From: an uncultured Prevotellaceae bacterium
Lineage (GTDB): Bacteria; Bacteroidota; Bacteroidia; Bacteroidales; Muribaculaceae
Length of the DNA: 43,541 nucleotides
Direction: 5' to 3'
NCBI GenBank assembly: GCA_900317835.1
Contig: ONIL01000028.1
Coordinates: 1 to 43,541 of the forward strand
Position 1 is the stretch's first letter. The number at the start of each line of letters is the position of its first letter. Of this stretch, positions 1-43,541 are shown piece by piece. Below the pieces are notes generated by a model, which saw only the letters and a list, made by a program, of their open reading frames with translations, made no database searches and was not told the origin of the DNA. The position numbers were made by a program, and so were the translations under genes.

Positions 1-91
1 TGTTGCCACTCCCGCGCTGCCCCTCGACTTGCATGTGTTAAGCCTGTCGCTAGCGTTCATCCTGAGCCAGGATCAAACTCTTCGTTGTTGT
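1..91 (-). rRNA. rrs: 16S ribosomal RNA, 5' end only
   Basis: Read on the minus strand, this stretch carries the universal 16S 5' signature AGAGTTTGATCCTGGCTCAG at about 85-66, followed by the GATGAACGCTAGC and ACATGCAAGTCGAG segments of helix 3 to variable region 1. The wording of the region and the GGGGCAGC start of V1 fit Bacteroidales. Only about the first 90 nt are present; the gene runs off the left edge. The mature 5' end near 91 is estimated from Bacteroidetes 16S genes, which start a few bases before GAAGAGTTTG. Confidence 0.95.
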
Positions 92-290
92 ATTATCGTC
101 TCTTCTTTTGCAAGAATAAATGAAAACGTGACACTCGACCGAAGTTTTCCAGTTCTCAATTCCTGGCCTCTGTGATCAGGTTGAATTCGTATCTTACTGC
201 CTGTTGTACATCGTTTTAAACGACTCGGAATCGACGGGAACAACTAATAAATTGTCCCTTGTTCTCTTGTACTACTCATTGCTGCAAACA

Positions 291-302
291 TGTCAAAGAG
301 CT
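291..302 (-). promoter_or_regulatory. boxA-like antitermination element in the rrn leader
   Basis: On the minus strand the leader contains AGCTCTTTGACA, close to the bacterial rRNA boxA core (TGCTCTTTA). It sits between the rrn promoter and the 16S start, about 200 nt upstream of mature 16S, where NusB/NusE-type antitermination complexes load on rrn leaders. Assignment is by sequence similarity and position only. Confidence 0.5.
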
Positions 303-337
303 ATTGTTTAGCGCCACACCCGTGGCGAAAAGCGGTG

Positions 338-368
338 CAAAGGTACTGCCATTTTTGAAACTGACAAA
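338..368 (-). promoter_or_regulatory. rrn operon promoter (Bacteroidota type)
   Basis: On the minus strand a -33 element TTTG (365-368) and a -7 box TACCTTTG (338-345) are separated by 19 bp, matching the Bacteroidota primary sigma consensus TTTG-N19/20-TAnnTTTG. The region upstream of it (369-480) is very rich in A and T runs, as expected for an UP-type region of a strong rRNA promoter. It would start transcription about 240 nt upstream of mature 16S. The stretch 92-521 otherwise holds only this promoter and the leader. Confidence 0.85.
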
Positions 369-521
369 TTTTTTTGCAACTTTTTTTACTTGAAATTATT
401 GACAATTTGAGAAAAATAACGTTTAATTCACTGTAAAACAGCGCATTAAGCTAATAAAAAATTTTTTATTTTTTTTGCTGAAGGAGATGGGTTAACTGGA
501 CGAAATGGGCGAAATGGAGGG

Positions 522-1409
522 TTATGGGATCATACGGAAGAGACGTACGCCAATGTTGGTCTTGGAACGCTCAAGGTATTTGAAGAGGGGTTTGGACTCA
601 AGCATCACCTTGCCACCCGACATGGAGGCATCGAGCAGATAGGGATCACCCTTGTCATCGACAATGACAATACCCATGTGGGAAATATCAAGCCCTTCAA
701 CCTTGGTCACGAGGCCAATAAAGTCACCTGAACGCAGAGCAGCCTTGAGGGCCTTGTCGTTGAGCCAGGAACGCTTAATGTAGGGGAAACGATGATTGCG
801 CAATTCAAAGCGGCGAATCTTCTCGACCATGGCCGAATCATTCTTGAGCTGGCGGTAACTGTCGGTGTGGTGGGTCATGAAATCTATATTCTTGACCAAA
901 TAGTCGGCATGAGGCAAATCGGGGGTAATCTCCTGCATGTTGCCCCTCATGCGGTTGTCAATGATCCACTCGCTGATGTAGTGCAAGCGCGAGGAGTAGT
1001 CTCCCATCTCGCCATTGCGGTAACGCAGATTCTCGAGATTAGCGGCATAGTCGCGCCACGAGTACCGCCGGTTGAGCGTCGCACGCGCCAAGGCATATAG
1101 ACTCTCGATAAAAGTCGTGCAGTCAAGTTCGTGGATGTTGATGGTAAGCAATTCTTCATCACCCTCAAGGGTATGGGCCACGTATGGCGTTCCCAACAAT
1201 TCGCGTGCATAGAACTCGACAAGGGAGTTAGCTTCATCGAGGCCGCTGTCATACCCCTTCATCAGCAACTCGTTGATGCGAGTAGTGTCAGCATCACAGT
1301 GGAATCGCATCTGCTGAACGGTAGTGGCGGCATGAGCTACTGTCTGTTCTGACGGCCGCGGCGTGCAAGCCATCAGCAATATCGCGATCAAAAAAATAAT
1401 TTGCTTCAT
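522..1409 (-). CDS. DUF1460 lipoprotein, NlpC/P60-like amidase fold
   Basis: This 295-residue protein begins with a lipoprotein signal: a hydrophobic stretch followed by LLMAC, with the lipidated cysteine at residue 15. It therefore probably sits in a membrane facing the periplasm. Cys97 lies in LDCTTFIE, the signature of DUF1460 (PF07313), a Bacteroidota family with a papain/NlpC-like fold annotated as N-acetylmuramoyl-L-alanine amidase-like. The later SHMGIV segment supplies the likely catalytic histidine. By family it should act on peptidoglycan fragments or related peptides, but the substrate is not shown here. It is monocistronic and transcribed toward the rrn promoter. A TACTTTTG box lies 26 bp upstream of the start. 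Confidence 0.85.
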   Translation of the reverse strand: MKQIIFLIAILLMACTPRPSEQTVAHAATTVQQMRFHCDADTTRINELLMKGYDSGLDEANSLVEFYARELLGTPYVAHTLEGDEELLTINIHELDCTTFIESLYALARATLNRRYSWRDYAANLENLRYRNGEMGDYSSRLHYISEWIIDNRMRGNMQEITPDLPHADYLVKNIDFMTHHTDSYRQLKNDSAMVEKIRRFELRNHRFPYIKRSWLNDKALKAALRSGDFIGLVTKVEGLDISHMGIVIVDDKGDPYLLDASMSGGKVMLESKPLFKYLERSKTNIGVRLFRMIP

Positions 1410-1434
1410 CTTTATATCATTTACATTGATGACA

Positions 1435-1442
1435 CAAAAGTA
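1435..1442 (-). promoter_or_regulatory. -7 box candidate for the DUF1460 gene
   Basis: TACTTTTG on the minus strand fits TAnnTTTG and lies 25 bp before the start codon. No convincing TTTG is present about 20 bp upstream, so only the -7 half is supported. Confidence 0.4.
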
Positions 1443-1595
1443 CTAAAAAGACTTGAGATGATCGGCTCGAGGCATAAGTTTTTTCTTTTATATAATAATG
1501 TGTCATATTCCGCGACTAAAGTATAAAGAAAACAAAATTAAACCCCAGGGGCTGTTGATTGTCTAAAAAAATGTGTAACTTAGCAGGTTGAAAAA

Positions 1596-2216
1596 ATGGA
1601 AAAGAGGAGATTTTTCATAGTATTGACGGCCATCATGCTCGCGACAGGGAGTCTGCTGGCTAGTGGGGAGAACGAGGTTATCGTCACCCGGCAAATGACC
1701 ACGGGGCAACGCAACTCATTGCCCGAAAAGGCCATCACACTGGAACTGAAACGATTGGCATTCAACAAAAAAGCCGACGCCACCCTTGTTGACGCCATTC
1801 GCCAGGTAATGGATACCATCGCACAAGAGGATTACCAGAACCGCACCTTTGCGCTGCTGATTGAGCCCAAAACCGATGGCAGCGTAACAATCGCTGCCCA
1901 GAACGACGACATCGTGACACGCGGCAAGCAAGACGCAACGATTTACCTTGGCGACCTGGAGCATGGACGATATCACTTCGTGGTGCTCACAAGCAAGGAC
2001 AACCAAAGCCTGCTGGAGCAGACCTTCAAGCGCCAAGGCAAGGTAAAATATGTGCAGGAGTTTGAGTTCGTGCAATACCCCACCCCACGCTATCCAACGA
2101 TAGTCACGGGGCGTTGGACACCAAAAGCGGGATTCAAGTTTGACAGTATTGCCATCAACGAGGATCCAAACGGTGATCGAGACTCATTCGACACTCCCGC
2201 CGTCATGCAGGATTAA
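1596..2216 (+). CDS. Exported protein of unknown function
   Basis: The 206-residue product has a classical N-terminal signal: basic MEKRR, a hydrophobic core, then small residues near position 20-23. It is likely periplasmic or surface-associated. The rest is a soluble, charge-rich mixture with a predicted beta-rich C-terminal half and no motif I recognise. It ends 19 bp before the kinase-like gene at 2236, so the two are probably cotranscribed, though nothing in this protein suggests a nucleotide role. A degenerate -7 element (TAACTTAG, 1575-1582) precedes it by 13 bp. I do not recognise the family. Confidence 0.75.
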   Translation: MEKRRFFIVLTAIMLATGSLLASGENEVIVTRQMTTGQRNSLPEKAITLELKRLAFNKKADATLVDAIRQVMDTIAQEDYQNRTFALLIEPKTDGSVTIAAQNDDIVTRGKQDATIYLGDLEHGRYHFVVLTSKDNQSLLEQTFKRQGKVKYVQEFEFVQYPTPRYPTIVTGRWTPKAGFKFDSIAINEDPNGDRDSFDTPAVMQD

Positions 2217-2235
2217 CCAACAACCAGATAAAACG

Positions 2236-2883
2236 ATGAACGAAGACCTTAAAAAAACCAATGACCTGAATTATGTGATCGCCATCGGACGCCAGTTCGG
2301 CAGTGGCGGCCGCGAGGTGGGACAACGCGTGGCCCAGATGCTTGATATCAACTACTTTGACAAGCAGTTGCTGCTCGAGGCATCGAAGGCAAGCGGCATC
2401 CACCCCGAGATGTTTGAGGCCGCCGACGAGCGCACCCCCAAGTTCTTCCCCAGCCTGTGGCCTTTGAACCTGGCCATGGCGGGCTCGACTTTCATGGGCG
2501 AGGTGACAATGAGCGACGAGAACATCTACAAGGCCCAGTGCCAAGTGATGAAAGACCTGGTGGACCGCAAGCCATGTGTAATCGTGGGCCGCACGGCCGA
2601 CTATGTACTGCGCGACTACTGCACGGTCATCAGCGTGTTCCTGCACGCTCCCATCGAAGACCGCGTGAAGCGCATCATGGCTCGTGGTGACTGCGACACA
2701 CGCGAGGCCGCCGAGAAACGCGCCGACAAGGCCAACAAACTGCGCGCCGAGTACTACAACTTCTACACCGACAAGCTGTGGGGCCACGCCGAGAGTTATG
2801 ACCTGTGCCTGGACTCTAGCCTGCTGGGTATCGAGGGCACCGCACAACTCATCGTCGACTACGTCAAGCGCCGCCTGGAATAA
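2236..2883 (+). CDS. Cytidylate kinase-like family protein
   Basis: The 215-residue product starts with a P-loop-like IGRQFGSGGREVG motif (residues about 15-28), characteristic of the cytidylate kinase-like family PF13189. This family is a P-loop NMP-kinase relative common in Bacteroidota and Firmicutes. It also has an IVGRTADYVL segment and an arginine-rich lid region. The family is presumed to phosphorylate a small nucleotide or related substrate, but the true substrate is not established; it is distinct from canonical Cmk. The reading frame is open from 2140, but that start would overlap the preceding gene by 77 bp. The ATG at 2236, just before MNEDLKK, is preferred. It is probably cotranscribed with the upstream exported-protein gene. 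Confidence 0.85.
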   Translation: MNEDLKKTNDLNYVIAIGRQFGSGGREVGQRVAQMLDINYFDKQLLLEASKASGIHPEMFEAADERTPKFFPSLWPLNLAMAGSTFMGEVTMSDENIYKAQCQVMKDLVDRKPCVIVGRTADYVLRDYCTVISVFLHAPIEDRVKRIMARGDCDTREAAEKRADKANKLRAEYYNFYTDKLWGHAESYDLCLDSSLLGIEGTAQLIVDYVKRRLE

Positions 2884-3021
2884 AAACAACGACAGTTCAA
2901 GTATAAGATAACAAGAAATGCAAGAAGCACAAAACAATAAATCTTAATAAGAAAGGAACATTCTTAATTTCATTAGTCGCTGACATAATGGGCGCGTTTT
3001 CACATCTTTTAGGATGGAAAG

Positions 3022-3053
3022 GTTGTGGGGGTGGAAGATTGTGTGTACCTTTG
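3022..3053 (+). promoter_or_regulatory. Promoter of the AAA-CYTH gene
   Basis: A GTTG element (TTG at 3023-3025) and TACCTTTG (3046-3053) are separated by 20 bp, matching the Bacteroidota promoter. The -7 box lies 36 bp before the ATG at 3090, giving a leader of about 30 nt. Confidence 0.75.
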
Positions 3054-3089
3054 ACCTTCTTTTTGTGAAACATTGATTTTAACACGGAA

Positions 3090-4187
3090 ATGACTGATAA
3101 GATCACCAATAAAATCACTAAGATTGTGTTGACCGGTGGCCCCTGCGCGGGCAAGACAACCGCTATGGCACGCATTATTGAGCACTTCAGCAGCCTGGGA
3201 TTCCAGGTATTCGCCATTCCCGAGGTGCCCACGATGTTCAGCAGCGCTGGCGTGAATTACCTGACGCATAACAAGACCTTATTCTTTGAGGCCGAAAAAT
3301 CGACGCTCAACATCCAGCTTGCCCTCGAGGACCACTTCGCCAAGATGGCGGCCGAGTGCAGCAAGCCCGTTCTCATCGTGTGCGACCGCGGCACGATGGA
3401 CATCAGCGCCTATGTTTCGCCCGAGATTTGGGAGGCATTGACCGAAGAGATGGGCACCAATACCGTGAAGTTGCGCGATGCCCGCTACGAGGCCATCCTG
3501 CACATGGTAACGGCAGCAGCTGGTGCCGAGCAGTTCTACACCAACGAGAACAACAAGTTCCGCAGCGAGGATGTGGAACTGGCACGTGAGCTCGACCGCA
3601 AAGTACTGAGCGCTTGGACGGGACACCCCCACCTGAGGGTTATCGGCAACCAGACGGACTTTGACGACAAACTGCGCCAAGTGCTGAACGAGATCTCGAC
3701 AGTGCTGGGTGTGCCTAGCCCCATCGAGCAGGAGCGCAAGTACATTGTCAAGGTTACGGGCGAAATCCCCGACTACACTGAGAGCGAAATCACCCAAACC
3801 TACCTGCTGAGTGAGCCAGGCACCGAGATGCGCGTGCGCAAACGCGGCTGGCAGGGTAGCTACGTCTATTTCCAGACCATCAAGAAGACCGTGAGCAGCG
3901 ACAAGCAGATCGAGACCGAGCGCCGCATTACTGCCCAGCAGTATGTGGACCTGCTGCAGCTGGCCGATCCCAACCGCAAGCCCATCAGCAAGATGCGCAA
4001 GTGCTTCGTTTGGAAAAACCGCTACTTCGAGCTCGACACCTACATCGAGCCCAAGCTAGGTATGCAAATCCTTGAACTCGAGGGAGTTCGCGAGGGTGAC
4101 GAGGTGGAAATGCCGCCATTCATCAAGGTGGTTGAGGATATCACTGGCAACGAGAAATATTATAATTATCAGCTATCCCTACGATAA
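3090..4187 (+). CDS. AAA_28 ATPase fused to CYTH triphosphate-tunnel domain
   Basis: The 365-residue protein has two domains. Residues about 10-200 form a P-loop kinase/ATPase with Walker A GGPCAGKTT and a Walker-B-like VLIVCDRG, as in AAA_28 (PF13521). Residues about 215-365 form a CYTH domain with the diagnostic ExExK in IEQERKYIVK and alternating acidic/basic strands (RVRKRGW, ELDTYIEPK, ILELEG) that line the triphosphate tunnel. The same order of domains occurs in the animal Ttd14 protein and its bacterial relatives. The CYTH part should bind a triphosphate or phosphorylated ligand with metal; the reaction is not known. The gene has its own promoter and is followed after 33 bp by an MscS channel gene. 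Confidence 0.85.
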   Translation: MTDKITNKITKIVLTGGPCAGKTTAMARIIEHFSSLGFQVFAIPEVPTMFSSAGVNYLTHNKTLFFEAEKSTLNIQLALEDHFAKMAAECSKPVLIVCDRGTMDISAYVSPEIWEALTEEMGTNTVKLRDARYEAILHMVTAAAGAEQFYTNENNKFRSEDVELARELDRKVLSAWTGHPHLRVIGNQTDFDDKLRQVLNEISTVLGVPSPIEQERKYIVKVTGEIPDYTESEITQTYLLSEPGTEMRVRKRGWQGSYVYFQTIKKTVSSDKQIETERRITAQQYVDLLQLADPNRKPISKMRKCFVWKNRYFELDTYIEPKLGMQILELEGVREGDEVEMPPFIKVVEDITGNEKYYNYQLSLR

Positions 4188-4220
4188 TCCCTCATCCAAT
4201 CGCTCAAGGCAAGGAACAAG

Positions 4221-5384
4221 ATGATATTGAACAAGATACTGCTGCAGATTCCCATTGCGGCTCCCGACACAGCTGCAGCCAACAAGATCCAAGAGGCGAC
4301 CCATGCCGTGACATCGCGCGTGGACTCACTGGCGACGAAGTTGAATCCCGACTCGATTGCGGCGATGACACCCGACAAGATTGTTGACCAGTTCAAGTAC
4401 CTGGACCTGGGCAGTCTGGTCACTTCATTGTCGAGCCAGCTCATTTCGCTGGGTCTGCGCATTCTTGCCGCCATCCTGATTTTCTACATCGGCAAATTCA
4501 TCATCAACAAGATTTATAACCTGGCGCGCGCCATCATGGTACGCAAGGACTTTGACCGCTCGTTGATTTCGTTCTTGCTCAGTTTCATCCGCATCACACT
4601 GCTGTTCCTGCTCATCATCACCGTCATCGGCGTCCTGGGCATTGAGACCAGCTCGTTCATTGCCATCTTTGCCAGTGCCGGTGTCGCTATCGGTATGGCC
4701 CTCAGCGGCACGTTGCAGAACTTTGCCGGCGGAGTGCTCATCCTGCTTTTGAAGCCCTACAAGGTGGGCGACTATATCGAGTTCGGCGAGTTAAAAGGCA
4801 CTGTGCGCGAGATCCAAATCTTCAATACCATCATCAACACCTATAACAACGACCGCATCGTCATCCCTAACGGCGGATTGGCCACCAGTTCACTGAAAAA
4901 CTTCAGTGCCGAGCCCTACCACCGCGTGGAGTGGCGTGTGGGCATCAGCTACGGCGACGACGTGGACAAGGCACGCAAGGTAATTCTCGACATCCTAGCC
5001 AACGATGGCCGTGTTGTCCACACCGATGCCGACGTCAAGGAGGACGAGCAACCCACCGCGGCTGTCACCGAAGAGCATGAGCCGAAGCAGATGCCCTGGT
5101 GGCAACGACTGTTCCACTGGCATCGACGCCGCACCGAGGAATTGCGTGAGGAGCACGAGGCCAAGCTTGCCGCGCTCATCCCCAAGCCCGATTACACGCC
5201 CACGGTGGCCGTCGAGAGCCTTGGTGACAGCCAGGTGACCCTGATTGTCCGCGCATGGACCGAAATTGTCAACTATTGGGGCGTGCTCTATGATGTAAAC
5301 GAGCAGATTTACAAGCAACTGCCTCATCACGGCCTGCACTTCCCGTTCCCCCAAATGGACGTTCACGTTAATAGTAATAATTAA
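4221..5384 (+). CDS. MscS-family mechanosensitive channel
   Basis: The 387-residue inner-membrane protein has an N-terminal region of about 60 residues, three hydrophobic segments (about 76-97, 115-140 and 145-178) and the MscS pore and beta-domain signature: GVAIGMALSGTLQNFAGG in the pore helix, then VGDYIEFG, GTVREI and RIVIPNGG. By family it opens under membrane tension to release solutes during hypo-osmotic shock. Between the beta domain and the C-terminal alpha-beta domain there is a charged insert at about residues 273-320, rich in Glu, Arg and His (AAVTEEHEP...HWHRRRTEELREE), which is unusual and probably cytosolic. It follows the AAA-CYTH gene closely and precedes a TPR gene by 12 bp. 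Confidence 0.92.
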   Translation: MILNKILLQIPIAAPDTAAANKIQEATHAVTSRVDSLATKLNPDSIAAMTPDKIVDQFKYLDLGSLVTSLSSQLISLGLRILAAILIFYIGKFIINKIYNLARAIMVRKDFDRSLISFLLSFIRITLLFLLIITVIGVLGIETSSFIAIFASAGVAIGMALSGTLQNFAGGVLILLLKPYKVGDYIEFGELKGTVREIQIFNTIINTYNNDRIVIPNGGLATSSLKNFSAEPYHRVEWRVGISYGDDVDKARKVILDILANDGRVVHTDADVKEDEQPTAAVTEEHEPKQMPWWQRLFHWHRRRTEELREEHEAKLAALIPKPDYTPTVAVESLGDSQVTLIVRAWTEIVNYWGVLYDVNEQIYKQLPHHGLHFPFPQMDVHVNSNN

Positions 5385-5396
5385 CAGATAATAGTG

Positions 5397-6323
5397 ATGA
5401 GGGCTGGTATTAATTTGCTTGTGTGCTTGATGGTGGTTTTGCTCGTGTCGGGGACGATGATGGCACAGGTGGTCAATTCTATCGGCGAGGAGAACATGAA
5501 GGTGCCACAAGGACTGAAACCGCAGTCGAAGGCTGAAACGCCTCTTATTGCCGATATCGATGCCGAGACACCCTATTTCCAATATCTCGACTCTGCTCAG
5601 AACTACATTTACAGTCATGACTGGCCCATGGCCGAGCAGTGGCTGCTCAAGGCTTTCACGAGTGACCCTGACAACCCAGGTAACTCAATGGTATTGAGCA
5701 ACATCGCCACGCTGCAACGCTATCAGGGCAAACTCGCCGAAGCGGTAAAGAACTATTCGCTGGCCCTCGACATGACGCCTCATGCCGTGACGTTGTTGTT
5801 GAACCGGGCTGCACTCTACGTCGAGATGGATAGCGTCGAGAGGGCAATAGACGATTATGAGCGCGTGTGCGAACTCGACCCCTATGACACCGAGGCCCGC
5901 TATTCGCTCGGGGTGCTGATTATGGAACAGGGCAACACAAAGCGCGCCGAAGACCTGTTCAACGAGATTAAACGCATCAACCCCAATTCAGGCCTTTACC
6001 ACGAGGGTATGGGCCTGCTGAACAAGCGAAATGGCAACTATGCGCGTGCAGCCGAACTATTCACCCAGGTCATTAAGGTTCAACCTAATGCCCAACTGCT
6101 GGGCAACCGCGCCGACTGCTACCTCATCCTCAAGCGCCTCAACGAGGCCGAGGCCGACATCCGCACCGCCCTCGAGATGACTCCCGACGACCCCTACCTG
6201 TATCTGTTGCGAGCCAAATTGAACAAAATGCGCTTTGAGCGCGACCAAATGAACCGCGACATCGACACCGCAGTTTCCCTGGGGCTGAGCCGCGACTACA
6301 TCCTCAACACCCTCGAGGAATAA
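5397..6323 (+). CDS. Secreted tetratricopeptide-repeat protein
   Basis: This 308-residue protein starts with a signal peptide (hydrophobic core LVCLMVVLLVSG, then MMAQ). About six TPR units follow across residues 75-300, with the expected spacing of W/Y-G-x-A-like residues (for example YQGKLAEAVKNYSLAL and RAIDDYERVCELDPYD). TPR proteins are interaction scaffolds, and its exported location suggests a role in assembly or lipoprotein trafficking at the envelope. A GTG at 5394 is immediately followed by ATG at 5397, and the ATG is preferred. It ends 8 bp before the convergent flavin reductase gene with no visible terminator between them. The partner is unknown. Confidence 0.88.
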   Translation: MRAGINLLVCLMVVLLVSGTMMAQVVNSIGEENMKVPQGLKPQSKAETPLIADIDAETPYFQYLDSAQNYIYSHDWPMAEQWLLKAFTSDPDNPGNSMVLSNIATLQRYQGKLAEAVKNYSLALDMTPHAVTLLLNRAALYVEMDSVERAIDDYERVCELDPYDTEARYSLGVLIMEQGNTKRAEDLFNEIKRINPNSGLYHEGMGLLNKRNGNYARAAELFTQVIKVQPNAQLLGNRADCYLILKRLNEAEADIRTALEMTPDDPYLYLLRAKLNKMRFERDQMNRDIDTAVSLGLSRDYILNTLEE

Positions 6324-6331
6324 TCATCTTT

Positions 6332-6991
6332 TCACTTGCTACCTGCCTGCTCCACGAGGCGTCGGCCCAAAGCGTGGGCGGCCTCCAAATCCTTCGGGAA
6401 CTGGGTATCCCGTTGGGCCTGCTTTGCAGCTACATCAAATGCAGCAGCATCATAGCGGTTGTAGTCGTTGAACTGCCAGGTGTTCAGTGCCAGCAACACC
6501 TCGGTGGGACCGAACATACCCAACTGGCGGGCACTGGCTTCGAGCAGCACGTCATACTTGATTTGCCGGTAAATGTCCTCGTTAGGGCAGTTCATTGTGT
6601 AGATGGTCGCCGAGTGAATGACCTTATTGACCACAGGATGGCTGTAGTCCGAGTAATTGACAGCAGGAAAAACAAGGCGTTCCATGAAGGCGCGCAAGTT
6701 GGCACTCGGATAGCTGCAATAGACGGGCGATCCGCAAACGAGAACATCGGCCTCGACGGCCTTCTCCAGAATGGGCAGCAAGTCGTCCTTGAACGAGCAG
6801 ACGCCCTTGCGGCCTCCCTTGACCTTGCAGGCAAAACAACTCATGCAACCCTTGTAATTGAGGCTGCGGTCATACAGGTTGACCAGTTCAACCTCGGCAC
6901 CGGCCTCGCGCGCACCCAGCATCGCTTGCTCCAGCATCAGCGCCGTATTCATGTTCTTGCGGGGACTCCCGTTGACAAATAATGCTTTCAT
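6332..6991 (-). CDS. Flavodoxin-like NAD(P)H-dependent FMN reductase / iron-sulfur flavoprotein-like
   Basis: The 219-residue product begins MKALFVNGSPRKNMNT, the FMN phosphate-binding loop of the flavodoxin-like NADPH-dependent FMN reductase family. GSPVYCSYPSANLRAFMER is the second flavin-contact region. A cysteine cluster, CMSCFAC followed nine residues later by another Cys, resembles the CX2CX2CXnC cluster of iron-sulfur flavoproteins, though the last spacing is longer than usual. It may carry FMN plus a cluster and act in electron transfer or quinone/xenobiotic reduction. The frame is open to 7090, but the ATG at 6991 matches the conserved start and lies downstream of a strong promoter; starting earlier would run through that promoter. 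Confidence 0.85.
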   Translation of the reverse strand: MKALFVNGSPRKNMNTALMLEQAMLGAREAGAEVELVNLYDRSLNYKGCMSCFACKVKGGRKGVCSFKDDLLPILEKAVEADVLVCGSPVYCSYPSANLRAFMERLVFPAVNYSDYSHPVVNKVIHSATIYTMNCPNEDIYRQIKYDVLLEASARQLGMFGPTEVLLALNTWQFNDYNRYDAAAFDVAAKQAQRDTQFPKDLEAAHALGRRLVEQAGSK

Positions 6992-7025
6992 TTTAATCTG
7001 TTTTAAGTTTATAGTGGAAAGTGTA

Positions 7026-7057
7026 CAAAGGTAACTAATTATCCTCACAGCAGCAAA
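7026..7057 (-). promoter_or_regulatory. Promoter of the flavin reductase gene
   Basis: On the minus strand TTTG (7054-7057) and TACCTTTG (7026-7033) are 20 bp apart, a full match to the Bacteroidota consensus. The -7 box lies 34 bp before the ATG at 6991 and decides that start. Confidence 0.85.
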
Positions 7058-7140
7058 TGCTTCTTGACTTTCAATCTTAATTTGTGGCATCTCGAAGTCG
7101 AAAACTCCCTATTCCTGACGCCAAACTACCAAGAATTCAC

Positions 7141-7148
7141 TACCTTTG
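7141..7148 (+). promoter_or_regulatory. -7 box for rlmD, only 8 bp before the start codon
   Basis: TACCTTTG ends 8 bp before the ATG at 7157, so the transcript would have almost no leader. The -33 region (about 7117-7121) has no clean TTTG. The box decides the start at 7157 over the upstream in-frame start at 7064. Confidence 0.6.
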
Positions 7149-7156
7149 CAGTTGAA

Positions 7157-8563
7157 ATGAGAAAGAAAAAGGATATTCCGGTTATTGAGAACTTTGAGAT
7201 TACGGGTGTGGCGGCCGAGGGGAAAAGCCTCGGGCGCTGGAACGACCTCGTGGTGTTTGTCCCCTTTGGTGCCCCTGGCGACGTAATTGACCTGAAAATC
7301 GACCGCAAGAAGCATAGTTATGCCGAGGGCCATATTGAACGCTTGGTCAAACCTAGTCCGTTGCGCGTTGAGCCCATGTGTGAGCACTTTGGCCTGTGTG
7401 GCGGCTGCAAGTGGCAGCACCTGCCCTATGACTACCAACTGCAGTGCAAGCAGCAACAGGTGGTGGATGCCATGGAGCGCATTGCCAAGGTTCCCATCCC
7501 CGCCATCAACCCCATACTGGGATCGGCTGCTACAACACATTACCGCAACAAACTGGAATTCACGTTTTCCAACAAATGTTGGCTCACGCGTGAGCAACTC
7601 GACAGCGGAGCTGAGTTCCCCGACCGTAACGCTGCTGGTTTCCACATCCCCGGAGCTTTTGACAAGGTGCTTGACATCAAGCGCTGCTGGCTGCAGGACG
7701 ACATCAGCAACGAGATGCGCCTGTTCATCCGCAACCACTGTGTCGAGAAGGGTTATTCCTTCTATGACATCCGTGGACAGCAGGGTTTCATCCGCATGAC
7801 CATGACGCGCACCGCCAGCACAGGTGAGGTGATGCAGGTCATCGTGTTCGGCGAGGACAATCAGGCGGTTATCGATGACGTGATGAGTGCCGTGCATGAG
7901 CGTTTTCCGCAGATCACCTCGCTGCTCTACGTCATCAACCTCAAGGTCAACGACTCGCTGGCCGACCAAGAATTCATCACCTACAGCGGCCGCGACTACA
8001 TCGAGGAGGAGATGGAAGGCTTAAAGTTCCGCGTGGGGCCCAAGTCGTTCTACCAGACCAACTCCCGCCAAGCATACGAACTTTACAAGGTGGCGCGCCG
8101 CATGGCTGCTCTCACAGGTGACGAACTGGTCTATGACCTGTACACAGGCACGGGCACTATCGCCAACTTTGTCGCCCGGCAGGCCCGCCAAGTCATCGGC
8201 ATCGAGTATGTCCCCGAGGCGATTGAGGATGCCAAACTCAATTCCCGCGTGAACGGCATCGAGAACACCCTGTTCTACGCCGGTGACATGAAAGACGTGC
8301 TCACCGACGGGTTCATCGCCGAGCATGGCCGTCCCGAGGTGATGATCATCGACCCACCCCGTGCCGGCATGCATGAGGACGTGGTCAAGGTTATTCTCAA
8401 CGCCGAGCCCGACAAGTTGGTCTATGTGAGCTGTAATCCCGCAACCCAGGCGCGCGACATCGCCATGCTCGACGAGAAGTATCGCGTCATGGAAATCCAA
8501 CCCGTGGATATGTTCCCCCATACCCATCACGTTGAGAACGTCGCCCTGCTCGAGAAGAAATAG
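7157..8563 (+). CDS. rlmD: RlmD-type 23S rRNA (uracil-C5) methyltransferase
   Basis: This 468-residue enzyme has the layout of the RumA/RlmD/TrmA family. An N-terminal TRAM domain covers residues about 10-75. The iron-sulfur cysteines are in CEHFGLCGGCKWQH, with a fourth in QLQCKQQ. A Rossmann domain for S-adenosylmethionine carries YDLYTGTGTIANF, and the catalytic region carries DPPRAGMH and VSCNPATQARD, where the cysteine is the nucleophile. It methylates C5 of a uracil in 23S rRNA; Bacteroidota often have more than one paralogue, so the exact position (1939 or 747) cannot be fixed. It is divergent from the flavin reductase gene and is followed by a strong terminator. Confidence 0.9.
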   Translation: MRKKKDIPVIENFEITGVAAEGKSLGRWNDLVVFVPFGAPGDVIDLKIDRKKHSYAEGHIERLVKPSPLRVEPMCEHFGLCGGCKWQHLPYDYQLQCKQQQVVDAMERIAKVPIPAINPILGSAATTHYRNKLEFTFSNKCWLTREQLDSGAEFPDRNAAGFHIPGAFDKVLDIKRCWLQDDISNEMRLFIRNHCVEKGYSFYDIRGQQGFIRMTMTRTASTGEVMQVIVFGEDNQAVIDDVMSAVHERFPQITSLLYVINLKVNDSLADQEFITYSGRDYIEEEMEGLKFRVGPKSFYQTNSRQAYELYKVARRMAALTGDELVYDLYTGTGTIANFVARQARQVIGIEYVPEAIEDAKLNSRVNGIENTLFYAGDMKDVLTDGFIAEHGRPEVMIIDPPRAGMHEDVVKVILNAEPDKLVYVSCNPATQARDIAMLDEKYRVMEIQPVDMFPHTHHVENVALLEKK

Positions 8564-8593
8564 TCACAAATGACCTAATAGGTCTTCAAAAGT

Positions 8594-8656
8594 CCGCAAT
8601 TATCGTTAATAAACCTTATTGTTAGGGTCTTTGGAACGATAATTGCGGGATTTTTT
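8594..8656 (+). terminator. Rho-independent terminator after rlmD
   Basis: A perfect 14-bp inverted repeat (8594-8607 CCGCAATTATCGTT with 8635-8648) encloses a 27-nt loop and is followed by GATTTTTT. The loop and the 3' side overlap the promoter region of parE, so the end of one transcript and the start of the next share sequence. Confidence 0.85.
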
Positions 8657-8665
8657 GTAAATTTG
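8630..8665 (+). promoter_or_regulatory. Promoter of the parE-coaD-ctp operon
   Basis: The -7 box TAAATTTG (8658-8665) is a clear match. The nearest TTTG (8630-8633) is 24 bp upstream, longer than the usual 19-21 and inside the terminator loop. The -7 half is well supported and the -33 half is not. Confidence 0.55.
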
Positions 8666-8696
8666 CAAGTTAAAAACGCAGATTATCTATTCAATA

Positions 8697-10679
8697 ATGT
8701 CACAAGACAAGCAGAATCAAACTATAGAGAACGCCGAAGATTCAAGGGTCCAAGCGTCAGATAACTATGGCGGCTATGACAGGCTGGTGACGCTCACTCC
8801 ACGTGAGCACATCCGCCAACGCCCAGGTATGTACATTGGCAAGTTGGGCGACGGCTCGCAAAACGATGACGGCATCTATGTCCTGATCAAGGAGGTCATC
8901 GACAACAGTATCGACGAATTCAACACTGGTTACGCTAAGCCGACTATCGACATCGACGTGATAGACGGTACGGTGACCATCCGTGATTACGGACGCGGCA
9001 TCCCCTTGGACCAGGTCAAGGCTGCCTCCTCCAAGATGAACACTGGTGCAAAATATGACACGCAAACCTACAAACGCTCGGTCGGCCTGAATGGTGTGGG
9101 CATTAAGGCGGTCAACGCCCTGTCCACCGAGTTCTACATCCGCAGCGTGCGCGACGGCCAGTGCTCATCAGTGCTGTATCATGAAGGTATCGCCAAGGAA
9201 GAAAGCGGGATCATCACAGCCGCCGACGGCGAGGAGAACGGCACACTCGTGCGCTTCACCCCCGATAACAGCATATTCAAGAACTACGAGTTCCGTGAGG
9301 AGATCATCGAGCAGATGATCAAGAACTACTCTTACCTGAACACGGGACTCACGCTCATGTTCAACGGCAAGAAATACCACTCCCGCAATGGTTTGAGCGA
9401 CCTGGTGAAGGAGAACATGACCAACGACCCGCTCTATCCGCTGATGCACTTCACCGGCGATGATATCGAGGTGGTCATCACCCATGCTGCTCAGTTGGGC
9501 GAGGAGTTCTACTCGTTTGTCAATGGTCAGCACACCACCCAGGGCGGAACGCACCAGAGCGCATTCCGCGAGGCGCTGTCTAGGACTATCAAGGAATTCT
9601 ACGGCAAGAACTTCGAGTATAGCGACATACGCAACGGCATCGTCGCCGCCATCAGCATCAAGGTTGAGGAACCCGTGTTCGAGTCCCAGACCAAGATCAA
9701 GTTGGGCAGCAGCATCATGTGGAAGGATGGCCCGACAATCTACAAGTTCATCAACGACTTCATCAAAAAGGAACTCGACGACTACCTGCACAAGGCACCC
9801 GAAACCGCCGAAGTTCTCCTGAAAAAAATCCAGGACAACGAGCGCGAGCGCAAAGCCATCGCCGGCGTTAGCAAGCAGGTGCGTGAGAACGTCAAAAAGG
9901 CGGCTCTGCACAACGACAAGTTGCGCGACTGCCGCGTCCACTTCAACGACTCACGCGCGCCCAAGGACAACGACCGCCGTGGCGAGAGCTCTATCTTTAT
10001 CACCGAGGGTCTCTCGGCCAGCGGCTCGATTACCAAGATTCGCGACGTCGAGACCCAGGCCGTGTTCTCGCTGCGAGGCAAGCCGTTGAACACCTTTGGC
10101 CTTGACCCGAAGAAAGTCATCACAAACGTAGAGTTTGCCCTGTTGCAAGCGGCGCTCAACATCGAGGACGGCATTGATGGCCTGCGTTACAATAAAGTCA
10201 TCATCGCCACTGATGCCGATGTTGACGGCATGCACATCCGACTGCTGCTCTTGACCTACTTCCTGCAATTCTGTCCCGAACTCATCAAGACCGGGCACCT
10301 GTATATCCTGCAGACGCCGCTCTTCCGCGTTCTCAATAAGAAAGAGGCCAAGCGCAAGAATCGCTCGACCAAGCGCGAAGTTAAACCGCAAAAGGTAGAG
10401 ACCTATTACTGCTACAACGACGAAGAACGACTCACTGCACTCAACAAGTTGGGCGACGATGCCGAGATTACCCGATTCAAGGGCTTGGGCGAAATTTCGC
10501 CCGACGAATTCAAGGATTTTATCGGACCCGATATGCGTCTTGACCGCGTGCAGCTGCGCAAGGAGGATTCCGTCAAGCAGATGCTGGCTTTCTTCATGGG
10601 CAAGAACACCATGGAGCGTCAAGGCTTTATTATTGACAACCTAGTAAATGAGGATGATGAAGACATCACAGTACATTGA
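8697..10679 (+). CDS. parE: DNA topoisomerase IV subunit B (GyrB/ParE family)
   Basis: The 660-residue protein is a type IIA topoisomerase ATPase subunit. It has RQRPGMYIG and [13 protein letters not shown] (GHKL ATPase, about residues 40-75), [22 protein letters not shown], the transducer domain with QTKIKLG, and a TOPRIM domain with [11 protein letters not shown] and [10 protein letters not shown]. The length and the [10 protein letters not shown] wording fit Bacteroidota ParE rather than GyrB, so decatenation with ParC is the expected role; parC is not in this window. It heads an operon: coaD starts inside its last codons and the S41 protease follows. Confidence 0.9.
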
Positions 10680-11169
10680 TAACGAAGGAAAGCGCGTGGC
10701 GTTATTCCCCGGGTCATTTGATCCCTTTACCCGCGGCCACGAGTCTATAGTGAGACGCGTCCTGCCCCTGTTCGACCGATTTGTCATCGCTATTGGCGTG
10801 AATGCCGACAAGCGTTCATTCATGACAGCCGAGCAGCGCAAAGCATTGATTCAAAGCATATTCAAGGACACGCCACAAATTGAGGTCATTACTTACACTT
10901 GCATGACTGTGGATGTGGCCCGCGAGGTCGGGGCACAGTTCATCGTGCGCGGTGTGAGGCTCATCCAGGACTTTGAGAACGAGAAACACCTGGCCGAAAT
11001 CAACCGCGACCTGACCGGCATCGAAACCATCCTGCTCTACACCTTGCCCGAGTACAGCCACGTGAGCAGCAGCATCGTGCGGGAACTGTTCAGGTATGGT
11101 CAGGACATCAGGCCATATCTGCCAGAGGGCGCCGACCTGTCTCAAATCCCGAATCTATTGACCAAGTAA
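10648..11169 (+). CDS. coaD: Pantetheine-phosphate adenylyltransferase
   Basis: CoaD transfers AMP to 4'-phosphopantetheine to give dephospho-CoA, the penultimate step of CoA synthesis. The signature [18 protein letters not shown] contains the nucleotidyltransferase (T/H)xGH motif. [20 protein letters not shown] and the [13 protein letters not shown] segment match the conserved CoaD core and C-terminal ISS-like motif. The start is uncertain: ATG at 10648, 10654 and 10657 all lie inside the parE end, overlapping it by 23-32 bp, and the conserved core begins at about residue 16. The overlap indicates translational coupling to parE. At 173 residues it is slightly longer than the usual 160. Confidence 0.93.
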
Positions 11170-11197
11170 CTTTCAACTCAACCAAATTGAACAGAAC

Positions 11198-12829
11198 ATG
11201 AAGAAGATATTACTGGCCATCCCCATGTGCCTGGCATTATCCCTCACCACCACCGCCCAGCGAGCCATGCCACAAGCGATGCAGAAGTTGCTGAACGCCG
11301 AGTATGCCATCGCAAGCCTGTATGTGGACTCCGTCAACGAGGAGAAACTGGTCGAGGATGCTATCAAGGGCATGCTCGAGAACCTTGACCCGCACTCATC
11401 CTACACCGATGCCAAGGAGACCAAGGACCTAGAAGAACCGTTGCAGGGCGAATTCAGCGGTGTGGGAATCCAGTTCAACATGAACCAGGACACGCTCTAC
11501 GTCATCCAGACTGTCCCTGGCGGCCCCAGCGAGCGGGTGGGAGTGCTGGCCGGTGACCGCATCATCACTGTCAACGACACAAGCATTGCCGGCGTGAAGA
11601 TGAAAAACAGTGACATTCAGAAACGCCTGCGTGGCAAGAAGGGCACCCAAGTGACCATCAAGGTAAAACGCCCTGGCGTGAAAGAATTGATCACCTTCCG
11701 CATCACGCGTGATAACATTCCCTTGCACAGCATCGACGCCAAGTACATGCTGGACGATCATACCGGCTACTTGCGCATCTCGCGCTTTGGAGCCAAGACC
11801 CACGAGGAAATGATGGACGCCATGAAAGAACTCAAGAAACAGGGCATGACACAACTCATCATGGACTTGAGCGACAACGGCGGCGGCTACCTGAATGCAG
11901 CCATCGACATGTGCAACGAGTTCCTGGACCGCGGCCAACTGATGGTGTATACCGAGGGCGAAAACAATCCACGCAACGAGGCTAATGCCAACGGATGGGG
12001 CGAATACAAGGACCTGCACATGGTGGTCATGGTCAATCAGTACTCAGCATCGGCAGCCGAGATCTTTGCTGGCGCCATGCAGGACTGGGACCGCGCTGTG
12101 GTGGTGGGACGACGCACCTTTGGCAAAGGGTTGGTTCAGAGGCCGTTTAAGTTTGACGACGGCTCGATGATGAGGTTGACAGTCGCACGTTATTACACGC
12201 CCAGCGGCCGTTGCATCCAGAAGCCCTACGACCGCGGCAACAAGAAGGCCTATGAGAAGGAGCTGCTCGACCGCGCCAACGAGGGTGAGTACTATTGCCT
12301 TGACAGCATCCAATTCAACGACACACTGCGCTATACCACTCGCCTGAATGGCCGCACCATCTATGGCGGCGGTGGTGTGATGCCTGATGTATATGTTCCC
12401 ATCGACACCAGCGAGTACTCCACCTACTACCGTGACCTGACTGCCAAGGGCATCATCAACCAGTACGTGATTAAGTACGTGGACAAGAACCGCAAGCCCA
12501 TCAGCAAGCAGTACAAGACCCTACAGGACTTTGACCAAGGCTTTGTCGTGACCGACGAGATGATGAAAGATTTCATCGCCATGGGCGAGAACGACAGCGT
12601 CAAGTTTGACGAGGAGAAATACCGCACCAGCGAACTGCTGCTCAAGGACATCATCAAGGGCCTGATTGCCCGCGACGTGTATGGTGACCAGAGCGCCTAC
12701 AACGTCATCATCAACCATCGCAACCGCGACTTGCAGGCAGCCATCGACGTCCTCAACGACCGTGAACGATACGACCGCCTGTTGCGTGAAGGCAACCCCG
12801 AGTATGAACGCTTGGTCAAGCGCCCTTGA
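11198..12829 (+). CDS. S41-family C-terminal processing protease
   Basis: The 543-residue protein has a signal peptide (cut near residue 20). It has a PDZ domain (about residues 85-170) with GVGIQFNM and GVLAGDRIITVNDTSI, and an S41 peptidase core with YLRISRF, LIMDLSDNGGGYL and the catalytic region. The Ser-Lys dyad is visible as Ser285 in QYSASAAEI and Lys310 in TFGKGLVQ, 25 residues apart as in Tsp. It should cleave exported proteins at their C-termini in the periplasm. It ends near a perfect hairpin and is the last gene of the parE operon. A C-terminal extension of about 150 residues after the peptidase core is typical of Bacteroidota members. Confidence 0.92.
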   Translation: MKKILLAIPMCLALSLTTTAQRAMPQAMQKLLNAEYAIASLYVDSVNEEKLVEDAIKGMLENLDPHSSYTDAKETKDLEEPLQGEFSGVGIQFNMNQDTLYVIQTVPGGPSERVGVLAGDRIITVNDTSIAGVKMKNSDIQKRLRGKKGTQVTIKVKRPGVKELITFRITRDNIPLHSIDAKYMLDDHTGYLRISRFGAKTHEEMMDAMKELKKQGMTQLIMDLSDNGGGYLNAAIDMCNEFLDRGQLMVYTEGENNPRNEANANGWGEYKDLHMVVMVNQYSASAAEIFAGAMQDWDRAVVVGRRTFGKGLVQRPFKFDDGSMMRLTVARYYTPSGRCIQKPYDRGNKKAYEKELLDRANEGEYYCLDSIQFNDTLRYTTRLNGRTIYGGGGVMPDVYVPIDTSEYSTYYRDLTAKGIINQYVIKYVDKNRKPISKQYKTLQDFDQGFVVTDEMMKDFIAMGENDSVKFDEEKYRTSELLLKDIIKGLIARDVYGDQSAYNVIINHRNRDLQAAIDVLNDRERYDRLLREGNPEYERLVKRP

Positions 12830-12855
12830 CACACCTAACAGATAGCCTATATTAA

Positions 12856-12900
12856 AGAGAAATCCCACAAAACCTGTAAAAGGCTTTGTGGGATTTCTCT
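12856..12900 (+). terminator. 16-bp perfect hairpin after the S41 protease gene
   Basis: AGAGAAATCCCACAAA (12856-12871) pairs perfectly with 12885-12900 around a 13-nt loop. There is no long T tract on either side, but position (27 bp after the stop, between convergent genes) and stem strength fit a bidirectional terminator. Confidence 0.65.
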
Positions 12901-12960
12901 CGCAAGGCATTTCAGTCAGTTTTCACCTTTATGCTTTGCCCAGGAGCCGTTATATCACAT

Positions 12961-13743
12961 TCAAGACATGTGACCGCGCTCCTCACCATCAAATGGAGGT
13001 GGGGGTGTCAATGGCCCGTTTCCAGGCAGGGGAGGAGGAGTCATGCGGGCCTGATCCCGCGAACGCAACTCATTAATGCGACGCATGGTGCTCTTATAGA
13101 CGCGCCAAATAAGCAGAACGAACAAGATATTCAGCACAACCGAGAGCGTCGGGGCCGCGATGCCCTCACTGAATGCTAACGCGTCATAAATCCAATGAAT
13201 CAAGATGGGTACAGCCAGCACACAAACAGCAGTAACATTACTACGGTCACCAAAGTGGCGCTTACTGTAGAAATAACCCATCGCGCAGGCAATGGCGAAG
13301 TGGGCGGGTACTGCAGTAACACCGCGGATGATACCCGTGAGCAGCCACGCTTCACCCTGGAGAAGGTAGAGCACATTCTCGGCAGCGGCAAAGCCAAGGC
13401 CGACGCATGCCGCATAGACAATACCATCGAAATACTCGTCGTAATAGGAATTCTTGCGCAAGAAGAGCCACAACATCAACAACTTGGCGCTCTCTTCGGG
13501 CAATGCGGCGGCAAACAGGGCTGTCGATACCGCCCCAGAATAAGAGCCCAAATCATACACCATCAGTCCTGCTATCTGCATGAAAGATGTGATCACGACT
13601 GTCACAAATGTAGAGCCCACTCCATAGAAGAATGCCTTGTAAAGCATACCAGGCGGCTCAGGACGCACCGAATCCTTTTGATAAATCCACCAGCCCAAGA
13701 TCAGTGCCGGTATCAATGCAGTGATTATGATGAGTATCATCAT
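12961..13743 (-). CDS. PrsW-family intramembrane metalloprotease
   Basis: The 260-residue protein is mostly hydrophobic with about eight membrane segments. It carries the PrsW/CPBP-type motifs: LPEESAKLL (Glu83, Glu84 and Lys87, an EExxK motif), a YFDGIVYAACVGLGFAAAEN block and a later TAVPAHFAIA segment whose histidine is a probable metal ligand. By family it cuts membrane-embedded substrates such as anti-sigma factors; no such substrate gene is adjacent. The C-terminal tail (after about residue 230) is proline-rich (TPPPLPGNG and TPPPPF) and probably cytosolic. It starts only 17 bp after a terminator hairpin, so it needs its own promoter or read-through; none is clear. ATG at 13743 and 13740 are equivalent. 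Confidence 0.82.
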   Translation of the reverse strand: MMILIIITALIPALILGWWIYQKDSVRPEPPGMLYKAFFYGVGSTFVTVVITSFMQIAGLMVYDLGSYSGAVSTALFAAALPEESAKLLMLWLFLRKNSYYDEYFDGIVYAACVGLGFAAAENVLYLLQGEAWLLTGIIRGVTAVPAHFAIACAMGYFYSKRHFGDRSNVTAVCVLAVPILIHWIYDALAFSEGIAAPTLSVVLNILFVLLIWRVYKSTMRRINELRSRDQARMTPPPLPGNGPLTPPPPFDGEERGHMS

Positions 13744-13759
13744 CCTTCATTTTTTAAAA

Positions 13760-13798
13760 GCACCCAATGAAGGTCACAAAGAGGGCTTCATCGGGTGC
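13760..13798 (-). terminator. Terminator after the dockerin/FGE-like gene
   Basis: On the minus strand a 13-bp stem with one mismatch (GCACCCGATGAAG with its partner at 13760-13772) surrounds a 13-nt loop and is followed by TTTTAAAAAA. It lies 26 bp after the stop codon of the gene at 13824. Confidence 0.8.
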
Positions 13799-13823
13799 AT
13801 TATATCACCAGTTGATTAATTCT

Positions 13824-15806
13824 TTACATAGCAAGGCGGAAACCCAACGAGTAGTTGCGGCTACCAGGTGCCTCATAGTTGCGGAAGGTCACACGCAGGT
13901 CGCTGCCAGAGCTGAACCAGCCGCCACCACGGGTCACACGACGTGAGCCTGTCTCGGGGCCAGCGGGATCAACCTGAGCATCCTCGGTGTAGGGGCCATA
14001 CCAGTCGCTGCACCACTCATAAACGTTACCGCTCATATCGCTCAAGCCCAACTCATTACCATGCTTTCCACCGACAACATGGGTACCATAATCGGGGCTG
14101 TCAACACCCTGTGCATAGCTGTTGAAATAGTACCATGCCACTTCCTCAGGATTGTCACTGCCTGCATAGAGCGTGCCGCCACTCTTGTTGCCTCCACGGG
14201 CTGCATATTCCCACTCGGCTTCGGTGGGGAGACGGAATGTCTTGCCAGTGAGCGCATTCAAGCGGGCGATGAATTCCTGGCAATCCTCCCAGCTCACCTG
14301 CTCGACGGGACGGCGCAGATCACCAGTGAATCCGCTGGGGTTAGTGCCCATCACAGCCTGCCACAGTTCCTGCGTCACCTCGGTCTGGCCAATGCTGTAA
14401 GGCGACAGGGTCACCTCATGTGCTGGCAGTTCATCGAGATTGGCAACACCGCTTTCTACCATTGCCGAGTCAACACCCATCGTGAAAGTGCCGCCCTCGA
14501 CGGGAACCATCATGAACGACACGCCATTCACAGTGAACATGCCCGGAATGATGTTATAGTTCTGCATTCGCTCAATGAACGAGTTGGCAGCAATCTGCAA
14601 CTCAGCGAAGTTATCATCGAGTACCGAACTGCAATCCAGCAACAGCATCACCAGAGCACTGGAGTAAGTGCCGACAACATCGGGCAAACGGCTCACCGTA
14701 AACTCGGTGCTGGCCTCCCATGTGCCGGGATCCTCTACCCAGTACCATTCCTGGATGTTCTTCTTCTCGATGCGCTCCTCGCTGTCGAGCTGAATACCTT
14801 CAAACACCAGAGTAACAAACATACCGTCAACTGCAGTTGCAGCAATGCTGTCACCAGCGGTACAGGTCATGCCGTGGTAGGTGATGTTGGTCAAGCTGCG
14901 GGTTTTCAGCGAGAAAGTACCCTCGATGTACACCTGTGACTCGGCCACAGTGTTTTCATCCACCTCGTCAAGGGTGAAGCGGATGCGCGTTCCTGTTCCC
15001 ACACCGGGGAATACAAGCGTCAGCGTCTCAGACATGTTGCGGCGCACCAGATCCTCGGCAATCTCCTGGAACTTGGTATTCACCTCGCTCATGTTGCTCA
15101 CCTCCATCGCCTTGGTCGAGTCACTCGACAAGGCATACAGATTGGAACGGAACTGGTTGGCATCCTTCACATTCTCGTTGATCAGGCCAACAGTGTAGGC
15201 CTTGATGGGACGGCCATAGACACGCTGGTCAGCGATGCGGGCACTCAGGGCCTGTGCATACTCGGCCTCGGTCTCATACTTGTCGGTCATCATCAATGAG
15301 CCTTGGTCCAAGCCTTCGGTAAACGTCACCACGGCGACATTCTGAAGATTCTTTGGATACTGAGCCGAATTGAGCTCATCAAGAGCCTTGTCAACTGAAT
15401 AATAGAGCAAGCGGCCCGGCTGAGTCGTGAGCGAACCCACAAATTCATTGAAGCCTCCCACTGTTGTCGAGTCAAGGTAGGCAATAGGTTTGCTTGTGAG
15501 CGTCTGGTTAAAGCCTGTCACGCCCATATACATTCCCACCTCGGCGGTCGGCACAACGGGACCATTCAAGATAATCTCAATCAGGTAATTGATATCGGCT
15601 ATATTGATATCACCGTCACCGTTTACATCACATTTGGGATCGTAAGGGCCACCCAAAACGATGTTGATAACAGCATTGACATCGGCGATGTTCACATCGC
15701 CATCGGCGTTCACATCGCCATCAATGTTGCTCGAATAATGACGTGGCCCAGCCAGCGCCATCACTGTTGATAGTAATATCAACGAAAAAAGCGTAGTCAG
15801 TCTCAT
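13824..15806 (-). CDS. Secreted protein: dockerin + vWA-like + FGE/SUMF1-like domain
   Basis: The 660-residue protein has a signal peptide (about residues 1-19). A type-I dockerin-like pair of calcium-binding repeats follows at about 28-84 (DVNADGDVNIADVNAVI and DVNGDGDINIADINYLI). Next is a vWA-like region (about 95-280) with VVTFTEGLDQGS and IKAYTVGL, but the usual DxSxS metal site is replaced by GVTGFN. A linker with another vWA-like piece (LLLDCSSVLDDNF) leads to a C-terminal SUMF1/FGE-sulfatase fold (about 430-660) with RLPTEAEWEYAARGG, SGNVYEWCSDW and RRVTRGGGW. The cysteines that make formylglycine are absent (FSSGSDLRVTFRN at that place), so it is probably a binding or structural version. 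It has its own promoter and terminator. The role is unknown. Confidence 0.82.
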   Translation of the reverse strand: MRLTTLFSLILLSTVMALAGPRHYSSNIDGDVNADGDVNIADVNAVINIVLGGPYDPKCDVNGDGDINIADINYLIEIILNGPVVPTAEVGMYMGVTGFNQTLTSKPIAYLDSTTVGGFNEFVGSLTTQPGRLLYYSVDKALDELNSAQYPKNLQNVAVVTFTEGLDQGSLMMTDKYETEAEYAQALSARIADQRVYGRPIKAYTVGLINENVKDANQFRSNLYALSSDSTKAMEVSNMSEVNTKFQEIAEDLVRRNMSETLTLVFPGVGTGTRIRFTLDEVDENTVAESQVYIEGTFSLKTRSLTNITYHGMTCTAGDSIAATAVDGMFVTLVFEGIQLDSEERIEKKNIQEWYWVEDPGTWEASTEFTVSRLPDVVGTYSSALVMLLLDCSSVLDDNFAELQIAANSFIERMQNYNIIPGMFTVNGVSFMMVPVEGGTFTMGVDSAMVESGVANLDELPAHEVTLSPYSIGQTEVTQELWQAVMGTNPSGFTGDLRRPVEQVSWEDCQEFIARLNALTGKTFRLPTEAEWEYAARGGNKSGGTLYAGSDNPEEVAWYYFNSYAQGVDSPDYGTHVVGGKHGNELGLSDMSGNVYEWCSDWYGPYTEDAQVDPAGPETGSRRVTRGGGWFSSGSDLRVTFRNYEAPGSRNYSLGFRLAM

Positions 15807-15897
15807 GTTTTTGAATGTATTAATTTATTGATAATTTTAATTTCCACACATTTGCCAATTGCTATCGTCATCGATAGATATTTCCAAAAACAACCTA

Positions 15898-15929
15898 CAA
15901 AATTAAACTTTTCTATCCAAGTGCACAAA
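15898..15929 (-). promoter_or_regulatory. Promoter of the dockerin/FGE-like gene
   Basis: On the minus strand TTTG (15926-15929) and TAATTTTG (15898-15905) are 20 bp apart, a full Bacteroidota match. It lies 91 bp before the start codon at 15806, giving a leader of about 85 nt. Confidence 0.75.
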
Positions 15930-16052
15930 TTTTTAGGATAATAGTTATTAACATTTTCAACTACACGGTTTTCGTCATCGGCATGAAGGGAAAGAAATAA
16001 AGAAAAAGTGAGTGTTTTGGTACCCTCCCATGGTTATTTCACATATTTTGCT

Positions 16053-16060
16053 TATCTTTG
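16053..16060 (+). promoter_or_regulatory. -7 box for the acyl-CoA ligase operon
   Basis: TATCTTTG matches TAnnTTTG and lies 28 bp before the ATG at 16089. The -33 region holds no clean TTTG at the right distance. Its position argues for the start at 16089 over the upstream in-frame start at 16008. Confidence 0.55.
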
Positions 16061-16088
16061 CCGATTAGAAACCAAAGCACCAAAGCTT

Positions 16089-17933
16089 ATGAACAGATTT
16101 GTAGAACTGATTCCCCAACAACGTGATAAGTATGGTGAGCGTGAGGCTTTACGCTTTCGTGACTACAGGACACAGATATGGTCATCCATCACCTGGAACG
16201 GATTTGCCGATATGATCGACCGCGCCGCAGGCGCGTTACTCACCGGCGGCGTTGAGGCCCAAGGACGTGTGTGCATATTCACCCAGAATTGCCCCGAGGT
16301 GCTGATCACTCACTTCGGCGCCTTCTATAACCGCGCAATTCCGGTACCCATCTACGCCACGAGCAGCCGCGACGAGGTGGCCTATATCGTCAACGACTCG
16401 GGTGCGACCATCCTGTTTACTGGCGACCAAGGCCAGTATAACATCGCGCGCCAGGTCATCGGCGACTGCCCCACCCTCAAGTTCATCGTCACGCTTCATC
16501 CCGACGTGAAGCATGATGCTGATGACAAAACCTCCTTGACGTGGGAAGAGTTCCTGCTCACAGGCGACAAACTCAGCAAAGATTTGCTCAAAGAGCTCGA
16601 AGCGCGCAAGCAAGCCGGCACCCCCGATGACACGATGTACCTGATTTACACCTCGGGCACAACAGGCATCCCCAAGGGCGTGATGCTCATGCACAGCAAC
16701 ATGAATGCCGCCATGGATGCCCATCATGAGCGCTTTGACGCCTTCATCGACGACAAGACCGACGTGTCGTTGAGCTTCCTGCCGTTCAGCCACGTGTTTG
16801 AGCTGGGATGGACCATGGTGTGCCTCACCAGCGGCATCCGCGTCGCAATTAACTACAACCCCAAGGAAATCCAGCGCGCCGTCAAGGAGGTCCAGCCCAA
16901 CTACATGTGCAGCGTGCCGCGCTTCTGGGAGAAGGTGTACACCGCCATCAACGACAACCTTGCCAGCGCCAAGCCCGTGGTGCGCATGATGGTCAAGCAG
17001 GCCATCCGCGTGGGCAAGACGCGCAATATGAAATATGCCCGCCTGGGCAAGAAAGCCCCCGCGCTGATCGAGCGCCAGTACCAGTACTTCGAGAAGAAGG
17101 TCTTCAAGAAGCTGCGCGGTGCCATAGGCGTGGTCGACGGCAAGATGTTCCCCACCGCGGGAGCGATGCTCAGCGACAACATCACCGAGTTCATGCATGC
17201 CGTGGGCATCAACATCTGCATCGGCTATGGCCTGAGCGAGACCAATGCCTCGGTGAGCTTCTTCAAGCCCGGAGAGTGGACATTGGGCACCATTGGCATG
17301 CCCATCTCGAGCATCCAGGTAAAAATCGGCGACAAGAATGAGATTCTCGTCAAGGGGCCGACGGTGATGAAGGGCTACTACAACAAGCCCGAGGAGACAG
17401 CCGAGGCCATCGATGCCGACGGATGGTTCCACACCGGCGACTGCGGCGAGATTGCCCCGACAGGCGAACTCATTCTCACTGAGCGCCTCAAGGACCTGTT
17501 CAAGACCAGCAACGGCAAGTACATTGCCCCGCAGGTGCTCGAGACACTGCTGGGCCAGGACAAATTCATCGAGCAAGTAACCATCATCGGCGACGGCCGC
17601 AAGTATGTGTCAGCACTCATCGTCCCCGACTTTGAGGAGCTCAAGGCCTATGCCGACAAGAAACACATCGAGCACCGCAGCATCGAGGAACTGGTCAACA
17701 ACCCTGACATCCACAAGATGATGGAAGAACGCATCAACGACTACCAGAAGGACCTGGCCAGCTACGAGCAGATCAAACGCTTCGTGCTGCTGCCCAAGCC
17801 CTTCACGATGGAAAGCGGTGAGCTGACCAACACGCTGAAGATTCGCCGCGCTGTCATCAGCAAGCGTTACCGCCCCCTCATTGACGCGATGTATGCTGCC
17901 GACTACCGCAAAAAGAAAGACAAACAAGAATAA
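16089..17933 (+). CDS. Long-chain acyl-CoA ligase (AMP-binding)
   Basis: The 614-residue protein is an ANL-superfamily adenylate-forming enzyme of the long-chain fatty-acid CoA ligase type. YTSGTTGIPKGVML (about residues 186-199) is the AMP/phosphate-binding P-loop. GYGLSETNA (about 379) and GWFHTGD (about 444) are the adenylate-binding A5 and A7 motifs. LKDLFKTSNGKYIAP is the hinge and start of the C-terminal lid, which has the catalytic lysine region. It activates fatty acids to acyl-CoA through an acyl-AMP, probably at the inner membrane. Its stop codon overlaps the prfB start (TAATG), so the two genes are coupled. Chain-length preference cannot be read from the sequence. Confidence 0.9.
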   Translation: MNRFVELIPQQRDKYGEREALRFRDYRTQIWSSITWNGFADMIDRAAGALLTGGVEAQGRVCIFTQNCPEVLITHFGAFYNRAIPVPIYATSSRDEVAYIVNDSGATILFTGDQGQYNIARQVIGDCPTLKFIVTLHPDVKHDADDKTSLTWEEFLLTGDKLSKDLLKELEARKQAGTPDDTMYLIYTSGTTGIPKGVMLMHSNMNAAMDAHHERFDAFIDDKTDVSLSFLPFSHVFELGWTMVCLTSGIRVAINYNPKEIQRAVKEVQPNYMCSVPRFWEKVYTAINDNLASAKPVVRMMVKQAIRVGKTRNMKYARLGKKAPALIERQYQYFEKKVFKKLRGAIGVVDGKMFPTAGAMLSDNITEFMHAVGINICIGYGLSETNASVSFFKPGEWTLGTIGMPISSIQVKIGDKNEILVKGPTVMKGYYNKPEETAEAIDADGWFHTGDCGEIAPTGELILTERLKDLFKTSNGKYIAPQVLETLLGQDKFIEQVTIIGDGRKYVSALIVPDFEELKAYADKKHIEHRSIEELVNNPDIHKMMEERINDYQKDLASYEQIKRFVLLPKPFTMESGELTNTLKIRRAVISKRYRPLIDAMYAADYRKKKDKQE

Positions 17934-19042
17934 TGATTACTCAAGAACAACTTAAGGAACTACAACAACGCAAAGACGACCTGAAGCGCTATCTGGACAT
18001 CGATGGCAAGAAGATCGAGGTCGAGGAAGAGGAGCTGCGAACCCATGTGCCCGACTTCTGGAGCGACCAGAAGGCTGCTGAGGCACAAATGAAGAAAATC
18101 AAGTCACTGCGCAACTGGATCAACGGCTGCGAGGAAGTGGAACTGGCGGTCGATGAAGTCGCCACTGGTTTTGACTTCGTTAAGGAAGGCCTGGTCGAGG
18201 AAAGCGAACTCGATAACCTGTACAGCAAGGCCCTCGCCATGCTCGAGAAGATGGAGTTGCGCAACATGCTGCGCCACGACGAGGACAAGATGGACGCCAT
18301 CCTCAAGATCAACTCCGGTGCCGGTGGCACCGAGAGTCAGGACTGGGCCTCGATGCTGATGCGCATGTACCTGCGCTGGTGCGAGCGCCACGGCTACAAG
18401 ACCGCCATCGAGCACCTCATCGACGGTGACGAGGCTGGCATCAAGAGCGTGACCATCAGCATCGAGGGCGACTTTGCATACGGTTACCTCAAGAGTGAGA
18501 ATGGTGTGCACCGCCTAGTGCGCGTCTCGCCCTATAACGCCCAGGGCAAGCGCATGACCTCGTTTGCCTCGGTATTCGTCACGCCGCTCGTTGACGACAC
18601 CATCGAGATCACTCTCGATCCCGCCAGAATCTCGTGGGACACCTTCCGCAGTGGCGGTGCCGGTGGCCAAAACGTGAACAAGGTGGAATCGGGCGTACGA
18701 GTGCGCTACCAGTACAAGGATCCCTATACGGGCGAAGAGGAGGAAATCCTGGTTGAAAACACCGAGACCCGTGACCAGCCCAAGAACCGCGAGAACGCTC
18801 TGCGCAACCTGCGCTCCATCCTTTACAACAAGGAGCTAGAACATCGCCGTGAGGAGCAGCGCAAGGTCGAGGACAGCAAAAAGAAAATTGAATGGGGCAG
18901 CCAGATACGCAGCTACGTGTTTGATGACCGACGTGTAAAGGACCACCGGACCAACCACCAGACCAGCGATGTGAACGGAGTGATGGACGGCGACCTGGAC
19001 GAGTTCATCAAGGCTTACCTCATGGAATTTGCCGAGAGTTAA
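17933..19042 (+). CDS. prfB: Peptide chain release factor 2, no programmed frameshift
   Basis: RF2 recognises UGA and UAA stop codons and releases the nascent chain. The catalytic GGQ is at residues 244-246 in SGGAGGQNVNKVESG. The anticodon-like tripeptide is S199-P200-Y201 where E. coli has SPF. The 369-residue frame is continuous from the ATG at 17933. At the place where many bacteria have the CUUUGAC +1 frameshift site (just before the LDxD segment), this gene has CTG GAC (17993-17998), with no in-frame stop and no purine-rich element before it, so RF2 autoregulation by frameshifting is absent. It is coupled to the acyl-CoA ligase gene and followed after 32 bp by argB. Confidence 0.95.
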   Translation: MITQEQLKELQQRKDDLKRYLDIDGKKIEVEEEELRTHVPDFWSDQKAAEAQMKKIKSLRNWINGCEEVELAVDEVATGFDFVKEGLVEESELDNLYSKALAMLEKMELRNMLRHDEDKMDAILKINSGAGGTESQDWASMLMRMYLRWCERHGYKTAIEHLIDGDEAGIKSVTISIEGDFAYGYLKSENGVHRLVRVSPYNAQGKRMTSFASVFVTPLVDDTIEITLDPARISWDTFRSGGAGGQNVNKVESGVRVRYQYKDPYTGEEEEILVENTETRDQPKNRENALRNLRSILYNKELEHRREEQRKVEDSKKKIEWGSQIRSYVFDDRRVKDHRTNHQTSDVNGVMDGDLDEFIKAYLMEFAES

Positions 19043-19074
19043 TTCATCGGAACCAACCAAGCACAACGATAAAA

Positions 19075-19845
19075 ATGAACGAGAAATTCACAATTGTCAA
19101 GGTGAGCGGTAAAATCGTCGAGAAAGCCGACGAGCTGCGCACGTTTGTCAAGGCTTTTGCCGCCATCAAGGGCAAGAAGATGCTCATCTTCAGCGGTAAC
19201 ATGATGGCCCAAGAGATAGGCAACAAATTGGGTATCAAGACCAAACTCATCAACGACCGCCCCGTTGTGGATGCTGCTACGCTCAAACTGCTCACGATGG
19301 TGTACGGCGGATTGGTCAGCCGGTTGTTTGTCTCACTCTTGCAAGGCAACAAGGTGAACGCACTGGGTATCACCGGCGCCGACATGAACCTGGTGACCAG
19401 TGCCAAGTTGACCAATGAAAAATTGGGTGACACGGGACAAGTGCGTCACGTCAATACCGAGGGGATTGCACAATTGCTCGATATGGGCATTGTGCCCGTT
19501 CTGGCTCCCATCACCCACGACGGCCGCGGCAACCTGCTGTTTAACGAGACTGATGCGCTCGCTGCCGAAATCGCCCGCGCCCTGGCTCTGCGTTATGACA
19601 TCACGCTCATCTATTGCTTTGAGAAAAAGGGCGTACTGCTCAACCCCCATGACCCTGATAGTGTGGTAGCCGAACTGCGCCGCACACGCTACAAGGCCCT
19701 GCGCGAGATGGACATCATCAAGGACTGGTTTGTCAACAAGATTGACAGCGCCTTTATCGCCATCGACAACGGCGTGAAAGAGGTTATCATCACTAGTCCT
19801 GCTCAGTTGAGCAATCTCGACAAGGGCACTCACATCAAGAGTTGA
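19075..19845 (+). CDS. argB: Acetylglutamate kinase (Bacteroidota type)
   Basis: The 256-residue amino-acid-kinase-fold protein has VKVSGK at the N-terminus (phosphate-binding lysine). It also has the LVSRLFVSLLQGNKVNALGI block, ITGADMN, and NETDALAAEIARAL near the nucleotide site. It phosphorylates an N-acylated glutamate, the second step of arginine synthesis. Bacteroides fragilis is known to use N-succinyl intermediates in this pathway, so the natural substrate here may be N-succinylglutamate rather than N-acetylglutamate; that is inference from the lineage. No other arg gene is nearby. It follows prfB by 32 bp and precedes asd by 90 bp. Confidence 0.88.
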   Translation: MNEKFTIVKVSGKIVEKADELRTFVKAFAAIKGKKMLIFSGNMMAQEIGNKLGIKTKLINDRPVVDAATLKLLTMVYGGLVSRLFVSLLQGNKVNALGITGADMNLVTSAKLTNEKLGDTGQVRHVNTEGIAQLLDMGIVPVLAPITHDGRGNLLFNETDALAAEIARALALRYDITLIYCFEKKGVLLNPHDPDSVVAELRRTRYKALREMDIIKDWFVNKIDSAFIAIDNGVKEVIITSPAQLSNLDKGTHIKS

Positions 19846-19935
19846 GCCCGTGGAATTGGCATGAGATTTGCACAACACCTCTACTGAGAGTATTTATCAC
19901 CTAATTCAAACTAATTAATTACGGTTTTTACAGAA

Positions 19936-20946
19936 ATGAAGGTTGCTATTGTTGGCGCCAGCGGCGCAGTGGGACAGGAATTCATGCGTGTCCTCGATGA
20001 ACAGAATTTTCCCGTTACTGAGCTTGTTCTTTTTGGCTCGGAGCGCAGTGCTGGGCGCATTTTCACGTTCCGTGGCAAGGACTATGTGGTCAAGCTCCTG
20101 CAGCACAACGATGACTTCAAGGATATCGATATCGCATTTGTTGCCATGGGCGCCGGGCCCGCACGAGAGTTTGCCCCAACCATCACCAAGCACGGATGCA
20201 TCATGATCGACAACAGCAGCGCCTTCCGCATGGACGAGGACGTGCCCCTGGTGGTGCCTGAGGTCAATGGTGAGGATGCCTTGAACACGCCTCGCAACAT
20301 CATTGCCAATCCCAACTGCTCGACCATCATCATGGTGGTGGCCCTGAAGCCGCTCGACAACCTCTCGCACATCAAGAATGTGCAGGTAGCCACCTATCAG
20401 GCCGCGAGCGGTGCAGGCATGGAGGCGATGTACGAACTCGCCCTGCAGACCAGCGAGATTGCTGTCGGCAAGGAGGAATTGACCGTTCGTCACTTCCAGC
20501 ATGAGCTGGCCTACAACGTCATCCCCCACATCGATATCTTCCAGGACAACGACTATACCCGCGAGGAGATGAAAATGGTCAAGGAGACCTGCAAAATCAT
20601 GCACAGCGACATCCGCGTGAGCGCCACATGCGTGCGCGTGCCCGTGATGCGCGCCCACAGCGAGGCCGTGTGGATCGAGTGCGAGAACCCTATCACGCCC
20701 GAGGAGGCCCGCGCTGCCCTGCAGTTAGCTCCTGGCGTTGTCGTAGTTGATGACCCGCGCAGCAACCGCTACCCGATGCCCATCGACTGCTCGGGCAAGG
20801 ATCCGGTTTACGTGGGACGCATCCGCGAGGACACCAGCAGCGACAACGGACTGACCTTCTGGCTGTGTGGTGACCAGATCAAGAAAGGCGCAGCCCTCAA
20901 CGCCGTGCAGATTGGCCAATACCTCATCGCCCACAAAAAGAAATAA
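19936..20946 (+). CDS. asd: Aspartate-semialdehyde dehydrogenase
   Basis: The 336-residue enzyme reduces aspartyl phosphate with NADPH to aspartate semialdehyde, the branch point for lysine/diaminopimelate, threonine and methionine. The N-terminal [18 protein letters not shown] is the NADP-binding loop. The catalytic nucleophile is Cys128 in NPNCSTIIM, and the [12 protein letters not shown] segment supplies the active-site histidine. The length is normal for the family. It lies in the same direction as argB, 90 bp downstream, with no terminator between, and 19 bp before the small coiled-coil membrane protein. Confidence 0.94.
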
Positions 20947-20965
20947 CCAATAAACAGCAATTCCA

Positions 20966-21367
20966 ATGACTAAAGAAGAAACCAAATCCACGATCATTGC
21001 AATGTGCGCATTAGGCGTATTCATTTTGGCGTTAATTGCAACCATCATGTTCGGCTACCCCAAGTACAAGGTATGGCAACAGGAAATGGCCGGAAAAGCT
21101 GAGTTTGCCAAGGCTGAGCAAAACCGCAAAATCAAGATTGAGGAGGCCCGCGCCAACCTTGAGGCCGAGAAGCTGAACGCCCAGGCCGAGATTGAACGTG
21201 CCAAGGGTGCTGCCAAGGCTATCGAGATCGAGAATGGAAGCATTACACCCACCTATATCCAGTACCTATGGGTAAGGCAACAGGCCGATTTGGGCAACAA
21301 AACCGTCATCTATATCCCCACCGAGGGTAATTTGCCCATACTTGAGGCTGGGCGCAACGCCAAGTAG
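20966..21367 (+). CDS. Small membrane protein resembling the tail of an SPFH/prohibitin-like protein
   Basis: The 133-residue product has one membrane helix (about residues 10-31). A highly charged alanine/glutamate-rich coiled coil follows (about 42-82, with KIEEARANLEAEKLNAQAE and IERAKGAAKA). The C-terminal block is YIQYLWVRQQADLGNKTVIY and PTEGNLPILEAGR. That order of coiled coil, YLW and PTEGNLPIL closely resembles the end of Bacteroidota SPFH/band-7 membrane proteins, but the SPFH domain itself is absent. It may be a stand-alone multimerising tail or a partner of a full SPFH protein elsewhere. It is the last gene before a strong terminator. Confidence 0.72.
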   Translation: MTKEETKSTIIAMCALGVFILALIATIMFGYPKYKVWQQEMAGKAEFAKAEQNRKIKIEEARANLEAEKLNAQAEIERAKGAAKAIEIENGSITPTYIQYLWVRQQADLGNKTVIYIPTEGNLPILEAGRNAK

Positions 21368-21394
21368 AAAAGCCTTGTGTCAACAATCACACTT

Positions 21395-21435
21395 CTCGGG
21401 GCACCGCTAAAGACAGTGCTGCCCCGAGTTTTCTT
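21395..21435 (+). terminator. Rho-independent terminator of the prfB-argB-asd run
   Basis: CTCGGGGCA (21395-21403) pairs perfectly with TGCCCCGAG (21420-21428) and is followed by TTTTCTT. It separates the plus-strand run from the convergent histidine kinase gene. Confidence 0.9.
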
Positions 21436-21482
21436 GCAATACATGCCTGATAAGCATCTATCGGCACTCTTTTATTTTTCGG

Positions 21483-22355
21483 TTATTGAGGAAATTCCAG
21501 CAGGAATGTGGTGGTGAATCCCGAGTGGGGTTCATCGAGCAGCGACATCATGCCGCCCTGAATGGTGAGCAGACGCCGACTCAACGACAAGCCAATGCCA
21601 TTGCCCGAGCGCTTGGTTGTAAAGAAAGGAATGAATATCGAGGAACGCACATCGGCAGGAATCAATTCACCATCGTTGCTCACATACAGACACACTCTAC
21701 CCCCGAGACTGTTTTTACATTCCATGCCCAGTTTGTGGCTGCCTGCTTCAATAGCATTCTTGATAAGGTTAATGAGAATCTGCCGCAACAGGTTCGGGTC
21801 AGTCTTGACGATAATAGGCCCCTCAATGTGGCAATGCCATTCAAGCTGGGCATATAACTGCTGCACCTCGATAATGACGGCCCCAAGGTCAACCAACTGG
21901 GGCACAGGTTTCTGCAGCTCAGAATACTTACGGTACCCGTCAACAAACGAGTTGAGGTGAGTCACCGTGCTGTGGATAGCCTGGATGCCCTCCTCCATCT
22001 CGCTCCCCTTGACAGCGGGATTGTGAAGCATCGACTGGCTGATGCTGGCAATGGGAGCCGTGGCATTCATGATCTCGTGAGTGAGTACGCGCGTGAGTTT
22101 CTCCCATGACTCCACCTCTCCCATGTTAACCTGCTCACGGATGTGTTCACCCAGCTGGTTCAATGTCTCCTGCAATGCCCGTTCTCCTTTAAAAAGGCGG
22201 CGCGTGGGCAGCCTGAAGGTCAGGTCGCGATTGCGAATGGCTTCCTGCATCAAGCGGGCACGCTTCACAAGCTGGCGCTGATGGTAGCAAAACCATAAAG
22301 CCACAGCCACCAGCAACAGGACAAGGGCAATCAGCAATTTGAGTTCGAGACTCAT
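21483..22355 (-). CDS. Membrane sensor histidine kinase
   Basis: The 290-residue kinase has one N-terminal membrane helix (about residues 4-24) and almost no periplasmic part, so it may sense a signal in or inside the membrane. A short HAMP-like linker follows. The phosphoacceptor His93 lies in LTHEIMNATAPI. The ATP-binding domain has NLIKNAIEAG (N box), SNDGELI, FIPFFTTK (F box) and GNGIGLSLS (G2 box). Its start overlaps the end of the response regulator gene by 4 bp (ATGA), so the pair is translationally coupled, with the regulator first. It presumably phosphorylates Asp55 of that regulator. The neighbourhood suggests the ABC exporter at 26081 is a target. Confidence 0.9.
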   Translation of the reverse strand: MSLELKLLIALVLLLVAVALWFCYHQRQLVKRARLMQEAIRNRDLTFRLPTRRLFKGERALQETLNQLGEHIREQVNMGEVESWEKLTRVLTHEIMNATAPIASISQSMLHNPAVKGSEMEEGIQAIHSTVTHLNSFVDGYRKYSELQKPVPQLVDLGAVIIEVQQLYAQLEWHCHIEGPIIVKTDPNLLRQILINLIKNAIEAGSHKLGMECKNSLGGRVCLYVSNDGELIPADVRSSIFIPFFTTKRSGNGIGLSLSRRLLTIQGGMMSLLDEPHSGFTTTFLLEFPQ

Positions 22356-22879
22356 TGCAGCCTTTTTATTTTATTATATAACGTCTGTCGGGTAATCCCA
22401 AGGAGTTCCGCAGCCTTTGTCAGGTTGCCGTTACAACGGTCAAGGGCACGCTGGATGTGCTCCGATTCCACCTCGTCAAGCGTGGCCACATTCTTCTTTG
22501 CATCAAGCACATCCTTGAGCTTGCGCACCAAATCATCATTATCCCAAGGCTTGGTGACGAAGTCAGCAGCACCGCGTTTGAGGCCTCGCACAGCCAGCTG
22601 CACGTCAGCATAAGCGGTAATCAGCACCACAGGAATCTCAGGGTGATGCTTGTGAATGGCTTGCAGCCAAAACAATCCATCCTGTCCACTATTCACACCC
22701 AGGGTGAAGTTCATGTCAAGAAGTATGATATCCACATGCTCCTGTCCCAATAGCGCAATCAGCCTATCAGGATTGGTCAAGGTCATCACTTTCTCAAATG
22801 TCCCCACCAGGCAGTACTTCAGTGCGGTGAGCACTGCCTCATTGTCATCAACGACCAATATAGTACCGTAATCATTCAT
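22352..22879 (-). CDS. Response regulator, receiver + Fis-type HTH (RegA/PrrA-like)
   Basis: The 175-residue protein has a receiver domain (about residues 5-120) with the acidic pair D11-D12, phosphoacceptor Asp55 in IILLDMNF, Thr88 and Lys110 in VTKPW. The C-terminal Fis/NtrC-type helix-turn-helix (about 135-175) is IQRALDRCNGNLTKAAELLG then ITRQTLYNKI. The AAA+ sigma-54 domain of NtrC is missing, so the layout is that of RegA/PrrA/ActR regulators, which activate ordinary sigma-factor promoters by binding DNA dyads. Two identical 17-bp TGT-N11-ACA dyads lie about 90-130 bp upstream of this gene, and a related pair precedes the ABC exporter. I infer these are its sites. Confidence 0.9.
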   Translation of the reverse strand: MNDYGTILVVDDNEAVLTALKYCLVGTFEKVMTLTNPDRLIALLGQEHVDIILLDMNFTLGVNSGQDGLFWLQAIHKHHPEIPVVLITAYADVQLAVRGLKRGAADFVTKPWDNDDLVRKLKDVLDAKKNVATLDEVESEHIQRALDRCNGNLTKAAELLGITRQTLYNKIKRLQ

Positions 22880-22967
22880 ATCGGCAGCGAATTTACAAAA
22901 GAACTCGGATTCTTCACACAGTTATCACACATTTTTTTATCTAAAACATACGCCTCGGGCACAAAAG

Positions 22968-23007
22968 TGTAAAAAAATTAGACACTTTATTGTAAAAAAA
23001 TTAGACA
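22968..23007 (+). promoter_or_regulatory. Tandem 17-bp dyads, probable response-regulator operator
   Basis: The 17-mer TGTAAAAAAATTAGACA occurs twice without mismatch, at 22968-22984 and 22991-23007, 23 bp apart. Each copy has the shape TGT-N11-ACA, and flanking bases extend the symmetry to AAAGTGT/ACACTTT and TATTGT/ACAATA. This resembles the TGT/ACA dyads bound by Fis-type NtrC/NifA-family domains. The pair ends 26 bp upstream of the -33 element of the promoter at 23034. The remainder of 22880-23033 shows no gene. Confidence 0.7.
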
Positions 23008-23033
23008 ATAGCACGATTTGGAGATCGATTCCC

Positions 23034-23065
23034 TTGACACGACCCGAGTCGCGTGATTAATTTTG
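23034..23065 (+). promoter_or_regulatory. Plus-strand promoter of a stand-alone transcription unit
   Basis: CTTGAC (TTG at 23034-23036) and TAATTTTG (23058-23065) are 21 bp apart. The -7 box is followed by CATCAC, nearly the same as TATCAC after the ABC exporter promoter at 26014-26021. No plus-strand annotated gene follows for 3 kb, so it must drive a short RNA or small ORF. Confidence 0.7.
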
Positions 23066-23204
23066 CATCACAGGAACGAAAACCGTTTCTACTGATAAAT
23101 ATCTACTGACTGAACAACAACCAAGAATATGAACAACCAAGCATACAGACATAGTATCATATTATTAAGAGTTTTGAAGTGCTAGAATTTTTTCATAAAT
23201 CTAG

Positions 23205-23336
23205 ATGTGTCACGTTGAATACGGCACACATCCACAAATCGCAGCCTTGCTACTAACACACAAGCCGAATGAGCTGAGCCAGGAACCTATTCTGGGTGAT
23301 CAATCTAAACAAGAATATTTCTTCTCAATAAAATAA
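23205..23336 (+). CDS. Possible 43-residue small protein
   Basis: An ATG at 23205 opens a 43-codon frame ending TAA at 23334-23336. The product begins MCHVEYGTHPQIAALLL and ends QEYFFSIK, with no signal peptide or membrane helix. It lies inside the candidate transcript 23072-23491, and the left arm of the long inverted repeat falls within its codons. A frame of this length can arise by chance in AT-rich DNA. I do not recognise the product. Confidence 0.3.
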   Translation: MCHVEYGTHPQIAALLLTHKPNELSQEPILGDQSKQEYFFSIK

Positions 23337-23364
23337 ACGTAAGTTCAGGTTCCTGGCAATGCTC
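23271..23364 (+). repeat. Long inverted repeat inside the 23.1-23.5 kb transcript
   Basis: GCCAGGAACCT (23278-23288) and AGGTTCCTGGC (23347-23357) are perfect complements. Four more pairs (GAGC 23271-23274 with GCTC 23361-23364) follow after a 3-nt internal loop. The 58-nt loop contains the end of the 43-codon ORF. This is too large a loop for a terminator and suggests RNA structure. Confidence 0.75.
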
Positions 23365-23457
23365 TTCAAAAAAATGACTATCACATTCACACCATAAAAA
23401 CATAGGAGAGTAAAACTATTGAATTCCAGTCAACAATCTTTAAAACGCTGGTTTAAG

Positions 23458-23491
23458 AAGAGGGCAACGGCCGACGTTCCCCTCTTTTTTT
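23458..23491 (+). terminator. Rho-independent terminator of the 23.1-23.5 kb unit
   Basis: AAGAGGG (23458-23464) pairs with CCCTCTT (23480-23486). After a C/C mismatch AACG pairs with CGTT around a 5-nt loop, and a run of seven T ends the structure. Its orientation is plus, so it ends a plus-strand transcript. Confidence 0.85.
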
Positions 23492-23518
23492 GTGTCACAC
23501 CTTCTCCTATAACGACAA

Positions 23519-23548
23519 TCTCCATCCCGGCAGTTGCCGAGATGGAGA
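23519..23548 (-). terminator. Hairpin after the dockerin protein gene
   Basis: A 14-bp stem with one wobble pair (23519-23532 with 23535-23548) lies 28 bp after the stop codon of the minus-strand gene at 23577. The T tract is poor (ATTGTCGTT), so termination is inferred from stem and position. Confidence 0.55.
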
Positions 23549-23576
23549 CTTATTATCAGATGCTGAGGCTTGTCGT

Positions 23577-25571
23577 TTAATGAGCTGCAGGCCAATATCC
23601 GCCCAGCACATAGTCAATCAGAGCTGAGACATCAGCGATGTTAACATCATTATCGAGGTTGCAGTCAGCGTTGTCAAAGTTCAGACCAGTCCAGTCATCG
23701 CTCAAGATGGCATCGATCAGTGCCGAAACGTCAGCGATGTTGATGTCACCGTTGTTGTTCACGTCACCTCGCTGGCTATTACCTGTTCCAATTGCAGGAA
23801 CGACAAATTGAGCCATGAAAGGCTTACTCTCGTTCTTGCCTATATTGGAGCCGTCGGCAATAGCTGCCAGATAGATTGTCTGGTCAACATCGGTGCGCAT
23901 CACCACATAGGGGTTGTCAACGCAATCGACAATAGAGAAGCTTTCACCATCGGGTTCGACAGTCATCAGGTTAACCACAACGCCCTCCTCGGTTGTGACA
24001 CCCGTGAACGTATATGAATCATCACCTTCAGTCACCTCAATTGCTGGCACTTCGGCATGACCCAGCAGGAAACCCGCACCGTTGGTGAAATACAACGTGT
24101 TATTTATATAACGACAAAAAGAGCTTGTCTGTTGCCCCCTATAGGGTACTGTTTTTTGCCATGAGATGACCTGGTTAGTCACAGCACCCTCATTACCAAA
24201 TGTGAGCGAGTCATTAGAGATGTCGCAATTATAGAAGAAAGAAGCATTCTCACCATTGAAACCGATCACTTGAAAGGGGAATTCCATTGTGCCATCCTCA
24301 TGCAAAACCAAGTAATTACCACCAAATCCTGATCCGAATAGATTAAGCACAATCAAGTCGCTATCATTGAGTTGGTACATATATACAGGTTCAGCATAAT
24401 TCTGTTCCAGAGAAGGGATATCAGTGCGGGCAGAAACGTTGGACGTTGTGGAATTCAAGGCTGTGAGGTCCAAGGAAGGAAACGTGCCCCCTTTGGGACG
24501 ACCGGGATTCTTGGGGTCGAATGGTTTATGCACATACCCTCCCACACCATCAGTAACACATTGTCCAGGATTAATGAAATCAATAAGTCCAACATCATCC
24601 TTCACATTGAGCGAAGGTTGCTTGACCTCATCTCTGCTACTCATTTTGATTCCAGACCTTGGCGGACGACGTGGATCAATGGGTCTAGGCACTGAACCAC
24701 CAACACCTAATGTTGTGCTAATGAAACCATTACCCGTATTTGAAACAATCAAGGGGTTGACCCAATCTATCAAATTTATTGAATCACCAAGATTAATTTG
24801 AAATGCTTGGTAGAGACTATTAAACTCATGCGTTCCATTCGGTTTCAGGAGCAACATGTTGCGGAAAAGTGGCGATAGGGAGACCTCGGTAGCCACACTT
24901 ATCACTCGCCCATTCCTGCTCTTGAAAATACTATCCTCGACAAAGACGGCAAAGCCATCCTGTATCTCAATGGATCCATCCTGAGAGATGTGCCCCTCGA
25001 TATTAGGCAATTCATCATAGTCATCAAACACAAAATCCTCAGGAATAATTGTAACATATCTCACTGTATCGTAGGTATAACGGCCACTGGTAGAGCTTCC
25101 TGCAAGAAAACCAGGATATTCACCACATAGAATCCACACTATGTTATTGGCTTCATCAATCTCTGCGTAAATGTCAAATCCCGAATAGAAATCATTGATT
25201 ACTACGAATCCCGGGAGATCCTCCTCAAACGCCACTTTCCAACCCATCATGTTTGCGGTATCACTCGGTGAGTAGGATTCATCTCCTTGCCAATCAAAAG
25301 CCTCGACCATGACAATTCTCTCACCCTGAAAATCCTCAGTCGAAAGACGACGTGGGGCCTTCTTGGTCAAGCGGTTGTCATCGAGTGTGAGATTGCGCTC
25401 TCGCATGACTTGCTGCAAAGAAACAGACGCACCAGCGCCTGCTGACGGCTTAGCATTTTGGGTTCTCGACACTAACGCCTTCTTTAACTGATTGCGGCTA
25501 ATAGGCGGATCATCTGCCATTGCCGATAGGGCAAAAATGGCACACAGAATCAAAAATAGAGACTTTCTCAT
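23577..25571 (-). CDS. Large secreted protein with C-terminal dockerin repeats
   Basis: The 664-residue protein has a signal peptide (about residues 1-19). A short disordered region, AKPSAGAGASVSLQ, follows, then a long beta-rich central part I do not recognise. It ends in a dockerin-like pair at about 603-655 (GDVNNNGDINIADVSALI and CNLDNDVNIADVSALI). Two similar blocks occur at about 310 and 370 (VGGSVPRPIDPRRPPRSG and VGGYVHKPFDPKNPGRPKGG), a likely internal duplication. It is exported and probably cell-surface or secreted. The gene is divergent from the ABC exporter, with tandem regulator-like dyads in the gap, and lies opposite the candidate RNA. It could be cargo or a co-regulated surface protein; that is inference. 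Confidence 0.75.
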   Translation of the reverse strand: MRKSLFLILCAIFALSAMADDPPISRNQLKKALVSRTQNAKPSAGAGASVSLQQVMRERNLTLDDNRLTKKAPRRLSTEDFQGERIVMVEAFDWQGDESYSPSDTANMMGWKVAFEEDLPGFVVINDFYSGFDIYAEIDEANNIVWILCGEYPGFLAGSSTSGRYTYDTVRYVTIIPEDFVFDDYDELPNIEGHISQDGSIEIQDGFAVFVEDSIFKSRNGRVISVATEVSLSPLFRNMLLLKPNGTHEFNSLYQAFQINLGDSINLIDWVNPLIVSNTGNGFISTTLGVGGSVPRPIDPRRPPRSGIKMSSRDEVKQPSLNVKDDVGLIDFINPGQCVTDGVGGYVHKPFDPKNPGRPKGGTFPSLDLTALNSTTSNVSARTDIPSLEQNYAEPVYMYQLNDSDLIVLNLFGSGFGGNYLVLHEDGTMEFPFQVIGFNGENASFFYNCDISNDSLTFGNEGAVTNQVISWQKTVPYRGQQTSSFCRYINNTLYFTNGAGFLLGHAEVPAIEVTEGDDSYTFTGVTTEEGVVVNLMTVEPDGESFSIVDCVDNPYVVMRTDVDQTIYLAAIADGSNIGKNESKPFMAQFVVPAIGTGNSQRGDVNNNGDINIADVSALIDAILSDDWTGLNFDNADCNLDNDVNIADVSALIDYVLGGYWPAAH

Positions 25572-25725
25572 AATTAGAAATATTTAGTTTATAGTTATTT
25601 AACGATCATCCAATCGGATATTCACATGATAGTTTCCATTTCTTGGGCTTCAGGAACATCAGTCTTTATCACAAAATGCGGACACTGACCAGTTCATATC
25701 CTATATGATACCTAATTCTTGCGCA

Positions 25726-25733
25726 CAAATTTA
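25726..25733 (-). promoter_or_regulatory. -7 box candidate for the dockerin protein gene
   Basis: TAAATTTG on the minus strand fits TAnnTTTG and lies about 155 bp before the start at 25571. No TTTG is present at the -33 distance. The remainder of 25572-25924 is AT-rich and shows no gene. Confidence 0.35.
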
Positions 25734-25924
25734 GATTATTTTCTCATTTATTATTCATACATGCTGCCCAATTAACAATGATTTAACATATTTTTAATTA
25801 GTTCTGGTGGCAACTAGGTGTTTACCCATATCACAAACCATTTCTTCTCTCGACTTCCAATCTTCCAAATTCATCATACCGTGCCTTGAGATGCTGCTTA
25901 ACAAATTAACTGAATCGTGAAAAA

Positions 25925-25963
25925 CGTCAAAAAAATAGACAGTTTTGTGCAAAAAATACGGCA
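25925..25963 (+). promoter_or_regulatory. Tandem A-rich dyads upstream of the ABC exporter
   Basis: CGTCAAAAAAATAGACA (25925-25941) matches the 17-mer at 22968 at 14 of 17 positions and contains the dyad GTC/GAC. A second, weaker copy (25947-25963, GTGCAAAAAATACGGCA, dyad TGC/GCA) follows 22 bp later. It ends 26 bp before the -33 element, exactly the distance seen at the 23.0-kb promoter. Probable response-regulator sites. Confidence 0.6.
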
Positions 25964-25989
25964 TTTGTCATTTTTAGGGGTAAAAACTC

Positions 25990-26021
25990 TTGACCAGTCA
26001 CATGAAAAACCCCTAAATTTG
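25990..26021 (+). promoter_or_regulatory. Promoter of the ABC exporter operon
   Basis: CTTGAC (TTG at 25990-25992) and TAAATTTG (26014-26021) are 21 bp apart, followed by TATCAC. Spacing and sequence match the promoter at 23034-23065. The leader to the ATG at 26081 is about 55 nt. Confidence 0.75.
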
Positions 26022-26080
26022 TATCACCGAAAACGAAGTCTCTCCTCCTTTAGACTTCAGCGCTAAGTGAAAGTTCCATC

Positions 26081-28537
26081 ATGCAAGAGCATCTGAGAAA
26101 TATCATCTACATGGCAAGACGTTTCAAGCTGGCAACATTTTTCAACATGCTGGGCTTGGTATTAGGCTTTGCCTGCTTCTACCTGTTCATGACGCAGATT
26201 GTCTATCAGGCCACCTATAACCATGACATCACCGATTATAAGCGACTCTACCGCATGGAGAGCAACTTTGTGTTCAATGAGTGGCAATATACCGACAATG
26301 TCCCACGCCCATTCGCTATGGCGCTGGAAAGGATGCCACAGGTTGAATCCTACTCCTTGACATTAAACACAAGTACCGGCGGCTTTGAAGAAGCCTACAT
26401 TTTCCCTTTCAAGAAAGGAGACCGCGAGTTTCGTTATACCCTCTCAGAGGGCAACAACAAGGCTGTGAGCACGCTCACCGACAAGAGATTAAGCGGTGAA
26501 ATCGAATGGACCGACACAGCCCAAGACGGGTACATCATTCCAGCCAGCATCGCCATGGAGTACTTTGGTACTACCAATGTTAAAGACAGCATGGAACTGA
26601 TTTATGATGATGGTGAGACAACCGAAATCTATAAGTTCCCTGTCCGCGGTGTATATGAGGATTTCCCTGAAAACAGCGAACTGGTCAACTGCATTTATCG
26701 CAATATGCAAGGAGCGGATTCATTGAGTCTGAATTCCACCTACCATTGTATCGTGAAGTTCAAGCATCTGCCCGATGACATGGAAGCCTTTGGTGATTCG
26801 CTCAAGTCCAAAATCATCGACCAGTTGACCAAGGGATACCTGCACACTGAATACGAGGACGAGATCCCAACAGTTATACAATCAGTTAACGAAACGACAA
26901 TCAAGTTCACCCCCATCAAGGACAGTTTCTTTGAACATTCGACTTTCACCACCGGCCCGAGTGGCTTCAAGAGCATCTTCTCGACCATGCAGTTGTCTTG
27001 CCTGCTGATCATCATTATTGTCACCATCAATTTCCTGAACTTCATGATGGTCGAGAGCCCGATGCGCATTCGCAGCATCAACACCCGCCTTGTCTTGGGT
27101 GCCTCACGACGCTCACTCAGGATGGGCATGGTGATGGAATGTGTCATCACATCCCTCATCGCCTGCGCTTTGGCCCTTGTCATTTGTTATCTGGTGCAAT
27201 ATTTGCCTCCAGTACGCAATCTCATTGTGGGCTCTGCCGCGTTGACCGACCATTGGCTGACGGTACTGTTCATGATCGTTATTGCTGTGATTGTTGGCAT
27301 CACGGGGGGCTACTATCCAGCCACTTACGCCACATCCCATGCACCTGCAATGGCCTTGAAGAGCAACTTCGGTCTTTCCCCCGAAGGTAAAAAGCTGCGC
27401 ACCGTGCTCTTGTGCCTACAGATGATACTAGCCATGTTCCTGATTATCTACAGCGGCATCATGTGCTCTCAGGTCTGGTATATCCTCAAATCACACTACG
27501 GCTACGATAGGGACCAGCTGCTCGTGGTCAACCTGCCCTATTCACCCAATGGGAACCTTCACACAGACATCTACAATGAATTGATGCAGATGCGTGGCGT
27601 GGAAGCGGCCTCCTTCTCCAGCATTCTGCTGGGTTCAACCGATGGCCACTACGCCCTGAGGACCGAAAAGGACGGCAAAACAGTCAGGTATTGTTACATG
27701 ACTGTGGATGAAAACTACATGACTACCATGGGAATCAAGGTCATCAAGGGCCGCCCCATATCGCCTTCCGACACCATGGCCGTCATCGTCAATGAGGCAG
27801 CAACCAAGGAATGGAAATGGTTGAAGTTAGGAACCAGGATTTCGACAGGTATTGATAGTGAGAGAAGCGACAGCGCGACGGTGGTCGGTGTGTGTGAAAA
27901 CATCCGATACGGAACAACCCGCATTGTCAATGACAAACCTTTCTTTTTCATCTATGACCCGGATTCATACAACAATTGCCTCAATATCCGCATAGCCCCC
28001 GACGCTGATAAGAAAGAGATATCACGGCAAATCAGCGAGATGGTTCAAAAACACATCAAGGAGAAAAACTCCGGTCAAAACATCTCTAGGCCCGTCAACA
28101 TCAATTACTTCAACACGAGATTACAAGATATTTACAAAGAAGAGTTCCGATATTTCAAGCAGATGCTCTTTATCTCCATCTTCTGCTTGATTATCACGCT
28201 GATTGGAGTATTCTGCCTCACGCTGTTCGAGATCGAGTACCGACGCAAGGAAATCGGCATCCGCAAGGTTGCCGGAGCCACAACCGGCGAAATTGTCATG
28301 ATGCTATGCCGCATCTATGGCTGGCTCATTATCATCAGCTTCGCCGTTGCGGCACCCATCGCGTTCTTCATCGGCACTAATACGCTGGCATACTTCAACG
28401 AGCGAACCCCAATTCACTGGTGGTGGGGTTCCCTTTTGGCACTGTTGATAGTGGGTGGATTGACACTAGGGACAGTGATACCGCAGAGCTGGCGCATCGC
28501 ACGGGAAAACCCTGTCAACAGCATCAAGAGCGATTAA
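26081..28537 (+). CDS. MacB/FtsX-type ABC transporter permease
   Basis: The 818-residue inner-membrane protein has two MacB-like halves. Each has a membrane helix, a large periplasmic domain (about residues 45-295 and 470-690) and a three-helix FtsX core (about 300-415 and 695-805). Both cores end in the conserved FtsX wording, NTRLVLGASRRSL in the first and EIGIRKVAGATTGEI in the second. Such permeases use ATP hydrolysis in the cytosol to drive mechanical movement in the periplasm, for example to push peptides or lipoproteins outward. No membrane-fusion or TolC-like gene is adjacent. It is followed after 34 bp by the ATPase gene and has the putative regulator-controlled promoter at 25990. 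The substrate is unknown. Confidence 0.9.
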   Translation: MQEHLRNIIYMARRFKLATFFNMLGLVLGFACFYLFMTQIVYQATYNHDITDYKRLYRMESNFVFNEWQYTDNVPRPFAMALERMPQVESYSLTLNTSTGGFEEAYIFPFKKGDREFRYTLSEGNNKAVSTLTDKRLSGEIEWTDTAQDGYIIPASIAMEYFGTTNVKDSMELIYDDGETTEIYKFPVRGVYEDFPENSELVNCIYRNMQGADSLSLNSTYHCIVKFKHLPDDMEAFGDSLKSKIIDQLTKGYLHTEYEDEIPTVIQSVNETTIKFTPIKDSFFEHSTFTTGPSGFKSIFSTMQLSCLLIIIIVTINFLNFMMVESPMRIRSINTRLVLGASRRSLRMGMVMECVITSLIACALALVICYLVQYLPPVRNLIVGSAALTDHWLTVLFMIVIAVIVGITGGYYPATYATSHAPAMALKSNFGLSPEGKKLRTVLLCLQMILAMFLIIYSGIMCSQVWYILKSHYGYDRDQLLVVNLPYSPNGNLHTDIYNELMQMRGVEAASFSSILLGSTDGHYALRTEKDGKTVRYCYMTVDENYMTTMGIKVIKGRPISPSDTMAVIVNEAATKEWKWLKLGTRISTGIDSERSDSATVVGVCENIRYGTTRIVNDKPFFFIYDPDSYNNCLNIRIAPDADKKEISRQISEMVQKHIKEKNSGQNISRPVNINYFNTRLQDIYKEEFRYFKQMLFISIFCLIITLIGVFCLTLFEIEYRRKEIGIRKVAGATTGEIVMMLCRIYGWLIIISFAVAAPIAFFIGTNTLAYFNERTPIHWWWGSLLALLIVGGLTLGTVIPQSWRIARENPVNSIKSD

Positions 28538-28571
28538 ACCATCAACCAAAAACAGGAAAAATCAAGCAATT

Positions 28572-29246
28572 ATGATACAAATAAGCAATTTAAAGAAAGT
28601 GTACAACTATGGTAATGTGTATACCGTAGCGCTGGGTGGCATTAACATGGAAGTAGAGGAAGGTGAGTTCATCGCCATCATGGGGCCATCGGGTTGCGGT
28701 AAGACCACGCTGCTCAACATTCTGGGATTGCTCGACAACCCCAGTGAGGGCAATTACTTGCTTGATGGCGAAGAAGTGTCTAGGCTCAAAGAAAGTCAAC
28801 GCACTGCACTGCGCAAGGACAAAATCGGATTTGTATTCCAGAGTTTCAACCTCATCGATGAACTCACAGTCGAGCAGAATGTGGAACTACCACTCAAGTA
28901 CATGGGCGTTCCCACTGATGAGCGCAAGAAGAGAGTCACCGATGTGCTGCGCCGCATGAACATTTCGCACCGAGCCAACCACTACCCCAACCAGCTTTCG
29001 GGTGGCCAGCAGCAGCGCACCGCTATTGCCCGCGCCGTCGTCTGCATTCCCCGCATGATCCTGGCCGATGAGCCCACAGGCAACCTGGATTCAAAGAACG
29101 GCAAGGAGGTCATGGAACTGCTCGCCGAACTCAACGACGAGGGAACAACCATCATCATGGTGACCCACTCCCAACGCGACGCCTCCTATGCCAACCGCGT
29201 CATCAACATGCTCGACGGCTTCCTCGTCGAGAAAACCATACTCTAG
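28572..29246 (+). CDS. ABC transporter ATP-binding protein (LolD/MacB type)
   Basis: The 224-residue ATPase has Walker [10 protein letters not shown] (about residues 38-46), a Q-loop in [13 protein letters not shown], the signature LSGGQQQR, Walker [14 protein letters not shown] and the switch histidine in MVTHSQRDA. It belongs to the MacB/LolD/FtsE group that pairs with FtsX-like permeases, here the product of the gene 34 bp upstream. It supplies the energy for that permease at the cytosolic face. The following region 29247-29624 has no gene but holds a hairpin, one copy of the putative attachment repeat, a terminator and the integrase promoter. Confidence 0.93.
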
Positions 29247-29300
29247 TCCCCACAACACACATCCCTATACCACCCTGCGCGCCACTTTCAACAAAAAAAA

Positions 29301-29337
29301 GAGACGCAACCGACTGATTTCTCAGCGATTGCGTCTC
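29301..29337 (-). terminator. Hairpin after the ABC operon with its T tract on the minus strand
   Basis: GAGACGCAA (29301-29309) pairs perfectly with TTGCGTCTC (29329-29337), with further inner pairs (CG/CG and CTGA/TCAG). The eight-base A run 29293-29300 becomes a T run only on the minus strand. It could end transcripts from either side, but the stronger form faces left. Confidence 0.65.
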
Positions 29338-29348
29338 AATTTCGTGAT
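29338..29348. repeat. Candidate left attachment repeat
   Basis: AATTTCGTGAT abuts the hairpin at 29301-29337 and matches 40330-40340 exactly; bases on either side differ. A possible core of the integration site. Confidence 0.4.
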
Positions 29349-29475
29349 CCCTACAGTCTCGGATGGATGAGTCACAATGAGACCAATTGAGCCGCATATT
29401 CCGCTGAACTTCAGATAATTAAACAAACGACGAATACTCACTAAAACTCACCTTGAATCACCAAGGGTCAATCTC

Positions 29476-29502
29476 GGTTGTCATTTTGACAACCATTTTT
29501 TT
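29476..29502 (+). terminator. Terminator upstream of the integrase gene
   Basis: GGTTGTC (29476-29482) and GACAACC (29488-29494) form a perfect 7-bp stem with a 5-nt loop, followed by ATTTTTTT. It would shield the integrase from read-through. The symmetric sequence could also serve as an operator. Confidence 0.7.
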
Positions 29503-29586
29503 GTCTTTAACTTTACTGTGTCAAATGGGGGAAAACGACTTACTTAAATCTCAAAAACGCCCCCAACCCACATCACACAATCGAAA

Positions 29587-29594
29587 TATTTTTG
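29587..29594 (+). promoter_or_regulatory. -7 box of the integrase gene
   Basis: TATTTTTG fits TAnnTTTG and lies 30 bp before the ATG at 29625. No clean -33 element is seen. Confidence 0.5.
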
Positions 29595-29624
29595 CATCGT
29601 TTTATCTAATAAATTACTATAGCT

Positions 29625-30977
29625 ATGGCAAGTACCAAATATGAACTTTCAAAGAAGGACCGTAATGGTACATCCGAACTTATTGTTCGGTTCTGTTACG
29701 ATCGCAAGCATTCATATCGCCTGCACACGAACATCTGGGTTCCCCAGACGGCTTGGAACCCCTCCAAGGGTAAACTGATCATCCCTCGTATCCACGGTAA
29801 AGAGCAGAAACGACTGTCTCAACTACAAGCCAAAGTGGATGACCTTTCCAACTTTCTCAAAACCGAATCCATCGAAGCTCCCCAATCGGCTGACAAGAAC
29901 TACTGGATAAAAAAGATTCGGTTCTTCAACAACGGTGTATTGGCTGAACCCGACTCAGCGACGGTCGAGAGTGATATCTATTCAGAATCGAGCGAGCGTA
30001 TCATTGATGCATTTAATGCATTTATCGAGGCTCGAATTAAGAACGATAAGACCAAAAGACACATGATTACCACAATGGGGATCGTTAGAAGATACATTCT
30101 GTATAGTAAGGGCTGTGAGTTACTCAAAGATTGGACCGGAGAAGATCTTGCCGATTTTCAGGAATTCCTTCGAATAGAACACACTTTTTTTGAAAATGGG
30201 ATATGCAAGAAGAAGTGGGCGTATATCTATAAGGGATTCTCGAAAATGCGTGTGCCTAAGAAACGTGGAGGCAACAGAATCCATTCCATAATGAAGATGC
30301 TTAGAATAATGTTCAACTGGTGTGTAAGAACTGGTCGTATCAAGAAAAGTCCATTCAGCACTTTTCACCTTGACTCTTGTGTCTTCGGCACTCCATTTTA
30401 CATGACTATTGATGAGCTAAACACGCTTTATCACTTTGATTTCTCGAATAGACCCAAACTGGCCATCCAGAGGGACATTTTTGTACTTCAAAGCAACCTC
30501 GGTATGCGAGTGGGTGACTTTTATAGCCTTACTTCAGCCAATATTATTAATGATGCTATTGAATACATTCCAGGTAAAACTCTTCACGATTCTGGCGATG
30601 TAGTACGTGTCCCACTAACTGAACGTGCAAAGGAAATCATCAACCGCTATCAGAGCGACAGCAACAAAAGCTTAGTGCCCTTCATCTGTGAGCAAAAATA
30701 CAACGATGCCATCAAAGTGATGCTTAAGTTAGCTGGCATTAACAGAATGATTACCACTTTGAATCCAACAACCAGAATTGAGGAGCGCCATCCAATTTGG
30801 GAAAAAGCCTCCTCTCATATGGCTAGACGTAATTTTATCGGCAACCTCTATGCTCAAGTACAGGATCCTGCACTCATCTCGTCCATGACAGGACATAGGC
30901 CTGGTAGTAGAGCATTCGAAAGGTACCGCGCCATTCATGATGACATCAAAAAACCCATCCTAAAAATATTCGACTAA
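29625..30977 (+). CDS. Tyrosine recombinase / integrase
   Basis: The 450-residue protein has an N-terminal arm-type DNA-binding region (about residues 1-60), a SAM-like core-binding domain (about 125-240) and a C-terminal catalytic domain. The catalytic residues are all visible: Arg295 in NLGMRVGDFY, His398 and Arg401 in SSHMARRNF, His424 in TGHRPGS and Tyr434 in FERYRAI. It belongs to the Bacteroidota mobile-element integrases and should integrate and excise the element between short identical sequences through a 3'-phosphotyrosine. It lies next to the left candidate attachment repeat and is followed by a strong terminator. Confidence 0.95.
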   Translation: MASTKYELSKKDRNGTSELIVRFCYDRKHSYRLHTNIWVPQTAWNPSKGKLIIPRIHGKEQKRLSQLQAKVDDLSNFLKTESIEAPQSADKNYWIKKIRFFNNGVLAEPDSATVESDIYSESSERIIDAFNAFIEARIKNDKTKRHMITTMGIVRRYILYSKGCELLKDWTGEDLADFQEFLRIEHTFFENGICKKKWAYIYKGFSKMRVPKKRGGNRIHSIMKMLRIMFNWCVRTGRIKKSPFSTFHLDSCVFGTPFYMTIDELNTLYHFDFSNRPKLAIQRDIFVLQSNLGMRVGDFYSLTSANIINDAIEYIPGKTLHDSGDVVRVPLTERAKEIINRYQSDSNKSLVPFICEQKYNDAIKVMLKLAGINRMITTLNPTTRIEERHPIWEKASSHMARRNFIGNLYAQVQDPALISSMTGHRPGSRAFERYRAIHDDIKKPILKIFD

Positions 30978-31002
30978 TACAGTTGCTCATCAATAGGTTA
31001 TG

Positions 31003-31055
31003 TTGGGGGAAATCACGCTATCAATAACGTGAATCTTCCCCCAATCTCATTTTTC
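31003..31055 (+). terminator. Terminator after the integrase gene
   Basis: TTGGGGGAA (31003-31011) pairs with TTCCCCCAA (31036-31044), with an inner TCACG/CGTGA stem, followed by TCTCATTTTT. It lies 25 bp after the integrase stop. Confidence 0.85.
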
Positions 31056-31068
31056 AAAATCATCGACC

Positions 31069-31176
31069 TTTGCAGCGGAATTTGGATCGATTTTTTAGTT
31101 CAACAGCCAGAACCCAAGTGAGGGAAAATGGACTATGACAAAGCTAAAAAGTTCCCCAATACAGTTTTTGCAGCGG
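31069..31176 (+). repeat. Direct repeat TTTGCAGCGG, two copies 98 bp apart
   Basis: TTTGCAGCGG occurs at 31069-31078 and 31167-31176, the second just before the -7 box of the helix-turn-helix gene. The copies may be operator or recombinase arm sites, or chance. The first sits in a near -7 box (GACCTTTG). Confidence 0.5.
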
Positions 31177-31179
31177 CTA

Positions 31180-31187
31180 TAATTTTG
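31180..31187 (+). promoter_or_regulatory. -7 box of the helix-turn-helix gene
   Basis: TAATTTTG ends 8 bp before the ATG at 31196, so the transcript would be nearly leaderless. The -33 region has no clear TTTG. Confidence 0.45.
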
Positions 31188-31195
31188 CACTCGAT

Positions 31196-31501
31196 ATGAG
31201 AAATGATCTCAACATAGCAGACGAGTTTGCCACCATGGTAGCAGCCAAGGTGGTCGAGATTTTAGAAGAGAAGGGCTTGGTATTGGCTGATAGTGCATCA
31301 TGCTCAGAAGATCAGCAGGCGCTGTCTCCCACCCTCTATTCTATCAATGAAGTGTGCGAGCGCGTGAGAATCTCTAAAGCCACGCTTAATCGACATCGCA
31401 AATGTGGTTATATCACACCGTCCTGCTATGTGGGGCGATCACCCCGCTTTTCAGAGGTCGACATTGATAAGTATTTGCGACTTTTCAATTCTGAAAAATA
31501 A
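31196..31501 (+). CDS. Small helix-turn-helix DNA-binding protein (excisionase-like)
   Basis: The 101-residue protein has an acidic helical N-terminal part (about residues 1-45). A winged helix-turn-helix of the MerR/excisionase (helix_turn_helix_17) type follows: YSINEVCERVRISKATLNRH then PRFSEVDIDKYL. Such proteins next to an integrase often act as recombination directionality factors or as local regulators. The terminator between it and the integrase gives it separate expression, and the TTTGCAGCGG repeats upstream are possible binding sites. Function as an excisionase is inference. Confidence 0.8.
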   Translation: MRNDLNIADEFATMVAAKVVEILEEKGLVLADSASCSEDQQALSPTLYSINEVCERVRISKATLNRHRKCGYITPSCYVGRSPRFSEVDIDKYLRLFNSEK

Positions 31502-31546
31502 ATACATGGGATCCCAATAATTATAAACTATTTTAAAAAAAACATT

Positions 31547-32890
31547 ATGGCTAAAGAGAATTTTAACCAGACCGCCCTCAATGAGGGAAAAGAACTGGAC
31601 CCTGGTCAGGTCCAAGTCGAAAACTTAGCTAAGCCCAACTCAAAGTTACCGGAAGATGCTGCATCCCGTAATGAGGCCGACAACGCATCCAAAAGTGACG
31701 AGCAGGTACAGGCTAGCACCGAAGCTGCCGACGGTGATGCTGCCGCACCTACCGAGGGCAACGAGGCTACGACTGACACCACGGAGAGCAATGATGCTGT
31801 CCAGGGTGATGAGAACACGTCCGCTGAGCAGGACTCGCAGGCTCAGGCAACCACGGGTGCAGGTCCCGAGTCCGACGAACAGAAAAAAGAGCTGGAGAGG
31901 GTAACAAAGGTTGTAGATGCTGGTATCGAGCTTGTATGTGAAGATTCCCGTTTCCACGCCATCCGCTTTGGTGATAACGCTATCATCAACCTAAAGGAGG
32001 CAGCCATGGACGATGTGAGCTTTAAAACTCCCGAGGTCAACCGCAAGCATGGTAAGGACGAAGCCAGCACTGGTGAGAGCTTGATGAAGTATGGACCACA
32101 GCACCCCTTCATCGTTATCACCGAGCAGATGGCCGAGGCCGTGGGTATTAAGGTCACACGTTTCGCTAACGATGATCCAATGAAGCCTGTTGTTCCTGGC
32201 TACACCCTGATTATCTTGGACGGTAACGGGCGCTGCAATTTCCTCCTGGGTCTGGAGGGTGGACCCAAGAACTGGCCCGATGTCTATGCAGTCTTCCCGA
32301 CGAAAAACAGCGCTGGCTACTACGACATCCCAAAGAGTTTCGAGGTAATGAATACTCAAGTAACTGTATGGAAACCGGGTGACTTAATGATCAAGCGTAT
32401 CCTTGAAGAGGGTGCTAAGTGTCACCCAGGTTGGAAGGCCATCAAGAAACTCGAACAAAAGGGCTACAAGTACCAGGCCGCTTGTGAGTTGATGACTCTG
32501 AGAACCGACCGCGTCACCACAAACGAGATAACCAGCGGCGCTGCCCAGACAATCTTCGTTCACTACAAGTCGGCTGTGAAAATTCACAATGCCCTGGTGA
32601 AGAAGTTCTGTGAAGGCGATGACAATACCCTCAAGACCAAGGCGTTTCCCGCTAAAGTCTCAGAGCTGTGGTTACCCCTGTCAAGCAAGAGCGGTGACGA
32701 GAAGGCCACTGAGTATATGATCGCCTTCATCGACCAGTTCCCCCAGGACAAGGTGAAGGAGATCTTAAAGGCGAAAGGCAAGAAGGGTGAAGACGGAGTT
32801 CGTGTCACCAAGGACGCTATCAGGATCAATATTCTGGAGACTGAGTTCAATGCCTACATGGAACAGCATCCGTTCAACACTGAGAAGTAA
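31547..32890 (+). CDS. Element protein with acidic tail and ParB-like core
   Basis: The 447-residue protein begins with about 105 residues of acidic, Ala/Glu/Asp/Thr-rich low-complexity sequence, probably disordered. A folded part starts near residue 110. The segment HPFIVITEQMAEAVGIKVTRF followed by YTLIILDGNGRCNFLLGL resembles the ParB/sulfiredoxin-like fold, whose hallmark is the (I/V)xDGxxR loop. A further helical region, about 290-340 (LEQKGYKYQAACELMTLR), could be a helix-turn-helix. ParB-like proteins bind DNA and use a nucleotide, and on mobile elements they serve in maintenance or regulation. The assignment is weak and rests on one motif. It has no close neighbour upstream and is followed by a terminator-like hairpin. 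Confidence 0.7.
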   Translation: MAKENFNQTALNEGKELDPGQVQVENLAKPNSKLPEDAASRNEADNASKSDEQVQASTEAADGDAAAPTEGNEATTDTTESNDAVQGDENTSAEQDSQAQATTGAGPESDEQKKELERVTKVVDAGIELVCEDSRFHAIRFGDNAIINLKEAAMDDVSFKTPEVNRKHGKDEASTGESLMKYGPQHPFIVITEQMAEAVGIKVTRFANDDPMKPVVPGYTLIILDGNGRCNFLLGLEGGPKNWPDVYAVFPTKNSAGYYDIPKSFEVMNTQVTVWKPGDLMIKRILEEGAKCHPGWKAIKKLEQKGYKYQAACELMTLRTDRVTTNEITSGAAQTIFVHYKSAVKIHNALVKKFCEGDDNTLKTKAFPAKVSELWLPLSSKSGDEKATEYMIAFIDQFPQDKVKEILKAKGKKGEDGVRVTKDAIRINILETEFNAYMEQHPFNTEK

Positions 32891-32908
32891 TAATTCAAGT
32901 CCAATTAT

Positions 32909-32940
32909 CGGCCCGTGGTGAGAGGGCGGGCCGACTTTTA
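32909..32940 (+). terminator. Hairpin after the ParB-like gene
   Basis: CGGCCCG (32909-32915) pairs with CGGGCCG (32927-32933) around an 11-nt loop, followed by ACTTTTAA. It closely resembles the hairpin at 34445. Confidence 0.7.
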
Positions 32941-32953
32941 AACAAACAAAGAT

Positions 32954-33652
32954 ATGGCGAAAAAGAAAGAAAAAAAGCAACTTAAACAAACTGGTGGTAA
33001 CATGTATACCAATACCGCTACCTGGAACCCGCTCAAAGGTCGTTGCTGTCATGGGTGCGAGTATTGCTTTGTTGGTGAATATGGTAAACCACAGCAAGAG
33101 TTACACCTGGACGAAGCAGCTTTCGATTACGACTTGAACTCGGAATATGAAATATTTGTCTGTTCCGGTTGTGATCTCGGAGCGGTCAACGTCAAGGACG
33201 AGTGGGTTAAAAGGATTCTGGATTACATCCAGCAATTTCCCGATGCCAAGATTTTCCTCCAGAGCAAGAACCCCGGTAACTTGTTAAGATTTGCCGATAA
33301 CGAGACTTTCAAGAAATCTACTGTCGTTACAACGATTGAAACGAACAGAGATTATAAGGGCTTCATGGGTCTGGCTCCGTCCGTTCAAGATCGAGCCGAA
33401 GCAATGGAGAAGTTCCATGAGTTGGGCATCAATACCCGAGTCACCATTGAACCGATCATGGCTTTTGATCGACAGCCGTTGGTGGATCTGATTAAGAAAT
33501 GCTATCCCAGCCTCGTCAGGATTGGAACCAACACAAACTGGAACTTTCATGTTCCTGAACCTTGTGACGTGTGGGCTTTGATCCATGAGTTAGAGGAGTT
33601 CACCACGGTCGAGATGAAGAACAACCTAAAGTGTTGGCTGAGAAACCATTAA
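32954..33652 (+). CDS. DUF5131 (phage Gp37/Gp68-like) radical-SAM protein
   Basis: The 232-residue protein carries a radical-SAM cluster motif CX3CX2C with Cys31, Cys35 and Cys38 in RCCHGCEYCFV; Cys32 is an extra cysteine. It also has the NPLKGR lead-in and the FVCSGCDLGA and FLQSKNP strands typical of the DUF5131 family found in phages and mobile elements. It is expected to bind a 4Fe-4S cluster and S-adenosylmethionine and to make a 5'-deoxyadenosyl radical; the substrate is unknown, and a nucleic-acid modification is possible. The N-terminus is lysine-rich (MAKKKEKKQLK), fitting nucleic-acid contact. It lies between the ParB-like gene and the tandem paralogues in the element. Confidence 0.85.
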   Translation: MAKKKEKKQLKQTGGNMYTNTATWNPLKGRCCHGCEYCFVGEYGKPQQELHLDEAAFDYDLNSEYEIFVCSGCDLGAVNVKDEWVKRILDYIQQFPDAKIFLQSKNPGNLLRFADNETFKKSTVVTTIETNRDYKGFMGLAPSVQDRAEAMEKFHELGINTRVTIEPIMAFDRQPLVDLIKKCYPSLVRIGTNTNWNFHVPEPCDVWALIHELEEFTTVEMKNNLKCWLRNH

Positions 33653-33743
33653 ACCAATATGATATGAAAAAGGTTACATCCGTGGCATATATCCGTAAGA
33701 ACATAACTACATTACTTTTTATAAATTTAAAAAACCAATAAAA

Positions 33744-34382
33744 ATGGCTAATAGAAATTTTAATTCAAATGCTTCGAGTTTGCCAAACTCCTCTAGACAC
33801 ATGAACAGGAGTGAGGCGGAATTTGTTATCAAGACTAACTTGACTAACAATTGTATATTCTTCCGTGACCAGTATGGGGCTGAGTCCGTCAATGATTTCT
33901 TTGTGAAGATGATTCAAGTTGTCGGTCATAACCCCATGGTTCAGGTTGTGGATGAAAATAATTACTCAAAACACTTGAGATTAGAAGGTGCAATGTACTG
34001 GTACCGTTGTTTCATTCAGTGTGAGGTGAATGGCAAAGAAGATATTCCATTGGTTGACACCATCTTGTCGGTAAGTTTTATCAAACCAGGAGAGTTCTTT
34101 ATCGTCGCCGATGAATATTTCATTGACAACACTCTAGATGAGGACATCAGGGAGAACAGTCGCATTCTGCTGGATGAGTTAGACAAGAGCCAGAATCTCA
34201 TCGGTCTGCTTGTTGAAGGTTATCTATGGGCTCAAGGTCTTGAGAAGCAAGTTCATCAAAGGTATAGCAAGGACCACGAAGACGCTTGTCGTTATTTGTA
34301 CAGACAGGCGAGAAGTAAGTTCAACATCACTGAGGAGGATCTCGAACAATTTGGTGAAATCGTTTCAGATGAAATGGTATAA
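33744..34382 (+). CDS. Unknown element protein, paralogue A
   Basis: The 212-residue protein is soluble and rather acidic, with no signal peptide or membrane helix. I do not recognise its family. It is clearly related to the next gene at 34507: SSRHMNRSEAEFVIKTNL aligns with LSRHLNRDQARQVIRENI, AMYWYRCF with SVYWCFSS, and DELDKSQNLIGLLVEGYLW with DELDSNYGMLDTLVDGYMW. The shared frame is an N-terminal helical region, a beta-rich middle and a helical (L/D)VxGYxWxQ segment. It is followed by a hairpin that separates it from paralogue B. The role is unknown; the pair could form a hetero-oligomer or a variable pair of effectors. Confidence 0.75.
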   Translation: MANRNFNSNASSLPNSSRHMNRSEAEFVIKTNLTNNCIFFRDQYGAESVNDFFVKMIQVVGHNPMVQVVDENNYSKHLRLEGAMYWYRCFIQCEVNGKEDIPLVDTILSVSFIKPGEFFIVADEYFIDNTLDEDIRENSRILLDELDKSQNLIGLLVEGYLWAQGLEKQVHQRYSKDHEDACRYLYRQARSKFNITEEDLEQFGEIVSDEMV

Positions 34383-34444
34383 TCAGTAAGGAGGTGAAGC
34401 AACAGAAATCTAAGTAGACGTATTTATTGAGCATTTTAAATATC

Positions 34445-34480
34445 AGGCCCGTCATCGTAATAGAGCAGGGCGGGCCTTTT
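34445..34480 (+). terminator. Hairpin after paralogue A
   Basis: AGGCCCG (34445-34451) pairs with CGGGCCT (34471-34477) around a 19-nt loop, followed by TTTAAAAA. The stem GGCCCG/CGGGCC is the same as at 32909, as if the element reuses one terminator type. Confidence 0.75.
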
Positions 34481-34506
34481 AAAAACAGATAAAAAAATAA
34501 AACTTT

Positions 34507-35202
34507 ATGAACGAAAAATTTAATTTACATTTTGATATGTCTGGTTCTTCAGGTGGTTCCATGTTATCTAGGCATCTGAACCGAGATCAGGCTAGACAGG
34601 TTATTCGTGAGAACATTATCAACAACTATCTTTTGTATCGTAATGATGGAGGTATCAGTCCTGATATTCTGAAAGATATTGTTACTATTGAAAGTAAATT
34701 GAGTAAAAAGCTCCTCATTTGCCAACCCATTGAAACTGATTTTAAGAACTTTTTGTGTTGTTCTGGTTCAGTTTATTGGTGTTTTTCGTCTGAGCTCTGT
34801 ATGTTAGCGTCTATGGTACCTTCAAACAGTATTGACATAGATCCAGAAATGACTTTTAGCGTTTTATTGGATAGTGTAGTCTTTTACTCAAAAAAACAAG
34901 ATGCCACTTATCGAATCCTTGATGTTAGTGGAGTAATTGAGCCATCTTCCGCTATTTTAACAGATAACGCTCGTCTCGTTGATGAATTAGATAGCAACTA
35001 TGGCATGTTAGACACTCTCGTTGATGGTTATATGTGGGGACAGAGTATGGTGGCAGAATATGAGCAGATATATTTTTATGATACGCTGAATGCCCCTGTT
35101 ATTTGGACATACGTATCCCAAAATTATTTCTCATGGAAGCGTAAAAGATTCGAAACAGATATTATGTCTGACGGTTCCGTGACGCTTAAAGCAAGAGATT
35201 AG
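34507..35202 (+). CDS. Unknown element protein, paralogue B
   Basis: The 231-residue protein is the second member of a tandem pair with the product at 33744. It shares the SRHLNRDQAR opening, the central SVYWCF segment and the DELDSNYGMLDTLVDGYMWG segment, and has a different C-terminal tail of about 45 residues (SWKRKRFETDIM). It has no signal peptide, membrane helix or known catalytic motif. The gene is noticeably AT-rich compared with the core chromosome. It ends at a good terminator (35229-35253). The divergence of the pair, roughly 25-30% identity by eye, suggests an old duplication. Function unknown. Confidence 0.75.
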   Translation: MNEKFNLHFDMSGSSGGSMLSRHLNRDQARQVIRENIINNYLLYRNDGGISPDILKDIVTIESKLSKKLLICQPIETDFKNFLCCSGSVYWCFSSELCMLASMVPSNSIDIDPEMTFSVLLDSVVFYSKKQDATYRILDVSGVIEPSSAILTDNARLVDELDSNYGMLDTLVDGYMWGQSMVAEYEQIYFYDTLNAPVIWTYVSQNYFSWKRKRFETDIMSDGSVTLKARD

Positions 35203-35228
35203 CAAATCATAGTGTTATTAGCTTGAAG

Positions 35229-35262
35229 GGGAATGGCTGTAATGGCTATTCCCTTTCATTTT
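35229..35262 (+). terminator. Terminator after paralogue B
   Basis: GGGAATGGC (35229-35237) pairs with GCTATTCCC (35245-35253, one wobble) around a 7-nt loop, followed by TTTCATTTTT. It ends the plus-strand half of the element. The stretch 35263-35583 to the next gene holds no gene I can support. Confidence 0.8.
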
Positions 35263-35583
35263 TCCCCTTTACCGAACCGAAAAAAAGAAGAGCGACATCA
35301 ACACTTCTCCAGCATTGATATCACACTTCGATCGGACTCTCTTGATTTGAATCGACGGTGGCAGCTTAAGGCCGGTGTCTATCCAAAACAAGATAATAGC
35401 GTCCGGGATGGTGGTTTTCCCGTTTGCTCTTCACATAACGGGTCCTTCTCCATCGATATATTGTTGTTTGTTGCCCCTCTTACCCGCCAGCCTCTAATAT
35501 TGCCGGCAGTCCATTTCAGGGGCATAAATATCTCTCTTTTGTATAAGGGAACTGGGCGAATAGGGACGGAGGGAAAATTAGAG

Positions 35584-35988
35584 CTAGAGCATCAACAAGA
35601 TAAGTGATACGTCAAAGGTCATAATGAGGATTAACGCTAGTACATAGACGAAAAGATTCACTATCGCATATGTGGTGTTCCATTCTTTAGCGATAGTCAT
35701 GAGGTCCGAGTAGCAGTGGGTGAATATCTCGTTTATGGTGCCTGGGTAGTAATGCTTAATCACAGCCCAGTATCCGAAGCTATTGAACAGGAAATAGATG
35801 ATACAAGCGGTTATCCATAGCGGGTTTGTGGTTGACACAGCTATTCCAAGCATCACCAGAGCCATCACCACACATAACAACGGCCAGAGGTGGATGCAGA
35901 GATAAACGCTGATCTTCTCATAACTCCAACCAAAGGGACGGCCTATCTGAGCGAGACAGCCACACAGGAATTGAAAAATCTTGTTCAT
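35584..35988 (-). CDS. Small integral membrane protein of unknown function
   Basis: The 134-residue product has an amphipathic start and about four hydrophobic segments: about residues 28-50 (YLCIHLWPLLCVVMALVMLG), 56-78 and 108-132, the last nearly purely hydrophobic. It carries no motif I recognise. It follows the frameshifted secreted-protein gene on the minus strand and is the last gene of the leftward half of the element. Small membrane proteins at this place in mobile elements can be immunity or effector proteins, but nothing in the sequence supports that here. Confidence 0.65.
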   Translation of the reverse strand: MNKIFQFLCGCLAQIGRPFGWSYEKISVYLCIHLWPLLCVVMALVMLGIAVSTTNPLWITACIIYFLFNSFGYWAVIKHYYPGTINEIFTHCYSDLMTIAKEWNTTYAIVNLFVYVLALILIMTFDVSLILLML

Positions 35989-36052
35989 AAACTTACTTCA
36001 GAGAAATAGCATAAGCAACGGCAACATATGTATCTACAACGGCGTGTTTTTA

Positions 36053-36420
36053 TCACATGAAAACCAGTTTTGGTTTTTTGTAGCTGTATCGGTCACACAC
36101 GATCAGGATGGCTTTATCGCCATAGCTTGTATATTTGTAGCAGTAGCGGGTCTCGATGTAAATCACATCGTTGTACCCAAATTTAAGCTCATATAGGTCG
36201 CTGTCAATCCGCTTGATAGAGGCTTCATACGTTCCTTTCTCCAATTCGATCGGGACCAGGACATATTTGACACCCTTAACATTATCATAACGGTCAAGGC
36301 ACTTGCTGCCCTTTGGCAGTTCCTGCCGTCTAAGATATACTCCACCTCATAAGTGTCTTCAGCGTAAGATGCAACACCTGTTATGAGCAATGTGAGGAAG
36401 ATGAAAATCAATCGTTTCAT
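36053..36420 (-). pseudogene. Exported protein gene broken by a one-base frameshift
   Basis: The start at 36420 gives a clear signal peptide (MKRLIFIFLTLLITGVASYA) followed by EDTYEVEYILDGRNC. Near 36309-36315 the sensible reading then changes frame: after that point the next frame continues with GSKCLDRYDNVKGVKYVLVP and runs to the stop at 36053, ending YSYKKPKLVFM. Joined, the two parts make a protein of about 122 residues with one base missing inside a CCAAAGGGC stretch. The upstream frame alone would give an 85-residue product with an unnatural, tryptophan/arginine-rich tail. A real mutation or a one-base sequencing error both fit. No canonical slippery heptamer for programmed frameshifting is present. 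Family not recognised. Confidence 0.75.
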
Positions 36421-36469
36421 GACGTTATTTCTATTTTTTTGAAAAAAAGGAGTATGGAGTTACAGGTTT

Positions 36470-37663
36470 TTAAAATTCAGCGGACAATTTTTTCAGATAT
36501 TGCCATGCACGATGATATTTTCGTAGCCGTGCCACATCGTCATCGGTGATTTCTTTCAACCGCCGAATATCCATATTATCTTCCAAGTCGGCAATCTTTA
36601 CCTCTCTGCCAATAGCATTCTCGGCCGCTCTACACACGAAGTCCTCATAGTTTTCACCCTCTTGTTTTGTTACCGACAGCACCGCACTAATGATTTCCTC
36701 AGGGAAGCCCTCGTTTCTCAGATGTTCTGCCGTCACGTCAGTATCTTCAATTGTATCATGCAGCAGAGCCACAACCTTTGCGCTAATACTTTGGCATTTC
36801 TCAGCAACCCTAAATGGGTGGTGAGAATAGTCTTCACCTGCTTTGTCTTTTTGACCCTTATGGGCATCTATGCAAATTTTCCATGCATGGAAGTAAATCT
36901 CAGGCATTGGTTCACCCAACCTGCTAATTTCCGTGGGATCAGCATTAGGTTGATTTCTTCTTTTAATTCGAATGACCCGTCTCATCCTGTCGACACAATC
37001 ATGAAGTGAACCAAATTTTGGCAAACTTCGCATTGTCGATGTCTGGTCACACCTCTGTTCTTCTCGTACAGTAACCATTTTGACACGATCACCACAATGA
37101 TACTCTACAGTCAGGTAGGCACAATCATCTTTAACCCCACACCAGGCATCTGAATAATGAGCCCTCTTGTGCCATCGTTCCTCATCCTGACCAAAGATGT
37201 CACAGTCTATGGTGTCACATGTGGGATAATCAACGGGGCCTACCGAACGGGGGGTGGGATCGTATATATAATGTCTCCGATAATGGAATCCAATGAGGTT
37301 TTTATCTGTGATTAACACACCGCCGATTTCTTCATAAAACAAGGCACAATCAGCCGTGGATACCTGTAGTTCCTCCTGTTTGATTGTCTCAAGATAATCT
37401 GCACTCCAGCTGATCATATTGTCTTCATAAACACCTTTGCCACATATCCCTTCCAGCATATTTGCGGCTTTCTGTCTGATGAGGTTATATAATGCATTAT
37501 GGTGATAACACAAAGCACTCCATCTGTTTCTTACTTCTTTATTTACAGACAAAAGATCTTTCAGAAACAGCCATTCTTCCGAACTCACCGTTTTCACAGA
37601 AAAATCAAATTCGATATGCTGTCCTGAGACAGACTCGTAAAGCAAATGCATTTTCGGTTCCAT
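36470..37663 (-). CDS. RelA/SpoT/MESH1-type HD hydrolase with a novel N-terminal half
   Basis: The 397-residue protein has a C-terminal HD domain (about residues 255-390) with the pattern of ppGpp hydrolases. AHKGQ carries His268, then YSHHPFRVA, then LLHDTIEDTDVT carries the His302-Asp303 pair, and VKIADLEDNM carries Asp359; all four likely metal ligands are present. By family it could remove the 3'-pyrophosphate from (p)ppGpp or act on a related nucleotide. The first 250 residues match no domain I know and contain many cysteines and histidines (CAYLTVEYHCGDR). It ends just before the frameshifted gene; upstream it is separated by only 4 bp from a 5'-deoxynucleotidase gene. A role in nucleotide signalling or phage defence is inference. 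Confidence 0.8.
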   Translation of the reverse strand: MEPKMHLLYESVSGQHIEFDFSVKTVSSEEWLFLKDLLSVNKEVRNRWSALCYHHNALYNLIRQKAANMLEGICGKGVYEDNMISWSADYLETIKQEELQVSTADCALFYEEIGGVLITDKNLIGFHYRRHYIYDPTPRSVGPVDYPTCDTIDCDIFGQDEERWHKRAHYSDAWCGVKDDCAYLTVEYHCGDRVKMVTVREEQRCDQTSTMRSLPKFGSLHDCVDRMRRVIRIKRRNQPNADPTEISRLGEPMPEIYFHAWKICIDAHKGQKDKAGEDYSHHPFRVAEKCQSISAKVVALLHDTIEDTDVTAEHLRNEGFPEEIISAVLSVTKQEGENYEDFVCRAAENAIGREVKIADLEDNMDIRRLKEITDDDVARLRKYHRAWQYLKKLSAEF

Positions 37664-37667
37664 AATC

Positions 37668-38138
37668 CTACTTCTTTTTCAATAAATACTCAACAACACT
37701 ATTCCAATCAAGGAACTTCTCTGAGCCAAACTGAATCCATTCGCCCTTGAACTCGCTGGTGCCGTTCTTTCCTCGGTCATCAATCAGATAGTCACCCTCT
37801 ACAAGGTCTTTTCGGTGAGTGATGATCATTCGTTTGTGGAAAACGTCATCAAAGTATTTGGTTACCCAAGTTACTTTGTCAGACCATGCGGAAGGATTCT
37901 TCCAAGGAGCCGTAGAGAGTATAAAGACATCATACACCTCTGCCAGTTTGTGAACCGCCTCAATGGCTCCAGGCGTAGGCTCCATCAGCCCGAACAGCCC
38001 TGGTATTTCATCCAATCGGTCTTTGTCACCGGGTCCCTTTGCCCTGTACCGATTCTTGGTTTCTTCATCAAACTTGTCAAGTCCTGATTGAAAATCAACC
38101 AGTACGTTGTCCATGTCAAAAAATAGTCGTTTCTTCAT
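37668..38138 (-). CDS. 5'(3')-deoxyribonucleotidase-like HAD phosphatase
   Basis: The 156-residue HAD-fold protein starts with the nucleophile motif FFDMDNVLVDF (Asp8 and Asp10). It has the second motif ILSTAPW (the Ser/Thr), a helical lysine region and the third motif DYLIDDRG with paired aspartates. This matches the NT5C family (PF06941), which removes the phosphate from deoxynucleoside monophosphates. It lies between an esterase-like gene and the HD hydrolase gene on the minus strand with gaps of 9 and 4 bp, so the three are almost certainly one operon. A deoxynucleotidase beside an HD nucleotide hydrolase suggests nucleotide-pool control. Confidence 0.85.
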   Translation of the reverse strand: MKKRLFFDMDNVLVDFQSGLDKFDEETKNRYRAKGPGDKDRLDEIPGLFGLMEPTPGAIEAVHKLAEVYDVFILSTAPWKNPSAWSDKVTWVTKYFDDVFHKRMIITHRKDLVEGDYLIDDRGKNGTSEFKGEWIQFGSEKFLDWNSVVEYLLKKK

Positions 38139-38147
38139 TATTCAACT

Positions 38148-38732
38148 TCATTTGCTCTCGTTTGTCATCTCTTTAATCAACGGTATCAGTACTTCCTCGA
38201 TGACCTGCCGGTTCAAGCGGTGCTCGCCGTGGAATTGGATAACGTTATTATAATGTTGGCGGAAGACATCCTCGCAGTTGACAGTGGTGTCGTTGTCAGC
38301 AAAGAGGCCATACACGTTCTCGCAATCCTCATCGGTGATGCCATCAAACTGATGCGCCCCCATCTCTCTGAAGTGCTGGATGATGGAGTGGGTGATAGTA
38401 AAGGTAATCTCCCCATCTTTTCGAGGGTTAAAAAACTCGAATGTTCCTTCCTTCAAAATGTCTTTATGCTCATGGATGTCGAAAGCGGGGTTTACACAAA
38501 TACGCTTGAAACCACGCATCGGCTGGGCATACATGCCGCCCATGCTGGTGCCGACTATGACGTCGGGTTGCTCCTCTTTGCACAACTCCTTTAAGAAAGG
38601 CAATGCATCTGCTGGGTCGATTGGAATATCTGGTGCTAGTACTGCCCAATCTGACAATAATTCCCTCAACGTCTTAACCGTACTACCTTCACCTGAAGAA
38701 CCAAAACCGTGGAAATATATTAATTTTCTCAT
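38148..38732 (-). CDS. YqiA-like alpha/beta hydrolase (UPF0227 family)
   Basis: The 194-residue protein opens with MRKLIYFHGFGSSGEG, the oxyanion-hole region of YqiA-type esterases. It has the nucleophile elbow GTSMGGMYA with Ser63, a GLFADNDTTV segment with the acid (about Asp146-Asp148) and FHGEHRL with His168/His171 as the likely base. The YqiA family acts on small esters, but the substrate is not known. The reading frame is open to 38813, but that start falls inside the -7 box at 38811-38818, so the ATG at 38732 is preferred. It is the first gene of a leftward operon with the deoxynucleotidase and HD hydrolase. Confidence 0.82.
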   Translation of the reverse strand: MRKLIYFHGFGSSGEGSTVKTLRELLSDWAVLAPDIPIDPADALPFLKELCKEEQPDVIVGTSMGGMYAQPMRGFKRICVNPAFDIHEHKDILKEGTFEFFNPRKDGEITFTITHSIIQHFREMGAHQFDGITDEDCENVYGLFADNDTTVNCEDVFRQHYNNVIQFHGEHRLNRQVIEEVLIPLIKEMTNESK

Positions 38733-38810
38733 CTTTCTTCGCCCTTCATTCGTGTCGGGCACAACTTTTATTGTTAATTGTTGATGGTTTATCCTATTTG
38801 TCTGCATTTG

Positions 38811-38841
38811 CAAAAATAGCGCATTCTGTCCATTTTTCCAA
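38811..38841 (-). promoter_or_regulatory. Promoter of the esterase-nucleotidase-HD operon
   Basis: On the minus strand a TTGG element (TTG at 38839-38841) and TATTTTTG (38811-38818) are 20 bp apart, a good Bacteroidota match, giving a leader of about 72 nt to the ATG at 38732. The region 38842-39032 shows no gene. Confidence 0.7.
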
Positions 38842-39032
38842 GGTTAAAACGATTATTATTGTCCGTTTTCCAATCGACATCGGCAACATCATGCACTATT
38901 ATCTTCCCTGGATTTGAAATCGATGAGTTAGCCGCATTCTATTCCCAAAAATAATGAATAGCCTCACCACTGCCATTCCTCTGAGGCAGCTTAGTTATAT
39001 GATACCGTCTCAGAAATACATTAACATCTTCT

Positions 39033-39367
39033 CTAGTATTCCTTTGGCAAGAAAAAACGTTTGGTGTTTTTACATGAGGCGAGCATACAAACAATTTCCT
39101 CTAAACCTCTTGCTTCCAACACACGACAATCCTCTAATAAAGGAAGAAAAGCATCTTTGTCAACTCGTTGTCCAAGTCTATTTCCGAATCTATTGTCACC
39201 GTCCCGGCATCCTTTTATATAACTGATGGTATAATGTGAATAGTGGAAATCACCCCCGCTTCACTGACACATTCAATCAAAGCATTGTTTACCGTGTCTA
39301 CCTCTAAATTCACTTTGGGATTTTTGAGAGAAAGACAGGCCGGTAGGATCGGTTTATTCCTCTTCAT
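39033..39367 (-). pseudogene. Small protein gene with a one-base deletion in a G run
   Basis: An ATG at 39367, inside the end of the lipoprotein gene, opens a frame beginning MKRNKPILPACLSLKNPKVN that stops at 39215 after 50 codons. Adding one base to the run of five G on the minus strand (39253-39257) joins it to the next frame, which continues EAGGDFHYSHYTISYIKG and runs to the stop at 39033, ending CKNTKRFFLPKEY. The joined product of about 111 residues reads as normal soluble protein. Either the gene is broken by a homopolymer deletion or the base was lost in sequencing. The 14-bp overlap with the lipoprotein gene indicates an operon. Family not recognised. Confidence 0.6.
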
Positions 39368-40157
39368 GACTTTCTACCAAAGCCTGTGCCTCGGGGGAGA
39401 GATAGGAGAAGATTTCTTCGTAAGGGAAACTAAGTAGTAAATAATGATTGCAGTACCCTTGTATCGCAAGCGAGAAATGGTCCTCTAACAATCCATACTC
39501 GTAATTGCCAGCACCGTTCTCTGGATAGAAGAGTTGCCCTTTTTGCGTTCCCAAAAACGGGTCGACCCATTCGATAGAGTTGTATTCAGGATAATCCTCA
39601 AAGAATTTTGCTAGGTTCTCAAAACTTATTAAACTTCTCAACTGATGCCCGTCACTTTTATCGAAGGTATAGTAGTATTTATCCGAGCTGCTGCCTGCTC
39701 CACAATAAAAGCGCTCCAAGCCATAGGTGACGTACTTCTCTGTCTGTGCTTCCAATATTAATTCGAGGCCAAACGCACCCCAAAGGCTATCTTCTATCAG
39801 CGGTTTATACTTTTCCATATAATGGTTAAGCAACCGTTTGCCATCATGGGTAAACATCTCTTTCCGACTGTATGCCACGGGGGGCTGAATGTAGTGGCCA
39901 TGGATACAATGCTCACACATCTTATACATTTCTCTATTGACGAGCTCCATCACTGAGTCAACTAACACCTGTGGCCCATTGACGGGGACGTCGATATTGA
40001 ATCCTGCCCATAAATTACTGTTCTCTTCGTGACTTCCATAAAGAGTATCAATTTGCTCAACTACCTCCAAGTCCAGAGCATTCATTTGATTGCCACTTTG
40101 ACAACCAGACAATGCTGCCATGAAGCCTGCAACAATAAGAATACAATATTTTTTCAT
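39354..40157 (-). CDS. Lipoprotein, possibly DUF3298/RsiV-like
   Basis: Starting at the ATG at 40157, the 267-residue product has a lipoprotein signal (MKKYCILIVAGFMAALSGC, lipobox ending at Cys19). The frame is open to 40175, but the later ATG gives a better signal. The rest is a soluble domain with GYCNHYLLLSFPYEEIFSYL near the end and an acidic C-terminus (VESHEEE). The pattern of a central YTFDKSDGHQLRSLISFENL region and a C-terminal FPYEEIFSYLSPE recalls the DUF3298/RsiV-like family, which binds lysozyme or other ligands, but this is a weak guess. It lies just inside the right candidate attachment repeat and overlaps the frameshifted gene downstream. Confidence 0.72.
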   Translation of the reverse strand: MKKYCILIVAGFMAALSGCQSGNQMNALDLEVVEQIDTLYGSHEENSNLWAGFNIDVPVNGPQVLVDSVMELVNREMYKMCEHCIHGHYIQPPVAYSRKEMFTHDGKRLLNHYMEKYKPLIEDSLWGAFGLELILEAQTEKYVTYGLERFYCGAGSSSDKYYYTFDKSDGHQLRSLISFENLAKFFEDYPEYNSIEWVDPFLGTQKGQLFYPENGAGNYEYGLLEDHFSLAIQGYCNHYLLLSFPYEEIFSYLSPEAQALVESHEEE

Positions 40158-40329
40158 AACTTTATCCATTTTCAATTACGACAATGCATTACTTTTATTT
40201 GAACCCGTTGGAAGGATTAATCAGTTAATAAAAGGATGTTCACAGGGTTTACATATCGCTGATTATTAGAAATTTAGAGGTAAAAAAATCAGAAGCTACA
40301 CATATCACCTTATACAAAACTTGAACGCA

Positions 40330-40340
40330 AATTTCGTGAT
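40330..40340. repeat. Candidate right attachment repeat
   Basis: AATTTCGTGAT matches 29338-29348 exactly, with different flanks. It lies 173 bp before the lipoprotein start, in a gene-free stretch 40176-40666 that also holds a hairpin and a strong promoter. Confidence 0.4.
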
Positions 40341-40433
40341 AATTCTTGGAGTAGACAAGCAATTTTCCCAAAATCATGAGTTCGAACCTAAAAAACTCAA
40401 AACATTAATAGTCAATCTTAACGCTAACAAAAC

Positions 40434-40467
40434 GAAGAAAACGGCTTTGATATTGCCGTCTTTCTTC
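40434..40467 (+). terminator. Hairpin between the element and the last dockerin gene
   Basis: GAAGAAAACGGC (40434-40445) pairs with 40455-40467 over 12 bp with one bulged C and a 9-nt loop. The 3' side is TTATCAT on the plus strand. If the element is inserted between the two repeats, this hairpin would be the original terminator of the ABC operon, about 95 bp beyond the right repeat. Confidence 0.6.
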
Positions 40468-40595
40468 TTATCATAGTCCTCACACCACTTGGATTGTGTG
40501 GAATAACCAATAGTCTTTGATTCTAATCACGTTTTGGGATAGTGTTACTTTTCTTTTCGTTCTTGGCCACTCAAACTAAGTTGTTGTGAAAAATG

Positions 40596-40626
40596 TTTGA
40601 TTGTTAGGTTTTTATCACTATCTTTG
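40596..40626 (+). promoter_or_regulatory. Promoter of the large dockerin protein gene
   Basis: TTTG (40596-40599) and TATCTTTG (40619-40626) are 19 bp apart, a full Bacteroidota match, 40 bp before the ATG at 40667. Confidence 0.85.
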
Positions 40627-40666
40627 CGGAATTAAAACCAGATAAACCAACTAAATCTTTAACAAT

Positions 40667-43541
40667 ATGAAGAAAGTCCTGCAATCAATCGTCCTGTTGC
40701 TGGGTGTGCTGATGTTACCTACAGTTGCCTATGCTCAGAACATCTACGGTGACGTAAACGGTGATCTAGAGGTGAATATTGCCGACGTGAATGCTGTCAT
40801 TGATGTAATCCTAAACGATGCCACCATTTTAACAGCTGATGTGAATCAAGACGGTGAAATCAACATCGCCGATATCAACGTCATCATCAGTGTCATCCTC
40901 GGTGATCAGCCCAAGACGCTCTATTCGACCATTCTTGTCACCACCAGCGACGGTGTGACGGTGGAGCATCTGATTGACCAGAACTCCCACGTGAGTATCG
41001 AGAAGCCTAACCTCATTATCGAGACCGACGGCAAGGTGCTGACCTACGATCTGGAGCAGATGGCCCGCTTGTGCTATGGTCATCGTTATGTTACCGCAGG
41101 CCAAACACCGGGAAGTAGCGTGCCCCAGCAAGAGGATGGTGTCATGCCCGATGGGGACAATCGCCCACAATATGCCTTGTTTACCTATCGTAACGATGGC
41201 GATTTCAACGCCTTCCTCAACATCGACGTGGACAGCATCACTTACAGCAACACCGACCTCAACGGTGTCGCTCACGGCAATGCTGTCGTGCAGCAGGTAT
41301 GGACGCCCGACAGCCTCTACCGCATCCCCCTGGCTGTTATCGACAGCGTCTGTTTCAAGGCCCCGCCCACCGAGTACAAGCCCAACGTGGTCATCATCGA
41401 CGAGCGTCACATGCCCTACATCATCGACGCCAGCGACTCGACCATCACCTTCAACTCAAGCGTGCCGACCGATATGGTGCCCACGATGGGGCAGATCATG
41501 TACAGTGACCTCACCGATGATCCTTTCTATATGGGCTTCGCCGGCCGTGTCATCGGCATTGAACGCAAGAATAGCCAGGTAACGTACTTCTGCGACCCCG
41601 TGGCTCCTAACGAGGTCTATGAGCGTTGTGTGAATTTCTTCAAGGTGGTGACCGACACAACCGAGGTTATTGACGAGAATGTCCCAGCCAATTCCCCTCG
41701 CAGGATAGGCACATTCATCGCCACCGATGGCACGATATCAATGCCCGAACTCAAGTGGAATCTGGATTTCAATCTCAACAAGCTAACGGGTTGTCATGGC
41801 AATGTTAAGATCGAAGGGAAAATCAATAATGATTTTGAATATGTGATCTGCATCGGAATGCTGGACCATGACTTCATCAATGTCAAGCACACCAAGAAAA
41901 TAACACACTCTACAAATGTATCGTTTAAAATAGAAAATGAGGCAGAGTGTGACACATCGATATTCATGAGCACGCCTGTCTATACAACAGGTTGCCAATG
42001 GTTTGGCGTGAGTCTTTATCCGGGTCTCTTTATGGATGCCAAAATAGCAGCGGAACTCGAGGCTAAACTACCATATTCTTCTACCCAAGTCGAGGAATAC
42101 TATTTCGGCTCCGATCGTGGATGGACCGACCCCTTAATAACATCCAATGAAAGCGGTGGTTGGCCAGGCTTTAGTGAATTCTTGCAGAATGGCAACGTGA
42201 AGTTCAAGTTCAAAGGAACATTGGCATTCGGTCCCACTGTCAAAGCCGCCTTCGTGGTCTGGAAGCCAAAAACCTTCAACTTCGGTGTTACAGCCAAGGC
42301 AGGGTTGGAATTGTCGGGTGAATGCTCTTGTGATTTGACCGAACTCGTTGATGATGCGCAGTTTGACTGGTATGATGACGTTTGGTCCAATACAAAAATA
42401 ACGACTGGCTTGAAATTAGGTGTCAATATTTCAGGCAAAATCATGAAGAAAGAGTGTAATATATGGGGTGCCAGTACTACATTGTTCAAACAGGAAAAAT
42501 ACCTGTTCCCCAAGTTCACCGCACCAACCCTGCCGCAGTACCAGAACGGCACTTGGCAGCCCTCAGTAACGCCCACGTCGATGTACACCGTGCCTTCACA
42601 GGAGTTGCTGCTGCCCGGCAAGGTGGGCCTTGGCGTCTATGACCAAAATGGCACTTGCCTGCGCAACAGCTATTATGGCTGGTACTTCGGCACCGAGGAC
42701 GACTGGCCCCAAAGTGCTGTGCAGTGTTCGCTGGCCGGACTGGAGGCAGGGCGCGAGTATGTCGTGCGCCCGCTCTACAAGATGCTTGACCTGTTCGAGA
42801 TCAAGGGCGGTCCTCGCACTGTGTTCTGTTCCCCTGAGCCGATGTCACTGGAAAAGCCCACGCTACAATTGATCAAGGGCACACGTGGCGATGTGGCCAT
42901 CTGTGGAGGCTGGGGGTACTATACCGCTTCCTGCACCAATGACAAGGCGACGGCAACTGTTGTCAGCACTTGGGTCAACGGCGCCGAGACCTTCCTCGTG
43001 CGGGTAGAGGCGGTATCGCCCGGAAATGCTACAGTCAATGTCAAGGATGTCCGCACAGGCGATGTGGTCTCATTGCCCGTTACGGTTATCGAAGGCGAGA
43101 ACCTGCCCCTGTATGTCGCCGAAGAATGTCTTGACTTTGGCGTCGTGCCAGCGGGTACAACCAGCACCAAGGTATTGACCCTTATCAATAACACAACTTC
43201 GGCCAAGACGGTAACCGCTACCGTTGACGCGCCCTTCTCCTTTACCCAGGGCAACAGCAGCGTGTCGAGTCTCACTGTCGAGGTGCCAGCCCAGTCGTGC
43301 AGTTATGTGGCGGTCACGTTCACGGCTTCTGGTACTGGAGCCAGCAACGGCAACGTAACTTTTGCAAACGAGTTGTTCGAGAACGGCAAGTGTACTGTCC
43401 CCGTTCAGGCCTACGCTTCCTCTAGCGATGACCGCCTTTATATTGAACAGTCGAGCCTCGACCTGGGTGAGGTATCCATAGGTGAAACCCGAACAGGCAC
43501 GTTGACCATCGTCAACAACAGTGTGTCGCCCCAGACGGTGA
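40667..43541 (+). CDS. Very large secreted protein with N-terminal dockerin, cut by the window end
   Basis: The frame is open from the ATG at 40667 to the last base; 958 residues are visible and the stop is outside. A signal peptide (MKKVLQSIVLLLGVLMLP, then TVAYAQ) is followed by a dockerin-like pair at about residues 26-84 (DVNGDLEVNIADVNAVI and DVNQDGEINIADINVII), the same placement as in the protein at 13824. The middle (about 90-650) is unrecognised and rich in beta strands. From about 780 there is a bacterial Ig-like piece (ATVVSTWVNGAETFLVRVEA), then repeats of ASH/CARDB-like type with YVAEECLDFGVVPAGTTSTK and LYIEQSSLDLGEVSIGETRT. It is probably a cell-surface or secreted adhesin-like protein. 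Possible type IX secretion cannot be judged because the C-terminus is missing. Confidence 0.85.
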   Translation, partial: MKKVLQSIVLLLGVLMLPTVAYAQNIYGDVNGDLEVNIADVNAVIDVILNDATILTADVNQDGEINIADINVIISVILGDQPKTLYSTILVTTSDGVTVEHLIDQNSHVSIEKPNLIIETDGKVLTYDLEQMARLCYGHRYVTAGQTPGSSVPQQEDGVMPDGDNRPQYALFTYRNDGDFNAFLNIDVDSITYSNTDLNGVAHGNAVVQQVWTPDSLYRIPLAVIDSVCFKAPPTEYKPNVVIIDERHMPYIIDASDSTITFNSSVPTDMVPTMGQIMYSDLTDDPFYMGFAGRVIGIERKNSQVTYFCDPVAPNEVYERCVNFFKVVTDTTEVIDENVPANSPRRIGTFIATDGTISMPELKWNLDFNLNKLTGCHGNVKIEGKINNDFEYVICIGMLDHDFINVKHTKKITHSTNVSFKIENEAECDTSIFMSTPVYTTGCQWFGVSLYPGLFMDAKIAAELEAKLPYSSTQVEEYYFGSDRGWTDPLITSNESGGWPGFSEFLQNGNVKFKFKGTLAFGPTVKAAFVVWKPKTFNFGVTAKAGLELSGECSCDLTELVDDAQFDWYDDVWSNTKITTGLKLGVNISGKIMKKECNIWGASTTLFKQEKYLFPKFTAPTLPQYQNGTWQPSVTPTSMYTVPSQELLLPGKVGLGVYDQNGTCLRNSYYGWYFGTEDDWPQSAVQCSLAGLEAGREYVVRPLYKMLDLFEIKGGPRTVFCSPEPMSLEKPTLQLIKGTRGDVAICGGWGYYTASCTNDKATATVVSTWVNGAETFLVRVEAVSPGNATVNVKDVRTGDVVSLPVTVIEGENLPLYVAEECLDFGVVPAGTTSTKVLTLINNTTSAKTVTATVDAPFSFTQGNSSVSSLTVEVPAQSCSYVAVTFTASGTGASNGNVTFANELFENGKCTVPVQAYASSSDDRLYIEQSSLDLGEVSIGETRTGTLTIVNNSVSPQTV

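Follow-up and report, generated by a model that had tools for sequence, protein, structure and literature searches.

Regulator locus and its operators

The window, by which we mean the whole stretch of 43,541 nucleotides analysed here (contig ONIL01000028.1 of an uncultured Prevotellaceae bacterium), encodes a response regulator (RR) and its kinase on the reverse strand, and a predicted short transcript and an ABC exporter on the forward strand. The features are as follows.

21483–22355, reverse strand: partner histidine kinase, 290 aa
22352–22879, reverse strand: RR, 175 aa, receiver and Fis HTH without AAA+ domain; presumed operator binder
22968–22984, forward strand: operator site 1 of the RR-divergent promoter, TGTAAAAAAATTAGACA, found by reading the sequence, by a 17-mer scan and by a pair scan
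22991–23007, forward strand: operator site 2 of the same promoter, identical TGTAAAAAAATTAGACA, 23 bp start to start from site 1
23034–23065, forward strand: RR-divergent -33/-7 promoter, TTG-N21-TAATTTTG, from a promoter-pattern scan
23066–23492, forward strand: predicted stand-alone short transcript, 3' end formed by a hairpin and T run (about 23457–23492)
25925–25941, forward strand: operator site 1 of the ABC-operon promoter, 14/17 match to TGTAAAAAAATTAGACA
25947–25964 (about), forward strand: degenerate second site of the ABC-operon promoter, very weak
25990–26021, forward strand: ABC-operon -33/-7 promoter, TTG-N21-TAAATTTG, from the promoter-pattern scan
26081–28537, forward strand: FtsX/MacB-type ABC exporter permease
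28572–29246, forward strand: ABC exporter ATPase

At the RR-divergent promoter, 26 bp separate site 2 from the TTG at 23034, and TAATTTTG follows 21 bp on, with CATCAC next; at the ABC operon, the TTG at 25990 is followed after 21 bp by TAAATTTG and then TATCAC. Matches to TGTAAAAAAATTAGACA with up to 3 mismatches number 4 in the window against 0.12 expected, a count reached by 0/100 shuffles. The pattern TTGAC-N19-TAAWTTTG, with up to one mismatch allowed, gave exactly 2 matches against 0.14 expected, namely these two promoters, both exact. With sites, spacings and promoters confirmed against these chance expectations, the twin-operator layout reported in a preliminary description of this DNA is real, and it stands before the short transcript as well as before the ABC operon. 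The ABC-operon copy is weak: in the family register (23-bp spacing, 25 bp to TTG), its pair holds 7/12 half-site letters, making it a weak example of the layout and not a full copy.

Both promoters have TAnnTTTG at -7 and TTG/TTTG about 20 bp upstream. They thereby fit the -7 element of the sigmaABfr promoters of Bacteroides, which have TAnnTTTG at -7 and TTTG near -33 (PMC7366714), and hold TTG at -33. They differ in adding a fixed upstream tandem operator.

The RR was at first taken to be RegA/PrrA-like. It has the ActR/PrrA/RegA architecture, which is a receiver with a Fis HTH and no AAA+ domain, but it scores 67.5 bits against the NCBIfam model NF033791 (ActR/PrrA/RegA; match over residues 6–168), where the cut-off is 250. 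The closest longer kin that we found are AAA+ regulators of Bacteroidales, and matching loci encode NtrC-type AAA+ relatives of it. RegA/PrrA membership is not supported. The receiver and Fis HTH are homologous to those of sigma54 enhancer-binding proteins at matching RR-kinase loci, and the AAA+ domain with its Walker A and GAFTGA-type loop is absent from the 175 residues of the RR. The exporter scores 94.9 and 296.8 bits against the NCBIfam darobactin exporter models (DarB/DarD), below their cut-offs of 700 and 375 bits.

Operator pairs accompany the regulator within the genus

Genome-wide, the single 17-mer is not specific: allowing up to 3 mismatches, it matches 31 times and its reversed pattern 23 times. 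Paired TGT-N11-ACA dyads spaced 23 bp apart gave 12 rows at 7 places in the source genome, and 0 for the control. The local regulon first envisaged is therefore too narrow, and the search of the genome and its relatives proposed at that stage found pairs in both. Exporters, proteases and surface proteins were identified among the regulon genes.

Dyad pairs occur in 13/13 same-genus genomes that have the RR (1–9 each) and in 1/24 without it, although these counts are not independent, since the RR-carrying genomes possibly form a single clade and the named loci include close relatives. The reversed control pattern matches 1 of the 37 genomes. Four of the 13 (L039, L041, L042 and L043) have no pair directly upstream of the RR, and in G043 a 23-bp near match adjoins a full-length RR.

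Within the genus, half-site position 5 tracks the Ser/Thr of the RR recognition helix. Where the helix is ISRQ (3 genomes), this position is C in 11/52 half-sites and T in 4/52; where it is ITRQ or VTRQ (8 genomes), C is found in 2/176 and T in 73/176. The rule is not general: at the AAA+ loci, whose listed helices are mostly ISRQ, position 5 is T in 31/82 half-sites and C in 12.

The co-occurrence with pairs and the covariation with the helix suggest that the neighbouring RR is likely the binder, as had been proposed. The source genome does hold 7 receiver-type matches in all, 6 of them weaker than the RR, and another DNA-binding protein might use the dyads, with the RR merely a linked neighbour. 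We consider this unlikely: pair presence and absence follow the RR, position 5 follows its helix, many species have a pair upstream of the RR, and three further genomes found by the promoter composite alone, none of them near-copies of the named loci, each have an AAA-less RR.

To describe the geometry, 57 pairs were read of the 81 counted in the 13 genomes, in stretches chosen for holding pairs. An exact -33/-7 promoter follows on one strand in 39/57 and on both strands in 0; a further 13 have a promoter with one mismatch, and 5 have none of either kind. These targets are thus not the -24/-12 promoters expected of a sigma54 enhancer-binding protein. The gap from pair to promoter in the 39 exact cases is 25 bp (27 cases), 26 bp (10), 24 bp (1) or 27 bp (1), whereas 4 of 22,800 random anchors had an exact promoter 25 or 26 bp away.

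The sign of regulation is not given by sequence alone, and the RR might instead act as repressor or antirepressor on -33/-7 promoters that are otherwise constitutive. That, too, seems improbable: the two sites stand well before the -33 element and their distance to it hardly varies, as is typical of upstream activators, and the AAA+ regulators found beside -24/-12 promoters would be activators.

Matching loci with and without the AAA+ domain

At the matching loci, the RR gene is followed by the kinase gene in 80/80. ABC-exporter homologs are present at 26/37 AAA-less loci (25 with the homolog on the opposite strand) and at 19/35 AAA+ loci (17 likewise), and Walker A is found in 35/35 AAA+ loci and 0/45 AAA-less frames. 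Beyond the genus, a pair with at least 9/12 letters precedes an exact -33/-7 promoter in 25/37 AAA-less loci and in 0/43 other loci; all 25 pairs are spaced 23 bp, though 22–24 was allowed. In the AAA-less locus L107 of Xylanibacter brevis ATCC 19188, the best promoter-preceding pair has 9/12 letters. Where a perfect pair stands upstream of the RR, its spacing is 23 bp in 19/19 AAA-less loci, as against 21 bp in 8/8 AAA+ loci. When the best pair is taken regardless of perfection, 12/36 AAA-less loci have a spacing other than 23 bp.

Among AAA+ loci, the best pair upstream of the RR is spaced 21 bp in 11/34, and a sigma54 match lies at 53–55 bp in 9/11 of these, where such matches arise by chance in 95/4000 stretches of 130 nt. 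One AAA+ locus (L150) combines a spacing of 22 with a sigma54 match at 55 bp. Considering all 21-bp-spaced pairs in AAA+ loci (n=21), 12 lack a sigma54 match by the criterion used, and for one the match lies at 91 bp. In 4 AAA-less loci, 5 pairs also have scattered sigma54-like matches after them, and neither layout was found in a second AAA-less set of 8 loci. Contact of the AAA+ forms with sigma54 is not certain, because 30/35 have GAFTDA and only 1 has GAFTGA.

A scan of 393 genomes of the order found the -33/-7 composite promoter in 4, the source genome included, all with an AAA-less RR, and the sigma54 composite in 6, where the best RR matches lie in frames of 447–594 aa, with Walker A in 5/6. 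The two genome sets do not overlap, and the exact sigma54 composite is absent from the source genome.

The two kinds of system could have arrived at the same kind of dyad independently, in which case a single ancestral regulon would not have switched promoters. Fis-type domains may commonly bind TGT/ACA dyads, and the tree gives limited support: it is midpoint-rooted and needs 2 changes, and its main AAA-less branch is weakly supported. We nevertheless rate this account slightly lower than the two preceding alternatives, given the constant RR-kinase order, the ABC genes at many loci of both kinds, the nearly identical recognition helix (ISRQTLY/ITRQTLY) and the similar dyad letters before either promoter class. 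Chance similarity among A-rich promoter regions would fit the nearly equal counts of single 17-mers and reversed controls (31 vs 23), but with pair and composite controls near zero and the geometry control at 4/22,800 it is very improbable.

A proposed change of promoter class in the regulon

Our preferred reading, which we hold to be quite probable, is that an NtrC-type activator lost its ATPase and that the housekeeping sigma took over its regulon from sigma54, with the operator kept. The operators and their spacings, the promoter classes, the presence or absence of AAA+, the co-occurrence and the within-genus covariation are all read directly from the DNA. In the proposed mechanism, the kinase would phosphorylate the RR, which would then bind the two TGT-N11-ACA dyads, 23 bp apart, as two dimers centred about 35 and 58 bp before TTG. 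The bound RR would activate RNA polymerase with the housekeeping Bacteroidota sigma at the -33/-7 promoter 25–26 bp downstream; for this RR, we infer binding, phosphorylation and activation rather than repression from sequence features. The predicted regulon would be genome-wide and comprise exporters, secreted proteases, surface proteins and short RNAs, and the system may respond to an envelope or antimicrobial-peptide signal.

The ancestor of the RR would have been a sigma54 activator of the NtrC type, encoded at the same RR-kinase locus, and the AAA+ ATPase would have been lost in the branch of the source genome; this direction of change is suggested by general NtrC architecture. The regulon promoters would have changed from sigma54 -24/-12 elements (dyads 21 bp apart, 53–55 bp before TGG) to -33/-7 elements, with the kind of operator retained. 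We think it likely, if a little less so than the reading as a whole, that loss of AAA+ gave a direct activator of housekeeping-sigma polymerase, that the whole regulon switched promoter class, and that dyad spacing was reset from 21 to 23 bp while the operator letters were retained and rpoN was still present. Loss of sigma54 as the cause of the change was rejected: its DNA-binding domain is kept in 36/37 genus genomes and missing only from G022, which is 62% complete.

The nearest comparison is with the NtrC-type sigma54 enhancer-binding RRs, represented here by AAA+ forms from Parabacteroides, Tannerella, Alistipes and others. These share with the window RR the receiver, the Fis HTH, the tandem dyads and an RR-kinase locus often accompanied by ABC exporter genes; the window RR differs in having no AAA+ domain, sites before -33/-7 promoters and a dyad spacing of 23 rather than 21 bp. 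Caulobacter NtrC, Rhodobacter capsulatus NtrC and a V. cholerae regulator given there as VspR are described in an excerpt of PMC10274813 as NtrC-family proteins without GAFTGA that act at sigma70 promoters, and they resemble the window RR as NtrC-family regulators working without sigma54. According to the same excerpt, only the AAA+ loop is missing from the two NtrC proteins, whereas the window RR lacks the whole domain and promoter class differs at matching loci. ABC-type antimicrobial-peptide permeases (COG0577), the exporter type of the window, are predicted to be under sigma54 control in Bacteroidia, which fits the state of the AAA+ loci; the excerpted text describes neither AAA+ loss by a regulator nor a move to -33/-7 promoters (PMC12316311). 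Among the papers listed by searches of an open-access library, titles and the openings of abstracts gave no description of an AAA-less regulator or promoter change of this kind.

Sigma54 activators and ordinary ones rely on different physical mechanisms, and the passage of a regulon between them is hard to observe. To our knowledge, few activator geometries have been worked out in Bacteroidota. With both states at matching loci in one bacterial order and very similar operators, the change could be dissected base by base, and the layout provides a sequence rule for locating activator-dependent promoters in Bacteroidota. If true, the proposal would amount to a natural experiment on sigma-factor change in a regulon, one that includes a short structured RNA family. 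It also predicts that gut and rumen bacteria respond with exporters, proteases and surface proteins.

The short transcript

Two features lie within the predicted short transcript.

23129–23185, forward strand: 18-codon ORF ending RVLKC, with AATTTTTTCATAA directly after; candidate coding only
23266–23370, forward strand: stretch with hairpin GCCAGGA...TCCTGGCA (module B), common to six other short RR-type transcripts

The fold z-score for 23067–23492 is -4.07, and Rfam gave no match in 22880–23600 up to E = 1. A further GCCAGGA...TCCTGGCA match, in L170, was left out of the hairpin set, being separate from an RR-type promoter and, by eye, apparently coding. The transcript was rejected as one conserved gene: the same place is taken by ORFs of 189 aa in G007 and 510 aa in G002 and, in L093, by what reads by eye as a TolC-like start, and four genus genomes have no such promoter beside the RR. 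The motif TGCTN2-5AATTTTTTCATAA of the transcript was considered as a possible small-RNA seed; its census says little, because several matches read, by eye, as opposite-strand MKK... start codons. As a separate observation, some matches to this motif come after RR-type promoters.

Window layout and neighbouring genes

The draft genome comprises 3.07 Mb in 65 contigs, with the window as contig 54. Among the matches listed, the closest named kin of its response regulator, which has a receiver and a Fis-type HTH but no AAA+ domain, come from uncultured Bacteroidales, several of them labelled rumen or goat-gut. The preliminary description gave two promoters (22968-23065 and 25925-26021) twin operators and identical geometry, and its figures for both were borne out by re-reading of the sequence and by motif counts. 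Each operator is a pair of TGT-N11-ACA dyads 23 bp apart, scored here by the letters of its 12 half-site positions. The main features are as follows.

1-88, minus strand: start of a 16S rRNA gene, at the contig end
21483-22879, minus strand: response regulator and kinase gene pair
23034-23065: promoter directed away from this gene pair
23266-23370: hairpin GCCAGGA...TCCTGGCA, also in loci L206, L036, L038, L087, L221 and L249
23577-25571: dockerin-domain protein of 664 aa, between the regulator and the ABC operon
25990-26021: promoter upstream of an FtsX/MacB-type permease and then its ATPase (family matches)
29625-31501: probable mobile element immediately 3' of the ABC operon (phage-type integrase, then an HTH_17 protein)

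The region downstream of promoter 23034-23065 has no ORF of at least 80 codons until 23577, and it contains a hairpin with a T run close to 23490.

Operator pairs and promoters within the genus

Genome-wide, the 23-bp-spaced pair occurs at seven places in this genome (reversed control, 0), so the regulon is wider than the local one proposed in the preliminary description. An exact -33/-7 promoter is present on one strand at five of the seven, while the pairs on contigs C56 and C47 lack one. The genes that follow encode a DUF805 protein, a subtilisin-like protease, an M16 peptidase, two dockerin-bearing BspA-type leucine-rich-repeat proteins and the predicted short transcript; a TonB-type outer-membrane protein is the second gene of its run. 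Dockerin domains turn up repeatedly among the regulon genes. Relatives have ABC exporters of two kinds among the genes that come early downstream: G002, G024, G031 and G035 share a cluster with an ABC-2/DrrA-type pair (family search on members at L195), and G007 and G025 have FtsX permeases. The M16 peptidase cluster has members in five genomes. We infer that the regulon serves an envelope or antimicrobial-peptide response. In genome G247, six composite promoters within 24 kb (contig C38, 25387-49066) adjoin an AAA-less regulator, and this stretch would represent a clustered version of the regulon.

The regulator was found in 13 of the 37 genus genomes, at 79-100% identity. The search of relatives proposed in the preliminary description, made with a symmetric pair pattern, recovered pairs in all 13 (1-9 each), compared with one of the 24 genomes without the regulator (G019); the reversed control matched one of the 37 (G029). 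In the 24 genomes from other families, five were matched by the pattern and one by the control. One of the five matches, a 23-bp-spaced near match with two mismatches, adjoins a full-length regulator (G043:C74:6592-6631), and may be an intermediate or a chance occurrence.

Promoter geometry was read for 57 of 81 counted pairs (13 genomes), in stretches picked for containing pairs. For 39 of them, exactly one strand carries an exact TTG-N19..21-TAnnTTTG 24-27 bp 3' of site 2, with gaps of 25 bp (27 pairs), 26 bp (10), 24 bp (1) and 27 bp (1). A further 13 have a promoter with one mismatch and five have none. Of 22,800 random anchors, 4 had an exact promoter 25 or 26 bp away.

At the window's ABC operon site 2 is weak, the pair as a whole having 7 of 12 half-site letters (register 23 bp/25 bp), and at L089, L213, L214 and L225 the best layout before the ABC permease also combines a good upstream site with a poor second one (8-9/12). 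L227 has a good pair (10/12). For six other genus permease genes (L091, L092, L205, L218, L223, L227), the 500 bp read contained no scored layout that goes with an exact promoter.

AAA-less and AAA+ loci beyond the genus

A one-genome-per-species collection yielded at least 555 relatives, of which the best 80 loci were retained: 45 with an AAA-less regulator (37 from the window's wider group and a second set of 8) and 35 with an AAA+ form. Within these best 80, Walker A is present in 35/35 AAA+ forms and 0/45 short frames, a kinase follows the regulator in 80/80, and ABC-exporter homologs occur at 26/37 and 8/8 AAA-less and 19/35 AAA+ loci, many loci being short. Of the 37 loci in the window's wider group, 25 have a pair of at least 9/12 letters ahead of an exact -33/-7 promoter, an arrangement absent from the remaining 43 of the best 80. 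In those 25, spacing is always 23 bp, with 25-27 bp to the TTG (22-24 and 24-27 allowed). The 35 AAA+ loci of the best 80 gave 30 pairs, with a spacing of 21 bp in 21 of them. A sigma54-type -24/-12 match accompanies 9 of these 21, at 54-55 bp in eight cases, and is lacking from the other 12; by chance, 95 of 4000 stretches give such a match. Five pairs at AAA-less loci have a sigma54-type match, at scattered distances.

We also took the best pair within 500 bp upstream of each regulator, ignoring class, in 36 AAA-less loci (L114 was too short) and 34 AAA+ loci (L149 was too short). Spacing was 23 bp in 24/36 AAA-less loci (22 with a -33/-7 promoter, one, L089, with both types, one with neither) and 21 bp in 11/34 AAA+ loci (9 with a sigma54 match); AAA+ locus L150 has a 22-bp pair with a match at 55 bp. 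No locus in this reading showed the other class's combination of spacing and promoter. Perfect pairs (12/12) among the best 80, near relatives included, are spaced 23 bp in 19/19 AAA-less and 21 bp in 8/8 AAA+ cases.

Exact composites of pair and promoter were then sought in 393 genomes across the order. The -33/-7 composite occurs in four (the window's genome plus three from a different genus) and the sigma54 composite in six others, with no overlap and no matches to the controls of either; both composites are strict and will overlook many carriers, which means that the counts give no measure of how common either state is. Each of the three has an AAA-less regulator (66-72% identity, in a frame of 186-225 aa that lacks Walker A) that is no near-copy of the named loci (nucleotide matches ≤78%). 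A further genome from the genus of these three lacks the composite and has its sole match at E ≤ 1e-20 in a 504-aa frame, and G329 has a full-length form in addition to its AAA-less regulator. The best matches in the sigma54-composite genomes lie in frames of 447-594 aa (Walker A 5/6, GAFTDA 6/6), and two weaker matches fall in shorter frames (286 and 361 aa).

Probable direction of change

Taken together, these data make it quite probable that an NtrC-type activator lost its ATPase domain while its regulon moved from sigma54 to the housekeeping sigma factor, the kind of operator being kept. In a midpoint-rooted tree of 66 regulators (receiver and Fis segments), the AAA+ label needs 2 changes, compared with 17.3 when shuffled; support for the main AAA-less branch is not firm. 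Since an AAA+ domain is usual in NtrC-type proteins, loss is simpler to assume than gain. Sigma54 is retained in 36/37 genus genomes, so its loss did not force the promoter change. The second AAA-less set (L126, L127, L128, L131, L133, L136, L142, L143) has neither promoter layout and may therefore work differently; six of its members nest among AAA+ forms in the tree, and the set has perhaps lost the domain independently and arrived at a different solution.

The 35 AAA+ forms (within L129-L168, from the best 80 of at least 555) carry GAFTDA in 30 cases, GAFTGA in one and neither in four. Changes in GAFTGA mostly reduce or abolish activity, according to PMC3162934, so that sigma54 dependence of the AAA+ forms is not certain. 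Several GAFTDA-bearing forms nonetheless adjoin good -24/-12 matches. PMC10274813 describes NtrC of Caulobacter and Rhodobacter as lacking GAFTGA and acting at sigma70 promoters. The sigma54 control predicted for antimicrobial-peptide ABC permeases in Bacteroidia (PMC12316311) agrees with the AAA+ state seen here. The sigmaABfr consensus is that of PMC7366714. Among the papers that searches of an open-access library listed, titles and abstract openings offered no description of an AAA-less regulator of this kind or of the change in promoter class.

Recognition helix and half-site letter

Half-site position 5 is C in 11/52 and T in 4/52 for the ISRQ helix (three genus genomes), and C in 2/176 and T in 73/176 for ITRQ/VTRQ (eight), although G035 and G036 look closely related and the contrast may represent two independent lineages. 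Beyond the genus, CC at positions 4-5 occurs in 4/16 half-sites with Ser vs 1/92 with Thr, and T is the commonest position-5 letter for both. AAA+ loci among the best 80 of at least 555 are mostly ISRQ where listed, yet have T in 31/82 and C in 12, so the helix rule is a trend inside the window's group.

The short transcript and its modules

The content of the short transcript varies between species, with two modules common to several. One is the element TGCT-N2..5-AATTTTTT(T)CATAA (window 23180-23198; also L032, L036, L038, L087, L206, L249), which often precedes a terminator-like hairpin and would pair with ATGAAAAAA start regions; MKK start codons on the opposite strand confound any count of it. 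The other is the GCCAGGA...TCCTGGCA hairpin, with a variable loop and an invariant 7-bp core (GCCAGGA/TCCTGGC), found in seven transcripts 3' of a promoter of the regulator's type and continuing into a T run in L087 and L249. One further match to its pattern, in L170, was excluded from the set. RNAalifold gives 14 pairs, 3 of them changed on both sides, with a covariation term of only -0.16, so the case for the hairpin rests on conservation rather than covariation. The window copy has no match in Rfam. These hairpins are a possible small-RNA family of the regulon.
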